64,000 nucleotides of DNA, taken from Rubellicoccus peritrichatus (GTDB lineage: Bacteria > Verrucomicrobiota > Verrucomicrobiia > Opitutales > Cerasicoccaceae). The stretch lies in contig NZ_CP136920.1 of assembly GCF_033100135.1 (NCBI RefSeq), positions 868,001-932,000 of the forward strand. Reading direction: 5' to 3'. Below the pieces are notes generated by a model. The model did not search any database. It was given only the letters and a program-made list of their open reading frames with translations, and was not told the DNA's origin. This document shows positions 1 to 64,000 of this stretch, in pieces. Every line of letters starts with the position of its first letter. Position 1 is the first letter of the stretch. A program made the position numbers and the translations under genes.

Positions 1-1551
1 ATAAGACAATACATCGACTGCTTCTTCAACAAATTCCCGGACAACAATCGTTTCTGTTTCGAACTCAATGCGCCCCGCTTCAATCTTGGAATAATCGAGA
101 ATGTCATTGATGATTGAAAGCAGCGCGTTGCCTGAGGTCTTGATTGTCTCAACATACTCACGCTGATCGTCACGAAGTCCTGATTGCTCAAGGATGCCTG
201 TCATACCAATCACCCCGTTCATCGGAGTCCGAATCTCATGACTCATCATAGCCAGGAAAGCATCCTTGGCGCGACTCGCACGCTCAGCTTGGTCCTTGGC
301 CAGTTCCAGACGTTCCAAAGCTTCAATCTTTTCGGTGGTTTCAGTTTCAATCGCAATAAACTGCTCAAGCGCCCCTGAATCGTCAAAAACAGGAGTCGCT
401 TCAATATCCACCCAGTAACGGCGACCTGATTTGGAATAGTTGATAATCTCGACCTTGAAGGGTTTTGCTTCGCGCACTCTGGCTCGCATCAACTCTATGA
501 CCTTTGGGTCAGACTCCGGACCTTGGAGAAAGTCACCGGGACGTTTTCCGATAACTTCATCCAGCTTGTATTCTGTGATCTCTTCAAAAGCATTATTCAC
601 CCAAACCAGGTTACCCTTGGAATCTGTAATGATAACACCAGTTGTGGTTTTCGAAGCGACTAGTGACAGCCGTTTCAGCGCTGCTTCCGATTCCTTGCGT
701 GGTGTAATATCGGTATGTGTCCCAAGCATTCGCCTGGGCTTTCCATCTTCGTAAAAGGCTTTACCGCGGGATTGGATCCAGCGCCAACCACCATCTTTGT
801 GACGCATCCGGAATTCTATGTTATAATCCCGAATCTTACCATTCAGATAATTGCCAATTTCATCAAGGGATGGTTGATAGTCATCTGGATGAACAAGCTG
901 ACTCCAGGTATCCAGTTTATTTGGCCAAGAACCTGGCTCATAACCAAGCATTGAAAGCCACAAATCAGAATAAATCACCTCATCAGTTTCCAGATCCCAA
1001 TCCCAGATCCCAGCAGCCGATCCAGTAATAGCAAGCTGCCAGCGCTCTTCGCTTTCCCGTAATGCAATACTGGCACGCTCGCTTTCATCGATATCCTGAA
1101 AAACCCCAGCCAGTTTTGCCACCTTTCCATGCTCAAAAACCGCATGGCCGTTTGCGCGAACCCAAATCCGTTCGCCCTTAACAGTATTCAACTGAAGCTT
1201 CAAATCATAGGGAGTGCCTTCCTTGATCGCTTTTTCAACCGCCTCTTTGATAACCGGGCGATGCTCGGGGACATAATAATTGATCGCCTCCTCGACAGGA
1301 ACTGGCATGCCAGGCTCCAGGCCATGAATACGGTAGGTCTCATCTGACCAAAAGACCTTCATCGACGACAAATCCAGCTCCCAACTGCCCGTCCGGCTGA
1401 TTCGCTGGGATTCCGAAAGCACCTCTTTGGCCTGCTGGAGTGCCAATTCCGTCCGACGACTCTCGTATAAGCCTTTGCGCAGACGTACAATCTCCCTTTC
1501 GGCCTCGTCCAGCCTTTCACGGAGATTATCGTCCTGAGGGGGTTGTTTCAT
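1..1551 (-). CDS. Multi-PAS sensor histidine kinase, C-terminal part beyond window
   Basis: The minus-strand frame is open from an ATG at 1551-1549 to the window edge (517 complete codons, no stop), so the gene is cut by the window. An N-terminal coiled stretch is followed by about three PAS/PAC modules (roughly residues 45-155, 160-285 and 290-415). The PAC parts are recognisable from phrases such as GVFQDIDESE, GTHTDITPRKE and FIAIETETTEK. A HisKA dimerisation domain follows, with H-box MMSHEIRTPMNG (phospho-His near residue 438) and then NDILDYSKIEAGR. The HATPase and any receiver domains lie off the left edge. The lack of membrane segments suggests a cytosolic sensor; the signal is unknown. 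It is divergent from the phosphohexomutase gene, with a 60-bp gap. The kinase assignment is firm. Whether it is a hybrid kinase cannot be told. Confidence 0.93.
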   Translation of the reverse strand, partial: MKQPPQDDNLRERLDEAEREIVRLRKGLYESRRTELALQQAKEVLSESQRISRTGSWELDLSSMKVFWSDETYRIHGLEPGMPVPVEEAINYYVPEHRPVIKEAVEKAIKEGTPYDLKLQLNTVKGERIWVRANGHAVFEHGKVAKLAGVFQDIDESERASIALRESEERWQLAITGSAAGIWDWDLETDEVIYSDLWLSMLGYEPGSWPNKLDTWSQLVHPDDYQPSLDEIGNYLNGKIRDYNIEFRMRHKDGGWRWIQSRGKAFYEDGKPRRMLGTHTDITPRKESEAALKRLSLVASKTTTGVIITDSKGNLVWVNNAFEEITEYKLDEVIGKRPGDFLQGPESDPKVIELMRARVREAKPFKVEIINYSKSGRRYWVDIEATPVFDDSGALEQFIAIETETTEKIEALERLELAKDQAERASRAKDAFLAMMSHEIRTPMNGVIGMTGILEQSGLRDDQREYVETIKTSGNALLSIINDILDYSKIEAGRIEFETETIVVREFVEEAVDVLSY

Positions 1552-1611
1552 CGATTGATGATTATCAATAACGTGAAAGTTACAAATTAAAGGTTTCCTC
1601 CCTGATATCAA

Positions 1612-3594
1612 GTGGTTAAACCCGTCTCCATGGCTATTACAGAAGCAATAAAGTCAGCAGGTGAACGCGGTGAACTGATGGAAACCGCAGTCATAAACCT
1701 TGAGCAATGGCTCAACGGTAGTTTTCTGCCAGAATGGGCAAGAAAAGCCATTACAGAGCTTGTTGAGGCCGGTGAATGGGGTGAGTTGAACGAACGCTTT
1801 TATAAAGACATGAAGTTCGGCACAGGCGGCATTCGTGGCCGTACGATCGGGCAAACAACACCACCCAGCGAACAAGGGAAATCCACCCCAGAAGGCGCAC
1901 CGGAACATCCTGCCGTCGGGACAAATGTGCTCAATGACTTTCTTGTCATTCGCGCTACGATGGGGCTTTTTCGCCACTGCAAGCAGCACCTGGCTGATGA
2001 AGAGCGCTATGACATCCCCAAACTCGTGATTGCCCACGATGTCCGGCATTACTCACGTCATTTCTGTGAGCTTTCCGCATCGACATGGACCAAGCTTGGT
2101 GGTTTGGCCATGATTTTTGATGGTCCTCGCGCCACCCCGCACCTCAGTTTCGCGGTCAGGCACCTGCACTGCACTGCTGGCGTTGTGATCACCGCCAGCC
2201 ACAACCCTCCTCATGATAACGGCTTCAAAGCATATTTCTCCGACGGCGCCCAGGTTGTCAGCCCGCACGCTGAATCTATCATCAGTGAAGTCGAAAAAGT
2301 TTCCCTCGAAGAACTCCCGCAATTTCTGGAAAAGGACTTGAGCAAGGTAATCACGCTACCCTCCTCCGTTGATGAGGCCTATTATGAAGTTCTGGAGGAA
2401 AATGTTCTCGATCCCGATGTCTTCGAAGCGGCCCACCCAAAGTTCGTTTTTACGCCCAATCACGGGACTGGCGCCGTCAGTGCAATTCCACTACTCGAAG
2501 CCTTCAATATCGACATTCATCCTGTGGCCGAACAAATGGTGCAGGATCCACGCTTCCCAACGCTCAAATCACCCAATCCGGAAATAGCCAGCGCTTTTGA
2601 CATGGCTCTTGCCGAAGCGGAAAAACTGGAGGCAGACGCCGTCATCGCAACCGACCCCGACGCCGACCGACTCGGTATTGGTGCCAGAACAGTTGAAGGA
2701 AAGATGAAGCTCTACACCGGCAATATGCTCGGTTCCTGCCTCGCAGAATATCGCGTCAGCAAGTTGAAGGAAATGGGCATCATCCCAGCCGCTGGCTCGG
2801 AGCACGCTGCCTTGATCAAAACCTTTGTCACCACTCCCCTACAACAGGCGATAGCGGAAAGTCACGGCCTCAAGTGCATCAACACCCTGACCGGTTTCAA
2901 ATGGATTGGTGAAAAGCTGAATCATTACCAGGAAGAATTGGAAGAGAAACTTTGGGACGAAGAGGGCATCGCCCTGAATTACGATCACACTGATCTTTCA
3001 ACCCGTGTCAGCTTACTCCTGGAATACAGCACATACTACGTCTTTGGCGGTGAAGAGAGCTATGGTTATCTGGCCAGCGATCGCGTCCGCGACAAAGACG
3101 CCAGCGGAGCGATTATCATGTTTTGCGAGCTGATGTGCTACCTGAAAACCCAGGGGCTCACACTTGAACAATACCTTGATGGTATCTATCTCAAATATGG
3201 TTACTATGCCGAATCGCTTCTGAACATTTATATGGAAGGTGCATCAGGTTCGGAGCAAATCCAACGTATCATTACTTCCTATTCTGATAATCCTCCAACG
3301 GAAATCGATGGAATTGCCGTAACAAATATCACTAATTTCGCCCAGGATGAGCTGAAGGATGCAGACGGTAAACGTATCCCGAAGGAAAAATTCTTCTTCA
3401 TCGAACTGGCAAATGGTTATTCATACGCTGTCCGTGGAAGTGGGACGGAACCAAAGATCAAGTTCTACTGCTTCGCGAAGGAAAACGTCTCCAATGAAGC
3501 CGAACTCGGACTGGTAAAAGACGCGACTACTGCAAAGGTAAAGGCGCTACAGGCTGCTCTTGAAGCCGACGCTCATACCCGCGCCGGAGCGTAG
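1612..3594 (+). CDS. Phosphohexomutase (phosphoglucomutase/phosphomannomutase family)
   Basis: This enzyme of the alpha-D-phosphohexomutase superfamily would interconvert hexose 1- and 6-phosphates in the cytosol. All four signature loops are visible: the phosphoserine loop TASHNPPHDNGFKAYF, the metal loop ATDPDADRLGIG, the sugar-specificity loop GGEESYGYL, and the phosphate-binding loop RGSGTEPKIKFY near the C-terminus. At 660 residues it is longer than the compact PMM/PGM type (about 450) and nearer the long PgcA-like bacterial form. A low-complexity insert rich in Pro, Gly and Thr follows the first GGIRGRT motif (residues about 75-105). The start used is GTG 1612; ATG 1630 is an alternative, and neither has a strong ribosome site. 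Substrate preference (glucose versus mannose) cannot be read from the sequence. Confidence 0.93.
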   Translation: MVKPVSMAITEAIKSAGERGELMETAVINLEQWLNGSFLPEWARKAITELVEAGEWGELNERFYKDMKFGTGGIRGRTIGQTTPPSEQGKSTPEGAPEHPAVGTNVLNDFLVIRATMGLFRHCKQHLADEERYDIPKLVIAHDVRHYSRHFCELSASTWTKLGGLAMIFDGPRATPHLSFAVRHLHCTAGVVITASHNPPHDNGFKAYFSDGAQVVSPHAESIISEVEKVSLEELPQFLEKDLSKVITLPSSVDEAYYEVLEENVLDPDVFEAAHPKFVFTPNHGTGAVSAIPLLEAFNIDIHPVAEQMVQDPRFPTLKSPNPEIASAFDMALAEAEKLEADAVIATDPDADRLGIGARTVEGKMKLYTGNMLGSCLAEYRVSKLKEMGIIPAAGSEHAALIKTFVTTPLQQAIAESHGLKCINTLTGFKWIGEKLNHYQEELEEKLWDEEGIALNYDHTDLSTRVSLLLEYSTYYVFGGEESYGYLASDRVRDKDASGAIIMFCELMCYLKTQGLTLEQYLDGIYLKYGYYAESLLNIYMEGASGSEQIQRIITSYSDNPPTEIDGIAVTNITNFAQDELKDADGKRIPKEKFFFIELANGYSYAVRGSGTEPKIKFYCFAKENVSNEAELGLVKDATTAKVKALQAALEADAHTRAGA

Positions 3595-3615
3595 CATATA
3601 CCTTACTCAATGAAA

Positions 3616-3638
3616 AAGGCCTGCAATCTGCAGGCCTT
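3616..3638 (-). terminator. Rho-independent terminator between convergent genes
   Basis: A perfect 10-bp inverted repeat (AAGGCCTGCA / TGCAGGCCTT) has a 3-base loop. Read on the minus strand it is followed by a T run (the A run at 3613-3617), so it ends transcription of the coiled-coil gene. It may also slow plus-strand transcripts leaving the mutase gene. Confidence 0.85.
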
Positions 3639-3658
3639 CAGGATCGCCTGTTGTCGGA

Positions 3659-4153
3659 TCAAATCGCAATAAGCAAGTCATCACTTGCAGCGGATGCCTG
3701 TGTCGCAGCTTCGAGTTCGGCTGTCATTTGTGCAGGCTCGACCCTTTCGCTGGCATCGAGGAGTGAATCATGCTCCGCCAAAAATCGCTTAGCTTCGGTC
3801 AAGGGCTGCTTTAGCATTTCTGCCAGATCACGCAAAGCTGCTAATTCTGTTTTGAGATTTTCCACTTCACTGCGGACATCACTGAGGACTGATTGAACCG
3901 ATTCGGCTAGCTCCTGCGAAATCTCGACCTCTACTCGAACCACGTCGTGCTTGAATGGAATCCACTCAGCATCTTCTTCACCTGCTTTCGCTTCGTGCAA
4001 AACTGAAATATCTTTATTGCGATGCTGTTCTTTCAGCTTACTGATTCGTGAAAGTGACTGCAGATCGTCCTGCACCTCAGTGCCAATTGCGACCCACCAG
4101 GAATCGCTAACGCTGTGATCATTCATCCAGCTTTTCAGTTCGCTTAAAGTCAT
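3659..4153 (-). CDS. Hypothetical protein with coiled coil
   Basis: This 164-residue protein is not recognised. The N-terminal half (residues 1-75) looks globular, with a SWWVAIGTEVQDDL segment. Residues about 75-150 form a heptad-like, Glu/Leu/Ala-rich helix typical of a coiled coil. There is no signal peptide, no membrane segment and no cysteine cluster. It stands alone between two terminator hairpins, so it is probably transcribed as a single gene. Its codon use and length suggest a real gene, and no larger frame competes with it. Function is unknown. Confidence 0.7.
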   Translation of the reverse strand: MTLSELKSWMNDHSVSDSWWVAIGTEVQDDLQSLSRISKLKEQHRNKDISVLHEAKAGEEDAEWIPFKHDVVRVEVEISQELAESVQSVLSDVRSEVENLKTELAALRDLAEMLKQPLTEAKRFLAEHDSLLDASERVEPAQMTAELEAATQASAASDDLLIAI

Positions 4154-4281
4154 ATCAATCTTCTAACTTGGGGATTTTACAAGCCTAGGGGAAAAGGCGT
4201 TTCCTATCCATCGACCGCTACATGTGTAAATTAAATGGGAATTTTGAACTATTTTGCCAGACCTCTGAGGTAGCTGTCGAA

Positions 4282-4310
4282 AAAGCCAGAGCTGTTCCCG
4301 CTCTGGCTTT
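4282..4310 (-). terminator. Rho-independent terminator downstream of the GH4 gene
   Basis: The inverted repeat AAAGCCAGAG / CTCTGGCTTT has a 9-base loop. On the minus strand the right arm runs into TTTTTC. It lies about 30 bp past the stop of the GH4 gene. Confidence 0.85.
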
Positions 4311-4341
4311 GACCCGACAATGGACTGTTTTTTAAAGCGAC

Positions 4342-6495
4342 CTACAGCTCTGCTTCATAGGCCTCGGTCATATCCCGGCCTGAGTCAAAACGTCCACTCA
4401 AGGTGGAACGTCCACCAGAATGTGCATCACCAAGCGCATTGAGGTTTGCATAGGCATCAAAAAGAATTGGTCCGTTACTGGAGACACCTGCGATCTTGTT
4501 AGGGACGAGCACATCGATTGAGTAGTCGAGTGATCTCCTCTCCAATTCGATCTCAATGCCATCCACTGGATTCTTATGAGGATCAACAACCTGGACTCCA
4601 TCCTGCTTGTCCGGCACCACAAACAAATGAGTTATTCCCGGACGGCCCTCTTCGCAAAAGAAGAGCTCGACGGATGATCCCTGCCAAGGGGTTTCCAGCT
4701 TGGGCTTAATATCAGAATCCCCGACCGTCATCTTAATCCGGAGATTCTCACCTTCGCGTGACACAGAACCGGAAGCCGATGGGAAACCGGAAAGGTCCAA
4801 AGCAAAATTCGCACTACCGTCATCCGCCTTATTCATTCTGCGCCGCAAATTAATAGTAGAGCCAATCGTAACAACTCGTGGATCTGTTGAGGTAAGCGTG
4901 ATGTCAACCGATTCCTTACTGGCTTTCTTCACTGTCGCCTTAATGATTTCAGTGATTTTCGCTCCAGCAGGAACAGACAGTTTCAGCCTATCGGATGCCA
5001 ACGCTATGGTATCACCTTCACTACTAACAACCAGACTGCAATCCACATCGTCCGTACTCGGATTTTCAACAGATACCTCAAGGTCAAACTCCGTGCCAGC
5101 CTGGTCCAGGTGTACTCCGCGAGCAGCTGACCGCGCAATCAGACGATCACCCAGACCAGCATAAGTCCTACCTGTATTCTTTATGACAGGAGCAAACTCT
5201 CCAAGGTAGCCATCACACTGATGGGCATCGATCAGCTCGTCACACATCGCCCAGATATTATCCAGGGTCAGGGTTGAGGAAGCATGTGGGTCCATCATTA
5301 CGGCATGATAAATATGCTCACGCTTACCTGTGAGTGCTGCTGTCACTGTCAAACGTTGAACATTGACGTTCGTCATGCAAATCGCGGCGAGTTGATCCGG
5401 CAGTTTACCGATGTAGACAGGATTCAAACCACTGGCATCGACCTGACATGGCACTTCGACGCAGCACCCCTCAGTCAAATTCGTAATCAATCCTGTGTTT
5501 GGAACATTACCATAGACCGTGCGCAAGGTATTCGTTTCACGGGAATGAATAATGTAAGAACCATATTCATGAGACTGGGCTTTAACCTCAATCTCTCCAT
5601 CTTCACCTAACAGCTTTGCTTCAGTGTCCTCCCAGGTCGCAATCACGCCTTCACAACGACGCAGGTATTCATCGATCGGAATATTGAATTTATCAATGAC
5701 CTCCTTTCCGTGATGGATAAAGTAAGGGAGATATTCGCTTTGGTGCTCGCTCGATTCGGTTACAAAGTATCCTGTACGACGCATCATCTCATAACGCACC
5801 AGTTCAAAAGAACGATCCGGATCCTCAAGCGCACGATAGAGCAATGGATAAGCATCCTGACCACGGTACTGAAACTTGAGGAAGAATGCCATGTGATTGA
5901 TGCCCGCAACAAGGTAGCTGACATCGTTATAAGGGATTCCAACGTGCCCAGCAAGCATACGCGCCGTCCCAAAAACCGAATGACACAGGCCAACGTGAGG
6001 AATCCCAACCGCCTCGTCTACCGCCCAACAGTTCATTGCCATCGGATTCGTATAATTGAGGAAAAGACAATCAGGATGGGCATGGTCAGCAATATCCTGA
6101 GCAATGCCATTAATCACGGGAATGGTTCTCAAGGCACGGAAAACGCCACCCACCCCAAGCGTGTCTGCGATGGTCTGCTGCAGACCGTACTTCTTTGGTA
6201 TCTCAAAATCGCGAACAGTGGATGGCTTGTAGCCACCAACCTGAACGGTACAGATGACATATTTCGCGCCTTTGATCGCCTTTTTCTGCTCAAGTGTCGA
6301 TGTCACTTTGGCCTTCACTCCGAGTTTGGCGATGATGCGCTTCATCATGATATCGGCCACCTTCAGGCGAGCCGGATCAATGTCCATCAGGCAGATTTCA
6401 CTGTCTGAAAGCTCGGCGAACTGAAGAATGTCACTGATCAGTGTTTTAGCAAAAACAACGGAGCCAGCGCCTATAAGTGTGATTTTACGAGACAT
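4342..6495 (-). CDS. GH4 alpha-galactosidase/glucosidase with C-terminal Ig- and CBM9-like extension
   Basis: Residues about 1-450 are a family GH4 glycosidase, an NAD+- and metal-dependent hydrolase. They show the Rossmann start LIGAGSVVFAKTLISDIL, the DTLGVGGVFRALRTIPV and NYTNPMAMN motifs, the metal-binding cysteine/histidine GLCHSVFGTA and the GINHMAFF motif; these resemble the MelA/alpha-galactosidase branch. GH4 enzymes normally end near residue 450. Here about 260 further residues follow. Residues about 455-545 have an Ig/filamin-like pattern (FDLEVSVENPSTDDVDCSL). Residues about 550-717 resemble CBM9/DOMON-type sandwich domains (TPWQGSSVELFF, SLDYSIDVLVP). There is no signal peptide, so the enzyme should be cytosolic. 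It is divergent from an AraC regulator that probably controls it. The GH4 call is firm; the names of the extension domains are by pattern only. Confidence 0.93.
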   Translation of the reverse strand: MSRKITLIGAGSVVFAKTLISDILQFAELSDSEICLMDIDPARLKVADIMMKRIIAKLGVKAKVTSTLEQKKAIKGAKYVICTVQVGGYKPSTVRDFEIPKKYGLQQTIADTLGVGGVFRALRTIPVINGIAQDIADHAHPDCLFLNYTNPMAMNCWAVDEAVGIPHVGLCHSVFGTARMLAGHVGIPYNDVSYLVAGINHMAFFLKFQYRGQDAYPLLYRALEDPDRSFELVRYEMMRRTGYFVTESSEHQSEYLPYFIHHGKEVIDKFNIPIDEYLRRCEGVIATWEDTEAKLLGEDGEIEVKAQSHEYGSYIIHSRETNTLRTVYGNVPNTGLITNLTEGCCVEVPCQVDASGLNPVYIGKLPDQLAAICMTNVNVQRLTVTAALTGKREHIYHAVMMDPHASSTLTLDNIWAMCDELIDAHQCDGYLGEFAPVIKNTGRTYAGLGDRLIARSAARGVHLDQAGTEFDLEVSVENPSTDDVDCSLVVSSEGDTIALASDRLKLSVPAGAKITEIIKATVKKASKESVDITLTSTDPRVVTIGSTINLRRRMNKADDGSANFALDLSGFPSASGSVSREGENLRIKMTVGDSDIKPKLETPWQGSSVELFFCEEGRPGITHLFVVPDKQDGVQVVDPHKNPVDGIEIELERRSLDYSIDVLVPNKIAGVSSNGPILFDAYANLNALGDAHSGGRSTLSGRFDSGRDMTEAYEAEL

Positions 6496-6508
6496 AGTAA
6501 ATCTTTCT

Positions 6509-7405
6509 TTGTGGTTTAACGAAAGCTGTGATTTTCACAGAATAGCTCATTCGGAGCAACAGGTTAAGATTGACAAATTTCCGGCAATTTGTGATCTCAA
6601 TGAGATTAGCGAGCTTTACAAAATTATTTGGGCAGACGCTGAAGTCAGGCAATCAATCCGCTACTACTATGATAATAGTGACCGGGATGATGAGCGTGAA
6701 ATCTGCGTTGTGCAACGAACACGACGGGGAGCCGGATTCCTTGAACGTGACGGAATACGCAAGCTGGCAAAGCGTGGGGAAGCGATGCTCTTTATCCATG
6801 GTGAGGATTCACGTTATGGCTATGCTGCAGAGAGTGATGGGGACTACGCCTTCGATTTCATCTCTTTTCTTGGTCCCAATGCGACTCAACTCCTGAATCT
6901 CTCACGCGACCGGGCAGGCACCGTTCAGCACATGCCAGCTGGCTGCGAATCCTTGCGCCTGATGGAAGAAATCCTGCGACGCTTTGGCGGAAGGGAATTT
7001 CGTGATGCCATGCACGAATCCAGCATGATTTATGAATTCCTCATGGCATTGCTCCGTGAAGCTACAGCATTCCCGGCAGAAAGAGACCCTCTACGCTTTG
7101 CCAACGAATACTTATGCAGCCGCTTCCATTTCCCTATCACAGTGGATGATATTGCACATGCCTCAGGTCTGAGCCGGGAGCATCTTAGCCGAACCTTTAA
7201 GGAACGATATGGAATCTCACCCGGCAAAAGACTGCGCCAACTTCGCCTGGAAACAGCAAAACAGTTGCTTGAGCGCACTCATGCCCCGATTGATGCCATC
7301 GCAAGTCGCTGCGGGTACAATGACCCGGATGCATTCTCTCGCTCATTTCGAAATTACTTTGGGAGAAATCCAGCATCCATGCGAAAATCCCCGTCGGGGG
7401 ATTGA
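6509..7405 (+). CDS. AraC-family transcriptional regulator
   Basis: The C-terminal ~100 residues form a double helix-turn-helix AraC domain. The first HTH contains ITVDDIAHASGLSREHLSR and the second contains PIDAIASRCGYNDPDAFSR, followed by the usual FRNYFGRNPASMR end. The N-terminal ~190 residues are a divergent sensor half with no family I can name. The frame is open back to ATG 6428, but that would overlap the 5' end of the divergent GH4 gene by 68 bp and merely encode its antisense. TTG 6509 is used here. A start nearer 6569 (ATT after a GGAG) is possible. By position it is a likely regulator of the GH4 gene, responding to a sugar. Confidence 0.85.
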   Translation: MWFNESCDFHRIAHSEQQVKIDKFPAICDLNEISELYKIIWADAEVRQSIRYYYDNSDRDDEREICVVQRTRRGAGFLERDGIRKLAKRGEAMLFIHGEDSRYGYAAESDGDYAFDFISFLGPNATQLLNLSRDRAGTVQHMPAGCESLRLMEEILRRFGGREFRDAMHESSMIYEFLMALLREATAFPAERDPLRFANEYLCSRFHFPITVDDIAHASGLSREHLSRTFKERYGISPGKRLRQLRLETAKQLLERTHAPIDAIASRCGYNDPDAFSRSFRNYFGRNPASMRKSPSGD

Positions 7406-7506
7406 TCCGATTAACAAGCCTATAGGCGGCATCTGGAGCGAAAAAGAAGGACGGCATAACAATCAAAGTAAAAAAGAGGTTTACAAACCCCCACACCAAG
7501 ACATTG

Positions 7507-8391
7507 ATGTCCTTGTTAAGTATGGAAGCTCCCAGCGAGAAAATTCTCTCTCCGGAAGACGAGGAAATGATGAGGGACTCCCTCAAACGCTGTTCACCGG
7601 AAACGGTGGAGAGTGCTCTCGCCTACCGTAAAACCGGTGACGTTGACCGCGTGGCGGTTATTATCATTGGTATCATTGAACGGTTCCTTGAACCGGACAT
7701 GCGAGCTCGACTGCGCAAAGGTGGCGACAATCAGCGCATCTTTGAGGACTTGGGGATTGATTCCCTGACCCTTGTTGAGATTGTGATGTTGGTTGAAGAG
7801 ACATTGGATATGTCTATCGACAACAATGAGTTACGTGATTTACGGACTATCGGAGATGTCAAAACCTTCATCGACTGCAAAGTTCGCGGGCTTCCAATGC
7901 CGGAAAAAGCACGCCATGTAGGGGCAGAAGTTATCGACCAGGCATTGCCCCACGGCCAACCCTTTCTCTTTGTGCAGGAGGCTTCAATTCGTAAATCCGA
8001 AGCGCGAGGCAGCTACAAGATCAACGGTGACGAGTTCTTCCTGGAAGGCCACTTCAAGGGAAATCCCGTGTTTCCTGCATCGATCATGCTCGAGGCTCTC
8101 GGCCAGCTTGCTGTTCTTTACCTAACGCAGAATGGCCCTGGAGATTTGCCAGGCAAAGTCGATAAAGACAAAGTTTTCTTCACATCCTGCGACGGTGTTC
8201 GCTGTACTCGGGTCTGCAAGCCGGGTGATGTTCTAACGCTAACCGTCAAACCAAAGCGCATCAAACATCCCGTAGGCACATTTGAGGGGCATATCTCAGT
8301 TGGAGCGGAAAAGGTTGCCTTTGCCGAAGAAATTTCATTGATGTTTGACTTTTGCAGTGGGGAATCAAGTCCATCTACAGTTTCCGAATAA
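7507..8391 (+). CDS. Acyl carrier protein fused to FabZ/FabA-like 3-hydroxyacyl-ACP dehydratase
   Basis: This is a two-domain fatty-acyl protein. Residues about 45-125 are an acyl carrier domain with the phosphopantetheine serine in DLGIDSLTLVEIVMLVEE (about residue 86). Residues about 135-285 are a hot-dog dehydratase with the active-site histidine in LPHGQPFLFVQ and the EGHFKGNPVFPASIMLEALGQ helix carrying the catalytic acid. Stand-alone ACP is about 80 residues and FabZ about 150, so this is a true fusion. It is followed 49 nt later by a ketoacyl synthase gene, suggesting a dedicated acyl-chain line separate from housekeeping FAS. The start is uncertain (TTG 7504, ATG 7507 or ATG 7522); none has a clear ribosome site. 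No reductase is encoded nearby. Confidence 0.9.
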   Translation: MSLLSMEAPSEKILSPEDEEMMRDSLKRCSPETVESALAYRKTGDVDRVAVIIIGIIERFLEPDMRARLRKGGDNQRIFEDLGIDSLTLVEIVMLVEETLDMSIDNNELRDLRTIGDVKTFIDCKVRGLPMPEKARHVGAEVIDQALPHGQPFLFVQEASIRKSEARGSYKINGDEFFLEGHFKGNPVFPASIMLEALGQLAVLYLTQNGPGDLPGKVDKDKVFFTSCDGVRCTRVCKPGDVLTLTVKPKRIKHPVGTFEGHISVGAEKVAFAEEISLMFDFCSGESSPSTVSE

Positions 8392-8440
8392 ATCGGATTA
8401 ACTGGAATATTTCCTGCAGCAGAGGATTCAAAGTACACAT

Positions 8441-9694
8441 ATGCCTGAGGTTGTCATCACAGGTCTGGGATTTGTTACAAGCATCGGAAACGACCAAAAA
8501 GTCGTTTTGGACAGCTTAATGAACCTCAGACACGGAATTGATTATTTCCCCGATTTCGGGGAAGAAACTAGCCCTGTCAAAGTAGCAGGAACGATCAAGG
8601 ATTTCTCCGCCAAGGGGTGTGATCCGGAAGACTGGACTTTCCCTGACCGATACTCGATCAAACGGGACATTCTACGTAGTTTACCGCCTCATGGGCTTTA
8701 TGCCTATTGCGCCACCACCCAAGCCATAGAAGACGCCGGCTTGACAGCTGATGAGGTCTCAGGGCTCGATACAGGGCTTTTCACTGCCTCTGCTGGCTCA
8801 GCTAAGATGCTTCACAATCACGTGGAGCGTATGAATCGCTCTGGTGTGATGCGTTGCTCACCACTAGGAATCGTGAATTCGGTGGTGGGAACATTGACTT
8901 TCAATCTGGCTGCCGCTTTCAGCATCAAAGGTGCTTCAGCAGGCTTTGTATCCGCATGTGCTTCATCCGGACATGCTCTAGGCTACGCATGGGATGAAAT
9001 CATGCTTGGCCGCCAGAAACGGATGATCGTTGTGGGCGGTGAAGATGGTAACCGGGAAAGCATTCTGCCATTTGCCGGAATGCGTGCGCTAAGCCAATCA
9101 AGCGATCCTGAGTCTGCCTCTAGACCTTTCGACAAGGATCGCGATGGCTTCGTTGGCACTGGGGGCTCAGTGGTCATGATTCTTGAGGATGCCGAAGTTG
9201 CCAAGGCACGTGGCGCAAAAGTCTACGCCCAAATGGCTGGTTGGGGCCAAGCTTCCGACGGCTATAATGTTGCCATCTCACACCCTGATGGTGATGGCTT
9301 AGCCAATGCTATGCGTAGAGCGGCCGCTCATGCCAAAATTTCACTTCAGGAAATTGATTATATCAATGCCCATGCTCCATCCACTCCGATTGGGGACCTT
9401 TCCGAGATTAGGGCATTGAAGCAAACTTTCGGCGATCGCAGCCCGGCAATCAGCAGCACCAAAGCCCTGACAGGCCATGGCCTTTCCCTTGCCAGCATCA
9501 TGGAAGCAGCTTTCACCGTGCTTGGCGTTAACGACCGCTTCATGCCAGGATCAGCCCACATCATGTCCCTCGATCCTGAAGCTAAGGATTTGCATATCAT
9601 TAAGGAGACAGAAGACGAAGGGCCAAAGTTTGCCATGTCCAACAGCAGTGGTTTCGGCGGCGCAAATGTTTCTCTAATCTTTAAGCGAAACTGA
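8441..9694 (+). CDS. Beta-ketoacyl-ACP synthase (KAS I/II, FabF-like)
   Basis: This enzyme would condense acyl-ACP or acyl-enzyme with malonyl-ACP, with loss of CO2. The 417-residue length is that of FabF. The catalytic triad is visible: Cys173 in VSACASSGHALG, His311 in INAHAPSTPIGD and His346 in STKALTGHGLSLAS. The segment after the first His is HAPSTP where canonical FabF has HGTSTP, a small divergence. The C-terminal SNSSGFGGANVSLIF is also typical. Together with the upstream ACP-dehydratase fusion it looks like part of a specialised acyl pathway rather than the core fatty-acid cluster, since no fabD, fabG or fabH is nearby. Confidence 0.92.
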   Translation: MPEVVITGLGFVTSIGNDQKVVLDSLMNLRHGIDYFPDFGEETSPVKVAGTIKDFSAKGCDPEDWTFPDRYSIKRDILRSLPPHGLYAYCATTQAIEDAGLTADEVSGLDTGLFTASAGSAKMLHNHVERMNRSGVMRCSPLGIVNSVVGTLTFNLAAAFSIKGASAGFVSACASSGHALGYAWDEIMLGRQKRMIVVGGEDGNRESILPFAGMRALSQSSDPESASRPFDKDRDGFVGTGGSVVMILEDAEVAKARGAKVYAQMAGWGQASDGYNVAISHPDGDGLANAMRRAAAHAKISLQEIDYINAHAPSTPIGDLSEIRALKQTFGDRSPAISSTKALTGHGLSLASIMEAAFTVLGVNDRFMPGSAHIMSLDPEAKDLHIIKETEDEGPKFAMSNSSGFGGANVSLIFKRN

Positions 9695-9728
9695 CCCATT
9701 ACGGGGAGCTACCCCCAACCTGACGACC

Positions 9729-11036
9729 GTGAAAATCGCTTACCTCTTCACAACCTTTCCGGTCCAATCGGAAACATTTCTGCAGCGCGAACTGCGGTTA
9801 ATGGCTAAACAGGGCGTGCAGATTCAAATCCATTCACTCTGGAAAGGTAGTCAGGAATGGGAAGGCCAGAAGGTGGAGCATTTCCGGCATCGACACCTCT
9901 TCAAGCTGCTGTGGGAACTGCCCTACTGGAGTTTTCGCAAACCCAATGTCCTCCGCAATGTTCTCCAGCGCCTTTATCAGCACGAAGTTCATTCTCTACA
10001 AAATTTGGGTGAGCTGCTGATGGGCCTCGGTTTCGCTATCGTCAAAGCAAGGGATTTTAGTAAGGCACCACCTGACCTCCTACATGGCGTATGGGCAACC
10101 ATGCCGGCAACTGCAGCATGGCTCTTGAATCAGCTAACAGGGCTTCCCTACTCAATGGGTGCGCACGCCTACGATGTATTCAGCCATGGTGGTGACTGCT
10201 TACTTCCTGCAAAGCTAACCAGTGCCCGACTGGTTCATACCACGACAGCTGCAACACGCAGACGACTTCTTCAGCTTGGTGCAGATTCAGAACGGATTCA
10301 ACTGGTCCGACGCGGACTTGATCATTTTCCAGAGTTTATACCCGCCCGAAAGAACCCATCAACAATACGCTTCATTACTGTTGGCCGGATGGTTCCCAAG
10401 AAAGGATTTAGTGATCAACTTCAGTTATACAAGAAACTGAAGGAAGCCGGTATTTCATTTGAAGCGCGAATCATTGGCGATGGTGGACTCAAACAGAGGT
10501 TAATTGACCAGAGAGACCGCCTGGGACTGCAAAGTGAAGTCTCCTTCGTCGGCTGGCTTGATTACGGCTCAGTGATCCGAGAGTATGCCTGGGCTGATGC
10601 ATTTGTTTTTACTGGAAAAATCGCCTCAAATGGTGATCGTGACGGCCTGCCAAACGTCATTCCCGAGGCTATGGCTTGCGGACTGGTCGTGTTGACCTCT
10701 CCTGTTTCAGGGACCGTTGAGGCAATCGAAGACGGAGAAACCGGGTTCGTTTGCCCAATGAATCAGTTCGAAAAATGGCTGGCTGCCGTTCGAGCCATTC
10801 AAGCTGAACTTCATCTTGTGGCCCACATTCAGGACAAAGCCCGTAAGTGGGTGGAAGAAAACTTCGACAATCGAAAAAACGCTGCCGCTTTAGCCAATGC
10901 ACTCCGTGATGCAGTCGGCTTCTGCGACTTCCCTGGCCCGCAGCCCCCAAGGACAAAAAGCGACGCATCCGTTTTGCAAATGCCTGCAAGCCAAGAAGCA
11001 GTTCAAGACTATAACCAGCAATCCAGAGCATCGTGA
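9729..11036 (+). CDS. GT4-family glycosyltransferase (WcaL-like)
   Basis: This is a retaining GT-B glycosyltransferase. The N-terminal MKIAYLFTTFPVQSETFLQRE pattern is that of the colanic-acid WcaL/AmsK-like branch. The donor-binding half begins near RFITVGRMVPKKGF and carries a GLPNVIPEAMACG motif with the two conserved acids (the E-x7-E equivalent). It has no membrane segments, so it should act at the cytoplasmic face on a lipid-linked or lipid substrate. The start is GTG 9729, with a distant GGGGAG around 9702. It shares a 4-nt GTGA overlap with the following methylase gene, so the two are translationally coupled. Its acceptor is unknown; the neighbours point to a surface glycolipid. Confidence 0.88.
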   Translation: MKIAYLFTTFPVQSETFLQRELRLMAKQGVQIQIHSLWKGSQEWEGQKVEHFRHRHLFKLLWELPYWSFRKPNVLRNVLQRLYQHEVHSLQNLGELLMGLGFAIVKARDFSKAPPDLLHGVWATMPATAAWLLNQLTGLPYSMGAHAYDVFSHGGDCLLPAKLTSARLVHTTTAATRRRLLQLGADSERIQLVRRGLDHFPEFIPARKNPSTIRFITVGRMVPKKGFSDQLQLYKKLKEAGISFEARIIGDGGLKQRLIDQRDRLGLQSEVSFVGWLDYGSVIREYAWADAFVFTGKIASNGDRDGLPNVIPEAMACGLVVLTSPVSGTVEAIEDGETGFVCPMNQFEKWLAAVRAIQAELHLVAHIQDKARKWVEENFDNRKNAAALANALRDAVGFCDFPGPQPPRTKSDASVLQMPASQEAVQDYNQQSRAS

Positions 11037-11599
11037 GTAAAGGACATCGCAATCAAGGCGGACGTCAAAACCGTCATTTCGCGCAAAAAATTGAAATCGA
11101 GCCACTCTCTGAGGCAGAAATTCTCGAACGCCTTGAGCAAAAGGAAAATCCATTTGTTCTGATCCTTGATGGAGTTCAGGACCCGCACAACCTGGGAGCC
11201 TGTCTACGCTCTGCTGATGCTGCTGGTGTGGATTTTGTCTTTGCCCCGAGAAAGCATACCGTCGGAGTTACTGAAACGGTTCGACGAATTGCCTGCGGTG
11301 GAGCTGATCGCGTCCCCTACACCCAAGTAGGAAATCTAGGGATGCTTCTCGAGAAACTAAAAAAGATGGGGATCTGGCTGGTGGGAACCGGAGATGAGGA
11401 ATCCAAGCTCATCTATGAAGTCGATCTGCGTGGACCACTCGGCATTGTCATGGGCTCTGAAGCATCGGGACTGCGTCAAAAGAATGCTGAGAAATGTGAT
11501 CATTTGGTAAAGATACCGATGCTCGGCTCAACGGATTGCCTGAATCTCTCAGTTGCAACCGGGGTGTGCCTTTTTGAGGCAGTTCGCCAAAGGATTTAA
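11033..11599 (+). CDS. SpoU/TrmH-family RNA 2'-O-methyltransferase, RlmB-like, short form
   Basis: This is a SPOUT-fold methyltransferase. Motif 1 is DPHNLGACLRSADAAG (with the conserved Asn and Arg), motif 2 is GIVMGSEASGLR and motif 3 is STDCLNLSVATGVCLFEA, which together form the trefoil-knot AdoMet site. By analogy with RlmB it would methylate a ribose in rRNA (Gm2251 in E. coli 23S), but tRNA is also possible. At 188 residues it is shorter than E. coli RlmB (243); the N-terminal L30e-like substrate-binding domain is reduced to about 40 basic residues. The GTG start overlaps the upstream glycosyltransferase stop by 4 nt. Its 3' end overlaps the convergent GT9 gene by 4 nt. Confidence 0.88.
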   Translation: MSKGHRNQGGRQNRHFAQKIEIEPLSEAEILERLEQKENPFVLILDGVQDPHNLGACLRSADAAGVDFVFAPRKHTVGVTETVRRIACGGADRVPYTQVGNLGMLLEKLKKMGIWLVGTGDEESKLIYEVDLRGPLGIVMGSEASGLRQKNAEKCDHLVKIPMLGSTDCLNLSVATGVCLFEAVRQRI

Positions 11600-12681
11600 A
11601 CGCCAATCTGCTGCTTAATGGATTGGTTAAGCATCTGAGTCATCATGGCATAAACTTCATCACGGTCGTATTTTCGTACGATACGTCGAGCAACACTCCG
11701 GGGAGGCTCAAAAGGCCAGGCAAATACAGGCTTATAGTATATCTTGGCATTCTCACCTATTGGTCGCCAACGCAGTGGGCTCATTAAAGGAGTAGAATTG
11801 ATAAAAAAAGTAAGGGTTGGGCATCCAACTGCAGCCGCCAAATGTGCTGGACCACTATCACGTGAGAGCATCAATTGTCCCGATTGACAAATACCGGATA
11901 ACAGCTCGATATCCGTTTTTCCAGCGACGTTTAAAATCCTCTGCTTGTATGCGGCTAGCTGATCAAGAAAAGCAATCAGGCCAGGGTCTTCTGCTTCTGC
12001 TCCAACAATGACCAAATTGTAATCAAACTGATTCAATAATGATTTAGCCAGATGAGCAAAGAATTCCGGTGGGACGCGAGGCTTGGATCCATGTGATGCC
12101 AAGTGGAAAAGGACATAAGGGTGATCTCCACAGATACTGGCGGCTTCAGTAACTGATTTATCTGAGACTTCAACAGCGGTGGTCAAGTTATCCGATGCGC
12201 TAACACCGTATGGCTCCAATAAATCGAAGTTGAAAAGTGCCTCATGTTTTTCTCCGGCACGCTTATAGTCATAAGAGATCCAGTCGGTGAGATGCTCACC
12301 TTCTCTACGTGAAAAACCTAATCGCCTTGGGATCTCCGCTTCAGCGATCTGGGCATCCCAAGCAGGATCGGGATTGAGCTGAATCGAGACATCAAATCGG
12401 CTCGCTCTCAACCGATCGAGCAGTGACTTTTTTTGCCCAGGAATCCCAATAACTTCATCGACGAAATGAGATCCCTGAAAAAGGGCCGTTAAAGGTTCAT
12501 TGACTGCCAAAGCGATATAAGTATCCGGCATTTGCCGCCTAAGCTCTGGCAGGCAAGTACTGGAAATAACCACATCACCAAGACGATCGGGACGGCTGAT
12601 TAAGAGTCTCTGGGGTTTCGGAAGCTCAGATACGCCGTGCTGCGTATGCCATTGCTTCTTCGATTTTTTCAAAATCTTCAT
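11596..12681 (-). CDS. GT9-family glycosyltransferase (ADP-heptose:LPS heptosyltransferase type)
   Basis: This 361-residue GT-B enzyme is of the WaaC/WaaF/WaaQ family. The N-terminal SRPDRLGDVVISSTCLPEL matches the RxDRLGD donor motif. FHLASHGSKPRVPPE and the MLSRDSGPAHLAAAVGCP motif near the C-terminus are typical for GT9. It would add heptose or a related sugar to the LPS inner core at the cytoplasmic membrane. The ATG at 12681 lies 56 nt inside the upstream oxoamine-synthase gene and has AAGG seven bases ahead of it, so the pair appears translationally coupled. It is the last gene of the Kdo/LPS operon. The sugar added cannot be read from sequence. Confidence 0.9.
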   Translation of the reverse strand: MKILKKSKKQWHTQHGVSELPKPQRLLISRPDRLGDVVISSTCLPELRRQMPDTYIALAVNEPLTALFQGSHFVDEVIGIPGQKKSLLDRLRASRFDVSIQLNPDPAWDAQIAEAEIPRRLGFSRREGEHLTDWISYDYKRAGEKHEALFNFDLLEPYGVSASDNLTTAVEVSDKSVTEAASICGDHPYVLFHLASHGSKPRVPPEFFAHLAKSLLNQFDYNLVIVGAEAEDPGLIAFLDQLAAYKQRILNVAGKTDIELLSGICQSGQLMLSRDSGPAHLAAAVGCPTLTFFINSTPLMSPLRWRPIGENAKIYYKPVFAWPFEPPRSVARRIVRKYDRDEVYAMMTQMLNQSIKQQIGV

Positions 12682-13819
12682 CAGTATGCCTTGCTGAGAT
12701 CGATGTTCGTATCAGATCCTTGCCCGGGGGAACCGCAGGCGCAATAGACATAACTGTAAAAAGCCCACGCTCACGCAGATGCTGCCAAAAACGATAAACT
12801 CTTTCCTTAGATCCTAAAACAATGGGAATTGCGGGCGTTTCGCTACCCCATGTATCAAGGCCTAAGCTTTCAAGAATGGCCTTGTAACGGCGTGTGTTCG
12901 CCCAAAGACGCTCCAGATGCTCTGGTTCATTCTGGAGAATATCAAGTGATGCACTTGCGCAATAAGCCTGAACAGGGCTCAACGAAGCACTGAATATTGT
13001 CTGCTTTGAATGTGTACGAAGATACTCGATGACATCTTTTGAACCAGCCACAAAACCACCAGTGCTGCTCAACGCTTTTGAAAAGCTGCCAGTAAGTATG
13101 TCAATGTCATCCGTAGCACCGCAATGATCTGCGGAGCCACGACCGCTGCTACCTAAAACGCCAAACCCATGGGCGTCATCCAGAACGAAGAAACAATTCT
13201 GGTCTCGACACACCTCAACAATCTCCTGAATCGGAGAAATATGCCCCTCCATCGAGTAAACACCTTCGAAAACTACAAATTTCGGAGTTTCCGGTTTTTC
13301 GTAAGATAGCACCTCAGCCAGGTCACTTGGATTATTATGGGCAAAGCGCTCAACCTTCCCCTGAGTCAAACCGATACCCGACCAAAGTGAAGAATGCACG
13401 TTGCGATCAACCAGAATCAGGTCACCTTTCTGAGCAAATGCCTGAATGGAAGACATACAGGAAATATAGCCCGCGACACTAACATGGCAGGCCTCTTTCC
13501 CTAAAAATTCGGCCAATTTCTCCTCCAGTTCAATATGGTAACCCCGACTGCCGTTGGCCAGGCGTGCGCCAGTTGTACTACTCCCCCATTCGTCCAGAGC
13601 CCGCTTCCCGGCCTCTATTACCTTAGGATGAGTGCTGAGGCCGAGGTAATCATTGCTCGAAAGCATGACCATCTCCTTGCCATCTTCCCAGACACGCGAG
13701 CCTACCTGACGCTCAAACGTATGGTAGTAAACGTCATATTTCTTTCGAAGCTTAGTCATTTCGTCGTCTTGGCAACGACGAGTAACCGCATTGGTGGTTT
13801 TGGAAAAAACTGAAAACAT
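12626..13819 (-). CDS. Alpha-oxoamine synthase family PLP enzyme (KBL/BioF/serine palmitoyltransferase-like)
   Basis: This fold-type-I PLP enzyme would condense an amino acid with an acyl thioester. It shows MLSSNDYLGLSTHP, the GARLANGSRGYHIELE segment, DDAHGFGVLG and the PLP lysine in TGSFSKALSSTGGF (about Lys248). The 397-residue length is normal for the family. The family covers 2-amino-3-ketobutyrate CoA ligase, 8-amino-7-oxononanoate synthase, 5-aminolevulinate synthase and serine palmitoyltransferase (SPT). No threonine dehydrogenase or biotin gene is nearby. It sits among LPS glycosyltransferases and faces an ACP-dehydratase plus ketoacyl synthase, so an SPT-like lipid role is the favoured inference. 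ATG 13819 is used; ATG at residue 21 is an alternative. Confidence 0.85.
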   Translation of the reverse strand: MFSVFSKTTNAVTRRCQDDEMTKLRKKYDVYYHTFERQVGSRVWEDGKEMVMLSSNDYLGLSTHPKVIEAGKRALDEWGSSTTGARLANGSRGYHIELEEKLAEFLGKEACHVSVAGYISCMSSIQAFAQKGDLILVDRNVHSSLWSGIGLTQGKVERFAHNNPSDLAEVLSYEKPETPKFVVFEGVYSMEGHISPIQEIVEVCRDQNCFFVLDDAHGFGVLGSSGRGSADHCGATDDIDILTGSFSKALSSTGGFVAGSKDVIEYLRTHSKQTIFSASLSPVQAYCASASLDILQNEPEHLERLWANTRRYKAILESLGLDTWGSETPAIPIVLGSKERVYRFWQHLRERGLFTVMSIAPAVPPGKDLIRTSISARHTDEDFEKIEEAMAYAARRI

Positions 13820-13894
13820 ACTTTCTTAGCAGTAGAATCAATCGACTAGCATAAACCTGGCCGATTTAAATTTGTTGCTAGTGTGTTACCAGTT

Positions 13895-15130
13895 TTATAC
13901 GGATTTAGCAATCACTGCTTCCTCAAATTGGAATGCAGGCTTTTGCTCCGGACTGGCCAACACTTTCAACCAGCTGATCAGTTCTGTACCGTACTCGCTC
14001 CATGAACGAAGCTCACGGCTGGTTGCCTCGAGTTCTAATCGCCTTCTAAGGTGATCATTACTTATCAATTGGTCCATTCCATCGGCAATTGCGCGAGCAG
14101 ACGCTGTATCGACCATGACACAGCCACCGCCTTGAGCAATTTCGGCGATAGCCCCGTTATTCGCTGTTACACATGCACGGCCAAATCGCATACTTTCTGC
14201 CACTGGGAGACCAAAACCTTCAGCAATCGATGGATAAACCGTAAAATGGGCCTTTGCATACTCTTGATGAAGCCGGCTTTCACTAATGGCTCCCAACCAT
14301 TTCACTGACAAACCCTGTTTCTCCATCGAAATAATCCTACGCATGGCTTTGGAACCCGTCTCCAAGTTAACCATACCAACCATAACAAGCTCAAAGCTTC
14401 GTCCTTTTTTCCAAAGCATTTCTGCCGCATCCAGTAAAGTTTCGTGATTCTTGCGAGCTTCGAGGGTGCCAACACAAAGAATCCTTACCTTGCCATTCTG
14501 GGATGCTGGAAATGGTTCAACTTTGAGATCGTCAGTCCCAAGTAAAATTGGCTCAATCACTGGTAATTCATCGGTATTTCGAGAAGACCAGTAAGCGCCA
14601 AGATCGTGGGCTGTTGAGACAGAGTTCGCTGCAATCCCATCAAATTGACGCAAATGCTCAAGATAGGTTGGAAAGCGAGAAACAGACCCCATTGGCGTCA
14701 AATGCGGATAGTTGATAGCCAGTAAATCATGGCAAACCGCTACCATTGGTCCACTTAACAAGGGCCTCAATTCCTGATAAGCCGCACCAACACTGGTATT
14801 GAATATTTCCGGCACGATAAGGCCGGAATACTGACGTATTGGTAAGCGCGGGGTGCGTCCCTTCAAGGAGTCCAGATAACCACGGCTACGCTGACCAAGA
14901 GTCCACTTGGTTCCACGTGCAGTATCCGGAGAATTGTTAACCGGAGGCTCTAAATAGAGCATTTCCTCCTTTGACAAAGGCCTCCAGCACTTAGCAAACC
15001 GGTCATAACAGATGGGTAAAATGTCCTCAATCTTGACCAACTCAGCATACAAGCTACGGCTCACACGCTGTACGCCTGTATGGGCGCGGCAATGGCTGGT
15101 ATGGGTAAGGTCGATCAGAAACATCTGCAA
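13895..15130 (-). CDS. GT4-family glycosyltransferase
   Basis: This 411-residue GT-B enzyme has a donor-binding domain starting near VRILCVGTLEARKNHETLL. It carries the E-x7-E motif EGFGLPVAESM and an EYAKAHFTVYPSIAEG segment typical of mannosyl- or rhamnosyl-type GT4 enzymes. The N-terminus opens with FLIDLTHTSHCRAHTGVQRVSR, a form seen in enzymes annotated as group-1 transferases in O-antigen loci. There are no membrane segments. It lies in the minus-strand operon between the GT2 gene (94-nt gap) and the oxoamine synthase. Donor and acceptor are unknown. ATG 15124 is a close alternative start. Confidence 0.88.
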   Translation of the reverse strand: MQMFLIDLTHTSHCRAHTGVQRVSRSLYAELVKIEDILPICYDRFAKCWRPLSKEEMLYLEPPVNNSPDTARGTKWTLGQRSRGYLDSLKGRTPRLPIRQYSGLIVPEIFNTSVGAAYQELRPLLSGPMVAVCHDLLAINYPHLTPMGSVSRFPTYLEHLRQFDGIAANSVSTAHDLGAYWSSRNTDELPVIEPILLGTDDLKVEPFPASQNGKVRILCVGTLEARKNHETLLDAAEMLWKKGRSFELVMVGMVNLETGSKAMRRIISMEKQGLSVKWLGAISESRLHQEYAKAHFTVYPSIAEGFGLPVAESMRFGRACVTANNGAIAEIAQGGGCVMVDTASARAIADGMDQLISNDHLRRRLELEATSRELRSWSEYGTELISWLKVLASPEQKPAFQFEEAVIAKSV

Positions 15131-15224
15131 TGTAAGAAAAGACTACCAGTCAGACAGAATATCGAGTTACTGGCAACCGTTCCTCAGTTACGTTTTTGGA
15201 ACAAATTCGATTGATTAGAGGGCA

Positions 15225-15923
15225 TCATTTTGCCCAGAGGTTATACTTTAAAATCGCGTAGATGGCGCGAACCCCGTCTCTCCAACCAATTTTTTTACCT
15301 TCGGCATAAGTCCGTCCGTAATAACTGATTCCAACTTCGAAAATAATACAATTCTGTCGAGCAAGCTTGGCGGTTATTTCCGGCTCAAAACCGAAGCGAT
15401 TTTCCTCAATACTGAATGTCTTCAGCAGATCGCGCCGGAAAACCTTATAACACGTTTCCATATCAGTTAAGTTGATATTAGTGAACATGTTGGAGAGCAA
15501 GGTCAAAAATTTATTACCCAGCATATGCCAGAAATACACGACGCGATGTGGTCCTCCCCCAAGGAAGCGTGAACCGAACACAGCATCCGCTTTCCCATCG
15601 ATAATCGGGTTGATGAGAATCGAATATTCGCGCGGGTCGTACTCGAGGTCAGCATCCTGAATGATGACGATATCACCGGTTGCTGCTGCTAACCCGGTTC
15701 TCAGCGCCGCTCCTTTGCCCTGGTTCACGTCATGAGTCAGCAATTTTCCATACAAATCACTGTGCTCTTCAAGAAACTTACGCGTGCCATCTACTGAACA
15801 ATCATCAACAACAATCAGCTCAAGACCATGCCGTGGAAAAACCGGACTGGCAGCAATGGCCTTCAAAACCTGTTCTATCGTCTCAACTTCATTGAAACAC
15901 GGGACGACAACCGACAATAGCAT
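15225..15923 (-). CDS. GT2-family glycosyltransferase (polyprenyl-phosphate sugar transferase type)
   Basis: This 232-residue GT-A enzyme resembles the dolichol-/undecaprenyl-phosphate mannosyl- or glucosyltransferase branch. It has the N-terminal [20 protein letters not shown], the [12 protein letters not shown] motif, the DXD-like [11 protein letters not shown] and GSRFLGGG, and the short C-terminal end without added membrane helices. It would load a sugar on a polyprenyl phosphate carrier on the cytoplasmic side, for later flipping and use in envelope glycans. It lies 44 nt downstream of KdsD in the same operon. The specific sugar is not inferable. Confidence 0.9.
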
Positions 15924-15967
15924 GCTTAAATTCTATCTTGTTACCACCATTGCTCCGCAATCTTATT

Positions 15968-16960
15968 TTACTTCCATTGCGGCTGATATACATCGTGAAG
16001 GCGCAAAAGACCAAGGCACCTGCTGCTGTCATCATCCAAAACCGGGAGGACATATATCTGGCGTGGGCGATCTTCCATAAGCTTCAAGGCATCTGCCAGC
16101 GATGAGCCTTGCAAAACGGTGATCGGATCGGCCGTCATAATATCCGTGGCGCGAACGCCGTGAAAGTCATCCGTTTTCTCCATCATACGCCGAATATCTC
16201 CATCGGTAATGATTCCGAGTAAACGGGAATCCGCGTCCACAACACAACAGGCTCCTTGTGGGAATCGAGTCAGTGCAATCACAACTTCACGCAAAGTAGC
16301 CTCAGCCGAAAGCCATGCGACCTCGTCCTGAGTCTTCATGACATCAGCGACCCGATTCAATAGGTTCCTCCCCAGCTGCCCTGCTGGATGCAAACGAGCA
16401 AAATCGTCGCCCTGAAACCCCTTGGCAGCCATGAGAGCCGAGGCCAGAGCATCGCCCATTGCAAGCGCAGTCACAGTGCTAGCTGTGGGCGCAAGCCCAA
16501 GAGGGTCAGCCTCTTGCGCAACAGACGCATCCAAAACCGCATCGGCGCAGCGTGCGATCTCGCTATTCAGGTTTCCAACAATCGCAATGATTGGCGAATT
16601 AAAATCCTTTAAAACAGGAATCAAATGAACGATTTCTGCCGTACTGCCACTTTTGGAAATAAGGATTGTAGGATCTCCTGGATGATAGATTCCCAGATCA
16701 CCATGGCGTGCTTCACCTGCATGGAGAAAAATTGTTGGTGTGCCAGTACTCGACAAGGTTGCAGCAATTTTCTGAGCAATATGACCACTCTTACCCATAC
16801 CACAGATGACAATCTTGCCATTGTGACTGCGAAGCATTTCGACGGCCTTGAGAAAAGATTCGCCCAACCGGCCTTGTAAGGCCTGCAAGGCCTCAGCCTC
16901 CTGACGCAAACAATGCCCAGCAATCTCTAAAAGACTTTTGTTATCGGGTATTTCCGACAT
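15968..16960 (-). CDS. kdsD: Arabinose-5-phosphate isomerase (KdsD/KpsF/GutQ family)
   Basis: This enzyme would convert ribulose 5-phosphate to arabinose 5-phosphate, the first step of Kdo synthesis for LPS. Residues about 35-170 form a SIS sugar-isomerase domain (IVICGMGKSGHIAQKIAATL, ILISKSGSTAEI). LHPAGQLGRNLL links to a tandem CBS pair (residues about 210-325). The 330-residue length and domain order match KdsD. It lies 36 nt downstream of kdsB, an association that supports the Kdo role over GutQ. kdsA and kdsC are not in this window. Confidence 0.93.
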   Translation of the reverse strand: MSEIPDNKSLLEIAGHCLRQEAEALQALQGRLGESFLKAVEMLRSHNGKIVICGMGKSGHIAQKIAATLSSTGTPTIFLHAGEARHGDLGIYHPGDPTILISKSGSTAEIVHLIPVLKDFNSPIIAIVGNLNSEIARCADAVLDASVAQEADPLGLAPTASTVTALAMGDALASALMAAKGFQGDDFARLHPAGQLGRNLLNRVADVMKTQDEVAWLSAEATLREVVIALTRFPQGACCVVDADSRLLGIITDGDIRRMMEKTDDFHGVRATDIMTADPITVLQGSSLADALKLMEDRPRQIYVLPVLDDDSSRCLGLLRLHDVYQPQWK

Positions 16961-16996
16961 GGCGCAAAACTGTGCAGCAGTCCGGCTACGTTCAAG

Positions 16997-17749
16997 CTAA
17001 ATGCTTGCTATCATCTCCCTGGCCCGAATCAGGTCTTCTTCGGTATCAACACCAATTGGGCGATATTCTGTTACAACCGTTTGAATCGAAAAGCCATTCT
17101 CAAGAAAACGGAGCTGTTCCAGCTTCTCTACCCTCTCAAGTGGGCTTTGCGACAATCCGGGATATTTGGCAAGCACATCCCGACTGTAGCCATAAACGCC
17201 AATGTGTCCCCAGTGTATGGCTTCAACTGGCCAATGATTGTGGTCACTACCACGAACATGCGGGACAGCACCTCTCGAAAAATATAAAGCCCGACCAGAT
17301 CCTGTTCTCACCGCCTTGACCAGATTGGGGTCCAATATCTCCTCTCCCTCGGCGATTGAGAAAACAGGAGTCACAATGTCACATGGGTTCTGATTGAAAG
17401 CCTCGACAAGATCCTCCAGCAAAGCGGGCGGGACAAATGGTTCATCTCCCTGGACATTGAGAATAAAATCTCCTGACAGTTTATCCAGAATTGAAGCGAT
17501 ACGATCCGTTCCTGATGGACAGTCAGGACTGGTTAAAGCAACCTTTGCGCCCCAACTTTCAGCAGCCTCAGCAACCAAACCTGAATCCGTTGCAATGAAT
17601 ACTTCATCGGCAGATTTCATCTGAGAAACTTGCTCCCATACTCGCTCAAGCATCGGCTTTCCACCAATTTCGAGCAAAACCTTATTGGGGAGCCTTGTAG
17701 ACTCCAGTCTGGCGGGGATTACAACAGAAACACACGACATGATTTCCAT
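16997..17749 (-). CDS. kdsB: CMP-Kdo synthetase (3-deoxy-manno-octulosonate cytidylyltransferase)
   Basis: This enzyme would activate Kdo as CMP-Kdo for transfer to lipid A. The nucleotidyltransferase start VVIPARLESTRLPNKVLLEI, the SPDCPSGTDRIASIL motif and NVQGDEPFVPP (the Mg-binding Asp) are all visible, and the 250-residue length is canonical. It is the first gene of the six-gene minus-strand LPS operon (kdsB, kdsD, GT2, GT4, oxoamine synthase, GT9). The promoter should lie in the ~110 bp before the small plus-strand gene at 17863, but I could not pick it out with confidence. Confidence 0.94.
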   Translation of the reverse strand: MEIMSCVSVVIPARLESTRLPNKVLLEIGGKPMLERVWEQVSQMKSADEVFIATDSGLVAEAAESWGAKVALTSPDCPSGTDRIASILDKLSGDFILNVQGDEPFVPPALLEDLVEAFNQNPCDIVTPVFSIAEGEEILDPNLVKAVRTGSGRALYFSRGAVPHVRGSDHNHWPVEAIHWGHIGVYGYSRDVLAKYPGLSQSPLERVEKLEQLRFLENGFSIQTVVTEYRPIGVDTEEDLIRAREMIASI

Positions 17750-17862
17750 TGAGATAACAAAAACTCCATACTGCGAACGTAAAAGCGCCCTCTTCGGATA
17801 AGTGCTTTGCGATTGACTCAGTTGAGGAGTCAGCTTTGTTTCTCGCCACTACTAACTAAGTT

Positions 17863-18099
17863 GTGCCGTTCGACCTAAATCTAGTTATATTCATAATAAA
17901 GACAGCAATTTGCACATTAATGCTGATTGCTGGTATTGCCTTGATTGCGATATCCCACGACAAGTGGGAGCATATTATTGGTAAGCTGGTTGGTGTATCG
18001 GACTTGGAGATTTCCAGCGGTGCGATGGTCGTCCGAAGGATAATAGGGGCTGTTTTTATCCTGCTCGCTCTCTGGCTTACCTACACCCTGTTTTTCTAA
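17863..18099 (+). CDS. Small hypothetical membrane protein
   Basis: This 78-residue protein has two predicted hydrophobic helices, residues about 8-28 (ICTLMLIAGIALIAIS) and 60-78 (IIGAVFILLALWLTYTLFF). A short loop containing DKWEHIIGKLVGVSDLEIS separates them. The start is GTG 17863; no good ribosome site is seen. It fills an otherwise empty 359-bp gap between kdsB and menE, on the opposite strand from both, so it would need its own promoter. I do not recognise the family. The strong hydrophobic pattern and tidy fit to the gap favour a real gene, but with reserve. Confidence 0.55.
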   Translation: MPFDLNLVIFIIKTAICTLMLIAGIALIAISHDKWEHIIGKLVGVSDLEISSGAMVVRRIIGAVFILLALWLTYTLFF

Positions 18100-18108
18100 T
18101 CGTAGAAA

Positions 18109-19404
18109 TTAGCCGGAAACCATTTCCCTGATTGCTTGAAGATTAGGTTTGCCAATCGATGTCCTTGGAATCTCCTCGGTCCAAACGACTTTCTTAGGAA
18201 TCATGAAAGCCGGTAGCTTATTACGAAGTAACTGAAGCATTGGACCTTCGTCAGCACTCTTCCCAACCAGAATCGCTGATACGGACTCTCCCCAATCTGG
18301 ATCAGGTAAACCAAAAACAACTGCCTGGCTGCAAAAGCCTGTCGCCAATAATGCTTGCTCAACCAAATTCGGATCGACCTTTTCACCACCTGTATTGATC
18401 CATCTCCCTTTTCTGCCGGAAACCGTCAGTCTCCCATCAGCACTCAGACTTCCTTCATCGCCAGTAAAAAACCATTCGGCAGGTTCTTCTGAAGATCCCC
18501 AGTAAGTCGACGAAAGACTTTTACCCGACAGCAGGATTTCGCTATCGTTGATGCGCAGATTTAAGTGGGGTAATAGTTCGCCCTGAATGACTTGTCCTCT
18601 GACAAAAGACTGCGGACGCTGAAGCGCAATCGTCCCAGCCGTCTCAGTCATACCGTAAGCAACATGTACGCGAATTCCCGCATCATGGGCATTATTAAGC
18701 AGTGCTTGAGAGGAAGGTCCTCCACCAATCAATACTGCTTCAAAGCCACAAAGCCAATCAATGCCACCTGCGGTTTTTAGCAGTCGACTAAGCTGGGTTG
18801 GTACAAGCGAGATATGGAAATCATTCGATGGAAGATTTGGGAACAAACCTGACTCAATCACTTTCCAGCTTCCCAGAATAAGCCTACCCCCTGAGACAAA
18901 GGTTCTCAGGCAAGGCATCAAACCGCCCACGTGATGTAAGGGCAGCAAACTGACACAATTAATGGCGTCCCTTTGGAAAAATTGCTGATAGCCTTGCACC
19001 GCAGCAACCAGCGAAGCCCATGTATGAACCACGAAACGCAACTTGCCCCCACTGCCTCCAGTCGCAATGAGAATAGAACCAGCATCGGGATTGTCTTCCC
19101 CTAATCCACACTGGGGTTTCATGGTGGATCCCAAAACAGTCGCCAATCCGAGATCAGGAACATCACTCCATAAAGTTTTTGGCCAATCCGCCTTGGCTAA
19201 CACCAATGGATTTCCTTTAGCAACGGCAGCAAGGAGACCAAATAGAAATCGCTTATCGTCATTCTCCGCCAGAATCACCGTCTCCGAATCATCGCCGATC
19301 AAACCCAACATTTCATCGAAATGCGCTATCGCAGAGTTGTGCGACAAATCAACAACCCATGGACAAGAGAGACGCTTTCGAATGCTGGCTAAAGTTGATT
19401 CCAC
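18109..19404 (-). CDS. menE: O-succinylbenzoate-CoA ligase-like AMP-forming enzyme (MenE)
   Basis: This ANL-superfamily adenylating enzyme would activate o-succinylbenzoate with ATP and CoA in menaquinone synthesis. It shows the P-loop-like ATGGSGGKLRFVVHT, YGMTETAGTIALQ, the FFTGDEGSL and SGRKGRWINTGGEKVDP hinge motifs, and the C-terminal catalytic lysine in IPRTSIGKPNLQ. The N-terminal region is short for the family. The frame is open to ATG 19512, but the first 36 residues there are antisense-like and would overlap menC by 124 nt. GTG 19404 (16-nt overlap) is chosen, though without a clear ribosome site. The direct link with menC fixes the specificity better than the sequence alone. Confidence 0.85.
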   Translation of the reverse strand: MESTLASIRKRLSCPWVVDLSHNSAIAHFDEMLGLIGDDSETVILAENDDKRFLFGLLAAVAKGNPLVLAKADWPKTLWSDVPDLGLATVLGSTMKPQCGLGEDNPDAGSILIATGGSGGKLRFVVHTWASLVAAVQGYQQFFQRDAINCVSLLPLHHVGGLMPCLRTFVSGGRLILGSWKVIESGLFPNLPSNDFHISLVPTQLSRLLKTAGGIDWLCGFEAVLIGGGPSSQALLNNAHDAGIRVHVAYGMTETAGTIALQRPQSFVRGQVIQGELLPHLNLRINDSEILLSGKSLSSTYWGSSEEPAEWFFTGDEGSLSADGRLTVSGRKGRWINTGGEKVDPNLVEQALLATGFCSQAVVFGLPDPDWGESVSAILVGKSADEGPMLQLLRNKLPAFMIPKKVVWTEEIPRTSIGKPNLQAIREMVSG

Positions 19405-20387
19405 AATGTCTGAAAATCTATCGGTTGTATACTGTTGGTAGGCAAAAGTGGTCCACTTGATGCCAGTCCCAAACCATCGTTTTCCATCAACGCTACTCCG
19501 CCAAAACCACATGCTTCAGCTGCGTGCGTGTCCAACGCTGCCAAATGAAAAACATGACTAAAACCGATGCACGTTTCAAAAGCAGAAGAGTAAATGCGCC
19601 GTATCAAAGGGTGTTCCACTACCCAACGTGACAATCGCAGCGGATCGCCTGTCTGACTTGGCTTAATTACAAAAACTGCATCCGAAAACTCCTGAGATAA
19701 ACGCTCAAGAGACTCCAGCTTGCAAACCGACTCATCGAAAGCGACCGAGATGGAATAGTTCCGACCAATGTCAAAGGCCTCTCTCTCTTTTCCAACAGGC
19801 AGAGGTTGTTCGACAAACTCTACAGGAAACTCACCGAGGAAACGGCACCATCCTTCGAAGTCTTCGCTACTGAGTCCCCCATTGGCATCAAGCCGCAAAA
19901 CACCACGCCCATGAATAAGACGGAATATCTGCTCAGCCCAGCGCCACTCTGATTCCCGATCATCAACACCAATTTTCCATTTGAAGGTTGAAAAGCCTTC
20001 GTCCAAAAGACCTTCTACCCTTTTCACAGCCTCCTTGCCCGCAGGTAAGAGTCCTGCAATGTGCAACTGCTCATGAACAGGTTGAAATCCATTCAACCAG
20101 CCACTGGCGCACCGTAATCCAAAACTTGTGCAGGGAAAGTCAGAATTATCTGCAACTTCTTTGGTATCTTCCCAATACTCACCTAGTCCGGCTAACCGTC
20201 TTTCCGCCGCCTCCAATGATTCCACTGGAAACCATGGGACAGGCGCAATCTCACCAAAGCCAATACGACCATCTTCACTGGTCAATTTGACAATGATTCC
20301 CTCACGTGTAGCCCAATCATAGCCTGACACCGCCAACGTTTTGATAAACCGCCGCGAATAACGCCGCCATTCAAGTTTATGCCTCAC
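19389..20387 (-). CDS. menC: o-Succinylbenzoate synthase (MenC)
   Basis: This enolase-superfamily enzyme would dehydrate SHCHC to o-succinylbenzoate in menaquinone synthesis. It shows the TFKWKIG lysine motif, LRLDANGGL (first metal Asp), VEQPLP (second metal acid), VAFDESV (third metal acid) and FVIKPSQTGDP (second catalytic Lys). The 332-residue length is typical. It is the first gene of a menC-menE pair with overlapping ends. Other men genes are not in this window. It is divergent from the cNMP/CBS gene across a 228-bp gap that must hold promoters for both; I saw no clear boxes there. Confidence 0.92.
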   Translation of the reverse strand: MRHKLEWRRYSRRFIKTLAVSGYDWATREGIIVKLTSEDGRIGFGEIAPVPWFPVESLEAAERRLAGLGEYWEDTKEVADNSDFPCTSFGLRCASGWLNGFQPVHEQLHIAGLLPAGKEAVKRVEGLLDEGFSTFKWKIGVDDRESEWRWAEQIFRLIHGRGVLRLDANGGLSSEDFEGWCRFLGEFPVEFVEQPLPVGKEREAFDIGRNYSISVAFDESVCKLESLERLSQEFSDAVFVIKPSQTGDPLRLSRWVVEHPLIRRIYSSAFETCIGFSHVFHLAALDTHAAEACGFGGVALMENDGLGLASSGPLLPTNSIQPIDFQTLWNQL

Positions 20388-20615
20388 AGTAAAACGCTAG
20401 CTTCTTGCAACACGAAGTCCAGAAAGGTTGAATGAAAAAGTATGGATACAAGTGCGCATAATTTTAGGGATAAAAAAGCGCGAAAAGACCATGAAATACA
20501 TCTTTGAAGTAACGCTTAAACTCACGAGACATAAACGATGACCCTATTTTTCGCATTGCTTTGAATAGTAAGAAGTTGCATTTTACGTATCACGCTCTTC
20601 ACCAATGCTCTCTCT

Positions 20616-22541
20616 ATGAAAACATCCAGCATATCCCTTAGAGTTGCAGACTTTCTCAAAGGCTATCCTCCTTTCAATTTCATGGAAGAAGAGGACCTGC
20701 TTCGCCTGGCTGGATCTGGCCGGGTAAAGTTTCACGAATCTGAAGAAATTGTCTTCGAAGAAGGTCTTGAGCGCGAAAGCTGGTTCTATGTAATCCAAAA
20801 AGGAACGGTAAACCTCTTCAAAAAGAACGGAAAAAGAGAGGAGTTAACAGACGTCCGGGTCGAAGGTAATCTCCTCGGCATGCTCTGGGATCTGGATACC
20901 GATGTATACCTTTCTACCGCACGAACCACTTCCGACACGATTTTATATCGCCTGCCGCTAGATCCATTGATCGAGCTGGCCGAAAAGATCCCTAAGGTAA
21001 AAGCATTCCTCAAGTCCTACTACTCTAAAACCCCAGGATCAGAGGAAGCCAATGAAGGCATCAATGAAGCGCCAAGCGATTGGTTAAAATACATTGGTCC
21101 AGCCAAAGAGCGTGCTGCTCGCAACCTACTCACATGCAGTGCCAACGATCCCATTAAATCAGTGGCCAGAGCAGTCGCTCCAGGTTGTCAGGAGGCAGTG
21201 GTGGTGGTTGACTCTCAACGACGGCCAATCGGCGTGATCACCGAGAGTGATTTAAGCGGTAAAGTCGCAACAGGTGACATTGCAATAGATGCTCCAGCCT
21301 CAGCGTTGATGTCCAGCCCGGTCGTGACCATTAAGCCTGGCTTAACCGCTGGAGAACTTCTCTTGAAGATGCTTCATTTTCGTGTCCATCACCTCTGTGT
21401 GACAGCTGACGGGACAGATCAGACACCCATTATCGGCATTTTAACAGAACGTAACCTCTCTCTACTTCACGGCCGTCTACCAACTATTTTAACAAACGAA
21501 ATTCAGGTTGCCAAAACCACAGAGGAACTGGCAAAGGCTCGTGAACGTACCGATGAACTTGTCTTTTACTATCTCGAAACCGAAGCCCCGATTCCATGGA
21601 TTGCTTCTTTCGTAGCCGAGATTGACGGTGCGATTACGGAGAGAGCACTCGACCTCGCCCAGGAAAAATTGAGCAGAAGAGGCCAAAACGGCCCTGGCAC
21701 ACCATTCTGCTGGCTGGCTTTCCACTCTGAAGGAAGACGGGAGCGTTTGCTTCGTTCACCACAGCGCAGTGGCATCATATTTACCGATCCTGATCAGGGA
21801 ACCGGTGAAGCCACTGCCGCTTACTACAGAGATCTTGCCTGCGAAGTCCGTGATATCCTGAAAGTTTGTGGTTTCCTGTTAGAGCCCAATGAGCGCCGAG
21901 CAGATAACCCGCGATGGTGTCGTCCCCTGTCCACTTGGAAAGGCTATTATACGGCTTGGATTAAAGACCCAATTGAGAATGAAATTTTACGGCAAACACC
22001 GTTCTTCGACTTGCGTATTATTGCAGGTGAGAAATCTCTGGGCGATGAACTCATCGAACACATTCAAAGCGAGTTGGGCAAACATCCCAATTTCATCCCA
22101 CTACTCGCCAATGATGCGATGGAAAACCTGCCGCCCGTAACCATCTTTCGAGACTCGGTCATGGACAAAAGCGGCATGCTATGGAGCAGTATTGATACAA
22201 AAGCCCATGCACTCTACCCAATGGTTGATCTGGCTCGCGTCATGGCACTGCAGTTTGGTCTTTCTGATACAACCTCTACGATTGAGCGCTTCCAAAAACT
22301 AAAAGAACTCGTTCCGGAAGAAGCAAAGCTCTTTGGAGAAGCGGCCGAAGCCTTCCAATTTGCCCTCTTAATTCAAACCCGGTTTGGTCTGAGTCGTGGA
22401 GATGAAGGACAGTTTATCCGACCAGGCGAACTCAACCTGATCCAAAAAGAGCAAATCAAAACGCTCTTCAGGACCGTCGCCCGACTTTTGGAATTTGCTG
22501 CTGAACGTTTTGGCTTGGTGCCAATTTCAGAAGAGAAATAG
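20616..22541 (+). CDS. cNMP-binding/CBS/DUF294 nucleotidyltransferase-like signal protein
   Basis: Domains in order: a cyclic-nucleotide-binding fold (about residues 10-130), a CBS pair (about 170-290, with ITESDLSGK and ILTERNLSLL), a DUF294 GlnD-like nucleotidyltransferase fold (about 300-460), and a DUF294 C-terminal helical domain (about 490-635). Family members are cytosolic signal proteins commonly encoded next to a DnaQ-like exonuclease, as here (77-nt gap). In the nucleotidyltransferase core the GRRE motif at 373-376 is present, but the segment that normally reads D-Q-D is Pro382-Gln383-Arg384, so both metal-binding aspartates are gone. The domain is probably a binding pseudo-enzyme. 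Confidence in the architecture is high; the biological role is unknown. Confidence 0.9.
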   Translation: MKTSSISLRVADFLKGYPPFNFMEEEDLLRLAGSGRVKFHESEEIVFEEGLERESWFYVIQKGTVNLFKKNGKREELTDVRVEGNLLGMLWDLDTDVYLSTARTTSDTILYRLPLDPLIELAEKIPKVKAFLKSYYSKTPGSEEANEGINEAPSDWLKYIGPAKERAARNLLTCSANDPIKSVARAVAPGCQEAVVVVDSQRRPIGVITESDLSGKVATGDIAIDAPASALMSSPVVTIKPGLTAGELLLKMLHFRVHHLCVTADGTDQTPIIGILTERNLSLLHGRLPTILTNEIQVAKTTEELAKARERTDELVFYYLETEAPIPWIASFVAEIDGAITERALDLAQEKLSRRGQNGPGTPFCWLAFHSEGRRERLLRSPQRSGIIFTDPDQGTGEATAAYYRDLACEVRDILKVCGFLLEPNERRADNPRWCRPLSTWKGYYTAWIKDPIENEILRQTPFFDLRIIAGEKSLGDELIEHIQSELGKHPNFIPLLANDAMENLPPVTIFRDSVMDKSGMLWSSIDTKAHALYPMVDLARVMALQFGLSDTTSTIERFQKLKELVPEEAKLFGEAAEAFQFALLIQTRFGLSRGDEGQFIRPGELNLIQKEQIKTLFRTVARLLEFAAERFGLVPISEEK

Positions 22542-22618
22542 AGTGACAGCCTAAATAAAGTTGAGCGGAACAAACCTATACTCAATTTTATGCCAAGGAC
22601 TGACTCTTAAACATCACC

Positions 22619-23317
22619 ATGAGCCTGCTGGGAAAAGACGACGAAATTCAAATTTACCGCGAATCCTTTGACGAAACCTGGGCAGACGGGACTCCCATCA
22701 ACCAAGTCCGCTACATCGTCTTGGATACTGAGACGACAGGGCTCGATCCACGCAAGGATTCAATTGTAACGATCGGTGCCGTCGCAGTCGAAGATGGTTC
22801 CATCTGCCTTGATGACCAGTTTGAAGCTTTGTTGCGAATCAGCCACAATACCTCATCCGTTGTTGTACACGGCATCACTCGCGATGATGCAAACGAGGAA
22901 GGCATGGATGAAGTGCTGGCTCTTCGTCTGCTTCTGGGCTATCTCAGGGATGGTGTTATTGTCGGACACCACATTGGATTTGATGTCGATATTATCAGCG
23001 AACACTGCCAACGGCGGTTCGGCCTATCACTTGAAAATCGGTGGATTGATACGATGGAGCTAACGCTTCACCTGGAAGATGCAGGCGCATTTGGACCGCC
23101 TCCGGATAATGGCGGACGGGGCCATGATTTCTCACTCGATGGCCTCTGTCGCCGTTTTGATATTCAACCTCACGACCGTCATACCGCGGCGGGAGATGCC
23201 TTCATCACAGCTCAGATTTTCATGAAGCTACTTCGTCAAGCCAAACAGTATGGACGCCGAACCCTCGGGTCTCTCTGCGAACGTTACGAAGACCCATCGG
23301 CCACTCCCCAGGCATGA
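22619..23317 (+). CDS. DnaQ-like 3'-5' exonuclease (DEDDh)
   Basis: This 232-residue exonuclease is of the DNA polymerase III epsilon/PolC type. ExoI is VLDTETTGLDP (Asp/Glu), ExoII is HHIGFDVDIISEH (Asp) and ExoIII is HTAAGDAFITA (His/Asp), placing it in the DEDDh class. It has no BRCT or UvrC-like addition. Pairing with the upstream cNMP/CBS/DUF294 gene is a recurrent association, so it is more likely a partner of that signal protein than the replicative proofreading subunit. It would act on single-stranded nucleic acid 3' ends. Confidence 0.92.
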   Translation: MSLLGKDDEIQIYRESFDETWADGTPINQVRYIVLDTETTGLDPRKDSIVTIGAVAVEDGSICLDDQFEALLRISHNTSSVVVHGITRDDANEEGMDEVLALRLLLGYLRDGVIVGHHIGFDVDIISEHCQRRFGLSLENRWIDTMELTLHLEDAGAFGPPPDNGGRGHDFSLDGLCRRFDIQPHDRHTAAGDAFITAQIFMKLLRQAKQYGRRTLGSLCERYEDPSATPQA

Positions 23318-23392
23318 GCCTGTTGGAAGAAATTCCCTCCCGAGGTTGCGCTTGTCTTCACCACGCCCGCAACTACCATCAGTGGCACTCAA

Positions 23393-26300
23393 ATGGATGA
23401 TTCGGACTACCTAATCGAGGAAGAAAACAGTAGGCAACCCAGCGCAATCTGGAGACTACCGGAAAATCCTGCTCTGCGATGGTTGACCATTGTTGCCCAA
23501 ATCATAGGAGTTGCGGCTTTTTATGTGATACTAGCGGAAATCGGTTCGTGGATGACCGATTTGGATGAAACAAGTGGCGCCTTTTTACTATGGCCAGCCT
23601 CAGGGCTGGCACTGGCCGTCCTGATGCGAGGCGGCTACCGTTTCCTAATCTCAATTTTCTTCGGTGCCTTACTTTGGAGTCGATTTGTTGGAGCCTTTGA
23701 CCTGGCTTCTGCTTCGGCCTTTGCTTCAACCTGCACTGTCGGACCACTCGCTGGAGCTATCATTCTTCGGCGAATGCTGAAAAAGCGTTACGCCCTCGAA
23801 AACATCAGAGACATTTTTCTTTTCCTCTTTTTTGGCCCATTCTTTTCTGCTCTGATTTCCGCAACAGTAGGCTCCATCCTACTAACGATAATTCAGTCCC
23901 TGCCGTGGTCTTCTTTTCGATTCCTTTGGGGACAATGGTGGTTCAGCAGCGGCATGGGCATCCTTCTGTTGGCACCTTTTTTCCTCGTCTGGTCTTCTCA
24001 AACAAAGATAAACTGGAGCAACCGCCAAGCCATTGAAGTCGCCGCATGGCTGATCGCCTTGATGTTCCTGAGTCTGGTTATTTTCAGTAGCTGGGTGCCA
24101 ACTGACACACTGGGCTATCCACTGGAATTGGCGATTTTTCCGATCATGGCCTGGGGAGCAATCCGCTTTGGCCAAAGAGGGGCAACAACAGGCGTGATCA
24201 TCATGACCATCATGGCCGTCTGGCCTTTGGTTCAGGTCGTTAATGAAACACGGGACATTACTCAAGATCCCTTCCTGCTCTGGCTCTTCGTCGGTGTTGC
24301 GACCGGTACATCCTATTTTCTGGCTTCGATCATCACAGAACTGAGACGTCGCGAAGAACGAACCGCGCTTAATGAAGCACGGTTGCGTGCCTTCATCGAT
24401 GCGTTACCAGATATCGCATTCGTGGTGTCCAAACGCGGACGTTACCTCGAAGTATTCGCCCCTAAAAAGGGGGATATTTACAAAGATGCTGATGGCATGC
24501 GCGGTAAGAACATCAATCAGTGTTGGCCCCAAGCCATCGCCACCCGCTTTCAAGAAGCAGTCGACGCCACCCTATCAAACAATACACTTTATCAATTCGA
24601 ATATACGCTGGAAGCCGGTGGGGAACAGTATTGGTTCGAAGGGCGACTCGCACCGATGAGTGGAACAACCAGGCAGTTCGATCGCGTAATTTGGGTTGCC
24701 TATGAAATAACGGAGCGCAAAAGAGCTGAAGCCGCCCTGAAGCACCGTGACGAACTACTGGAAGGCGTTGCAGAAGCAAACCGTCGTCTTCTGGATAGCC
24801 GTGAACTTGATGCAGGAATTAACGCAGCCATTCAAGCACTGGGAGAACGAGCAAAGGTTGACCGGGTTAATGTTTACTACAACGGGCATCATCCTCAGAC
24901 AGGTGCTCAAGCCAGTTTTCTTGCATACTCCTGGAATCAGCCAGAAGTCGAAAAATTCTCTCAGAAAGACGATGACCCAGTCATTTTGTGGCGGGATGAA
25001 GACCCGACCCTTTATAAAAAACTGGCTGATAACAAAACCTTGATGGGTAAGCCGGAGGATTTCTCAGATGGCATGTCCGAGTCACTGCAAAAGCGCGGAG
25101 TGAAATCCATTCTCTTTGCACCAGTGTGGATTGAAAACTATTTCTGGGGAGAGATTAGTTTTGACGATTGCACAAGTGACCGGGAATGGGAAGAGAGTGA
25201 TATCTCGACCTTGCGCATTGCAGCAGCAGGTATCGGAGCGTTCATCATTAACAAACAAAATGAAGAAGACCTGAGGAGGGCAAAAGAACGGGCCGATGCT
25301 GCCAACCGGGCAAAAGGCGAGTTCCTGGCCATGATGAGCCACGAGATCCGAACCCCCATGAATGCAGTTCTCGGCTTCACCGATTTACTGGCGCAAACCG
25401 AGCTGAACAAAAGTCAAACTGAGCAACTTGAAATCATCAGCAGAAGTGGCAAATCCCTGCTTGAGTTAATCAACAACATACTGGATTTTTCAAAAATCGA
25501 ATCACGTGGAATCGAGCTGGAAACAGTTCCTTACAATATAGAAACCACCGTGATGGAGGCACTTGAACTGATTCTGGTCAAAGCACGTGAGAAAAACCTC
25601 AAACTCGACTTCTCCGTCGAAGGCGCGAAAGCCAGAAATTTCATCGGTGACCCAACCCGCCTAAGGCAAATTATTTTAAACCTGACGAACAACGCGATCA
25701 AGTTTACTCGCGAAGGCGGTATCACTGTTAAGCTGAACATCGAGCAACAACGCGAAAATGATCGCTATAAAATCTATTGTGATGTCACCGATACTGGCAT
25801 TGGTATTGAACCCGAAAAAATACCACGCCTTTTCAAAGCATTTTCCCAGGCAGATTCATCGACGACCCGGAAATACGGCGGAACCGGACTCGGGCTTGTC
25901 ATCTGCAAACGGCTCGTGGAAAAAATGGGGGGTGATATCGGAGTGAAGTCCGAAGTTGGTGTCGGATCCACGTTCCACTTCGACATCAACGCAACTGAAG
26001 CACCCGACGCTATCTCGCCCATGCGCAGAGTTGGGCGTGAGATCTTGAATAAAGACTTCGCTGAAAAGAATCCGTTGAGTATTCTTGTTGTCGAAGACGA
26101 TCCAGTTAATCAGCAACTGGATCGCGAAATTCTGAAACGACTCGGCTACGAAGTAGAAATTGTTGGCGATGGGACAACTGCGATCAATACCTTGAAGAAA
26201 CAAGCTTTCGATCTTGTTTTGATGGATATTGAACTCCCAGGAAAAAGTGGCTTGGAAATTATTCGCCTGATTCGCGCCGGCCAGCTCGATGGGGTTTCAG

Positions 26301-26467
26301 TTAACCTGTTTGTCGCGGCCTTAACCGCATATGCATTGCCCGAAGATCGCCAGAAATTCCTGCAAGCTGGAGCAACAGACTACCTGTCCAAACCGATTGA
26401 TACTACAGATTTGAAGAAAGTTCTAACCGCTGCCTACAAGCAAAAGCTTGCAGGACAATCTCAATGA
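23393..26467 (+). CDS. MASE1-PAS-GAF hybrid sensor histidine kinase
   Basis: This 1024-residue membrane hybrid kinase has an N-terminal MASE1-type integral sensor (about residues 30-310, around eight helices), a PAS domain (about 325-445), a GAF-like domain (about 465-625), and HisKA with MMSHEIRTPMNAVLGF (His650). A HATPase follows with the N box LTNNAIKFTREG and G boxes DTGIGI and YGGTGLGLVI, and then a receiver with phospho-acceptor Asp945 in VLMDIELPGKSG and lysine in YLSKPID. A receiver fused to the kinase suggests a phosphorelay, but no Hpt protein or output regulator is nearby. It follows the exonuclease by 75 nt and may be co-transcribed with it. Confidence 0.93.
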   Translation: MDDSDYLIEEENSRQPSAIWRLPENPALRWLTIVAQIIGVAAFYVILAEIGSWMTDLDETSGAFLLWPASGLALAVLMRGGYRFLISIFFGALLWSRFVGAFDLASASAFASTCTVGPLAGAIILRRMLKKRYALENIRDIFLFLFFGPFFSALISATVGSILLTIIQSLPWSSFRFLWGQWWFSSGMGILLLAPFFLVWSSQTKINWSNRQAIEVAAWLIALMFLSLVIFSSWVPTDTLGYPLELAIFPIMAWGAIRFGQRGATTGVIIMTIMAVWPLVQVVNETRDITQDPFLLWLFVGVATGTSYFLASIITELRRREERTALNEARLRAFIDALPDIAFVVSKRGRYLEVFAPKKGDIYKDADGMRGKNINQCWPQAIATRFQEAVDATLSNNTLYQFEYTLEAGGEQYWFEGRLAPMSGTTRQFDRVIWVAYEITERKRAEAALKHRDELLEGVAEANRRLLDSRELDAGINAAIQALGERAKVDRVNVYYNGHHPQTGAQASFLAYSWNQPEVEKFSQKDDDPVILWRDEDPTLYKKLADNKTLMGKPEDFSDGMSESLQKRGVKSILFAPVWIENYFWGEISFDDCTSDREWEESDISTLRIAAAGIGAFIINKQNEEDLRRAKERADAANRAKGEFLAMMSHEIRTPMNAVLGFTDLLAQTELNKSQTEQLEIISRSGKSLLELINNILDFSKIESRGIELETVPYNIETTVMEALELILVKAREKNLKLDFSVEGAKARNFIGDPTRLRQIILNLTNNAIKFTREGGITVKLNIEQQRENDRYKIYCDVTDTGIGIEPEKIPRLFKAFSQADSSTTRKYGGTGLGLVICKRLVEKMGGDIGVKSEVGVGSTFHFDINATEAPDAISPMRRVGREILNKDFAEKNPLSILVVEDDPVNQQLDREILKRLGYEVEIVGDGTTAINTLKKQAFDLVLMDIELPGKSGLEIIRLIRAGQLDGVSVNLFVAALTAYALPEDRQKFLQAGATDYLSKPIDTTDLKKVLTAAYKQKLAGQSQ

Positions 26468-26509
26468 GTTATTCGCATTATGTATCCGTGATTTTTAGAC
26501 AGCAATAGT

Positions 26510-27190
26510 ATGGCAGAAACGGACAAACAAAAACAAAGCCACAAGAGCTGGCTGGCCTGTCCGGATTGCGACACACTGCATCGCATGGCTCCGGTTCCAC
26601 CGCCACATGATGGCAAATGCTGTTCATGCGGGCGAACTCTCTTTTCGCGAACGGTCAACTCGATTAATCGAACACTCGCCTTCTCCATCGCTGGCCTGGT
26701 CTTAATGATTCCAGCGAATGTTTATCCTATTGTAACATTTTCATCATATGGAGTTAAAAACAAAAACATTCTATACTCTGGCCCTGATTACCTATTCATC
26801 GAGGGCTTACCGGCAGTCGCCACACTGGTATTCTTAACCAGTATTCTTTTCCCGATACTTTTTCTCCTAGGACTCGCTTACGTTTCGCTCTGGTCAAAGT
26901 TAAGGCATTTCCCCAAAGACTACGCCCTGACCCTTCGCGCCACACAAGGCTTGTATCGCTGGGGCATGATCGACGTTTACCTATTGGGCTGCCTTGTCGC
27001 GTTTATTAAACTCAGCCAACTTGCCACAGTTGTGCCCGGAACCGGGCTTTATTGCCTTGCTGGCGTTCTGGTCTGTACGCTTTTAGCTGCGCTAAGTTTT
27101 GATCCCGATCTGCTTTGGCGAAGATATGGAGCCTGTACAAACAGTATCGGATTTCAATTTAACACCACGACTAAAGAAAGTAACGCATGA
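26510..27190 (+). CDS. pqiA: PqiA-family membrane protein, first half (PqiA-like)
   Basis: This 226-residue inner-membrane protein corresponds to one of the two repeated units of E. coli PqiA. An N-terminal zinc-ribbon-like pair (ACPDCDTLH and CCSCGRTLF) is followed by four hydrophobic helices, with the typical IPANVYPIVTF segment after the first. The Pqi system is thought to help lipid transport across the periplasm with MCE proteins. Its stop overlaps the start of the second-half gene by 4 nt (ATGA), so the three pqi genes form a tightly coupled operon. Confidence 0.88.
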   Translation: MAETDKQKQSHKSWLACPDCDTLHRMAPVPPPHDGKCCSCGRTLFSRTVNSINRTLAFSIAGLVLMIPANVYPIVTFSSYGVKNKNILYSGPDYLFIEGLPAVATLVFLTSILFPILFLLGLAYVSLWSKLRHFPKDYALTLRATQGLYRWGMIDVYLLGCLVAFIKLSQLATVVPGTGLYCLAGVLVCTLLAALSFDPDLLWRRYGACTNSIGFQFNTTTKESNA

Positions 27191-27828
27191 GCCGCAGACG
27201 GACTGCACAATCAGCAAATCTGGTCGCCTGTCGTTCATGCGGACAAATCAGCGATGGATGCAATCGCGCTGCAGAAGCCACGTTACGTTGTCCATTATGC
27301 CATTCTAAAATCAGCAGTCGCGAAGAGGGTATGATTTCAAAAACATGGGCACTCGTATTAACCGGCTTTATCCTCTACGTCCCAGCCAATCTTTTCCCGA
27401 TCATGACGGTGGAAATTCTTGGTTCAGCGAAGAAAGAGACCATTCTTTCAGGCGTCATTGAGCTATTCAGCAGTGGAATGTGGGCAATCGGACTGCTTGT
27501 TTTTTGTGCGAGTATTACTGTCCCATTAGCCAAACTTGTCGGCCTCTCTTACCTGCTCATCAGCATTCAATTTGGGTGGGTATCACGAAAGGAAGATCGA
27601 ACACGTCTCTACCGCTTGGTTGAGTTCATTGGACGATGGTCGATGCTCGATGTCTTTCTCCTCTCCATACTTGTTGCCGTGGTAAACCTCGGACAAGTCG
27701 CAACAATCAGTCCGGATATTGGAGCAGTGTTTTTCGCATTTGTCGTCATCATTACGATGTTCGCCGCACACATTTTTGATCCTCGCCTAATCTGGGATAA
27801 TTCTGAAAGAAAAACGTCAACGCTATGA
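27187..27828 (+). CDS. PqiA-family membrane protein, second half
   Basis: This 213-residue protein is the second PqiA unit. It has the zinc-ribbon-like ACRSCGQIS and RCPLCHSKI, then four helices with YVPANLFPIMTVEI and GRWSMLDVFLLSILVAVV. In E. coli both halves are one 417-residue protein; here each is a separate gene. The two halves probably assemble as a heterodimer. It overlaps both neighbours by 4 nt. Confidence 0.88.
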   Translation: MSRRRTAQSANLVACRSCGQISDGCNRAAEATLRCPLCHSKISSREEGMISKTWALVLTGFILYVPANLFPIMTVEILGSAKKETILSGVIELFSSGMWAIGLLVFCASITVPLAKLVGLSYLLISIQFGWVSRKEDRTRLYRLVEFIGRWSMLDVFLLSILVAVVNLGQVATISPDIGAVFFAFVVIITMFAAHIFDPRLIWDNSERKTSTL

Positions 27829-28868
27829 ACCAAGAGAAAAGTCAATCATCGGAAGAATTTCCGGATGTCGTCATCGTGAAACACCACCGTTTCTCCATCG
27901 TTTGGGTTGTTCCCGTAATTGCGTTACTGGTTGCCGGCTGGCTGATCTACAACACCTACACAAAGAAGGGCAAAGACATTACCATCACGTTTAAGGATGG
28001 CTCCGGGCTCGTTGCTGGAAAAACAGAACTCCAATACCTCGGTGTCCAGGTCGGTATCGTCAATGAAGTCAACTTAAGTAATCTGACAGACGTTGTCGTC
28101 AAAGCACGGTTGGACAAAAGCGCATCGGAACTTGCCAGTGAAGGCACCGCCTTCTGGGTCGTTCGACCTGAAATCAGCCTGGCGGGCGTCCGAGGTTTGG
28201 ACACATTACTTAGCGGCCCATACATCACGATGATTCCAGGCAAGAGCAAGACGCCGCAATACAACTTCACCGGACTTCCCGGCCAACCTGCTGCTGGTCC
28301 CAACGAACCCGGTCTAAATATCGTTTTACAAGCCGAGCAATTGGGGTCATTGAAGGATGGCGATCCCATATATTACCGGGAATTCAAAGTCGGTGAAATC
28401 GACCAGGTCAGTATCGCGAGTGACGCCAAAACCGTTCACGTCCATGCGCACATCATGCATGACTATGAGAATCTTATTCGCGAGAACACTAAATTCTGGA
28501 ACGCCTCCGGTATCGGAATGAGCTTGGGGCTTTTTGGTGCGAAAATCAAAACCGAATCATTAGAGTCAATTCTATCAGGGGGCGTTTCATTTGCAACTCC
28601 GCCCAATGATGAAATGGGCAATAATGTCGTCGATGGTACTGTTTTTAAGCTCCATAATGATCCAGAGGATGAATGGTCCAAGTGGTCTCCCACAATTTCC
28701 CTTCCGGACACAGTGGAAGTATCGACACCTCAAGCCAATCAACCCACAAGCAAGTCAAACTCGGAAGATCCCAACAACAAAACTGTGGACCAGCCTGCTG
28801 GCGAAAAGGAAACAAAGCCTGAAGCAGAACCCAGCGTAAAACTAAAAGGACCACCTGCTCACCGTTAG
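27825..28868 (+). CDS. pqiB: MCE-domain protein, PqiB-like, two-domain form
   Basis: This is a periplasm-facing MCE (MlaD-like) protein anchored by one N-terminal helix (about residues 23-42, VVPVIALLVAGWLIY). Two MCE domains are visible: about 50-140 (TFKDGSGLVAGKTELQYLGV) and about 165-260 (the GSLKDGDPIYYREFKVG segment). E. coli PqiB is about 546 residues with three MCE domains, so this form (347) lacks one. The C-terminal ~60 residues are polar, Ser/Pro/Glu/Lys-rich and probably disordered. MCE proteins form hexameric tubes that pass lipids between membranes. No pqiC lipoprotein gene follows. Confidence 0.9.
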   Translation: MNQEKSQSSEEFPDVVIVKHHRFSIVWVVPVIALLVAGWLIYNTYTKKGKDITITFKDGSGLVAGKTELQYLGVQVGIVNEVNLSNLTDVVVKARLDKSASELASEGTAFWVVRPEISLAGVRGLDTLLSGPYITMIPGKSKTPQYNFTGLPGQPAAGPNEPGLNIVLQAEQLGSLKDGDPIYYREFKVGEIDQVSIASDAKTVHVHAHIMHDYENLIRENTKFWNASGIGMSLGLFGAKIKTESLESILSGGVSFATPPNDEMGNNVVDGTVFKLHNDPEDEWSKWSPTISLPDTVEVSTPQANQPTSKSNSEDPNNKTVDQPAGEKETKPEAEPSVKLKGPPAHR

Positions 28869-28937
28869 ACAATGGATAGATAAAAGGTGCGATATCCAGT
28901 TTACTAATCACACATAGCTGCTACCAATAATAAGAAT

Positions 28938-30020
28938 ATGCCAAAGAAAAAGAACACCGTATTTACTCCACCCAAATTCCTTACCGCCCTTCTTGAAGCA
29001 CGCTCTCCTACCGGGTTCGAATTTGAAGCCCAGGCCGTTTTGGATGAGCACCTTAAACCAGCTGCGGATGAATATCAAAAAGATGCTCTTGGAAACCGTA
29101 TTGCCACATTAAATCCTGCTGGAGATCCTGTTGTCATGCTGGCTGGTCACATGGACGAGCTGGGCCTGATGGTGAAGTATGTGGACGACAATGGATTCGT
29201 TTATTTCGACACACTGGGTGGTCACGATCCGATTATGATTTCCGGACGCCGCGTAGTTATCCTGAGCAAGAAAGGTGAAGTCAAAGGCGTCACTGGAAAG
29301 CGCGCCATCCACCTGATGACTCCCGAGGACAGGAAGAAAGTCCCTGAATTCCACGAAATGTGGATCGATATCGGAGCCAAAAGCCGCGATGAAGCCTTGG
29401 AGCGCCTGTCGATTGGAGACCCTGCGGTTTACGATATGGGCTTTGAACTCATTCATGGAACTGTCGGAACCGCCCGTGCTTTCGACGACAAGGCGGGCTG
29501 CTACGTGGTCTGCGAAACATTACGACGCCTTGCCAAAGAAAAGAGGAAGCTCAAAGCCAAGGTCGTCTCGGTTGCAACAACCCAGGAAGAAATCGGCACG
29601 CGCGGAGCGACTACATCCAGCTATGCCGTCAACCCGCATATCGGCATTGCCGTTGATGTTGGCCATGGAACAGACCATCCGGATTGCGACCCACGCAAAC
29701 ATGGCAGACAGACTTTGGGAGGTGGCCCCATCATCGGCCGCGGGCCAAATATCAACCCATTCGTCTTCGAACGCTTGGTTGAAGTGGCAGAGAAAAACAA
29801 CATCCCGCATCAGATTGAATCTGAGCCACGCCCAACCGGTACTGATGCCCGGGCGATTCAAATGGCCCGTCAAGGCGTTGCCGCATCGGTTATTTCCATA
29901 CCTTTGCGCTATATGCATACACCAAGCGAAATCGTTGACCTAGAGGATGTTGAAAATTGCATTCAACTTCTCATGGCTTTCTCGCTCAGCTTGAAAAAAG
30001 GCGAACACGGCGTCTGGTAA
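28938..30020 (+). CDS. M42-family metallopeptidase (glutamyl aminopeptidase/FrvX-like)
   Basis: This 360-residue cytosolic di-metal aminopeptidase would trim N-terminal residues from peptides. The metal ligands can be followed: His in LAGHMDELGL, Asp in ARAFDDKAGC, the Glu pair in ATTQEEIGTRG, Asp in AVDVGHG and His in YMHTPSE. The apical insert typical of M42 lies between the first His and the bridging Asp. Members form dodecameric shells. Some relatives are annotated as endoglucanase, which is a historic misnomer. It stands alone after the pqi operon (69-nt gap). Confidence 0.92.
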   Translation: MPKKKNTVFTPPKFLTALLEARSPTGFEFEAQAVLDEHLKPAADEYQKDALGNRIATLNPAGDPVVMLAGHMDELGLMVKYVDDNGFVYFDTLGGHDPIMISGRRVVILSKKGEVKGVTGKRAIHLMTPEDRKKVPEFHEMWIDIGAKSRDEALERLSIGDPAVYDMGFELIHGTVGTARAFDDKAGCYVVCETLRRLAKEKRKLKAKVVSVATTQEEIGTRGATTSSYAVNPHIGIAVDVGHGTDHPDCDPRKHGRQTLGGGPIIGRGPNINPFVFERLVEVAEKNNIPHQIESEPRPTGTDARAIQMARQGVAASVISIPLRYMHTPSEIVDLEDVENCIQLLMAFSLSLKKGEHGVW

Positions 30021-30083
30021 CTGTTCAGTTTACAGCAAATTCGGAAGTTGCGATTCATTGGCTTGTCGTTAGTTTAACTGACG

Positions 30084-31016
30084 ATGAGGTTTACCTTTTC
30101 TACCTTTGTTGTCTTGGCACTGACCGCTTTGACCTCGCATGCGCTTGTCATTAATGGCTATAATGCCGCGCAGTTCAATCGCTTCACGACGGACTCTTTC
30201 CCATCCGCACCGGTTGAGAACAGTAACCTACTCAGCGGTATCGTGACAGGCGTCAATCTCGACTTCTCAGGGGTCGGCTGGTCAACCAGTGACCTACGCC
30301 AAGGTATCACCATGATCACGCCGCAGCACTTCATTGCGGCCAATCACTTCAGGCCTTCGGGACAAGTTGACTTCTTAAATCAAGACGGCGTCCTCAAATC
30401 CTACACTATCGACGGCAGCGGTTATCAGACTCTGACCACTTCCCCAGGCCAAACGGCTGACCTCGTTATTGGCAAACTCACCACATCCATCCTAGGCTCC
30501 GACAACATCACCTTTTATCCGGTTCCAGACTCCACCCTCACCACGCCAGATTACATTGACCGCGGGGTTATTGTTTACGGAAGAGGCGCAACCAGTGGGG
30601 ATCGCAGCCCTCGGGTTGGCTACAATCATATTGAGCAGCTCGCCTTAGTCAGTGATACAGGAACGGATGAGACTCTTGTAGCAGTAACTGAGCAAGGCAA
30701 CGTCACTGGTGAAACCCAAGGCCAAACGGGAGACAGTGGCTCTCCCAGCTTTGTGGTTTTCGACGGACAATTGACGGCGGTTGGCACTCACTTTGCCATT
30801 GGCACTATAGGCGATAATCCCGCAACATTTGACTCCTTCCTCCCCGCCTACTTCAGCCAGATCAACTCAATCGTCACGGGTGATGGAGAAACTTTAACGC
30901 AACAGGCACTGGGAGCCGATTTCACCGTTCTCGTGCCGGAAGTCTCCCACTTCGCCGCATTAAGCGGACTGGCCGCAATTGCACTGATTACAATTAAGCG
31001 GCGTCGTCTTCTTTAG
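30084..31016 (+). CDS. Secreted trypsin-like serine protease with PEP-CTERM-like anchor
   Basis: An N-terminal signal peptide ([16 protein letters not shown], cleavage near residue 21) leads a 310-residue protein. A chymotrypsin-fold triad can be proposed: His88 in FIAANHF, Asp126 in TADLVIGKL and Ser218 in [11 protein letters not shown], at usual spacing. The C-terminus is [19 protein letters not shown] followed by KRRR, a PEP-CTERM-like sorting tail (motif, hydrophobic stretch, basic end) with VPEV in place of the usual VPEP. The protein would be exported and processed or anchored by an exosortase-type system. Its 3' end overlaps the convergent clpX stop by 23 nt. The protease call rests on motifs, not a full match. 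Confidence 0.82.
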
Positions 31017-32298
31017 CATCCGATCCTCGTTTAAGAATCGGCTTCTTTTCGCCGCGAACGACTTCAGCGTCGATCACGACCTCTTCGACGTTCTCTTCCT
31101 GAGGAAGATCATACATCACGTCGAGCATGAGGTTTTCCATGATGGATCTGAGTGCGCGAGCGCCGGTCTTGAGCTCAATCGCCTTATCGGCAACTGCCTG
31201 AAGCGCATCCGGCGTGAAATTCAATCTGACACCTTCATGCGAAAGCAGCTTGGAATACTGGCGGACCAGTGAATTCTTTGACTGGGTCAGAATGTGCTCC
31301 AGATCTTCCATCTTCAGTTCGTTCAAAACCGAGACTATGGGAAGTCTTCCGATGAATTCCGGAATCATGCCATATTTGACCAGGTCTTCCGGCTGAACTT
31401 CTGACATGACTTCGTCACGGCTTGGAACATGTGCATTCTCGCCGGTCAGATCAAAGCCAAGGACCTTCTTACCAGCACGATCTGAAATAATCTTTTCAAG
31501 ACCGACAAAAGCCCCTCCGACAATGAAGAGAATGTTGCCAGTATTAACCTGCACATACTCTTGATTCGGGTGCTTACGACCACCCTGAGGTGGAACATTG
31601 CAAATGGTGCCTTCGACAATCTTCAGAAGCGCCTGCTGAACGCCTTCACCCGATACGTCACGAGTGATTGAAACATTATCAGTCTTACGGCCAATCTTGT
31701 CGATTTCATCAACGTAGATGATTCCACATTCAGCCTTTTTGACATCAAAGTTAGCTGACTGCAAAAGACGTAGAACGATGTTCTCGACATCTTCACCAAC
31801 ATAACCGGCTTCTGTCAAAGTCGTCGCATCGGCAATGGCAAAGGGAACCTCCAGCATCTCGGCCAGTGTTTTAGCCAAGTAAGTCTTACCGCTTCCTGTC
31901 GGGCCAATCAGCAGCACGTTACTTTTCTCGATTGAGACATCGCCAAATTCAGTAGAGAGATTCTCATCACCAAGAACTCCCTCTTCCATTATCAGGCGCT
32001 TGTAGTGATTATAAACTGCGACCGAGAGCACTTTTTTAGCGTGTTCCTGGCCGATAATATAATCATCGAGATTCTTCTTAACATCAGCTGGCTTGATCAG
32101 CTTGAAATACTGCTCGGACTCGGCTGCCTCAGCATTTTCCTGGGTGTTTTCCTTTAACTCACGATCAATGATTGTCTTACAGACATTGACACAGGAGTCG
32201 CAGATATAAACACCAGCAGGTCCCGCAATCATCTTGCGGACTTCACTCTGCGATTTGCCGCAGAACGAACAAAATGTCATTTTGGTGGATTTAGCCAT
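30994..32298 (-). CDS. clpX: ATP-dependent Clp protease ATP-binding subunit ClpX
   Basis: This is an AAA+ unfoldase that delivers substrates to ClpP. It has an N-terminal C4 zinc domain ([12 protein letters not shown] and [10 protein letters not shown]), Walker [12 protein letters not shown], Walker [12 protein letters not shown], the [15 protein letters not shown] pore/sensor region, an LGFDLTG segment in the ClpP-docking loop position, and sensor 2 [11 protein letters not shown]. The 434-residue length is standard. It is the last gene of tig-clpP-clpX, a conserved order. It lies 38 nt downstream of clpP. Confidence 0.97.
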
Positions 32299-32336
32299 TT
32301 GAGTCGAAGTCGGGTATGAGCAATAAAGAGGTAAAT

Positions 32337-32963
32337 TTATTCCTTCGGTTTGTTATCAATCACACGATCAACAATCCCGTACTCGCATGCTTCTGCTGCT
32401 GTCATGTAATAATCACGGTCAGAATCTTTGTTGATTTTATCAACATCCTGTTCCGTGTGCTTGGCAAGCACCTCATTGAGTGTCTCGCGCCAGCGGAGGA
32501 TTTCTTTTGCTGCGATGGATATATCTGAAGTCTGACCTGTCGCCCCACCCGTAGGCTGGTGAATCATAACGCGGCTGTTCGGCAAGGCGTAACGTTTACC
32601 CTTAGTCCCGGCAGCCAGAAGCACAGTGCCCATACTGGCCGCCATACCGACACAATAGGTGACAACTTCGCAATGCAGGAAGTTAATCGTGTCGTAGATG
32701 GCCATACCTGAAGTGACACTTCCTCCTGGTGAATTAATATACAAATGTATATCTTTCTTCGGGTCTTCCATCTGAAGGAAAAGCAACTGTGCAACCACAG
32801 CATTGGCCACATAGTCATCAATCGGAGTGCCAATAAAGACAATGCGGTCCTTCAGAAGGCGGCTGTAGATGTCCCATGCACGCTCACCACGTCCATCACG
32901 CTCATAAACATATGGAAGTGGCATATAGCTGCTAGTGGGAATCGTATTGGAATTGTTGGTCAT
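32337..32963 (-). CDS. clpP: ATP-dependent Clp protease proteolytic subunit ClpP
   Basis: This serine peptidase forms the 14-subunit degradation chamber used with ClpX. The catalytic Ser is in [15 protein letters not shown], the His in [16 protein letters not shown], and the Asp in the [13 protein letters not shown] segment. Its 208 residues include a short N-terminal propeptide region. It is the middle gene of tig-clpP-clpX. Confidence 0.97.
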
Positions 32964-33035
32964 TTCGGGAAGGGCTTAATCGGATGATTAGACAATAAAT
33001 TTAGTGATGGCTATGTTTTTAAGTATATCACCTGA

Positions 33036-34391
33036 TTAGTGGTCATGGTCACAATTCTCATCGTGCTCATGGCCCTCTTCAGGCGCAGCCTCAGTAACAG
33101 TAGCCTGAGATACGAGAAAATCAAGTGCCTTGTTATGAAGGCAGTTCTGCTGGAGTCGTGATAAGCGTCCACGATCCTCACGGAGCTGTTTGACTAAATC
33201 TTCGGGCTTCACACGTGTCTGCATCGCCTCCTGCATGATTGCCTGCTGAATATCCTGGTCTTCGACCTTGATTTCTTCTTTTTCAGCAATTGCAGAGAGC
33301 AGTAGTTGCGCCTTAACACGATCGCGTGCTGCCTTCGAAGCTCCTTCAAAAAGCTTGTCCTTTTGCTCTTCGAGCTGCTCTTCAGTAACCCCCTGCTGCA
33401 TATTGCGGGCGATAAAGTCGCTCAAAACGCCATTGGTTTCACCCTCAACAACACTTTCAGGGAGTGGAAAGTCGACCTTTTCAGACAGCTGACCGATCAC
33501 CTGCTCGCGCTTTGCGCCCATGACCTGCTGTTCTTTCTGACTGCGAATGTCATCTTTGATGCGGTCCTGAAATGCCTCTTCTGTTTCAACGTTGAAGCTT
33601 TTGAGGAATTCTTCGTTGATTTCAGGCAACTTCTTTTCGCGAACTTCCTCTACCTTGATATGGTAAGTGGCTGTTTTGCCCTTTAGCGCTTCAATCTGGA
33701 AATCATCGGCAAAAACATGCTCAACATCCTTTTCATCGCCGGCTTTCATCCCAATGATGCCATCAATTACGGCGCGAATGCCAGGAGCATCTTCTGAACC
33801 AGCCTCTTCCCAGGTGCCATTCTGAGTTCCGTAAATAGGTTGATCTTCAACCATTTCAGAGATCAGTTGATCGTCGATCTTACCTTCGTAGTCGAGCTTC
33901 ACGTAATTCCCCTTTTCAGCGGCATTTTCAGTGACGTCGTACTCGGCACGCTGATTGAGGATATGATCGCGTGTATTCTTGATCTCCTCTTCAGTTGGCT
34001 CTGCTGGTGGGACCGTAATGGGCAGGCCTTTATAATCAGGCAGCTCAAATGTTGGGCGCACATCAAAAGTGAAGGAAACCTCAGCATCCTCACCAGAAAC
34101 AAAATCAGCTTCATCTACAGATACAATCGAAAGCACCTGAATTTCCGACTCAGTCGTTGCCTTCTGATAAGCTTCCGAGGTCAGCTTGCGCTTCAACTCC
34201 TCGGCGATGTCCTTCTTATAGCGGGTTTTAATCAGATTCGCAGGGGCCTTGCCTGGTCTGAAACCTGGAACACGCGCCTGCTGGGCAAATTGACCAATAA
34301 GTTCTTTCTCCGCGCTGGCGGTCTCATCTCCAGTAATGGAGGCGACTGCCTTTTTCCGCGTTTCGCTGATATCTTCGACTAGTATATTCAC
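33036..34391 (-). CDS. tig: Trigger factor (ribosome-bound chaperone)
   Basis: This is a ribosome-associated folding chaperone of 451 residues. The N-terminal ribosome-binding tail has the signature VPGFRPGKAPANLI. An FKBP-like prolyl isomerase domain lies at about 150-240 (GNYVKLDYEGKIDD), and the C-terminal helical arms follow. The open frame runs back to 34490, but the first 33 residues there are unlike trigger factor. GTG 34391, preceded by AAGGA at proper spacing, gives the expected NILVEDISETRKKAV start. The last 16 residues are rich in His, Asp and Glu (GHEHDENCDHDH). It is the first gene of tig-clpP-clpX. Confidence 0.95.
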   Translation of the reverse strand: MNILVEDISETRKKAVASITGDETASAEKELIGQFAQQARVPGFRPGKAPANLIKTRYKKDIAEELKRKLTSEAYQKATTESEIQVLSIVSVDEADFVSGEDAEVSFTFDVRPTFELPDYKGLPITVPPAEPTEEEIKNTRDHILNQRAEYDVTENAAEKGNYVKLDYEGKIDDQLISEMVEDQPIYGTQNGTWEEAGSEDAPGIRAVIDGIIGMKAGDEKDVEHVFADDFQIEALKGKTATYHIKVEEVREKKLPEINEEFLKSFNVETEEAFQDRIKDDIRSQKEQQVMGAKREQVIGQLSEKVDFPLPESVVEGETNGVLSDFIARNMQQGVTEEQLEEQKDKLFEGASKAARDRVKAQLLLSAIAEKEEIKVEDQDIQQAIMQEAMQTRVKPEDLVKQLREDRGRLSRLQQNCLHNKALDFLVSQATVTEAAPEEGHEHDENCDHDH

Positions 34392-34604
34392 TGAGTAATC
34401 CTTGTGATGAAAAAGCCCGCCAATAAAGCCAAGCAGCCAAGGATCCGCAAGACTAAAGAGAACGAAAGCAAAATGGCAAAATGACGGCAATTTGACAGTA
34501 AAACTGATAAAGCTTTTCGTATCGATAAAGCAATTTGGCGAGAAATTGGGCCATATTGATGATTAAGCTTCATCGATGGCCATTGATGGTTCATCTTCTA
34601 CCTC

Positions 34605-35576
34605 GTGCCTGCATCTCATAAAACCTTGGCCAACTGGTATCTACAGCTTTCCCAAAGCCTCGAAGCTGGCATGACACTGGCTCAGTCTCTTGAGAGCAGT
34701 GGTGGCCCCAAAGCCGCAGATCGGATGGCAATGTCGAGCCAGATTCAATCAGGCATGCCTCTCGACAATGTTCTAAAAGGCGCCCCCAATTGGCTGCCAA
34801 AGTCGGATCGAATTTTCATCTCAGCCGCAGCTCAGACCGGACGACTACCGCAAACCTTGAAAAATCTCGCCGAACGCCACTCACGCATTGGGGCAAATAA
34901 GATGAAGGGGATTCTAAGCCTGATTTATCCCCTGGGCATTTTCCATTTCGCAGTCTTCATCTCGCCAATCATGGGAATGATCAACTTTGAAACCGGTATC
35001 GCATTCAACATTGGTGCTTACCTCGGCCAAGTCTTTGCCATGCTGTTCCCGCTCTGGGCTGTGATCGGTATCGTGGTCTTTCTGGTCAAAACTGAGAGCC
35101 CGATACTACCAAAACTGATGCGCGCCATTCCCGTGCTTCGGGGATACAGCAAAGCGCAGGCAGTGGCAGATTTCTCCTACGCTCTTGGGACATTTTTAGA
35201 CGCCGGCGTAAATGTCAAACGCAGCTGGCAGGGAGCAGCTGCAGTCGCAGGTGATCCAGACCTCAAGAAAGCAACCCATGAACTCAACGCCACATTTGAC
35301 CGTGAAGAAGATCCAGTGCCTCAACTAAAACGCCTCAAATGCTTCCCAACCAACTTCGTGTCACTCTATCAAGCAGGAGCCATGAGTGGACAACTTGATC
35401 AGAACCTGCTGATCATTGGACGACAATATCAAGCCAAAGCCAATAACCTGATGACTCTAACAGCCGTCGTCTACCCCACTATACTCTTTGTCATCGTCGT
35501 CGGATATGTTATTTTTACTATTCTTACGATGTATGCAGGATATCTAGATGCCCTGACCGGAATCATGGATGGCTAG
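34605..35576 (+). CDS. Type II secretion/pilus-type GspF (PilC)-like inner-membrane protein
   Basis: The 323 residues hold two T2SSF repeats (about 8-125 and about 185-310). Each begins with an amphipathic LxxxLxAGM/LDAGV-type segment (QSLEAGMTLAQSLESS; LGTFLDAGVNVKRSW), and each is followed by hydrophobic helices. Conserved AAQTGRLPQTL and AGAMSGQLDQNL motifs are visible. It is shorter than GspF/PilC (about 400). GspF is the platform protein beneath the pseudopilus. No gspE, gspG or pilin gene is near, so it is an orphan. Start GTG 34605; ATG codons upstream are out of frame. Confidence 0.85.
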   Translation: MPASHKTLANWYLQLSQSLEAGMTLAQSLESSGGPKAADRMAMSSQIQSGMPLDNVLKGAPNWLPKSDRIFISAAAQTGRLPQTLKNLAERHSRIGANKMKGILSLIYPLGIFHFAVFISPIMGMINFETGIAFNIGAYLGQVFAMLFPLWAVIGIVVFLVKTESPILPKLMRAIPVLRGYSKAQAVADFSYALGTFLDAGVNVKRSWQGAAAVAGDPDLKKATHELNATFDREEDPVPQLKRLKCFPTNFVSLYQAGAMSGQLDQNLLIIGRQYQAKANNLMTLTAVVYPTILFVIVVGYVIFTILTMYAGYLDALTGIMDG

Positions 35577-35614
35577 GCTGCAGTTCGACCAACCGCCCCT
35601 AACATAGATACAAT

Positions 35615-36070
35615 ATGCGCATTTGGATTTTAATCACGGCATGGACGCTGATACCATTTGGTATTATTGGCCTGCTGGTTTCCTTGCTGTCGCTTAGCAT
35701 CCCAGGGATACTCATCAATCTCGCATTGGTTGCTATTGGAGCCCTTGATCTGAGAAACCTGAAACGAGCCGCACAAAGTCCAGCCATTTGGAATCACATC
35801 GCGCTTACTCAGTTCGCACTAGGCCTGATCATCGGTGGTTCATGCGCTTACCTTGGATTCACCATTTTGGAAACCGACTCCTGGCAGCAAGCTACGGAAA
35901 CGGCTTCCGAGTTACTTGGGAACCAACCGGAATTCGAACAAGCACTGGAGCAGTCGTCTCTCATCATGAAATGGGGGCTCGTTATAGGCGGCGTAATAAT
36001 CTTGATATCTCAAATCATCGTTAGCATCCGTCTACGCCGCATGACAAAGTTACCACCACCACTTGGATAA
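35615..36070 (+). CDS. Hypothetical multi-pass membrane protein
   Basis: This 151-residue protein has about four hydrophobic segments: two at the N-terminus (ITAWTLIPFGIIGLLVSLLS, then IPGILINLALVAIGALDL), one near residues 65-85 and one near 118-138. A polar loop with TDSWQQATETASELL lies between the last two, and the C-terminus is basic then proline-rich. No family is recognised. It starts 38 nt after the GspF-like gene on the same strand, so it may be co-transcribed. Function is unknown. Confidence 0.65.
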   Translation: MRIWILITAWTLIPFGIIGLLVSLLSLSIPGILINLALVAIGALDLRNLKRAAQSPAIWNHIALTQFALGLIIGGSCAYLGFTILETDSWQQATETASELLGNQPEFEQALEQSSLIMKWGLVIGGVIILISQIIVSIRLRRMTKLPPPLG

Positions 36071-36203
36071 CCAATTATAATTTTAATTATACTTTAAAAG
36101 GATTATAAATTATCAATAAATTCTGTTTCCAAAACGTTACATCCCATGCTCAAATATTAGGTTGGCAGAGCCAATCCATCCCAGGTATAAGTAAAATCGC
36201 ATC

Positions 36204-38339
36204 ATGGAAACAGATGGCAGAATAGCGATAGCCCCAAATGCACGGCTGCTTGATCTCGTAGGTCACAAACTTGCAGTTCCCGGCAATACTACACTTGCTG
36301 AGGTCCAGAAAGTTTTCCACGAGCATAATTTCAAATACCTGGCCATTCACGAAAATGAACGAATCACCGGGATTTGTTCGCGCGAACGTGTCGGCGATCT
36401 GCTCGGTTCCCAATTTGGCTACTCCATTTACGCTAAGAAGCTAATTCGGGACTACACCATCCCTGAGCCGGAAATTCTGGTTATCGGGACACCACTTGCC
36501 ACCGTCCTGGAACGCGTTTTTTCCAGACCAGCCGAACACTTTTATCATGATGTGGCGCTCGTCGATGATAAGTACCATCTGGCTGGGTTAATTCCAGTCG
36601 ACAACCTGGTCCGTTTTCAAAATGCACTGCTCTCCGACAAGCTCAATATCCTGAGTGCGAATGAAAAAAGCCTGCTCAGGCAAAAAGGTGAATTAGCAGA
36701 TTTAGCCGAACGGCTTGAGGTCGCCAATGCCGAGCTGCAAACTGCCCGCGATGTTGCCATTGAAAGTACCAAACTGAAATCTCAATTCCTCGCCAATATG
36801 AGTCATGAGATTCGAACGCCGATGAATGGCATCATTGGCATGATCAGCCTACTGACCGATTCCGAAGTCAACGAAGAGCAACGACATTACTGCCAGACAA
36901 TACAAAAAAGTGCAGAAGCTTTACTTGGTCTGATTAACGACATTCTCGACTTTTCAAAAATCGAAGCCGGCAGGCTGGATGTTTCGAATGAAGAAACACC
37001 CATTCGGGATTTAGCAGAAGAATGCTTGTCACTCCTCTCCGAAGGAGCTGCCAACAAACACCTCGAACTGATACTCGATATCGACCCTGCAGTGCCGGAA
37101 TGGATAGAAGTCGATCCGCTACGCTACCGGCAAATCATCAACAACCTGGTTGGCAATGCCATCAAGTTCACTAACGATGGTGAAGTCATTGTCCGTATTC
37201 GGGTGCAAGGAGGTGCAGAAGAAGGTTACTTTCTCCATACCGAAGTTCAGGATTCGGGCATAGGAATCGAAGAAAAACACCTCCACACCTTATTTGAGCC
37301 ATTCACCCAGGGAGACGGGTCTACCAGCCGAAAGTATGGTGGAACCGGGCTCGGACTCGCGATCTCACATCGATTAGCGACCTTGATGGAAGGCAAACTA
37401 GGTTGTGAAAGTGAGAATGAGGTCGGATCATCATTCTGGCTAACCCTGCCATTGAGTGTCACCAAGGCACCCGACTCAATCACTCCGCAACGCCCATTGC
37501 CCAAAGGACTGCGCGCACTGGTTGTGGACGATCACGATATCGCATCCGAAACACTTTGCCGGCAAATCACTAACTTCGGGCCCTATGCCGCTCCAGCAAG
37601 TGATACCTTTTCGGCAATGCGGTTTCTCAAGGAAGCAATTGATGCGAACGACCCATTCCACTATTTGTTTATCGACTCGCATCTGCCCGAGAACACAACT
37701 GAAGAGTTGTGTCGGCAAATCCATGAGGATGAATCCTTCTCAGATACAACTATTATTTTGCTCAGCCCAGTCGGGAAAGCCCCTGACTTTAACCAGCCGA
37801 ACTCTGAACGAACCAGCAAAGTTCTACTGAAGCCTGTGGGCCCAAATGGATTGGAAGAAATGCTCCACCGGGCCAAACCCCAGGTGAATGCAACCACCAA
37901 AGCTGAAGAGGCAAACGAAGAACCCCAAAGGATCGCAGAGCAAAAACCATTACGCATTTTACTCGCGGAGGACAACGGCACCAACCGGGAAGTCGCAATC
38001 ACGATCTTAGAACGCTTAGGCCACAAAATCCACATGGCGGAAAACGGTATGCAGGCTCTCGATATCCTGCGGAGCGAAAAGATCGACTGCATCTTGATGG
38101 ATTGCCAAATGCCAGTCATGGACGGCTATGAAACAACTCGGGCCATTCGAGAAGGTTTTCACGGTGTGAGTCAGAATTCCGTCACAATTATTGCCATGAC
38201 AGCACATGCCATGCAAGGTGATCGCCAACGTTGCCTTCAAGCAGGAATGGACGATTACATCAGCAAGCCTGTCACAATTGAGCGACTGGCGGAAATACTC
38301 CATGGAGTCAGTATACGAACGAGCAACATTGCGCAATAA
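36204..38339 (+). CDS. CBS-pair hybrid histidine kinase with two receiver domains
   Basis: The 711 residues contain: a CBS-pair-like sensor (about 20-155, with TLAEVQKVFHEHNFKYLAIH and the HLAGLIPVDNLVRF strand); a coiled linker; HisKA with NMSHEIRTPMNGIIGM (His201); a HATPase (NNLVGNAIKFTNDGE, DSGIGIEE, YGGTGLGLAIS); a first receiver around 445-570 with Asp491 in LFIDSHLPE; and a second around 580-705 with Asp633 in ILMDCQMPVMDGYE and YISKPVT. The first receiver is divergent. There are no membrane segments, so this is a cytosolic sensor, perhaps of adenine nucleotides through CBS. An AT-rich 133-bp gap precedes it. No output regulator is adjacent. Confidence 0.92.
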   Translation: METDGRIAIAPNARLLDLVGHKLAVPGNTTLAEVQKVFHEHNFKYLAIHENERITGICSRERVGDLLGSQFGYSIYAKKLIRDYTIPEPEILVIGTPLATVLERVFSRPAEHFYHDVALVDDKYHLAGLIPVDNLVRFQNALLSDKLNILSANEKSLLRQKGELADLAERLEVANAELQTARDVAIESTKLKSQFLANMSHEIRTPMNGIIGMISLLTDSEVNEEQRHYCQTIQKSAEALLGLINDILDFSKIEAGRLDVSNEETPIRDLAEECLSLLSEGAANKHLELILDIDPAVPEWIEVDPLRYRQIINNLVGNAIKFTNDGEVIVRIRVQGGAEEGYFLHTEVQDSGIGIEEKHLHTLFEPFTQGDGSTSRKYGGTGLGLAISHRLATLMEGKLGCESENEVGSSFWLTLPLSVTKAPDSITPQRPLPKGLRALVVDDHDIASETLCRQITNFGPYAAPASDTFSAMRFLKEAIDANDPFHYLFIDSHLPENTTEELCRQIHEDESFSDTTIILLSPVGKAPDFNQPNSERTSKVLLKPVGPNGLEEMLHRAKPQVNATTKAEEANEEPQRIAEQKPLRILLAEDNGTNREVAITILERLGHKIHMAENGMQALDILRSEKIDCILMDCQMPVMDGYETTRAIREGFHGVSQNSVTIIAMTAHAMQGDRQRCLQAGMDDYISKPVTIERLAEILHGVSIRTSNIAQ

Positions 38340-38378
38340 ACTCCCTTGAATCAGGTTATCGCTTTTAGCAAAAGACAG

Positions 38379-39146
38379 CTACTTCGCGGCTCGATAAAGC
38401 GTGTCCACACAATTTCGAACAAACTGTTCGTCAGTCAGGCCAAACACAGCAGATGGTGGCATCTTAACTCGCGTTTTTAGGTAATCTGCTATCTCTCGAA
38501 ACAGCCGAGTTCTTTCCAGTGGGTCAAATTCATTGCGCCTTCTCAAGGCTTGAAGCGCAATCTCGGCCTCACCCGGATCGATCGATTGTCGCAGTGTCGC
38601 CTCCGCATTCGGATGATCTCGAAAGGAGTTATACTTATCACCAAGAATCTGTTGCAATGCCGGAGCCCGCACATCCACGTGTCGAATCACCACAGTGCCA
38701 CCAGCAAGATCGCCAAGTCGCTGCGAACGCCGCGTAAGTAAACAAACGACACCCCCAACAAAGTAAAAAACCGGCAAACTGTCTACAAAGCGAAGCAGGT
38801 TACGAATAATCAATTGGTTTCCACGCAAGCGCAAACCCTGCTCATCCATAACACGCAATTTCATTACACGCTTCCCCAGAGTCTGACCACGCCACTTCCA
38901 CTCCATAAAGATGAAATATCCAATAGACATCACAAAATATGTAAGTGCATAAAATGCAGCCGCAACATCAGCACTGACCAGACTCATCAAAGTAAAAGCA
39001 ATTCCAAGGACAGACATAATTGCTGTAATAGTGGCTAGATCTAAAACCAATGCGACAAGCCGGGTAACGGGACTCGCCAGAGGTAAGGAAAAGCGCACTC
39101 CCTCCTGGGTTTGAATAATCAATTGATTCTGCCTTTGCCCGATCAT
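38379..39146 (-). CDS. RDD-family membrane protein
   Basis: This 255-residue protein has three to four hydrophobic helices in an RDD arrangement (the VTRLVALVLDLATI start, WKWRGQTLGKRVMKLRVMD and RNLLRFVDSLPVFYFVGG). A soluble C-terminal helical region of about 100 residues follows (DPLERTRLFREIADYLKTR). RDD proteins are multi-pass membrane proteins of mostly unknown function. It overlaps the SpoIIM-like gene by 4 nt and is the last gene of the MoxR/DUF58 run. An RDD next to SpoIIM, DUF58 and MoxR is a recurring grouping. Confidence 0.85.
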   Translation of the reverse strand: MIGQRQNQLIIQTQEGVRFSLPLASPVTRLVALVLDLATITAIMSVLGIAFTLMSLVSADVAAAFYALTYFVMSIGYFIFMEWKWRGQTLGKRVMKLRVMDEQGLRLRGNQLIIRNLLRFVDSLPVFYFVGGVVCLLTRRSQRLGDLAGGTVVIRHVDVRAPALQQILGDKYNSFRDHPNAEATLRQSIDPGEAEIALQALRRRNEFDPLERTRLFREIADYLKTRVKMPPSAVFGLTDEQFVRNCVDTLYRAAK

Positions 39147-40141
39147 GTACTGGATACTTTGCGTCCTCCAAAAACGATAAAGGCAATGAGGGCTGTTAAT
39201 TGAGCGAGTCCAAAAACGATTTTCACACTATAAGGAATAATCGGTTCATGGTACTGAGATAAGAAGGCTTCAACAAGCCCAGCCCATACCAAAAGGATGG
39301 CAACGCCTGCAATCAAAGTAATCAAGTCGCTCCGGACATCCTTTAATCGAGACCTCATAGGCTTGCGACCATCCTTGAAAAGCAGTGCCTTGCCAAGGAC
39401 GAGCCCAGCCTGCCCGGCCAGCAATATCGAAGGGATTTCTACAGAACCATGTGGCAACAGCCAGCCAAGCAAAAATATCCACTCACCGGCCAAAAGATAA
39501 TCCATTACAACAGCGCCAATGATGACTCCATTATAAAACAGTATGACAATCGTACCGACTCCAAAAGTCATGCCCAATGCCATTGCAAAGATCGATACTT
39601 TGATATTATTTGTCATCAAATAAGCTGAGAAGTAAGTCTTCCCGCCTTCAAGATCCTTACCCAGACTTGCTTCCTCGTCTGCCACTCGCTCGCTGGGGTC
39701 ACCCAGTAAATGCGAGAATGGCATGATAACGTCCTTCGAGTCCGGATCCAGCATAACAGCCAAACCACCAAAAAGAGAACCTGCAAAAAAAACCGCCATC
39801 ACAAAATAAAGGGATGATATATGACGTCTTATTACTAACGGAAATGTTTGCATGAACCACAATCTGAACATACGAACGGCCGGGCGACCTTCATTATCAT
39901 GCATCTCACCATAACCACGTGCAACAAGTCCCTCGAGTCTCTTGATAGTGGCAGGATCCGATGCATAAGACTCTAATTTAGCCAGATCAGATGCTGCTTG
40001 TTGATGCAAACGGTAAAACGATTGTGCTTCTTCGATCGACAGGCGTTTATTCGGCGCATTCTCCATGCGGGTCAGCAACTTCTCATATTGCTCCCAGGCA
40101 TCAGATCGCTCTCGCACAAATTTGTCTATATCAAGTATCAT
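39143..40141 (-). CDS. SpoIIM/DUF95-family membrane protein
   Basis: This 332-residue protein of the stage II sporulation protein M family has no connection to sporulation here. A soluble N-terminal helical domain (about 1-95, DKFVRERSDAWEQYEKLL) is followed by about five helices, with LGMTFGVGTIVILFYNGVII and HGSVEIPSILLAGQAGL typical of the family. The open frame reaches 40174, but ATG 40141 (MILDIDKF) avoids the overlap with the DUF58 stop and matches the family N-terminus. The function is unproven; relatives sit beside MoxR ATPases. Confidence 0.87.
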   Translation of the reverse strand: MILDIDKFVRERSDAWEQYEKLLTRMENAPNKRLSIEEAQSFYRLHQQAASDLAKLESYASDPATIKRLEGLVARGYGEMHDNEGRPAVRMFRLWFMQTFPLVIRRHISSLYFVMAVFFAGSLFGGLAVMLDPDSKDVIMPFSHLLGDPSERVADEEASLGKDLEGGKTYFSAYLMTNNIKVSIFAMALGMTFGVGTIVILFYNGVIIGAVVMDYLLAGEWIFLLGWLLPHGSVEIPSILLAGQAGLVLGKALLFKDGRKPMRSRLKDVRSDLITLIAGVAILLVWAGLVEAFLSQYHEPIIPYSVKIVFGLAQLTALIAFIVFGGRKVSST

Positions 40142-40145
40142 TATG

Positions 40146-41501
40146 CTACAGAGCTTGGCGTGCCTTAACGGCAAGGTATTGATTAACCACTTCGACGGAG
40201 AGGCGTTCGTGATTCAACAGTCCCAACTGGACCCCTTCGCGACGCAAACCCTTACTCAATTCACGAAACTCATGCCATTTCAAATGATCAGCAATGCGCT
40301 GTGAGATATCGGCCGATTTCTCCACAGGATTGTCTTCAGCAAAAAGTGGGCAAACACCATCATCCTTCAACATACTTGCAATGACCAAATGCTGACCGGA
40401 AACCATACGTACTCTTTCGGCAAAAGCTTCAGCTGTGACCGGGTCACTCAAGTCGGTCAATATGATGATCAAGGCACGGCGCCTCAACCGCATCCGAATA
40501 AAAGAAAACAACTCGTCAAAGTCAGGTTGAACACGTTCGGGAGCCAGACCAAAGAGTGCATCCTGAAGCGTCTGGTTATGCTGACGACCTGAATTTGCTC
40601 TGACAAATCCCGTAACCTTACGATGAAAAGACACCATCCCAAAAAGATCACCTTGCCTTGATGCCACCAATCCAAGAACGCTCGCAGCTGTAACAAAACG
40701 CTCAAGCGTTGATTCAGGAAATTTCGTCTCTGCATTCTGACCTGGCAGGCGTCGTGCACTCATCCGTGAATGATCAATAACCAGATAAATCTCCTGCGTC
40801 CGCTCCACCTGAAAGGTTTTGGTCACCAACTCCCCTCGTTTTGCGGCCGCCTTCCAATGAATATCAACCAAGCTATCACCTGGCAAATACTGGCGAAGTT
40901 GCTCATATTCACGCCCTTGTCCGACAACTCTTTGGGCATGAGCTCCTGCAAGTCCACGATTGAGAAACAAATTTGCAAGCTGTTGGCGCTCACGTCTCAG
41001 ATTGGGATAAACCCTGATCTCGCCCACCACATCGAAGCTTTTGCGCAGTTCCCAGAAACCCCAACGTGAATGGGTTGCAGCATAAACTTTACGTATTTTG
41101 AAAACACCACGCTGGCGTGATACAACTGGCCACTTGACCGTCCAAAAAGGAGCAATCCCTTTTAGTTGAACTTCCAGTGTATCCATGTCCGATTCAATTG
41201 TATCATGAAAAGGAATACCAAGCATCAGTACCAATGAATCGCTATTCCCGTTGCTCTTTTTCAGAAAAATTTCCAGCGAACCAGGGTTGTCTTTGGAAAG
41301 CCGGCAAACAGGCGTTATTTCAATCTGTACGCCATCATAGCAACTACGCGACTGCCACCAATCGAAAAATGCAGTAAGAAACCAAATTGAATAGAGCAGA
41401 AGAGCAAACCACATTAAACCAGGAGCTAAGGGCGCAACCAGGGTTGACGGTAATAATACCGCCGCATAGATCAGAGACCTGCCTGTGGGAGCAAAATGCA
41501 T
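40146..41501 (-). CDS. DUF58 / vWA-like protein
   Basis: This 451-residue protein has two N-terminal hydrophobic helices (about 8-50), a beta-rich region (about 60-190), the DUF58 signature YEQLRQYLPGDSLVDIHWKAAAKRGELVTK (split here as YEQLRQYLPGDS and DIHWKAAAKRGEL), and then a vWA-like fold (IYLVIDHSRMS, a MIDAS-type D-x-S). DUF58 proteins are encoded next to MoxR ATPases and are thought to be their metal-binding partners. It begins 29 nt after the MoxR gene. Confidence 0.9.
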   Translation of the reverse strand: MHFAPTGRSLIYAAVLLPSTLVAPLAPGLMWFALLLYSIWFLTAFFDWWQSRSCYDGVQIEITPVCRLSKDNPGSLEIFLKKSNGNSDSLVLMLGIPFHDTIESDMDTLEVQLKGIAPFWTVKWPVVSRQRGVFKIRKVYAATHSRWGFWELRKSFDVVGEIRVYPNLRRERQQLANLFLNRGLAGAHAQRVVGQGREYEQLRQYLPGDSLVDIHWKAAAKRGELVTKTFQVERTQEIYLVIDHSRMSARRLPGQNAETKFPESTLERFVTAASVLGLVASRQGDLFGMVSFHRKVTGFVRANSGRQHNQTLQDALFGLAPERVQPDFDELFSFIRMRLRRRALIIILTDLSDPVTAEAFAERVRMVSGQHLVIASMLKDDGVCPLFAEDNPVEKSADISQRIADHLKWHEFRELSKGLRREGVQLGLLNHERLSVEVVNQYLAVKARQAL

Positions 41502-41530
41502 TTTATTAATCCATATTATTTATTCGAAAA

Positions 41531-42496
41531 TCAACGAGGAACTGGAATGGATTGCAAAAGTTGTGTAATAACCTCCTGGATAGTCAGCCCTTCAATTTCA
41601 TATTCCGGGCGTAGAATTAAGCGATGTTCCAAAACCGGTATGGACATCGCTTTGACGTCATCGGGAGTCGTGTAGTCACGACCATCCAACGCAGCACGAG
41701 CCCGTGCTGCCAAAAGTAAAGACTGCGTGGCACGCGGACCGGCACCAACCAATACACTTTCATGAGATCGTGAACCACGAACGATACCAACGATGTAAGC
41801 CACCAATTCCTCACGTACGAGAACCTTGGCAAGCGCTTGCCGAACTTCCAGCAATTCACCGGGTTCAAGAACCGCTTCCACAATGTCCGAAGCCAATGTC
41901 GACTCTGGTGTTTGTCCCGACAACATACGCAACGCAAGCGTTGTTTCATCAGCTTCTTCAGGATAGCCCATTGCGATATTCAACATAAAGCGATCCTTCT
42001 GCGCCTCTGGCAAAGGATAGGTGCCTTCATGCTCGATCGGGTTTTGTGTGGCGAAAACGGTGAAACCCGGGTCGAGTTCATGTCGATCCCGGTCAATCGT
42101 CACGATACGCTCTTGCATAGCCTGGAGCAAGGCAGCCTGAGTTTTAGCCGGCGCGCGATTGATCTCATCGGCAAGTAGGAATGTTGTAAACACAGGGCCT
42201 TTGGCGAGGAAGAATTCCTGGGTCTTCATATTGAAAATATTCGTCCCTGTAATGTCTGCAGGCATAAGATCCGGCGTGAACTGAATGCGGCCTGAATCCA
42301 CTGCAAGCACTCGTGCAAGGGTTTTCACGAGCAATGTTTTGGCCACGCCAGGAACCCCTTCGATTAGGGCATGATTTCCAGTCAGCACTGTGATAAGTGC
42401 CAAATCAATAACCTGTTCTTGTCCTATTATTACTCGTCCAATCTGCTCCCTTGCTTTTGCAATGGTTGATTTGAATTTATCAAGATCTACATTCAC
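41531..42496 (-). CDS. MoxR-family AAA+ ATPase
   Basis: This 321-residue AAA+ chaperone-like ATPase has Walker A EGVPGVAKTLLVKT, Walker B FLLADEINRAPAKTQAALLQ, sensor 1 VFATQNPIEHEGTYPLPEAQ, and a C-terminal lid. MoxR enzymes are proposed to remodel vWA-containing proteins, which fits the DUF58 gene directly downstream. Its ATG overlaps the DUF4350 gene stop by 4 nt, indicating coupling. Confidence 0.94.
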   Translation of the reverse strand: MNVDLDKFKSTIAKAREQIGRVIIGQEQVIDLALITVLTGNHALIEGVPGVAKTLLVKTLARVLAVDSGRIQFTPDLMPADITGTNIFNMKTQEFFLAKGPVFTTFLLADEINRAPAKTQAALLQAMQERIVTIDRDRHELDPGFTVFATQNPIEHEGTYPLPEAQKDRFMLNIAMGYPEEADETTLALRMLSGQTPESTLASDIVEAVLEPGELLEVRQALAKVLVREELVAYIVGIVRGSRSHESVLVGAGPRATQSLLLAARARAALDGRDYTTPDDVKAMSIPVLEHRLILRPEYEIEGLTIQEVITQLLQSIPVPR

Positions 42497-43734
42497 GATT
42501 TGCTCTTTCGGTTGGTATTTAAAATCTTCGTAATCTCCTGGTAGCCTAGAACAAGATCACGCTTGTGTACCGGCTTGAGTCCTTCTCGTTTGGCAATCTT
42601 CCGTGCATTGGCAACACGCTTGATCGTTGCCGCATCATTTCGTCCGCAAGTACGTGCCCACAAATCGACACACTCATCCAGCAAAGTATCAGCACCAAGA
42701 CGCCGACGAATAAAGTCTACCTGAGCATCCTGCCCAGTCCGGCCAACTCGTACGACCGACTCTTTTTCTTCAAAGTCTTCCTTAGGCGGAACCAAAGTGG
42801 AAAGATGCTTCCATACGAACAACCCAGTAAAGAAAGCCAGGCCTAATGCCAGAGCACCTAGTTTATAGCTCCGAATCAACAGAGTGATTCCCTGAGGTTC
42901 CGTTACACCGAAATGTGTTTCATCAAATACGACAACGGATTTATCGCCAATCAACCAAGTAAGGAAATCTGGTTCACGGTTTTTTAATAAGCCTTCATTT
43001 GAAAGTAAGTAGGAATCTGTCATGATAACAATCGACCCACGCCCAAAAAGACGCTGAGCAACGACAACCTGACCATCCAGTGTATAGACACTGTCCCAAT
43101 ATTCTGAAAGCTCCGACCAGTATTTCGTCTCCTGCCATGGTAAAGATAAAGGAAGAGGGGACACCTCTTCGGCAACGAAAGCTGGATTAAGTTCAGCTGC
43201 TCCTGGGCCGACGGTATCCATGGAAAGATTTGAAGAAAAATACAAACCGGGAAGTGTTTCCGATTCCATGTCGGAGTGTATCTCTTCAGTTTCATCTACT
43301 TCACTCTCGACGTCACCTTCATCAAGATCGTCATCGATCTCGAGTTCTTCGTCCCAGGAATCTCGATGCTGCTTTTGATGCTTCAATGCAACAACCAGTC
43401 TTGCACCATGAGCAATACTATCACGAAGCGGATAAGCGGCATCTGATTCCAAATCTTCAAGGTCATAGGGACTAGCTGCTTCGAGGATAAAAACAGTATT
43501 GTCGCCAAATTGAACATCTGAAAAACGCTCAAAATTTCGACTAACCTTGATTCCCGGAACAGACTCCAAACTCTCGAAAAGCGCTTTGCCTCCTAATGGA
43601 TCTGCACGAAACGATGAGCCTGGTGGATATACATCCCCTCGTTCCAATCTTAGGTGAATGACAGCGTAAAAAGCCCCCATCATAATCAAAATAATCAGCA
43701 AAAGAACAAATGGCGCTGATCGTTTTGAGCTCAT
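42493..43734 (-). CDS. DUF4350-type membrane-anchored protein
   Basis: This 413-residue protein has an N-terminal helix (FVLLLIILIMMGAFYAVI), the DUF4350 signature PGSSFRADPLGGKALFESL, an acidic low-complexity insert (about residues 125-165), and a second helix near residue 295 (LGALALGLAFFTGLFVW). DUF4350 proteins usually occur with MoxR, DUF58 and DUF4129 genes. It most likely has a large extracytoplasmic middle domain. It overlaps both neighbours by 4 nt. Confidence 0.85.
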   Translation of the reverse strand: MSSKRSAPFVLLLIILIMMGAFYAVIHLRLERGDVYPPGSSFRADPLGGKALFESLESVPGIKVSRNFERFSDVQFGDNTVFILEAASPYDLEDLESDAAYPLRDSIAHGARLVVALKHQKQHRDSWDEELEIDDDLDEGDVESEVDETEEIHSDMESETLPGLYFSSNLSMDTVGPGAAELNPAFVAEEVSPLPLSLPWQETKYWSELSEYWDSVYTLDGQVVVAQRLFGRGSIVIMTDSYLLSNEGLLKNREPDFLTWLIGDKSVVVFDETHFGVTEPQGITLLIRSYKLGALALGLAFFTGLFVWKHLSTLVPPKEDFEEKESVVRVGRTGQDAQVDFIRRRLGADTLLDECVDLWARTCGRNDAATIKRVANARKIAKREGLKPVHKRDLVLGYQEITKILNTNRKSKS

Positions 43735-45431
43735 GCTGAGTCTCCTCCCGCCTGAAGTGCCCCACTTTGTATCAGCAGCCGTTGCATCTCTTTAACTTCA
43801 TCCTGGCTAGCCTGATAACCGCCATACCAAATATCCTCAAACAATCGAATCTCTGAACGAAAAGTATTCAGCAGTTCCTCCGTCCCGGCAGCCCGCTTAC
43901 TCAGCTCATAAACGTAATCTCGATTGGATTTAAAGCGTTGGATAACAATCCATCGCTGTTGCGCAAAATGCGCCAATTGAGCGAGAAAGAAAGCCCGAAG
44001 CGCCAGACGATAATCTCCTTTTGCAAGTAGATCCCTGGCCATATCAAGCCATTGGTTGCTGGGCAGCGAGTCCGCACGCACATCTTCGTCCGCCAGATTC
44101 GGAACTGCTTCAACCAATGATGCCGCTTCGGCTTCTGCGACACCTGGCTTACGTTGACCAAACAACCGAAATCCGAGATAAGCAATTGCAACAACGGCAA
44201 CCACGATTATAGTGATAAGAATAGGCCAGCCAAGTGATGGGGCATCAACAAGCTCGCGAGGCTGGTCTTCCTGCAACTCGTCGCGAAACCATGAGCGAAT
44301 CCATTCGGTAATGCGCTCCTGCCATTCATCCATAGTATCTAGAATGGCTTGAATCCATCCAGGCGGTTCTATCGATTCATCAACTTCCTCTTTGGGAAAG
44401 CGCCATATGTATTCCCTCTGCCGAAGCGTATCATCAATCGCACTATCCAGAGAATTTGATTGGATGGAGGCCTCAGTAATTGTCTCATTATTAACCACAT
44501 CCTCAGCCTTGAGGACACCATTGAAGCTCATGCCAACAAGAAACAGCAGGAGCGCCGATATGCCAACTTTAGCCATACGACGCGTGAACCCAACCAAAGC
44601 CAATCGAAGGTCAGCTCCACTTTGAACCGATTCACCATAATGGCACCGAAGTAAATAAACCGCTTTCACCAGAGGGTCCAGTGTAAGGTAAGTCAGTGCA
44701 AATGAAGTTGAAAATGTAGTGGAATTAAAGAAGGCAAAACCACTTTTAACAAAACTCGTCTCCACACCGAAGAGCATCTTCAACAAGTAAGGTAGCATCG
44801 CAATAACACTGAACCAATTGACGAACGTTACGATCCCGACCAGAAGAATAATTCCAACAACAAACCAGGATTGGCCTGGCCAAAGAGCTGCGAGTTTCCA
44901 ACTGCGTTCGACCACCTTAGAGGAATCCTCCTGTTTATCAACCGCATCCATGACGGTCATATTATGCAGGAAGGCATAAACACGTGGAAAAGGAATTGTA
45001 GCAACGAAAGCAAATGGAATGCAAATAAAACCAAGCCCCTGCCAGGTTGCTTGTCTGCGCATCATCGCCAATACAGTTTGAAAGGTCATGGGGTCACCCT
45101 CTTTCAGATAAAGCGTTGCCCGCAAAGAACGCGCAAACATGCACTGCCAGCATTTCATCCAAAGATAAAGCAACGCCATACCGAAGGCATAGTAGCTGAG
45201 AGATTGTTCAGCCAGGCCGCTGTGCGACATATCATTCCAGAAAAGGATAAATGCGACAACAAAGGGACCTGATCCCACTAAATAACAAATCCATGCTGAG
45301 GCTGTTGTGCGACGAAGTAAATGAACCCCCTCCTCCATCAAATCAAAAGCAGCAGGCTCAACCGTAGTATGATTCCGATTCCTTGCTCGACTTAGCCCAT
45401 TTCGTCTTTTGCTTCTGAATTGCCTCGCCAT
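43731..45431 (-). CDS. Multi-pass membrane protein with C-terminal DUF4129-like domain
   Basis: The 566 residues begin with a basic N-terminus, then about six hydrophobic helices (residues about 45-320), a periplasmic-like stretch with DALDDTLRQ-style charged helices, another helix near 410-430 (WPILITIIVVAVVAIAYLGF), and a C-terminal cytosolic DUF4129-like segment (about 460-560, ALRAFFLAQLAHFAQQRW and FEDIWYGG). The last part is the usual partner in MoxR/DUF58/DUF4350 clusters. The N-terminal portion is less conserved and I cannot assign it. Confidence 0.8.
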   Translation of the reverse strand: MARQFRSKRRNGLSRARNRNHTTVEPAAFDLMEEGVHLLRRTTASAWICYLVGSGPFVVAFILFWNDMSHSGLAEQSLSYYAFGMALLYLWMKCWQCMFARSLRATLYLKEGDPMTFQTVLAMMRRQATWQGLGFICIPFAFVATIPFPRVYAFLHNMTVMDAVDKQEDSSKVVERSWKLAALWPGQSWFVVGIILLVGIVTFVNWFSVIAMLPYLLKMLFGVETSFVKSGFAFFNSTTFSTSFALTYLTLDPLVKAVYLLRCHYGESVQSGADLRLALVGFTRRMAKVGISALLLFLVGMSFNGVLKAEDVVNNETITEASIQSNSLDSAIDDTLRQREYIWRFPKEEVDESIEPPGWIQAILDTMDEWQERITEWIRSWFRDELQEDQPRELVDAPSLGWPILITIIVVAVVAIAYLGFRLFGQRKPGVAEAEAASLVEAVPNLADEDVRADSLPSNQWLDMARDLLAKGDYRLALRAFFLAQLAHFAQQRWIVIQRFKSNRDYVYELSKRAAGTEELLNTFRSEIRLFEDIWYGGYQASQDEVKEMQRLLIQSGALQAGGDSA

Positions 45432-45440
45432 GACTAAAAC

Positions 45441-45758
45441 CTATTTAACAACCAGGCCTTCATGAAATGACGAAGGAATACTCACCAAGATATCACCAAG
45501 TACAAAGAATACAAACCAAACAAGCAGCAGGCCAATACAGGCAGCCAACCAGCCACCTGCATTACGCAACCATTCCTTACGTGGTTTTTCTACAACCTGG
45601 CTTAAGGTTTCCAGGCAACCTCGACAAATCATGCGCCCGTCATGCTCAGTCACACATTCTCGACAAAAAACGTTCTCGCACTCCGGGCATCTGGCAGCAC
45701 CTTCGCGATCACCGTGATTCAGACATCGCTGCGCAGTAGGGATGACCGGTGGTTGCAT
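45441..45758 (-). CDS. Small B-box-like zinc-finger protein with a C-terminal helix
   Basis: This 105-residue protein has an N-terminal Cys/His cluster (CLNHGDREGAARCPECENVF, then CRECV and CRGCLE), spaced like the B-box zinc fingers seen in some bacterial membrane proteins. One hydrophobic helix follows near residues 70-92 (WLAACIGLLLVWFVFFVLGD). The zinc module would be cytosolic. It starts the run into the DUF4129 gene with a 9-nt gap. A related Cys/His pattern occurs in the 192-residue protein at 47164-47742, so the two may be paralogous adaptors. Confidence 0.75.
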   Translation of the reverse strand: MQPPVIPTAQRCLNHGDREGAARCPECENVFCRECVTEHDGRMICRGCLETLSQVVEKPRKEWLRNAGGWLAACIGLLLVWFVFFVLGDILVSIPSSFHEGLVVK

Positions 45759-45798
45759 AGATATGGAGGCTGAACAGTGTGCTGAGGAATGATAGTCT

Positions 45799-46566
45799 TT
45801 AGAACGTGCGAATAACGCGAGTATCGCATATCATATCATGCAAAGTTCTTTTTTCACTGTCCCAGGCACACATCAGATAGCCGATGCCCAATATGATACC
45901 ACTTAAAATCGCGGCAAACGCTCGACCCGTGGCACGACCATAACCGACTCGCTCACCCTCGCTCGTACAAATTCTTAGCTTCAAAAGCTTCATCCCGGGT
46001 GTAGCCTGCATTTTGGACCCCAGGAAGCCTATCGCATAGGCAAAATTAATGACGACACCAACTAAAGAAGCGATCAGCTCGACCAAACCAAGAGCGTCGC
46101 CTCCGGAAGCTGCAGCAACCGCAAAACCCAGAATAAAACCAATTCCATACTGAACAACATTAAGTATTATACCATCAATAATAACAGCCCCGGCTCGTAT
46201 CCAGAATCCGGCTAACTCTCCCTCAAGATTACCAAACTCCTGAACCGTGACCCCTTCCCTGACTTGCTGTAAGTATTGCTCCCGACAACTGGGACAAACC
46301 GTCTTATCGTTGCCAACTGGAATTAATGTCGATGCTTTGGTCAATGTTCCACAGTTAGGACAATGAACATCATTGTCCGTGAGGGGATGAGACGAAGTTG
46401 CTGCTCTTGGAGCATCCGGGACCTGACTGAGTGGCTGCCAATCAGCCATGCCTTCGCGCCAAACACGGGTCTCGGATTGAATTGTTCCGTTCGCAACCAG
46501 ATTTGCAAAATCGGAGTCAGAGACCGGGCCTATTTGTTGGTCATTCAGAGCGTAATACCAGTTCAT
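45799..46566 (-). CDS. GYF_2-zinc ribbon-RDD membrane protein
   Basis: The 255 residues contain: a GYF_2/DUF4339 domain (about 1-50, WYYALNDQQIGPVSDSDFAN with the TRVWREGMADWQPL end); a zinc-ribbon-like pair (CPNCGTL and CPSCREQ, about 69-95); and an RDD membrane domain (about 120-255, FWIRAGAVIIDGIILNVVQ, and MQATPGMKLLKLRICTSEG). GYF_2 modules are protein-interaction domains that often precede RDD or DUF4190 membrane parts. It lies 40 nt upstream of the B-box protein gene on the same strand. Confidence 0.85.
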   Translation of the reverse strand: MNWYYALNDQQIGPVSDSDFANLVANGTIQSETRVWREGMADWQPLSQVPDAPRAATSSHPLTDNDVHCPNCGTLTKASTLIPVGNDKTVCPSCREQYLQQVREGVTVQEFGNLEGELAGFWIRAGAVIIDGIILNVVQYGIGFILGFAVAAASGGDALGLVELIASLVGVVINFAYAIGFLGSKMQATPGMKLLKLRICTSEGERVGYGRATGRAFAAILSGIILGIGYLMCAWDSEKRTLHDMICDTRVIRTF

Positions 46567-46605
46567 GAGTTGTGGCTATTGTGTTAGATTATTGTAGGGT
46601 TAAAT

Positions 46606-47157
46606 TCAAAGTATGGGAGGAGCCCCCTCCGAATGCATTTGAGAGCCGGAAGGAGTATTTGCAGCGCGGGCTTTGACGAAGGCATCATCTAACACTTCCT
46701 GAGTCAAGGGGCCTTGAACCGACTCAACGATCTCCGTAACCTTGCGTATCAGCTTACGGGCCCGACGACGACCCGACACATTACGAAGGGGCACAATTTG
46801 GGCTGGAGTTTTGATAGCCAAAGAGCAAGTCCCACCCGCAATCACGGCAAAAAGTAATACCACGCCAAATATAATGGCGAAAACAACCCACATTCCAAGG
46901 ACAGGAGATTGTGAGGCCATTGTAACAGCAACTCCAAGCAATGACGCCAGTAAACCAAGAGCAGTGATCAACATTGTGATACTCCCAGCTTTTGTCGGAC
47001 AATAAATCAAAGCCTGAATATCCTTATAAAAGAGCCGCCGGTAAGACTCCTGATAGACACCTTCGACAACAAGAAAGTGGTCTTTGGCCTCATACAATCG
47101 CTGATAAGCTAATAATCCAGGACCGGCAAGTTTTGCATATTCTTTTTCTTTGGCCAT
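46606..47157 (-). CDS. Hypothetical membrane protein
   Basis: The 183 residues have a soluble N-terminus (about 1-55) resembling small beta-rich modules, then two hydrophobic helices (MLITALGLLASLLGVAVTMA and MWVVFAIIFGVVLLFAVIAG). A soluble Arg-rich C-terminus follows with RKLIRKVTEIVESVQG. I cannot name a family. It lies 6 nt downstream of the 192-residue protein gene and 39 nt upstream of the GYF-RDD gene, so it belongs to the same run. Confidence 0.7.
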   Translation of the reverse strand: MAKEKEYAKLAGPGLLAYQRLYEAKDHFLVVEGVYQESYRRLFYKDIQALIYCPTKAGSITMLITALGLLASLLGVAVTMASQSPVLGMWVVFAIIFGVVLLFAVIAGGTCSLAIKTPAQIVPLRNVSGRRRARKLIRKVTEIVESVQGPLTQEVLDDAFVKARAANTPSGSQMHSEGAPPIL

Positions 47158-47163
47158 CTGTTC

Positions 47164-47742
47164 TCAAGACGCTAACGCGATAAAAAAAGTAATCCAGCCA
47201 CCTATCTGCAACAATGAGAGGATAATGGCGACAACATAGCGCCATCGGGAACGACGAAGAATACTAGTCGCTCCTTTCCTCCATTTGGCAAGGGCAATTC
47301 CCAAAGCGACTGGAGCAGTGATAATTGTGAACGGCCACATGAGCAGCGGGAAGACGGCCAGAGCACAAGAGATATCATCCCAGATAACGCGCTTGTTATT
47401 AAGCGTGAGATCGCCCTTTTCACGCAGGTCTTGAAGTGCCGTCAGACTAACAGTTTTTCCATTCCATTCAGTTTTACAAAGATCACAAATAAAGCGCCCG
47501 CTCACTTCACAAATTGAAGTCGCGGCAATATTGGGATGGAAAAAGCAGCTTGATTGTCCCTCCGTAAGTATGGGACTGGCCTCAGGTAGTACTTCATCAC
47601 GGACCGCTGCTGGAAAAAGCTGAATATCATGCCCAACACCACTCGTATATTCGGCTGCATAGTCAGAAACAAAAGGACGATCAGGTAGCGGTATCCGATA
47701 TCGACCATTCAAAGCTCTCAATTCAAACTCCATATGAAACAC
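47164..47742 (-). CDS. Hypothetical membrane protein with zinc-finger-like cluster
   Basis: The 192 residues include a Cys/His cluster near residues 55-80 (CFFHPNIAATSICEVSGRF, then CDLCKTEW) resembling the B-box-like cluster of the small protein at 45441. Two hydrophobic regions follow (FPLLMWPFTIITAPVALGI and VVAIILSLLQIGGWITFF). The N-terminal ~50 residues are beta-like. ATG 47742 is used; ATG 47733 is possible. It opens the compact part of the run after a 186-bp gap with no gene seen. Confidence 0.7.
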   Translation of the reverse strand: MFHMEFELRALNGRYRIPLPDRPFVSDYAAEYTSGVGHDIQLFPAAVRDEVLPEASPILTEGQSSCFFHPNIAATSICEVSGRFICDLCKTEWNGKTVSLTALQDLREKGDLTLNNKRVIWDDISCALAVFPLLMWPFTIITAPVALGIALAKWRKGATSILRRSRWRYVVAIILSLLQIGGWITFFIALAS

Positions 47743-47928
47743 AGTTTTGGCAAAATACTAACAAATATACATTATAAAATCTTCTGTAGAGGCTGTAATG
47801 ACACTGCGTTGGTAACCTTTTGTCAATTCATCCTTCCAGGAGGCCAAGATAGGGCTGAAATGCTTTCTCAGTTTCGCGGAAAAAACACGGTAAAGTCTGA
47901 TATTCTGCAAAAACAGCCTGACACAGAC

Positions 47929-48342
47929 TTATTGATAAAAAGAAGGAGGAAGATAACGCCCCTCCCACAGGAAGACGCTAATCATAAAATTGACCAACAG
48001 CCCCATTCTGACCGAAGCCTCAAGCGTCAGGATAACCAGTGCATATTTCAGGCCTAATGTACGCCGAAAGGCAAAGCCTGCCAGTGTCGCCAATAGCATG
48101 ATAAACCCCTGCAAGGCCCCTTGTGGACTGAAAACAAGGATGAGCATATAGACCTTGTAAGCAAAGGCTCCACCAACCCAGATGACGGCCATCCAGGCCG
48201 GACCTACCTTGCCCGACTCAAGCGGGTGCAATCCATCGCGTATTTGCTTAATACCAATATAACGCTCGGCGATGACCAATTGGACCAAGTCGAAAATGAT
48301 GAAAACTGGAGCAATGAGGGCCAGAAACACGCCGCAGAGCAT
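47929..48342 (-). CDS. Hypothetical multi-pass membrane protein
   Basis: This 137-residue protein has about four hydrophobic helices (LCGVFLALIAPVFIIFDLVQ at the start, then VIWVGGAFAYKVYMLILVF, FIMLLATLAGFAF and LVILTLEASVRMGLLVNFMI). A conserved-looking ERYIGIKQIRDG segment lies after the first helix. No family is recognised. It is the most upstream gene of the minus-strand run and may or may not share the operon (186-bp gap). The 104 bp before it separate it from the symporter genes. Confidence 0.65.
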   Translation of the reverse strand: MLCGVFLALIAPVFIIFDLVQLVIAERYIGIKQIRDGLHPLESGKVGPAWMAVIWVGGAFAYKVYMLILVFSPQGALQGFIMLLATLAGFAFRRTLGLKYALVILTLEASVRMGLLVNFMISVFLWEGRYLPPSFYQ

Positions 48343-48446
48343 GGACGTTAATCATCTCCGTGCAATCCTTCAATAGGGCAACAAGCAGATGAAACAACTC
48401 AACTTCTGCCTTCTCTCTTCCGGCTTCTGCCTCTAAACCCAAGAAG

Positions 48447-48641
48447 ATGACTCCGAAATCATTCGCAATAGTCAACCTGGTCCTCCTGGCGGCAACATCC
48501 CCCTGGCCCTTCATCATGGGTAGCAATACCACCATCGGCGGATTGCCTGTGTGGGCTATATTTACCTTCGTTGCGAGCGCTGTCTATGCAGTCATTATTT
48601 CAATCTGCCTTGCACATTATTGGGACAAATGGGCGAAGTAA
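48447..48641 (+). CDS. Small two-helix membrane protein, symporter partner
   Basis: This 64-residue protein has two hydrophobic helices (SFAIVNLVLLAATSPWPFI and WAIFTFVASAVYAVIISICL) and a charged end AHYWDKWAK. Small proteins of this layout are encoded directly before some sodium:solute symporters. Its stop overlaps the symporter start by 13 nt, indicating coupled translation. A role as an accessory subunit is an inference. Confidence 0.7.
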   Translation: MTPKSFAIVNLVLLAATSPWPFIMGSNTTIGGLPVWAIFTFVASAVYAVIISICLAHYWDKWAK

Positions 48642-50116
48642 CTTCCACTGAACCGTTGATTGGCCCTGGAGGACTTCTTTTGCTGGGGCTCTATCTGGCT
48701 TCGTTGATCGTCATTGGCGTTTTCGGGCGTATGGCGCGCAAATCCAATACCCTGGGTGACTTTTTCCTCGGTGGGCGCTCCTTTGGCTTTTTTGTTCTGC
48801 TACTCACACTTTACGCCACACAATACAGCGGAAACACTCTAATTGGCTTCGCGGGCAAAAGTTACCGAACGGGGTTTTCCTTCCTCATCAGCATCGCCTT
48901 TATGATGGGGGTCATTGGCGTTTATCTCGTCTTCGCTCCCAAGTTGTACCGACTGTCCCGAGAAGAAGGCTTTGTCACGCTGGGTGATTACATCCAACAC
49001 CGCTTCAAAAATCGGACCCTGACTGTCTTAATCAGTATCTCGGGTATCGTTGCACTTTGTAACTTTCTCATCACAAACCTCAAAGCGATAGGAGAAATCA
49101 CGGGCGAAGTGACTGGTGGGGTTGTCAGCCCGGCCATGGGCATTGCCGTGCTCGCTGTCATCATCATTATTTATGAAACCCTGGGTGGACTGCGTAGTGT
49201 TGCCTGGACTGATGTGATTCAGGGACTGATGCTCTTCTTTGGTGTCACTATTATATTCTCAGCTGTCATTGCCAGTTTGGGTGGACTTGAGAATGTGACT
49301 GCACGCCTCCATGAAGTACGCCCCGACTTCTGGGAAGCTCCCGGCCCATCCCAGATTGTAACCTGGATAAGCACCTTGATTGTCATCTCAGTCGGCATTG
49401 CCCTTTATCCTCAGGCCATCCAGCGCATCTATGCCGCGAAAGACTCACAGACGCTCAGGCGTGCGCTTACCGTCATGGTCTTCATGCCACTCCTTACAAC
49501 GATACTGATGGTAAGCATTGGTGTCCTCGCCAACATTCCTTTTCCCGGATTGAGTAAAGCCGAAAGCGAAGGCGCCACCGTAATCATGCTGCAAAATGTT
49601 GCCGATGTTTTCCCCTCACTGACCTGGATTATTATTCTTTTTGTCGGAGCCGTCCTGGCCGCCATCATGTCGACCGCGGACTCAGCCATGCTCTCTATCG
49701 CATCATCCGTGACTCGTGACCTGATTCAACCCTTCAAAGAACAAATCACCGAAGCCAGCCTGACTCTGTTTGGCAAAGGGTTCTCATGGATCGTGATGAC
49801 TGTCGCGACCATACTCGCCATCATACTTCCACAGAGCATCTGGGCCCTGGCCGAGATCAAACTGGAGCTCCTCGTCCAATGCGCCCCCGCGCTGTTGCTA
49901 GGCATCAATTCAGATCGCCTCGAGGCAAAGTCAGTCCTTGCCGGCTTCATTGCTGGAATGACTGTCACCCTCTTCTTTCTGCTCGGTGCTTTCTTTCATG
50001 AAGTTATCCCCAAACGGCCTTACGGTGTTCATGCAGGGATCTGGGGTCTTATTTTAAATCTCATTGTGATTACTTTTGCGCATCACTTTTCCAAACGACA
50101 AGCAGCTCAAGCCTGA
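48629..50116 (+). CDS. Sodium:solute symporter (SSS family)
   Basis: This ~495-residue transporter has about 13 membrane helices. The SSS pattern includes LGDFFLGGRSFGFFVLLLT, YATQYSGNTLIGFAGKSY and the GGLRSVAWTDVIQGLMLFFG segment, where the family signature lies. The frame is open to 48551, but ATG 48629 follows the small partner gene and gives the expected GPGGLLLLGLYLASLIVIG first helix. It imports an organic solute with sodium. The substrate cannot be read; the nearby Gfo/Idh and isomerase genes suggest a sugar or polyol. Its 3' end overlaps the convergent AraC gene by 10 nt. Confidence 0.92.
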   Translation: MGEVTSTEPLIGPGGLLLLGLYLASLIVIGVFGRMARKSNTLGDFFLGGRSFGFFVLLLTLYATQYSGNTLIGFAGKSYRTGFSFLISIAFMMGVIGVYLVFAPKLYRLSREEGFVTLGDYIQHRFKNRTLTVLISISGIVALCNFLITNLKAIGEITGEVTGGVVSPAMGIAVLAVIIIIYETLGGLRSVAWTDVIQGLMLFFGVTIIFSAVIASLGGLENVTARLHEVRPDFWEAPGPSQIVTWISTLIVISVGIALYPQAIQRIYAAKDSQTLRRALTVMVFMPLLTTILMVSIGVLANIPFPGLSKAESEGATVIMLQNVADVFPSLTWIIILFVGAVLAAIMSTADSAMLSIASSVTRDLIQPFKEQITEASLTLFGKGFSWIVMTVATILAIILPQSIWALAEIKLELLVQCAPALLLGINSDRLEAKSVLAGFIAGMTVTLFFLLGAFFHEVIPKRPYGVHAGIWGLILNLIVITFAHHFSKRQAAQA

Positions 50117-50901
50117 GCTGTCAGCCCCATCCGCTCCATCCGAAAATTCGCAGGAGTGTTGCTGGTAAAGCGCTTGAAAGTCGTACAAAAAGCAGTCGCA
50201 TTGGCAAAGCCACATTCCTCTGCGATTTGTTTAATCGGATCATTGGTTGAAGCCAGCCGAACCTTGGCCGCCCGTAGTCGCCGTGCAATTATAGCCTGAT
50301 GTGGGGTCTCGCCAAATTGTTCCCGGAAACGTGTATGCAGATGCGGCACCGACCAGCCGGAGGCATCAGCAAGCATTTCAATGCTTAACGATTTATGATA
50401 GCCTTGATCAATCAACTCGGTCACTCGTTGAAGCGGGACTGGCAAGCGCTTGTTCTGCATGGTCCAGGCATAATATCGGGCACGAAAATGCAACTCAGCA
50501 AAGAGCGATTCGCAAAGTGTTTCGGATTCAAAGTCATCTGCGTAAGCCAGGACGATTGAACGCTCCGTAAACTGTCGGACTTCATCAATATCTGCCCATC
50601 GGCTGATTCTTGGAATGTTACGATCCAATACTCCATCGTAACGGAATGCCACCGAGAGACAGCGATACGGATCATCATAGTCACTACGCCCGATGGTTGC
50701 TTCCCCGGGAATATTCCATAGCAAATGTCCCGGCAAAACTTCCACCCACTCCCCTTCATGCTCCAACCAACCCCGCCCACCGGTCATTAACTCCACCGTG
50801 GCACTCTGCGGCGAAATCGGCCTGGGATTTGGATCAATGCCATGAGGATTATGATAATGAGACACGCTAAAAAGCGAAAGATTGGTCACAGATGTTCTCA
50901 T
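50107..50901 (-). CDS. AraC-family transcriptional regulator
   Basis: This 264-residue regulator has an N-terminal cupin-like sugar-sensing half (about 20-110, ELMTGGRGWLEHEGEWVEVL and the PGHLLWNIPGEATIG turn). The C-terminal double helix-turn-helix has SIEMLADASGWSVPHLHTRF and PIKQIAEECGFANATAFC. It is divergent from the Gfo/Idh gene and convergent with the symporter, so it is the likely sugar-responsive activator of this module. Confidence 0.9.
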   Translation of the reverse strand: MRTSVTNLSLFSVSHYHNPHGIDPNPRPISPQSATVELMTGGRGWLEHEGEWVEVLPGHLLWNIPGEATIGRSDYDDPYRCLSVAFRYDGVLDRNIPRISRWADIDEVRQFTERSIVLAYADDFESETLCESLFAELHFRARYYAWTMQNKRLPVPLQRVTELIDQGYHKSLSIEMLADASGWSVPHLHTRFREQFGETPHQAIIARRLRAAKVRLASTNDPIKQIAEECGFANATAFCTTFKRFTSNTPANFRMERMGLTAQA

Positions 50902-50946
50902 CGGGTAAAATTTTGAATGCCTAGAAAACAGATAACAATCATAGTT

Positions 50947-50974
50947 TTTGAATATCTATTGCTCTGGATATCAA
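50947..50974. promoter_or_regulatory. Imperfect dyad between AraC gene and oxidoreductase gene
   Basis: TTGAATATC (50948-50956) and GATATCAA (50967-50974) form an imperfect inverted repeat about 60 bp before the Gfo/Idh start, in the 131-bp divergent region. The position suits an AraC-type operator or promoter element. This is pattern only. Confidence 0.35.
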
Positions 50975-51032
50975 TAAAATAAGCTGTATGATCGTCGTTT
51001 TTCCAACAATTAAAACATTGCGAGAACATCCC

Positions 51033-52151
51033 ATGGACAAAATTCGTTACGGCCTCATCGGCGCTGGGCAGATTGCCTACTCCGCCTCCAAACAAATCAA
51101 CGATTGCCCGGCTTCCGAAGCTTACGGAGCCACTGACTTCAATGCCGAGCGTCTGCAAAAGCTCTGCACAGAGCGTGAAATCCCCAATAGTTACGAGACA
51201 ACGGAAGCACTTCTGGCCGATAAAAATATCGACGCTGTCTACATTGCCGTCCCCAACAAATTTCACGCCAGTCTGGCGATTCAAGCCCTTGAAGCAGGCA
51301 AGCATGTGATTTTGGAAAAACCATTTGCCATGAATGCAGCCGAGGCACAGGAAGTTGCAACAGCAGCTGAAAAGTCTGGTAAACTCTTCACCCTTGGGAT
51401 GAACCAGCGTTTCACCGAGAAACATCAGAAGATCGTCGCCCTTGCCCGTGAAGGAATTTTTGGCGAGATCTATCATGCCAAAGCATTCTGGAACCGACGC
51501 GCGGGTATCCCATCGATTGGAACCTGGTTCGGAAAAAAAGAACTCGCAGGAGGAGGCTGCCTCAATGACATCGGCGTTCACTTTCTCGACCTTTGCCTTT
51601 ACGCTCTGAACCGCTTTGATGCCGTATCGGTTTACGGGGCGACCTACACCAAGTTTGGTAACCGCGGCCTGGGAGACGGTAATTGGGGTATCTCGGACAA
51701 AACCGAAACGGTTTTCGACGTCGAGGATTTCGCTTCCGCTATCATTCGATTTGAAGACGGATTGACTGTCACACTCGATGCTAGCTGGGCCTGCCATCAG
51801 GAAACTTCCAGCCGCGAAGGTGTCCACCTCTTCGGAACCGAGGCCGGTGCCGATGTCGCCGCGGCCAAAGTATTTCGCGATGACCCGATACGTGAAGATT
51901 ATGATGTCATAGATAATGTGAAGGCGGAGATAAAGTATCCGCACTGTTCACGCTTTGACAACTTGACCAACGCAATTCTTGGCAAGGAGGAACTTTGTGT
52001 TACTCTGCCCCAGGCCATTGCAGTCCAAAAAATCCTGGACGCGATTCAGCAGTCCAGCATTTCTGGTCACGAAGTATTTATTGACCAGGATGCGCCTTCA
52101 AGTTCCGCTCAAGAAACTTCTTCACAAATCCTTAATCCCGTTAACCCATAA
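51033..52151 (+). CDS. Gfo/Idh/MocA-family NAD(P)-dependent oxidoreductase
   Basis: The 372 residues have an N-terminal Rossmann domain (IRYGLIGAGQIAYSA), the HVILEKPFAMNAAEA motif with the catalytic-type Lys (EKP), GMNQRFTEKHQKI, and a C-terminal alpha/beta substrate domain (AGGGCLNDIGVHFLDLCL, the D-I-G-x-H motif). It would oxidise or reduce a sugar, inositol or amino-sugar. The open frame extends to 50988, but ATG 51033 gives the canonical start. The isomerase gene follows after 11 nt, so they form one operon. Confidence 0.92.
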   Translation: MDKIRYGLIGAGQIAYSASKQINDCPASEAYGATDFNAERLQKLCTEREIPNSYETTEALLADKNIDAVYIAVPNKFHASLAIQALEAGKHVILEKPFAMNAAEAQEVATAAEKSGKLFTLGMNQRFTEKHQKIVALAREGIFGEIYHAKAFWNRRAGIPSIGTWFGKKELAGGGCLNDIGVHFLDLCLYALNRFDAVSVYGATYTKFGNRGLGDGNWGISDKTETVFDVEDFASAIIRFEDGLTVTLDASWACHQETSSREGVHLFGTEAGADVAAAKVFRDDPIREDYDVIDNVKAEIKYPHCSRFDNLTNAILGKEELCVTLPQAIAVQKILDAIQQSSISGHEVFIDQDAPSSSAQETSSQILNPVNP

Positions 52152-52162
52152 TCAATAAACTT

Positions 52163-52918
52163 ATGTCAAACTCATCCGCTCGTGATTTCGGAGTGCAAAG
52201 CTACTGCTTCCGTAATTTCAAAGACAACGCAGCCGTCGCCGCCAAGGTGAAGGAAATCGGGCTCGACAAAATCGAACTCTGTGGTGTCCATGCTGACTTC
52301 AACGATGTCCCGGCATTCAAGGACGTCGTCAAGATCTACAATGACGCTGGCGTTTCCATCGTCTCCCTTGGTGTGCAAACCTTCGTTGGCGATGACAACG
52401 AACGCGACTGGTTCGAATGCGCCGCCATAGCCGGAGCCAAGCACATCTCCGCTCATTTCAAAGTGGACAGCTTCACCACCACAATTCCCAAAGTTCAAGC
52501 TTTATCTGACGACTTCGGCATTCGTGTCGGCATCCACTGCCATGGCGGTTACATGTTTGGTGGCTCACCGGATGTCCTCGATCATCTCATCGATCTGGGC
52601 GGACCACAAATCGGCCTCTGCATCGACACCGCATGGTGCATGCAAATCGGTCCTAGAAACGGCAACCCACTCGACTGGGCCAAGAAGTACGCTGGCAAGA
52701 TTTATGGCATCCACTACAAAGACTTCGTTTTCGAGAAAAACGCACAATGGCAGGACGTCGTGGTCGGCGAAGGCACACTCGATCTCCCCGCTTTCGTCAA
52801 AGCACTTGAAGACGGTGGATTCGACGGCATGGCTGTGATCGAATATGAAGCGGATCCGGAAAACCCTGTTCCCGCACTGACGAACTGCGTCAGCAAAATG
52901 CGCAGCATTGCCGGATAA
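52163..52918 (+). CDS. Sugar phosphate isomerase/epimerase (xylose isomerase-like TIM barrel)
   Basis: The 251 residues form an AP_endonuc_2/xylose isomerase-like TIM barrel. Visible features are VKEIGLDKIELCGVH (first strand), the metal-site acids around LCIDTAWCMQ and KDFVF, and VIEYEADPENPVP near the end (a metal-binding Glu). It probably acts on an oxidised sugar from the Gfo/Idh enzyme encoded directly upstream. The substrate is unknown. A strong terminator lies 30 bp after its stop. Confidence 0.9.
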   Translation: MSNSSARDFGVQSYCFRNFKDNAAVAAKVKEIGLDKIELCGVHADFNDVPAFKDVVKIYNDAGVSIVSLGVQTFVGDDNERDWFECAAIAGAKHISAHFKVDSFTTTIPKVQALSDDFGIRVGIHCHGGYMFGGSPDVLDHLIDLGGPQIGLCIDTAWCMQIGPRNGNPLDWAKKYAGKIYGIHYKDFVFEKNAQWQDVVVGEGTLDLPAFVKALEDGGFDGMAVIEYEADPENPVPALTNCVSKMRSIAG

Positions 52919-52947
52919 GCCAACTAGAGATATTATTACAATTTACA

Positions 52948-52977
52948 TGCCCGTGTCGAAAGCCACGGGCATTTTTT
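52948..52977 (+). terminator. Rho-independent terminator after the sugar module
   Basis: TGCCCGTG (52948-52955) pairs perfectly with CACGGGCA (52964-52971) across an 8-base loop, followed directly by TTTTTT (52972-52977). It closes the oxidoreductase-isomerase operon. Confidence 0.93.
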
Positions 52978-53049
52978 GTAGCCATTACCGGGAGAAAATC
53001 TGATCCTTCCTCGATTAACCTATCGCAACAAATTCAATACCACAAAACA

Positions 53050-54654
53050 TTGAAAGCACTACCACAACTCAGCCCCACTATCACAAAGCAATCACGAGCC
53101 ATTCAATCTGGCCTACTACTTGTATTTGTCTGCCTGCTTTTACTGAGTGGTTGTTCCTCTTTGCCCAAAGATTTCGAGCGCACTCCATCCTATGCCATAT
53201 CGGATACCACACAGACAACTCTGGCTGAAACCTTTGAGCCAATGGTTGCCGCTCACCCGGGCTTATCCGGCTTTCATGCCTTGCCCGATGGGATTGAAGC
53301 CCTGGCTGCCCGTATCATTCTCATTCGCGAGGCGGAGCAATCCATTGATGCCCAGTATTATATCTGGCATGATGACTTTGTCGGCAAGGCCCTGCATAAT
53401 CAATTGCTCGACGCAGCCGATCGCGGCGTAAGAGTCCGCCTCCTCCTTGATGATCTCGATACATCCGGCAAAGACGAAATGCTGCATATCATTGATGCGC
53501 ATCCCAACATCGAAATTCGCCTCTACAACCCCTTCGCGAACCGCTCACTCCGCGTCATTGATTTCATCACCGACCTCCGGCGCATTAATCACCGCATGCA
53601 CAATAAGACAATCACAGTGGACAACCAGGCCACTATCTTTGGTGGGCGCAATATTGGCGATGAATATTTCGACGCAGATGAGGAAGTCGGATTCAGCGAC
53701 CTTGACGCACTTGCCATCGGGCCAGTCGTCAAAGAAGTATCAGCATCTTTTGACCTCTACTGGAATAGTGAATGGGTCTATCCGCTCAGTGCTTTTAAAA
53801 GCGACGAACTGATTGACGATGCCCGGATAACTGCGTTTCGAAAGGAGTCCGACCAGTTCATCGAAGAAGCAAAGGAAAGCGACTATGCGGACGAGATGAA
53901 AGGCCTTCGCCTTGCCGACAAAACCAATCTCTCGGACACCAGCTTTGTCTGGGGCGAGTGGATCACCGTCTACGACCAGCCAAGCAAAGTCATCGCAGAA
54001 GAAGTGGAATTCGAAACCCACCTTGCACCCAAGTTGAAAAAGGCATTCGATAATGCGCAAGAGGAAGTGCTTATCATTTCCCCCTACTTTGTTCCCGGTG
54101 ATAATTTTACCGATTACTTAACCGGACTGGTCGATCAGGGCATCACCGTTCGCGTCATGACAAATTCCCTCTCCGCCAATGACGTCGCCATGGTCCATGC
54201 CGGCTACATGCGTTACCGCAAGGCATTGGTCAGAGGTGGTGTCGAATTATACGAGTTCAAAAGCGTCAAATCCGACAACCCGCCCGCAGAAGCAAAAGAC
54301 TTTAAAAGCACCTGGACGGGGTCGGAGCGAGCCAGCCTCCATGCCAAATCCTTCGCCTTTGATCAGCAGTATATCTTTATCGGATCGTTCAATTTGGATG
54401 CACGCTCCGTCGCTCTTAACACAGAGTTTGGTGTTTATTTTGAAAGCCCCAAACACGCAAAGCAGATGAAAAAAGCCTTCGATGAAGATGCCATGACCTT
54501 GGGCTATCGCGTCCTGCTGAACGACAACGAACTCGAATGGGTAACCCTGGAAAACGGAGAAGAGGTTCGCTACCAAGACGAACCTGAAACGACTTTCTTC
54601 CAACGCCTCAACGCTGGATTCATGTCACTGTTCATTCCTGAGAGTCAGTTGTGA
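53050..54654 (+). CDS. Phospholipase D/cardiolipin synthase-like lipoprotein
   Basis: The 534 residues carry a lipoprotein signal with lipobox LLLLSGC (Cys at about residue 35) and two PLD HKD motifs: HNKTITVDNQATIFGGRNIG and HAKSFAFDQQYIFIGSFNLD. Such proteins are placed at the envelope and catalyse phosphatidyl transfer. The start is TTG 53050; no better start is in frame before the signal. The C-terminus FMSLFIPESQL is typical of the family and is encoded by the 37-bp segment that recurs at 57293, so the gene is intact and the downstream copy is the extra one. Confidence 0.9.
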   Translation: MKALPQLSPTITKQSRAIQSGLLLVFVCLLLLSGCSSLPKDFERTPSYAISDTTQTTLAETFEPMVAAHPGLSGFHALPDGIEALAARIILIREAEQSIDAQYYIWHDDFVGKALHNQLLDAADRGVRVRLLLDDLDTSGKDEMLHIIDAHPNIEIRLYNPFANRSLRVIDFITDLRRINHRMHNKTITVDNQATIFGGRNIGDEYFDADEEVGFSDLDALAIGPVVKEVSASFDLYWNSEWVYPLSAFKSDELIDDARITAFRKESDQFIEEAKESDYADEMKGLRLADKTNLSDTSFVWGEWITVYDQPSKVIAEEVEFETHLAPKLKKAFDNAQEEVLIISPYFVPGDNFTDYLTGLVDQGITVRVMTNSLSANDVAMVHAGYMRYRKALVRGGVELYEFKSVKSDNPPAEAKDFKSTWTGSERASLHAKSFAFDQQYIFIGSFNLDARSVALNTEFGVYFESPKHAKQMKKAFDEDAMTLGYRVLLNDNELEWVTLENGEEVRYQDEPETTFFQRLNAGFMSLFIPESQL

Positions 54655-54656
54655 CT
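54620..54656 (+). repeat. 37-bp direct repeat, left copy (3' end of the PLD gene)
   Basis: This segment, beginning TCATGTCACTGTTCATTCC, is identical over 37 bp to 57293-57329 in the same orientation. The left copy encodes the last residues and stop of the phospholipase-D gene. The flanking bases differ at both ends. Confidence 0.9.
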
Positions 54657-54716
54657 TGGATATATGCATGTATTCAGTACGGCCTGATGTGATAGAATTC
54701 TATTGATATACTCTAT

Positions 54717-54794
54717 TTAGGCGAGCTCAACAAAGGAATCAGAGCCCAAAAGGACGCGAAGCTCCCAACTGTTGGTTGGTTGAAGAAGTGGAAT
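54717..54794 (-). pseudogene. Possible RAYT (REP-associated transposase) C-terminal remnant
   Basis: A 25-codon stretch ends with WELRVLLGSDSFVELA and a stop. This is reminiscent of the W-x-LLGSEEFVE segment near the end of RAYT/IS200-like (Y1) transposases. There is no start or upstream body. It lies in the gap after the PLD gene, directly inside the left 37-bp repeat. The resemblance is weak and short; the rest of the 204-bp gap (54656-54859) shows nothing else. Confidence 0.35.
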
Positions 54795-54859
54795 TTACTC
54801 CAATGAGTCGAAACAGCATTGACCCAGCAACACATGGTCCGTCGGCCGCCGTGACATAC

Positions 54860-56113
54860 TTATTCAAGATCGAGACGATACGAAGCTAATTCCTTGCCTT
54901 CGACCGACCCGGCAAACAGGAACAGTTGATCATCGATTTTCTGTCCGCAGAGGCCATAATAAATAGGAAAACCCGTTCTAATTTTTCCTGCATCGATCAG
55001 CCTGCCAGTTTCGTTGAGAAGGCATAATTGTATGCTCTGGTCATCCCTCGTTCCCACTGCGACCAAATCGAATTTTTCGTCCAATGGAAGCTTGTGAAGG
55101 CGAGTTTGTCCTTTGATTAAGTTTGTGCTGTCTCCCAAAAAAACAGAACGCGGCAGAAGCTTGCCCTTCTCATCCACCCGGAAGACACTAACGGCATCGC
55201 CATGGTAAAAATAAGTGTCTCGATCCTTAATCCAGGGTGTCGGCTTATAATAAATATGATGCCGGTGGCCGACGACAACGTAATGGCGGCTGGACTTGGT
55301 CGACGAGATTACGGGGTAGGTGCCGTTGAGGAACAAGTTGCTATCGTCGCCGATGTTGCTGATGACTTCAAAGTGGCCGTCCTCAAAGACCCTAAAGCTG
55401 CTGAGCCCGTTATCCTGAAAGCCTCCCGTAAAGAGATATGTTTTGCCATCGATACTGTGAACTGACATGCCAATGATGCCATCTGTGAAGATCTCTTCCG
55501 TGTCGGCCATGGATTGAACATGCTCAAGTTTGCCGTCCTGTGTAATTCTGAAAGCACTAAGGCCAGGTGTTTTTTCAAGACCACCCACAAATAAATATGA
55601 TGCCGATTGCATGTGTACGACCTGCAAGGTGATAACGATACCCAGGTGGGTGGCCTCGTTATCGTGCTCTACAAAGACACTGTGTAATGTTCCATCGTCA
55701 TAAATTTCAAACACTTCCACAGCATTCCCGCCCTTAAGCCCAGCGAAGAGAAAGTTTTTGCCGGCGATTTTGTCGGCGACCAGTCCCCTGACTGTGTTCC
55801 GACCGCCTGTGACAACGTTACTCGTCAAAAATTGCAACTCCCCATTTCTGGCGATCTGAAAAACGTCAATCTTGTTGCCGTCTCCAGCGGTGTAGAGGAA
55901 GAAATCATCGTCCGATTGAAACACAGTGCAGGTTACAGTATTATTCGAGGTCTCCACCTGATCGATAGGCACAATACGAAACTTGGGTTCCGTGCCAAAC
56001 CCGGGGATGATCGATATCGCAAAGACAACGAGGATCATCAGGCTTCGTCCCATAAAAAGAGGGGGATGAAAGCGCTGTCCCTCTAGCCAATAGTTAAACA
56101 TCCTCTTTACCAT
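54860..56113 (-). CDS. Exported beta-propeller (lactonase-like) protein
   Basis: The 417 residues have an N-terminal hydrophobic export segment (residues about 22-40, GRSLMILVVFAISIIPGFG). They continue as about seven repeated blades of 45-60 residues, each with a pattern such as LSAFRITQDGKLEHV, LSSFRVFEDGHFEVI, or VSVFRVDEKGKLLP. This periodicity indicates a beta-propeller of the lactonase/YncE type, secreted or periplasmic. The substrate or partner is unknown. It is one of two genes lying between the 37-bp direct repeats. Confidence 0.8.
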   Translation of the reverse strand: MVKRMFNYWLEGQRFHPPLFMGRSLMILVVFAISIIPGFGTEPKFRIVPIDQVETSNNTVTCTVFQSDDDFFLYTAGDGNKIDVFQIARNGELQFLTSNVVTGGRNTVRGLVADKIAGKNFLFAGLKGGNAVEVFEIYDDGTLHSVFVEHDNEATHLGIVITLQVVHMQSASYLFVGGLEKTPGLSAFRITQDGKLEHVQSMADTEEIFTDGIIGMSVHSIDGKTYLFTGGFQDNGLSSFRVFEDGHFEVISNIGDDSNLFLNGTYPVISSTKSSRHYVVVGHRHHIYYKPTPWIKDRDTYFYHGDAVSVFRVDEKGKLLPRSVFLGDSTNLIKGQTRLHKLPLDEKFDLVAVGTRDDQSIQLCLLNETGRLIDAGKIRTGFPIYYGLCGQKIDDQLFLFAGSVEGKELASYRLDLE

Positions 56114-56571
56114 ACTTTTGAAATATCTTCTTTAATGATAATCTTTTGCGTTTTTCATCGGGTGGTATCAGATCCCCAAATCCTATTCAATTCCTAACTC
56201 TAATGACTGCGTTGCACGTCGCCTCAAAGCTTTGAGGGATGTAGAGTAGTGAAAAAATCCATGTCCTTCCCCGGCTTGACTTCCACCGAATACTCCAGTG
56301 GCGCCAAACGCAGCCCAAGCTTCATCTCAAAAAGGATTTAACTACGAATCGTGCAAATCTTTACGAATCGGTTCCAGCTCCGATGTCTCCAAAACCAAAT
56401 CGTAGTGGTTGCTCATCACCACATAGGCGTGCCCCTCCAGCCATATTGTGAACCCTTTGAGTCCACTGCGTTTACCAACGCACTAATAAATTAAGAGCAA
56501 CTTCATACTTTCTTCATAACTACGTGGTATAAATAAGCTTTGAAGTCTACAGCGCCCAACTCGACTCTTAA
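56114..56571. other. Gene-poor gap with transposase debris
   Basis: No intact gene is seen. The minus strand carries a recognisable RAYT fragment (56342-56482). Around 56230-56330 another short minus-strand stretch reads LGLRLAPLEYSVEVKPGKD before stops, without a family I can name. The rest is non-coding leader of the PEP-CTERM gene that follows. Confidence 0.6.
56342..56482 (-). pseudogene. RAYT (REP-associated tyrosine transposase) fragment
   Basis: The 46-codon open fragment reads about GHAYVVMSNHYDLVLETSE, matching the catalytic-region phrase of Y1/RAYT transposases (usually HAYCLMSNHYHLLVETPE), with the HUH-like H-x-H changed to H-Y-D. It lacks a start and most of the protein, and ends in a stop. 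It is a decayed remnant of an IS200-like family that mobilises or maintains palindromic REP sequences. Confidence 0.7.
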
Positions 56572-56631
56572 GGTAACGCCATTAACACAACAATTAACAC
56601 TGCTGATAAACTGCCCACTTCTAGCATCACC

Positions 56632-57282
56632 TTGCGTGTTGCTTCTTTGGCGACTTTATTTGTTGGAATCAATCAAGCGAACGGGGCCATCCAATACTTC
56701 AATACTGAAATCACCTTAGGCACCGGGGAATCGGTTCCCCCCTTGTGGGATGTCGATGGTAATAGCACTGGGCCAATGCCCGACTATGAAGCGTCCATCT
56801 ACCGGAGTGGTTCATCGAGTGCAGCCGGCTTCAAAGGCATCGGTAATAGCATGGCGTTTCGAGCCAGTGTAAATAAACTGCTCGGGTTGACGACGAGCGC
56901 CTATGTTTCGGCAGGCAATACTTTTCGAAATTATATCATCGCTTTCGAGAGCACCGGAGCAAGTAGTTCTGATTGGTATTTTGACGATGTAACCGGCCCG
57001 TTTCCCGGAGGCACTGGCTATATTGGTTTTACCTTTAATCCCAGCGGAGTCGATTTGTTCGGCTGGGCGCACATCACGATGGTTACTGGAACCGTTCCAC
57101 TTCCGATCGTAACGATTCATGAGTGGGCCTATCAAGACAATGGCGACTCCATTCAAGTTGGCGCCATTCCAGAGCCATCCGGAAATGCACTTATCGGTTT
57201 AGGCGTCTTGGTTTTAGGGGCCGTCGGGTTGCGACGTTGGCGCAAGCACAAAGCTTCCCGCAATGAAAAGCAAGCAAGCTAA
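56632..57282 (+). CDS. PEP-CTERM sorting-domain protein
   Basis: This 216-residue exported protein of unknown function ends with the PEP-CTERM tail IPEPSGNALIGLGVLVLGAV followed by RRWRKHK, the exosortase recognition signal. The middle is beta-rich, with Ser/Gly-rich stretches. The start is unsettled: no ATG is present. TTG 56632 is in frame, but the open frame runs back to 56572 and an AAGG sits 7 bases ahead of ATT 56581. From that point a signal-like segment runs through SLATLFVGINQANGA. The gene lies between the 37-bp repeats. Confidence 0.75.
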   Translation: MRVASLATLFVGINQANGAIQYFNTEITLGTGESVPPLWDVDGNSTGPMPDYEASIYRSGSSSAAGFKGIGNSMAFRASVNKLLGLTTSAYVSAGNTFRNYIIAFESTGASSSDWYFDDVTGPFPGGTGYIGFTFNPSGVDLFGWAHITMVTGTVPLPIVTIHEWAYQDNGDSIQVGAIPEPSGNALIGLGVLVLGAVGLRRWRKHKASRNEKQAS

Positions 57283-57292
57283 GAGGAAGGGG

Positions 57293-57329
57293 TCATGTCA
57301 CTGTTCATTCCTGAGAGTCAGTTGTGACT
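57293..57329 (+). repeat. 37-bp direct repeat, right copy
   Basis: This copy is identical over 37 bp to the 3' end of the PLD gene (54620-54656), same orientation, 2673 bp apart. It lies in the 93-bp space between the PEP-CTERM gene and the convergent PdeM gene. The bases just before it read AAGGGG, giving AAGGGGTCATGT at 57287-57298. Confidence 0.9.
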
Positions 57330-57375
57330 GGTATGCAATGGTTGGCTCTTGATGATCAACTATAAGCCCGCATTT

Positions 57376-58035
57376 TTAAATCTCCTTACGAACTTCGAAA
57401 AGTCTATCATCCGCGCAAACGTAGAATCGATCACCTGCCCTGGCAGCGACTGTTGCCATACTCGTTGTTGAACCGAAAGCAGGTAAAACAAGTTGCGAAT
57501 CCGTCAACCAAAAGGCTTTTGCTCGATGAGCGCAACCTGCGGAATCTTTGACGCGAACACCAGGATGCAGATGCCCACATAATGTGAATTTGCCTTCTGC
57601 CTCTTGAGGCTCATGGGCCAACAAAAATGAACCAAGTGTGTATGCTTCGCTTCTAATTGAAATTGGCAGTTCAGTCACTTTTTTCAATGCCTTCCGGTCA
57701 TGATTTCCGATCACGAGAGTTACTTCAACATCCAGACTCTCTAACCAGTTTTCAAACAGAGTCATTGTATCGACGGCCATCGCCTGACGATCGTGAAAAA
57801 GATCACCTAAGATGATTAAGTGCTGACTGCGGGTTTGCCGGACCAACTGACGCAATCGTTCAAGATCCTCTGCATCTGCACCTTGAGGCAGATACAACCC
57901 GAGCCCTCGATGACTCGCACTTTTTCCGAGGTGGATATCAGCTACCAGAAGCGTACTTTCTGCTGGTAAATAAACCACTTTCTGTGGAAGCAGTTCGAGT
58001 TTAGATCCAGCTAGTTCTAAAGAAACACGCTCCAT
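57376..58035 (-). CDS. pdeM: Ligase-associated DNA damage response metallophosphoesterase (PdeM)
   Basis: This 219-residue calcineurin-like phosphoesterase has metal motifs LLVADIHLGKS, LIILGDLFHDR, VTLVIGNHDRKAL and TLCGHLHPGVRV. It belongs to the group encoded with a Lhr-type helicase, an exonuclease and an ATP-dependent ligase in many bacteria, and is proposed to act as an endonuclease or phosphatase in DNA repair. It starts 3 nt after the helicase stop, so the two are coupled. The ligase and exonuclease are not in this window. Confidence 0.9.
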   Translation of the reverse strand: MERVSLELAGSKLELLPQKVVYLPAESTLLVADIHLGKSASHRGLGLYLPQGADAEDLERLRQLVRQTRSQHLIILGDLFHDRQAMAVDTMTLFENWLESLDVEVTLVIGNHDRKALKKVTELPISIRSEAYTLGSFLLAHEPQEAEGKFTLCGHLHPGVRVKDSAGCAHRAKAFWLTDSQLVLPAFGSTTSMATVAARAGDRFYVCADDRLFEVRKEI

Positions 58036-58038
58036 TGT

Positions 58039-60465
58039 CTATGCCTCCATCTCTGCAGCAAGGAGAGCAATTTTATCCGCCCAGCTTTCACTAGAGACTT
58101 GTTGATGCAGTGCCTCCGCCCAAAGCGGAAAAGCAAATGGGCTGAGCTTCTTCGTGGTATGCAGCCGAATGGGCACTGTCTGTATTCTATCCAATGTTTC
58201 ACGAAGCCGGGTCTGTTCCAGCTGCCGTTCAAGGAGCTCTGCCTTCGCTTGTAAAAGCAATCGATTATCCGTATCATATTTAGCAAATACATCATACAGC
58301 AAGCTCGCAGACATTTGCACGTTCTTGACCGTTTTCTGCTGACCGGGATAGCCTTGAAAGACGAGCCCGGAAATACGCGAAATCTCGCGAAACTGCCGAC
58401 GTGCCAATTCAGTTGTATTCATGCATTCCAGCAAATCTTCCGCCAAGTTGTTCAATTGAAACAGCTCTTGGATGACCGCTTCATCAACTTCAAATTTGCG
58501 AGCTGATTGGAGTGAAAAGCCATAATCATTGACCGTTGTCTTAAGCGTCAATGGTAACTGCCGGCTCAGGCGATAAGCGACAAGCGCAGCAAGGCCTTCG
58601 TGAACGAGGCGTCCCGCAAATGGAAAACAAAAGAGGTTGGATGTTCTTTTGACGCGACACTGTTCAATCAAAAGATACTGACTCATTGGTAAATCGGAGC
58701 GCTCTCTTTGAATGTCCAATAATGAGGCAAGCCGTTTGAGTTCGATTGATTGCTGGTTGTCATGGTCAGCGGAATACTCTGCCAATTCACGAGAAACTGC
58801 CGATGCCAATTCTGAGGAAAGTGGTGCACGGCCGCCTTGCCAACTAGGAGTACTCCCTGCCTTATAACCGGCGCGTTTTACCAGGGCAACCATTCCACGA
58901 AAGCGGACGAGCTCTAAACGTGAACCTGCAAAACTAAAGTGATCACCAGGCTTTAGACGAGTCACAAAACGTTCCTCTATCTGCCCCAGGACAGGGCCGG
59001 ATTTCAGCCTCACGGTTACCTCGGAGTCACTGGTAATCGTTCCAATGCTCATTCGGTGCATTCGCTCAATACGCTTCTCAGAAATTTTCAAAACACCGTT
59101 TTCTTCGATCACTTTGCTGTATTCCGGGTAAGCCTGCAAGGCGCCCGTTTGACCTTTGGCAAAACTCATGATCCAATTCCAATCGTCATCGGCAAGCTTT
59201 TGGAAAGCAGCAGTCGAATAGACTTCCTGCCGCAACTGCTTCTCAGTCAGTGTTCCGTTTAGCGACATAGTAATCACATGCTGCAACAAAACATCTAGAG
59301 CGTTTTGCACTGGCTTACGCGGTTCGATCTCCTTTCGTTTCAACGCTTCACGCGCTGCAGCAAATTCCAAAATCTCCAGCGCGTTCGTCGGCACACCGAA
59401 GATTTTGCTCGTGGCCCCCGGCTGGTGGCCACTACGGCCAGCTCGCTGAACCAGGCGGGCGATACCTTTGGGAGAACCAATTTGTATGACTTGCTCAACG
59501 GGTGAGAAATCAACACCGAGATCCAAGCTGGATGTACAGACGACTGCCCTCAACTCTCCTGAGTCAAGACGCTGTTCAACTGAGTTACGCAGATCACGGT
59601 CCAAAGATCCATGATGCAAAGCAATTAGAGGTTCCAGCTCGGGCTCCGCTTTTATCAGGCTTTGATACCATATTTCACATTGGGCACGTGTATTGGTAAA
59701 TACCAGAGAAGTTCGTGCCGACCGGATTCGTTGGATCACCTCAGGCAATAAGCGTATTCCAAGATGTCCTGCCCAGGGAAATTTTTCGATCGTTTCGGGA
59801 AGCAAAGTTTCGATCTCTATTTGCTTCTCGCATTTGCCTTCAATCAGTATCGATTCATTAATCGCGGCGCCAGTAAGTACTTCTAATGCCTCTTCTACAT
59901 TGCCAATGGTCGCCGATAGCCCCCATCGGCACAGTTCTGGATTAATTGCCTGCAATCGAGACAGCGCCAGCTCAGTCTGAATACCGCGCTTAGTGCCGAG
60001 CAACTCATGCCATTCGTCACAAATAACGCAGTTTACACGGGAAAATTTCTCTGACGCATCTTCGTAAGACAACAACACCGTTAATGATTCTGGAGTTGTC
60101 ACTAATAATTCCGGGAGGCGTCGCTTTTGTCGCTGACGAGTCGATGAGGAAACATCACCGTGGCGAATTTCCACCGTCCAATTAAGACCTACCCCCTCAA
60201 GCATCCGAGAAATCGCATCTGCAGTATCATTGGCCAGTGCCCGTAACGGAGTGATCCACAAAACCTGTAAACCGCTTTGAAGTTTCCCATTGAGTGCTTG
60301 AATCACTGGACCACCTACGGCCGCATAGGTTTTACCAATTCCAGTAGGCGCATGAATAAGTCCGCTTTTTCCAGCTTGATAAGCCTGCCACGCTTCCTGC
60401 TGAAACGGAAAAGCTTTCCAGCCAAGCGTTTCAAACCATTGCTCAATTTGCTTTGTTGGTGGCAT
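58039..60465 (-). CDS. Ligase-associated DEXH-box DNA helicase (Lhr family)
   Basis: This 808-residue SF2 helicase has Walker A HAPTGIGKTYAAVGG, the Lhr-type DEWH box CDEWHELLGTKRG, SATIGNVEEAL (motif III), TNTRAQCEIWYQ (motif IV), SLDLGVDFSPVEQVI and LVQRAGRSGHQPG (motifs V and VI). An Lhr-core region follows with a winged helix and C-terminal helical domain. The DEWH form and the PdeM neighbour place it in the ligase-associated DNA damage response group. The gene begins the pair; the 660-bp gene-free gap lies upstream of its start. Confidence 0.93.
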   Translation of the reverse strand: MPPTKQIEQWFETLGWKAFPFQQEAWQAYQAGKSGLIHAPTGIGKTYAAVGGPVIQALNGKLQSGLQVLWITPLRALANDTADAISRMLEGVGLNWTVEIRHGDVSSSTRQRQKRRLPELLVTTPESLTVLLSYEDASEKFSRVNCVICDEWHELLGTKRGIQTELALSRLQAINPELCRWGLSATIGNVEEALEVLTGAAINESILIEGKCEKQIEIETLLPETIEKFPWAGHLGIRLLPEVIQRIRSARTSLVFTNTRAQCEIWYQSLIKAEPELEPLIALHHGSLDRDLRNSVEQRLDSGELRAVVCTSSLDLGVDFSPVEQVIQIGSPKGIARLVQRAGRSGHQPGATSKIFGVPTNALEILEFAAAREALKRKEIEPRKPVQNALDVLLQHVITMSLNGTLTEKQLRQEVYSTAAFQKLADDDWNWIMSFAKGQTGALQAYPEYSKVIEENGVLKISEKRIERMHRMSIGTITSDSEVTVRLKSGPVLGQIEERFVTRLKPGDHFSFAGSRLELVRFRGMVALVKRAGYKAGSTPSWQGGRAPLSSELASAVSRELAEYSADHDNQQSIELKRLASLLDIQRERSDLPMSQYLLIEQCRVKRTSNLFCFPFAGRLVHEGLAALVAYRLSRQLPLTLKTTVNDYGFSLQSARKFEVDEAVIQELFQLNNLAEDLLECMNTTELARRQFREISRISGLVFQGYPGQQKTVKNVQMSASLLYDVFAKYDTDNRLLLQAKAELLERQLEQTRLRETLDRIQTVPIRLHTTKKLSPFAFPLWAEALHQQVSSESWADKIALLAAEMEA

Positions 60466-61125
60466 ATTTGTATGACATTATGAACTTGGTAAAACGCTTA
60501 TTGCTGTAATTCTCCCAGTGGATAAATCCGGACATCTACTGGATCGGCCATCCGATAGTAACGTTACATACCATTGTGTTTTCAAGCCGCCTGAGCAATT
60601 AGCAGGCATAAAATTTCCTGACCAAAGAAAAAATTGTGAACGAGATTGCGAGTCTTGCTCAAACTGCAGCGACCGCTGGGAAAAATCCAAACACCGACCT
60701 CTATGCCAGTCTCATTTGCCTGGCTCAAATTGAGCGGCACCCAAATATGAAATTGGGCCCAGCCCAACAAACTATTGGGAACCGCCCATCAAGTCATTGG
60801 GAACCGCCCAATGAACTCTTGGGTGTCGCCCAAAATCCAAATGGGCGGCGCCCAAATATCAGCCTCACAATATCCGACTCAGTTACAAGCGTGGGGGTGA
60901 ATGAGTAACTAGAAATGAGTAACATACACACTATCGCTTTCGCTTCAATGGATATGCTATGAGTATTGTCTGTCAGGCCATCGTCAACCGTGTGATCGAC
61001 ACCGATAGTTTATTGGAGGAGTTCATCAGTCGTGAGCATCATACTCAGTGAGAATCAGACTGAATATTTAAATTATTAACATGACCCCTTATTGCTCCCT
61101 CGTTTTTTATATGGTACCACGCGTG
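60466..61125. other. Gene-free gap containing a 22-bp repeat array
   Basis: No gene can be supported in these 660 bp. Open frames exist (for example 60518-60733 and 60636-60908, plus) but have no family resemblance, and the latter runs across an array whose unit is not a multiple of three. A short 30-codon frame at 60959-61051 (plus) is unconvincing. The standout content is the array at 60731-60862. An AAGGGGTCATGT on the minus strand (61079-61090) matches the bases at the right 37-bp repeat in inverted orientation. Confidence 0.65.
60731..60862. repeat. Six-unit 22-bp tandem array with an inverted-repeat core
   Basis: TTGGG starts at 60753, 60775, 60797 and 60819, with ATGGG at 60841, an exact spacing of 22 bp. 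A degenerate unit begins at 60731. The unit core reads about TTGGGnnCCGCCCAA, a dyad of TTGGG and CCCAA around five bases, followed by a variable seven-base spacer. The first (TGAGCGGCACCCAAATATGA) and last (ATGGGCGGCGCCCAAATATC) units share a second half, CCCAAATAT. The 22-bp pitch equals two helical turns, as in iterons or clustered operator sites. Confidence 0.85.
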
Positions 61126-61653
61126 CTAGGGTTCTGCCGTTGGGCTTTCATTAATTACATTATTTAGTTCATCTTGATTTAGAACTACTATCGGCCTAAC
61201 AAGTTTTTCATCCTTCCATACAAGAATCTGAACTTTGGTCTCGCTAGGGATTTTTTTTATGTAAACCATATCGACTAAACCTATATTAAAGTTTAGTTCT
61301 TTTTGAGCAGAAATCTTACTGTCCTTAATCAAATAGGCAAAATAGGATTCTTTTTGCTTAGATCTTCCAGCTAATTCCTTAACAAGAGCATCAGAGATAC
61401 CATGTGGTCGAAACCTATCAATAACCAAGTGTTCGGACAAATATGGTTGACTGACTATTATATAATCTGAATTCCCTTTGTTTTTCAGCTCAAAAGAATC
61501 AAATTCATTATCTCCAAGCTCGAATCCAATAGTTTCAATGCCGTTAGCAAACTCATCAAGTATACTGGCAGATAAATATGTTTTTCCCGTAACCAATAAA
61601 ATCACTGTAAGCAATACAAGCAATGAAATGGCTGCTATATTTATTTTTTTCAT
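61126..61653 (-). CDS. Hypothetical exported/anchored protein, candidate immunity protein for the Rhs toxin
   Basis: This 175-residue protein has an N-terminal hydrophobic segment (IAAISLLVLLTVILLVTG) that would anchor or export it, then a mixed alpha/beta region of about 140 residues with no recognised family. It starts 18 nt after the Rhs stop in the same operon direction, the place where immunity genes of polymorphic toxins sit. The region is AT-rich (20 of 60 GC at 61201-61260, against 32 of 60 in the Rhs core at 63001-63060), also typical of such cassettes. The function is inferred only from position. Confidence 0.7.
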   Translation of the reverse strand: MKKINIAAISLLVLLTVILLVTGKTYLSASILDEFANGIETIGFELGDNEFDSFELKNKGNSDYIIVSQPYLSEHLVIDRFRPHGISDALVKELAGRSKQKESYFAYLIKDSKISAQKELNFNIGLVDMVYIKKIPSETKVQILVWKDEKLVRPIVVLNQDELNNVINESPTAEP

Positions 61654-61671
61654 TTTTCTATAATTAAAATT

Positions 61672-64000
61672 TCACGGTGTATCTTGTAGGCGACCATCAC
61701 ATGCAGCTTCATAAACTTTTTGTTCCAGTTCATTTCGATCTAGTCCAGGGTTCTCTTCAGCAATTTGTCGCCCAACATCATTGTTATGAAGATCCATTGA
61801 TTTTTCTCTAGGATGATTATTTATCGTGTTTTCATGACCATCTGCAATTCTGGAGGCCCTTTCTGGCCCCATGATTCTTGTCATATCAGCAGTCCAAAGC
61901 GCATGCCTGAAGGCATCTGCTCGAGTGTTGTGCTGGTTAATTGATGAAAAGCGTCTGGCTGCTGTTTCTGTGGCATAGTTTGCAGAACGCCACCCCCTAA
62001 AATAGTCCCAATAACTAGGAATTTTATTTCTAGCTTTACATTTACCTTCTGGCATTCTACGTGACAACCCGAAGGGGTCGATAAAACGTATTGGATTATT
62101 TCCAACATACGCATAGATATTTGGTCCATCCACAAAGCCCAGCGGGTCCCTGCTTAACCACCGTCCTAAGCCGGGATCATAGGCTCGGAACCAAGTCAGG
62201 AATAAATTGCCTTCGGCATGATAGTAGTGCCCTGTATAAAGGAAGTCGCTTTCGACGCCTGTTCCACCAATTTTGATGGCTTCGCCCCATGGAGTGTATT
62301 CATACTTGGACTCTACAGTGCTGCCATTATCTGCAACCACTTCGCGAATACTTCCTAAGTGATCTTTGGTGTAAAAGTAATCGTTTGCACCTTCGGTAAA
62401 TCCATTGCCGAAGTATTGCCTTAGGACCGTTGCTCCGGTGCTATCGCGTTTCTCCACAATTGAAGAATCACTCCAGAGATAAATGTGGTTCGATTGCTCA
62501 ACGCCATTATCTTTTTCAATGATGCGAGAGCGACGCGAAAGTCCATCGTACTCAAACTCGCTCCTTAGAGTCGTTCCTACATAGTTGATTGCGGTTAGGC
62601 GATTCAAAGCATCCCACTCGTAGGTCTTTTCCAAATCAGCAACAAGGTTGCCATCATCATCGTAAAGGTAGGTTTGGGCGGCGATGATTGGAACTGTCAC
62701 TTGATAAGTGTCGCTGGCGGTGTTGCCGGAACCGTCGGTGGCGACGATATCGACATCGTGGGTTCCGGGCGCGAGTTCCAACTCTGCTTCAAACGCACCA
62801 TCAGGCAAGAGGCGTGCGGTGGTTCCGCCGACGGTGACGTTGGCAGGTTCGTCTAAAGTTCCGCTGAAGAGGGTCGGTCCACCTTCGCTGCCGGTGAGTT
62901 GATTGAGATCGTTGTAGGCGGATGCTTGAGAGCTCATACCATCCTGGGCAAAGGTGCGGTTGCCCACGCGGTCGTAGCGCCAGGATTCGCTCGAAACGAC
63001 TGTGCCGTTGGAGACAGCTTTCTCGACTGCGCTCAAGAGCTGGTAGGCTTTATCATACCCGTAGTTCGTATTGGTCGCAGGATTGCCACCAAGCTGACGC
63101 CTCCAGTCGATGATGTTACCGGCCGGATCGTAGCTGTAATCGAACTGCGAAAGCATGCCACCCAACTTGTCTATATTCTTGATCTGCTGCAAGCGAAAGT
63201 CACCCGTTTCACCATACCAGGAATACTCAGTTTCCTGCTGGTTTGGATAAACCACCTTATCGAGCAAGCCAGGGGTTCCAGTGTATTGATAGTCGAAGGT
63301 ACCGAGCGTATTGGTCATGCTGTCGATCCGTCCAAGCGAATCATAAACCACACTGGCAGCGACCGAGTTGATCGAACGTCCGAGACTGCGCCCCAGCTCA
63401 TCATAATCGTAGTCGATCAAATCCGAAGCCCAGGGACCATCAACCGTATCAACACGGTTGTTATCATCATAGGTGAAAACCGTTGTGCCAAAACGATCAA
63501 TCATGGTATCCATCCGGTCCAGCGTATCATATGTGTAATCGACATCTCCGGCGGCAGTGTCAATGCTGGCGGTGTTACCATCGAGGTGCATGGCATCAAG
63601 GTTGCCGTTGGCATCAAAAACATACTTGATCGTCTGACCACGTGCGTTGGTGAAGTCAGTTACGTTGCCATTGCCATCATATGCGTACTGCACCTGTTTG
63701 TCGTCAGCATAAATTTTAAACTCAGGCCGATTGCGAGGATCATAAACCCAGCGGGTCAGATTGCCCTCGGCATCATGCAGGGTCTCAAGGTTGCCATTCG
63801 GCTCATAGCCAAAGTGCGTCACCCGGCCCTGCGCATCTTTGCGCGCAATCATGCGCTGATTGGCATCGTAATAAAAATCGGTCTGGTTGCCGTTGCGATC
63901 ACGTGAGTAATCGAGGTTGCAACAAGTCCAATTCCACGACTCATAGGTGCCATCGGGATAATCCACACGAGTCAGGCGGTTGAGACCATCGTAGGCCATA
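61672..64000 (-). CDS. Rhs/YD-repeat polymorphic toxin, N-terminal part beyond window
   Basis: The frame is open to the right edge, so the N-terminus is missing. At least 640 residues are RHS/YD repeats (YDGLNRLTRVDYPDGTYES, DYDELGRSL, YDRVGNRTF), interrupted near residues 400-450 by an Ig-like insert (GTTARLLPDGAFEAELEL). The repeat shell ends with GRWLSRDPLGFVDGPNIYAY and DPFGL (residues 641-645), the usual boundary. The 130 residues after it differ in style: HNTRADAFRHALWTADMTRI, ADGHENTINN and MDLHNNDVGRQIAEENP. This resembles the His/Asn-rich domain of some Rhs C-termini (DUF6973-like, from memory). The tail is the presumed toxin, delivered after autoproteolysis. Confidence 0.88.
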   Translation of the reverse strand, partial: MAYDGLNRLTRVDYPDGTYESWNWTCCNLDYSRDRNGNQTDFYYDANQRMIARKDAQGRVTHFGYEPNGNLETLHDAEGNLTRWVYDPRNRPEFKIYADDKQVQYAYDGNGNVTDFTNARGQTIKYVFDANGNLDAMHLDGNTASIDTAAGDVDYTYDTLDRMDTMIDRFGTTVFTYDDNNRVDTVDGPWASDLIDYDYDELGRSLGRSINSVAASVVYDSLGRIDSMTNTLGTFDYQYTGTPGLLDKVVYPNQQETEYSWYGETGDFRLQQIKNIDKLGGMLSQFDYSYDPAGNIIDWRRQLGGNPATNTNYGYDKAYQLLSAVEKAVSNGTVVSSESWRYDRVGNRTFAQDGMSSQASAYNDLNQLTGSEGGPTLFSGTLDEPANVTVGGTTARLLPDGAFEAELELAPGTHDVDIVATDGSGNTASDTYQVTVPIIAAQTYLYDDDGNLVADLEKTYEWDALNRLTAINYVGTTLRSEFEYDGLSRRSRIIEKDNGVEQSNHIYLWSDSSIVEKRDSTGATVLRQYFGNGFTEGANDYFYTKDHLGSIREVVADNGSTVESKYEYTPWGEAIKIGGTGVESDFLYTGHYYHAEGNLFLTWFRAYDPGLGRWLSRDPLGFVDGPNIYAYVGNNPIRFIDPFGLSRRMPEGKCKARNKIPSYWDYFRGWRSANYATETAARRFSSINQHNTRADAFRHALWTADMTRIMGPERASRIADGHENTINNHPREKSMDLHNNDVGRQIAEENPGLDRNELEQKVYEAACDGRLQDTP

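Follow-up and report, generated by a model that had tools for sequence, protein, structure and literature searches.

A family GH4 glycosidase with a conserved Ig-like and CBM9-fold tail in Verrucomicrobiota

CBM-type domains are usually parts of secreted enzymes, and the linkers of many CBM enzymes are variable. GH4 enzymes use a bound NAD+ as the oxidant and pass through a beta-elimination; the order of oxidation, elimination, addition of water and reduction is outlined in an excerpt of PMC10628242. In CBM9, an excerpt of PMC8280721 places the sugar of TmCBM9-2 between Trp71 and Trp175 and describes three calcium sites. The same excerpt indicates that CBM9 domains can carry very different sites, and that one CBM9 in which the expected binding residues are missing failed to bind any natural carbohydrate it was tested with. 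We analysed a window of 64,000 nucleotides (the whole stretch of DNA studied here) from Rubellicoccus peritrichatus, in which a GH4 enzyme carries a conserved Ig-like and CBM9-fold tail. This arrangement is real and unusual.

The gene (4342..6495, minus strand) encodes a GH4 enzyme of 717 aa with a C-terminal extension. The open reading frame and its translation agreed exactly with the first-pass annotation. The GH4 identity proposed there was upheld by two Pfam matches above cut-off. The N-terminal Rossmann (NAD) domain covers residues 4–184 (5944..6486, minus strand; PF02056, E 1.3e-54, 185 bits against 23.2), and the C-terminal domain covers residues 196–404 (5284..5910, minus strand; PF11975, E 4.6e-57, 193.9 bits against 24.1). 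The NCBIfam alpha-galactosidase model NF011657/PRK15076 matched residues 2–426 with 607 bits, its cut-off being 486; by this score the GH4 part is probably an alpha-galactosidase of the MelA type, an activity predicted from sequence. Alignments with solved GH4 enzymes showed that CHSV at residues 171–174 (5974..5985, minus strand) corresponds to CNVP in 1s6y, CHGH in 1obb and CHEV in 3fef. We take CHSV to be a signature of alpha-galactosidases. The NAD-binding GAGS motif (G9-A10-G11-S12), C171 and H201 were invariant in 13 of 13 members and line up with the solved enzymes; C171 and H201 are presumably the metal ligands. The N-terminus, MSRKITLIGAGSVVFAK, runs directly into the Rossmann motif, and no signal peptide was seen by eye, as had been noted before. 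The genome is one contig of 5.8 Mb. One further GH4 gene was found in it with the window protein as query, showing 37% identity over residues 3–426 in a frame that extends 82 residues beyond the match.

The fetched loci include 75 GH4 frames that are not fused; 69 of these stop no more than 12 residues beyond query position 425 (median 8), so the extension of the window protein measures about 280 residues. The first-pass annotation was right about its presence and had put its size at 260. Pfam and NCBIfam gave no match to the tail of the window protein. Weak Pfam matches appeared in the tails of the 13 members, namely to the Ig-like ASH family in four (best E 0.0097) and to CBM9 in one (E 0.31), and the CBM9_1 cut-off was reached by none of the 13. 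An AlphaFold2 model of residues 440–717 from 13 sequences (pLDDT 89.1, pTM 0.79) showed an Ig-like domain at about residues 451–551 (4843..5145, minus strand), followed by a CBM9 fold at residues 552–717 (4345..4842, minus strand). The model and the fold comparison reproduced the order of an Ig/filamin-like and then a CBM9-like domain that had been read from the letters, and a profile match bore out its CBM9-like part.

The CBM9 fold of the modelled residues 552–717 was established with VIA-align. Model residues 113–278 (552–717 of the window protein) were superposed on 1i82 with a Z of 15.7 and an rmsd of 2.8 Å over 153 aligned residues at 16% identity. The same part matched 7nwn (Z 15.3) and 7nwo (Z 14.7), and next 4jpq (Z 13.8), titled a putative carbohydrate-binding protein. 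About residues 446–551 matched Ig-like domains; the highest scores were those of 4ziu (Z 10.6) and 5jpn (Z 10.4; 97 residues, 2.1 Å). In hhalign, the profile of the C-terminal part matched a set of ten CBM9-like domains with a probability of 98.9 and an E of 2e-17 over 115 columns (about residues 571–684), and this set retrieves 1i82 at E 1.5e-21. The hhalign match is not fully independent, because seven of the ten domains had been retrieved with the tail profile and three with the Pfam CBM9 model; the fold match is independent. The tail profile searched against the sequences of solved structures reached E 0.79 and 1.3 at best. The top rank in Foldseek was taken by transglutaminases, with 1i82 at rank 17. 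The transglutaminases were rejected as a domain match, their rmsd being about 16–17 Å, and VIA-align settled on CBM9.

The conservation within the fused family was compared in 24 members. Averaged over positions, the most frequent residue had a share of 0.80 in the GH4 part, against 0.41 for the Ig-like and 0.45 for the CBM9-like domain. N478, G576, D593, S607, Y658, L688 and H692 were invariant in all 24. The conservation of the tail region centres on an ALGDAHSGG-like loop and a junction of fixed length. The loop (residues 687–695; 4411..4437, minus strand) is exact in 18 of the 24 members, differs at one position in four and has a shorter form in L027 and L116, both of which have a tryptophan further along at position 699; D690 is near-invariant. 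The junction (residues 427–454; 5134..5217, minus strand) has 28 residues in 23 members and 27 in one (L116), and its G429 and G442 are invariant.

The CBM9/DOMON-like motif of the first-pass annotation is present, its PW being residues 603–604 of PWQGSSVE (residues 603–610; 4666..4689, minus strand), and motif comparison puts W604 at the place of Trp71 of TmCBM9-2. This place is held by W in seven of the 24 members and by F or Y in two (any aromatic residue, 9/24); the remaining 15 have M, Q, S, R, H, D, T or K there. Judged from these sequences, the Trp71-type clamp residue is not a trait of the family, though W604 is present in the window protein. At the place of Trp175, visual inspection showed no conserved aromatic residue; this stretch aligns poorly and lies beyond the reach of the hhalign match.

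A search for the architecture in other genomes, as suggested at the outset, found the tail in 22 of 273 genomes of the order. All 25 matches lay in stop-free, full-length GH4 frames of 721–776 aa, and the weakest (G251, E 4.8e-4) was confirmed as a full-length fusion. GH4 itself was found in 51 of 246 genomes of the order, with 108 matches, 24 of them in frames of 721–776 aa. A 708-aa GH4 frame in G231 was considered as a further fusion and rejected: its match ends at query residue 425, 55 residues from the frame end. In a pattern scan with two of six patterns placed in the tail, 80 loci were kept and viewed out of 256 relatives; the tail occurred in 12 of them, all with Verrucomicrobiota-type labels. 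Named carriers are Cerasicoccus frondis (two loci) and metagenome genomes labelled Puniceicoccaceae, Opitutales and Chthoniobacterales. A sequencing or assembly error, which had been raised as a possible source of the fusion, and a frameshift were rejected because the same single open frame recurs in many genomes.

A quick maximum-likelihood tree was built from 100 GH4 rows, leaving out L118 (an incomplete stretch, present whole as L142) and the matches in G050 and G071. A single branch with an SH-aLRT of 92, short of the 95 that the program sets as its mark, separated all 25 fused rows (24 distinct, since the window protein was entered twice) from the 75 others. The tail was probably gained once, in a GH4 subfamily of Verrucomicrobiota, on branch support that is not strong. 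We also considered whether the tail had been copied from a different CBM9 in the genome, and rejected this; five PF06452 places were found and none is the GH4 gene, and the profile of the CBM9 part matched only the GH4 gene in its own genome up to E 10. The tail was not found on plasmids or, in a scan with one peptide pattern, on viral contigs.

In a sample of the phylum, the tail profile matched 31 of 387 genomes. The rows other than GH4 fusions were mostly partial tail matches in other, mainly long frames. Nine such proteins were scanned, and PF06452 was found in four at E ≤ 0.0084, three of these above the cut-off. Two of the nine, L119 (1411–3318) and L120 (1399–3396), which come from different genomes within the phylum, carry a C-terminal Ig and CBM9 tandem behind a GH29-like front. 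The tail profile matched both of their domains in order (positions 31–253 and 32–244, respectively), and no signal peptide was visible by eye in either.

A divergent AraC-type regulator gene lies beside the GH4 gene (6428..7405, plus strand; HTH_18, E 4.2e-23). These coordinates are those of the longest frame, and the start is probably further in. Such a divergent neighbour occurs in five of 13 loci, the window included. Near the fused gene of other loci are sulfatase genes (L036, L037 and L038), a MalK-like ABC ATPase gene (L030), an ABC permease gene (L034) and GH9 and GH94 genes (L028). No neighbour cluster was common to all 13 loci, and several contigs end near the gene. These surroundings suit the use of imported sugars, a setting to be expected because the enzyme is NAD-dependent and without an evident signal peptide. 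Between the start of the GH4 gene and the main part of the AraC-type gene is a short palindrome, CTGTGAAAATCACAG (6526–6540, minus strand), which could be an operator. A scan for promoters and terminators upstream of the GH4 gene gave little above chance. Downstream of the GH4 gene, a 164-aa frame (3659–4153) had only weak Pfam matches of coiled-coil type, and none of the other 12 loci contained a relative. On the other side, beside the regulator, the frames at 7504–13819 were read by eye as an acyl-carrier and dehydratase-like protein, a ketoacyl synthase, a glycosyltransferase, an RNA methyltransferase and, further along, an aminotransferase-like acyl synthase. The first four also adjoin the GH4 gene in L039, and these frames are possibly a lipid pathway.

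We favour, at a probability of roughly 0.45, a cytosolic NAD-dependent GH4 alpha-galactosidase of the MelA type, forming a Verrucomicrobiota subfamily in which the once-gained tail is an integral accessory domain. The cytosolic location is proposed because the enzyme is NAD-dependent. The GH4 part would follow the oxidation, elimination, water addition and reduction of its family, with bound NAD+. The fixed, conserved junction would hold the tail in place as an integral domain, which would pack on the catalytic unit or on an oligomer partner. The packed tail may steady the assembly or shape the entry of imported oligosaccharides, and its CBM9 fold would largely have lost the usual sugar clamp. 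The integral domain is favoured because the junction is fixed and conserved and the usual clamp is lost. The first-pass annotation had suggested glycan binding or the organisation of a complex, and the junction leans to the structural or complex-forming option. The invariant D593, S607, Y658, L688 and H692 count for the favoured explanation, as do the GH4 and alpha-galactosidase matches, the fold of the tail, the frame lengths of its 25 matches in the order, the single branch of the fused rows and the AraC-type, sulfatase or ABC-transport neighbours in several loci. Against it count the SH-aLRT below 95, a tail conservation far below that of the GH4 part and the dependence of the alpha-galactosidase assignment on a model score. 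The full-length model (pLDDT 78.6, pTM 0.57) was too uncertain to place the tail or to reveal a contact with the GH4 part. Residues 435–449 of the junction were among its worst stretches, a result that a flexible link could also give and that counts against an integral domain.

The main rival, nearly as likely, sees the tail as a genuine carbohydrate-binding module working in the cytosol, its site having changed. Such a module would capture oligosaccharides after import, perhaps sulfated or galactose-containing ones, and pass them on to the GH4 site. The CBM9 fold (Z 15.7), the PF06452 domains of larger enzymes among the tail relatives and the sulfatase genes in three loci (L036, L037, L038) agree with this, and a new site could be lined by H692, which is invariant, and D690, which nearly is. 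The variety of CBM9 sites described in the excerpt of PMC8280721 would allow it, but the same source includes the CBM9 that lacked the expected residues and bound no natural carbohydrate tested. Also against such a module weigh the Trp71 place, where Trp is kept in 7 of 24 members and any aromatic residue in 9 of 24, and the Trp175 place, where no conserved aromatic was seen by eye in that poorly aligned stretch; a small soluble intracellular substrate would have little need for targeting. A doubtful further reading is that a cytosolic family recruited the CBM9 fold and that its sugar-site end and the ALGDAHSGG loop form a gating or allosteric site on the GH4 centre. If so, the tandem of L119 and L120 would make this a recurring device of the cytosolic glycosidases of the phylum. 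Of low probability too is a sensor, in which a sugar or metal bound near the loop would turn GH4 activity on or off; the fixed junction would fit this, as would loop residues that stay invariant while the rest of the domain changes fast. A neutral passenger retained by descent is improbable. The tail does change much faster than the GH4 part and the clamp residue drifts, but every one of the 25 tail matches sits in a full-length frame, several tail residues never vary among the 24 members, and the fused branch of the 100-row tree holds no tail-less row. The tail search cannot detect members without a tail; the tree could, within its 100 rows.

No description of a GH4, Ig-like and CBM9 fusion, or of a GH4 subfamily with such a tail, was found in the literature searched; CAZy and most subscription journals lay outside this scope and may record the fusion. 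Judged by titles and abstract openings, the papers naming both GH4 and CBM9, among the matches listed, are seemingly genome and enzyme inventories. The words GH4, CBM9 and "intracellular" do not occur in the CANDy paper (PMC11238990). The fusion leaves a blind spot, as about 280 residues of the fused subfamily are unnamed in Pfam and NCBIfam. A maintained CBM9-fold tail on a cytosolic hydrolase offers a simple test case for such folds inside cells.

Compared with known systems, the window protein resembles the MelA-type GH4 alpha-galactosidases (NF011657/PRK15076) in its catalytic part, residues 2–426. Its non-fused GH4 relatives from Chloroflexota and other phyla reach about 59% identity among the matches listed; they mostly stop near residue 433, whereas the window protein continues for some 280 residues more. 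Residues 552–717 share their fold with the CBM9 of Thermotoga maritima xylanase 10A (1i82) and of Caldicellulosiruptor (7nwn, 7nwo), but the identity to solved CBM9 domains is 16 and 14%, and none of 13 members reaches the Pfam cut-off. Unlike these, the tail sits on an enzyme in which no evident signal peptide was seen by eye, and the clamp residue of the Thermotoga maritima CBM9 is not retained in the family. About residues 446–551 share an Ig-like fold with E. coli alpha-2-macroglobulin (4ziu) and complement C4 (5jpn); the fold is widespread, and the likeness implies no common function. The fixed, conserved junction differs from the variable linkers of many CBM enzymes. The GH29-like proteins L119 and L120 have the same order of Ig and CBM9 domains as the fused GH4 tail, behind an alpha-L-fucosidase-like front (PF01120, E 0.0069, below cut-off, and 2.3e-08), but, unlike the fused GH4 enzymes, they are without the ALGDAHSGG loop.

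What the first reader, a model, noticed from the sequence alone, without database searches (positions are those of the whole stretch)
61126..64000. Rhs toxin end plus AT-rich candidate immunity gene
After the DPFGL boundary (residues 641-645) a 130-residue tail changes style and carries conserved-looking His/Asn/Asp motifs (FRHALW, DGHENT, MDLHNNDVGRQ). It is followed 18 nt later by a small anchored protein in AT-rich DNA. This layout is the classic polymorphic toxin and immunity pair. The tail resembles a domain of unknown activity, so the enzymatic action is open. The immunity candidate has a hydrophobic N-terminus, which hints that the toxin may act at the membrane or periplasm.
Basis: partly seen in the sequence, partly recalled or inferred. 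Interest (0 to 1): 0.6.

Follow-up and report, generated by a model that had tools for sequence, protein, structure and literature searches.

The report
Rhs toxin with bacterial Wnt-like tip
The end of this large Rhs surface protein is a bacterial version of the domain that became the animal signalling protein Wnt, here probably used as a toxin that cuts lipid head groups at the membrane of rival bacteria, with a membrane-anchored neighbour protein as the likely antidote; this is a new member of a toxin class described in 2020-2025, with an antidote that resembles nothing found so far.

Summary
The Rhs core ends at DPFGL (residues 641-645), and a 129-residue tail follows. After 18 nt comes a 175-aa gene with an N-terminal membrane segment, in the most AT-rich DNA of the window (33.5% against 48.5% G+C). 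The full Rhs protein has 1814 aa and begins outside the window.

The tail is not of unknown relationship. It matches Pfam DUF6973 (88.8 bits). Its model (pLDDT 90) matches the B. fragilis T6SS effector BteO (Z 14.1), animal Wnts (Z 10-13) and serum amyloid A (Z 8-9); the next unrelated fold has Z 5. It carries His (H2), Glu (H3), Asp (H4), NNxxGR and a fifth helix, the marks of the Min-Wnt family of the Lipocone superfamily (PMC12419801).

Best reading: a secreted polymorphic toxin whose tip hydrolyses a phosphate-linked lipid head group, perhaps of lipid II as TelC does, in the periplasm; the anchored neighbour is its immunity protein. In relatives, 42 of 46 closely following small genes have hydrophobic N-termini, against 16 of 51 comparable gene pairs.

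Activity, substrate and neutralisation are inferred. The immunity candidate has no homologue in any collection searched. New member of a known kind.

The parts
61672..64000 (-). C-terminal 775 residues of a 1814-aa Rhs protein; the gene continues beyond the window (about 3.1 kb further: genome C1 929672-935116)
   Evidence: RHS_repeat and Rhs_assc_core hits
62065..62298 (-). Rhs repeat-associated core domain (residues 568-645), ending in DPFGL
   Evidence: TIGR03696, 77.5 bits
61675..62061 (-). Toxin tip: 129-residue Min-Wnt-like Lipocone domain (Pfam DUF6973), helices at tail residues 17-37, 47-64, 66-77, 84-103, 109-121
   Evidence: PF22322 88.8 bits; model pLDDT 90.4; Z 10-14 to BteO and Wnt
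61903..61905 (-). Predicted active-site His (tail residue 53, helix H2, FRHALW)
   Evidence: 67/67 in A3, but the sampling filter required this residue; matches the H2 His of PMC12419801
61831..61833 (-). Predicted active-site Glu (tail residue 77, end of H3, DGHE)
   Evidence: 67/67, not used as a filter
61792..61794 (-). Predicted active-site Asp (tail residue 90, H4, MDL)
   Evidence: 67/67, not required by the motif filter
61768..61785 (-). NNDVGR: the sNxxGR motif of the SAA-Wnt clade in H4
   Evidence: motif defined in PMC12419801
61126..61653 (-). Candidate immunity gene, 175 aa, no Cys, AT-rich, 18 nt after the toxin stop
   Evidence: no homologue
61582..61638 (-). N-terminal membrane-spanning segment of the candidate immunity protein (about residues 6-24)
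   Evidence: hydropathy 3.12 over 15 residues; helix 6-33 in a low-confidence model

Best explanation
The region is the business end of a secreted Rhs polymorphic toxin. A signal peptide takes the 1814-aa protein across the inner membrane; the Rhs repeats presumably form a shell around the C-terminal tip. The tip is a Min-Wnt family Lipocone domain: a cone of four helices plus a fifth, with His53, Glu77 and Asp90 as the predicted active site at its open end. It probably binds a lipid tail in the cone and hydrolyses a phosphate-linked head group on the outer face of the cytoplasmic membrane of a target cell. The most likely substrate is an undecaprenyl-linked cell-wall precursor such as lipid II, as for the distant family member TelC, with ordinary phospholipids as the alternative. 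The neighbouring 175-aa protein is anchored in the inner membrane with its body in the periplasm, where it would bind the tip and protect the producer. Shown here: gene layout, family, predicted fold, conserved residues, and the anchored-neighbour pattern across relatives. Inferred: export, toxicity, the reaction, the substrate, release of the tip (perhaps involving the N-terminal C39-like domain), and neutralisation.
For: Family: PF22322 at 88.8 bits, cut-off 27. Remote sequence link to Wnt: profile A2 hits Wnt-7a at 7.5e-5, A3 hits Wnt-7a at 0.0013 and BteO at 3.8e-12; 34 of 67 family members match Pfam wnt at E up to 0.1, best 1.3e-4. Fold: model pLDDT 90.4, pTM 0.85; BteO Z 14.1, seven Wnt structures Z 10.4-13.1, five SAA structures Z 8.0-8.9, then a drop to 5.0. 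Active-site pattern and sNxxGR as defined for the SAA-Wnt clade. Published role as toxin tips with TM or lipoprotein immunity proteins, and TelC acting on lipid II outside the cytoplasm (PMC12419801). Neighbour pattern: 42 of 46 close downstream small ORFs have a hydrophobic N-terminus, against 39 of 186 ORFs of similar size and 16 of 51 comparable downstream genes (p 7e-10). Two other Rhs proteins with this tip have a TM or lipoprotein gene next to them (L033 and L010, the latter from the same order). Signal-peptide-like N-terminus.
Against: No activity has been measured for this protein. Lipid head-group cleavage by Min-Wnt domains is itself a prediction; the enzymatically studied relatives named in the paper, TelC and PTDSS1/2, lie in other clades. 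The immunity candidate has no homologue, and its model is poor (pLDDT 51), so nothing ties it to the toxin except position and anchor. The same domain occurs in membrane-anchored proteins without toxin layout in same-order genomes, so the domain alone does not prove toxicity. The loci in A3 were selected partly by the His and NNxxG motifs.
Confidence: 0.8

Rival explanations
1. The tip is a Min-Wnt Lipocone that acts on ordinary phospholipid head groups (phospholipase D-like) rather than on lipid II, still in the periplasm, with the neighbour as immunity protein.
For: Same family and fold evidence. PTDSS1/2, another characterised member of the superfamily, works on phospholipid head groups, and the authors allow for other lipids.
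Against: Nothing here discriminates the substrate. The best-characterised Lipocone toxin, TelC, uses lipid II.
Confidence: 0.3
2. The domain is a toxin used against other organisms (a predation or environmental weapon), and the small gene is an unrelated membrane protein, not an immunity protein.
For: Lipocone toxins without immunity genes are described. The 175-aa protein has no homologue next to any other toxin.
Against: 18-nt spacing on the same strand, and a strong tendency of DUF6973 genes to be followed by small anchored proteins. Several other Rhs genes of this genome also have small genes right after the stop.
Confidence: 0.12
3. The tip is a catalytically inactive or housekeeping Wnt-like domain used for adhesion or lipid binding, not a toxin.
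For: Animal Wnts are inactive members of the clade; membrane-anchored DUF6973 proteins without toxin layout exist in the same order.
Against: All predicted catalytic residues are intact in the tip; it sits exactly at the variable end of an Rhs protein, and the genome has some dozen Rhs cores, several with quite different tips.
Confidence: 0.08

Closest known systems
Min-Wnt family, SAA-Wnt clade, Lipocone superfamily (Burroughs, Nicastro and Aravind, eLife 2025, PMC12419801)
   Same: Four-helix cone plus fifth helix; His/Glu/Asp in H2/H3/H4; sNxxGR; toxin tip of a polymorphic toxin; anchored neighbour
   Different: The neighbour shows no sequence match to the BamE or four-cysteine immunity families described there; the text does not mention a C39-bearing Rhs carrier
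BteO, Bacteroides fragilis T6SS effector (PDB 9uu0)
   Same: Best structural match (Z 14.1) and best sequence match in the PDB; DUF6973-like C-terminal domain
   Different: Named a T6SS effector; this genome has no VipA/TssB match and its Rhs protein has a signal-peptide-like N-terminus. No paper on BteO was found in the library
TelC / TipC of Streptococcus intermedius (LXG, T7SS)
   Same: Lipocone superfamily toxin acting outside the cytoplasm; immunity protein outside the cytoplasm
   Different: Different clade, T7SS export, known lipid II phosphatase; the activity of the present tip is unmeasured
Animal Wnt proteins
   Same: Helical core, NNxxGR segment alignable by sequence
   Different: Wnts are inactive signalling ligands with cysteine-rich insertions; the tip has none of these and keeps the predicted active site

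Membership tests
Min-Wnt / SAA-Wnt clade of the Lipocone superfamily | Core of four helices H1-H4 forming a cone | tested here: met
   Confident model with helices 17-37, 47-64, 66-77, 84-103; structural match to Wnt and SAA cores
[quoted passage not shown]
   Helix 109-121; 13 residues against 12-21 for the core helices
Min-Wnt / SAA-Wnt clade of the Lipocone superfamily | His in H2, Glu in H3, Asp in H4 | tested here: met
   H53, E77, D90; E77 and D90 invariant in 67 relatives without being required by the motif filter
Min-Wnt / SAA-Wnt clade of the Lipocone superfamily | sNxxGR motif in H4 | tested here: met
   NNDVGR, tail residues 93-98
Min-Wnt (rather than prok-SAA) | Closer to Wnt than to SAA | tested here: met
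   Wnt Z 10-13 against SAA 8-9; sequence hits to Wnt, SAA only at E 0.41. No bacterial prok-SAA sequences were compared
Min-Wnt / Lipocone enzymes | Cleavage or exchange of a phosphate-linked lipid head group | not testable with these tools
   Needs purified protein and lipid substrates
Rhs polymorphic toxin | YD/RHS repeats and conserved Rhs-associated core followed by a variable tip | tested here: met
   PF05593, TIGR03696; Rhs cores elsewhere in the genome carry different tips
Rhs polymorphic toxin | Cognate immunity gene directly downstream | tested here: inconclusive
   Small gene present at 18 nt, anchored-neighbour pattern in relatives; binding untested and no homologue elsewhere
BamE-like immunity family (most widespread Lipocone immunity) | Sequence match to BamE / two-helix hairpin then three strands | tested here: inconclusive
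   No Pfam BamE match in the 175-aa protein, while two of ten neighbours of relatives show sub-threshold BamE matches. The low-confidence model has a helix pair followed by strands
Four-cysteine immunity family of Min-Wnt/prok-SAA toxins | Four conserved cysteines | tested here: not met
   The 175-aa protein has no cysteine

The most novel reading that the evidence does not exclude
The 175-aa orphan is a new, previously undescribed class of immunity protein against Min-Wnt Lipocone toxins, anchored in the inner membrane, and the Rhs carrier (signal peptide, C39-like domain, Rhs shell, Min-Wnt tip) is a Sec-exported delivery form of these toxins in a genome without a detectable T6SS.
Probability: 0.4. 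Interest if true: 0.5.

Novelty: new member of a known kind. Interest (0 to 1): 0.42.

Why it matters
Min-Wnt domains are proposed bacterial ancestors of animal Wnt, yet no measured activity of one was found in the literature searched. A small, confidently modelled tip next to a single candidate antidote, in a single-contig genome, gives a compact pair on which the predicted lipid head-group chemistry can be tested.

Tried and rejected
A nuclease or peptidase reading of the His/Asn/Asp motifs was dropped: the motifs are those of DUF6973/Min-Wnt. Homologues of the immunity candidate: none in Pfam, NCBIfam, PHROGs, PADLOC, PDB, PLSDB plasmids, IMG/VR, or in three draws of relatives. One weak match in the class (L111, E 2.6e-4) lies in an ORF that reads like a DUF218/YdcF-type protein (my recognition, not tested) in an unrelated cell-surface gene cluster, and is taken as a signal-segment coincidence. 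The immunity candidate also has no detectable similarity to 62 downstream proteins of relatives. Its structure model is too poor to interpret; VIA-align matches (Z up to 5.5) are mostly beta-propeller fragments. T6SS delivery: no VipA/TssB match in the genome. An orthologous carrier with another tip in relatives was not found (one search gives only weak partial matches, mostly over the C39 region). Papers: none found for DUF6973, PDB 9uu0 or the effector BteO. Rival 1 (phospholipids) differs from the best explanation only in substrate, so the confidences given are not exclusive.

Full report
WHAT IS THERE. The finding covers the 3' end of an Rhs gene on the minus strand and the gene after it. 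The tail is 129 residues. The following ORF begins 18 nt after the toxin stop and codes for 175 residues with a strong N-terminal hydrophobic segment and no cysteine. It is longer than any stop-free run in 2000 shuffles of the same DNA. With 33.5% G+C it is the lowest point of a window that averages 48.5%. Outside the window the Rhs gene continues to a total of 1814 aa, with a signal-peptide-like start (read by eye), a Peptidase_C39 domain at 263-383, sub-threshold carboxypeptidase-regulatory and Ig-like matches, and RHS repeats.

WHAT THE TAIL IS. Pfam names it DUF6973 with 88.8 bits against a cut-off of 27. Relatives were collected from plasmids, viral contigs and genomes. A profile of six relatives finds, in the PDB, a Bacteroides fragilis T6SS effector (6e-9) and then Wnt-7a (7.5e-5), other Wnts and, far weaker, serum amyloid A; a profile of 67 relatives repeats the first two. 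Half of the 67 relatives match Pfam's wnt model on their own at E up to 0.1, best 1.3e-4. The structure model built on those 67 sequences is confident (pLDDT 90.4, pTM 0.85) and all-helical. Aligned to solved structures it gives Z 14.1 with BteO, 10.4-13.1 with seven Wnt structures and 8.0-8.9 with five SAA structures, after which unrelated folds begin at 5.0. Foldseek's own E-value is weak (0.087 for BteO); the gap in Z and the independent sequence evidence carry the assignment.

KNOWN FRAMEWORK. Burroughs, Nicastro and Aravind (eLife 2025, PMC12419801) unite Wnt, SAA, TelC, VanZ and others in the Lipocone superfamily. The prokaryotic Min-Wnt family is the proposed source of animal Wnt. Its marks are a cone of four helices plus a fifth, His in H2, Glu in H3, Asp in H4, and sNxxGR in H4. 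All are present here: H53, E77, D90, NNDVGR. E77, M89 and D90 are invariant in all 67 relatives and were not required by my motif filter; H53 and NNxxG were partly selected for. The paper does not use the name DUF6973, so the equation DUF6973 = Min-Wnt is mine, made from the motifs and the fold. The authors describe Min-Wnt domains as toxin tips, predict cleavage or exchange of phosphate-linked lipid head groups (as TelC does with lipid II and PTDSS1/2 with phospholipids), and note that the immunity proteins they found for Lipocone toxins are all TM proteins or lipoproteins.

THE NEIGHBOUR. I tested the last point independently. Among 67 non-redundant relatives, 46 have an ORF starting within 60 nt after the toxin, and 42 of these begin with a hydrophobic segment, against 39 of 186 ORFs of similar size in the same loci and 16 of 51 small genes that closely follow some other gene (p 7e-10). 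Gene calls in this test were crude ORF calls. In the window's own genome, small genes that follow other Rhs tips are sometimes anchored or exported (L133, L135, L137) and sometimes not (L134, L136, L139), so the anchor is not a general feature of Rhs neighbours there. Rhs proteins with the same tip in a same-order genome (L010) and in a Firmicutes MAG (L033) are followed by a lipoprotein and a TM protein. The 175-aa protein itself has no relative in any collection searched, which fits a fast-evolving immunity protein but also means that its role rests on position and anchor only. It lacks the cysteines of one described family and has no BamE match; its single-sequence model is unreliable.

HOW IT PROBABLY WORKS. 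The Rhs protein is exported through Sec, displayed or released, and its tip reaches the periplasmic face of the inner membrane of a target cell, where it removes a head group from a lipid, most plausibly a cell-wall carrier lipid. The neighbour, facing the same compartment, blocks it in the producer. The genome lacks a VipA/TssB match, so T6SS delivery is unlikely. Family, predicted fold and layout are shown; export, activity, substrate and neutralisation are inferred.

VERDICT. The tail is a new member of a described toxin family, not a domain without relatives. What is unassigned is the antidote.

Noticed in passing
genome C1, loci L133-L141 (outside the window): The genome has 12 Rhs-core sites; tips differ, three carry HExxH zincin-like motifs, and several are followed at once by small genes, some anchored and some soluble.
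   Followed up: partly
L005-L009, L011 (same-order genomes): DUF6973 also ends proteins of about 340-400 aa with an N-terminal membrane segment and no toxin layout; possibly a non-toxic lipid enzyme that differs in motif (DRQNN instead of MDLHNN in L006-L009 and L011).
   Followed up: no
L002 9178-17971 (upstream of the Rhs gene, outside the window): Two very large surface-type proteins precede the Rhs gene: 1239 aa with TSP3/nidogen-like domains and 1671 aa with YadA-head repeats.
   Followed up: no
window 60725-60860: Short palindromic repeats (TTGGGAACCGCCCA and variants, 3 copies within 90 bases; 4 in the window against 0.4 expected) downstream of the immunity candidate.
   Followed up: partly
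L002 3673-9117, residues 263-383 of the Rhs protein: A Peptidase_C39 domain near the N-terminus of the Rhs protein, which could process the toxin.
   Followed up: no
window 57376-60465: An Lhr-like helicase gene and an adjacent calcineurin-type phosphoesterase gene; from memory this resembles the Lhr-associated DNA repair pair.
   Followed up: no
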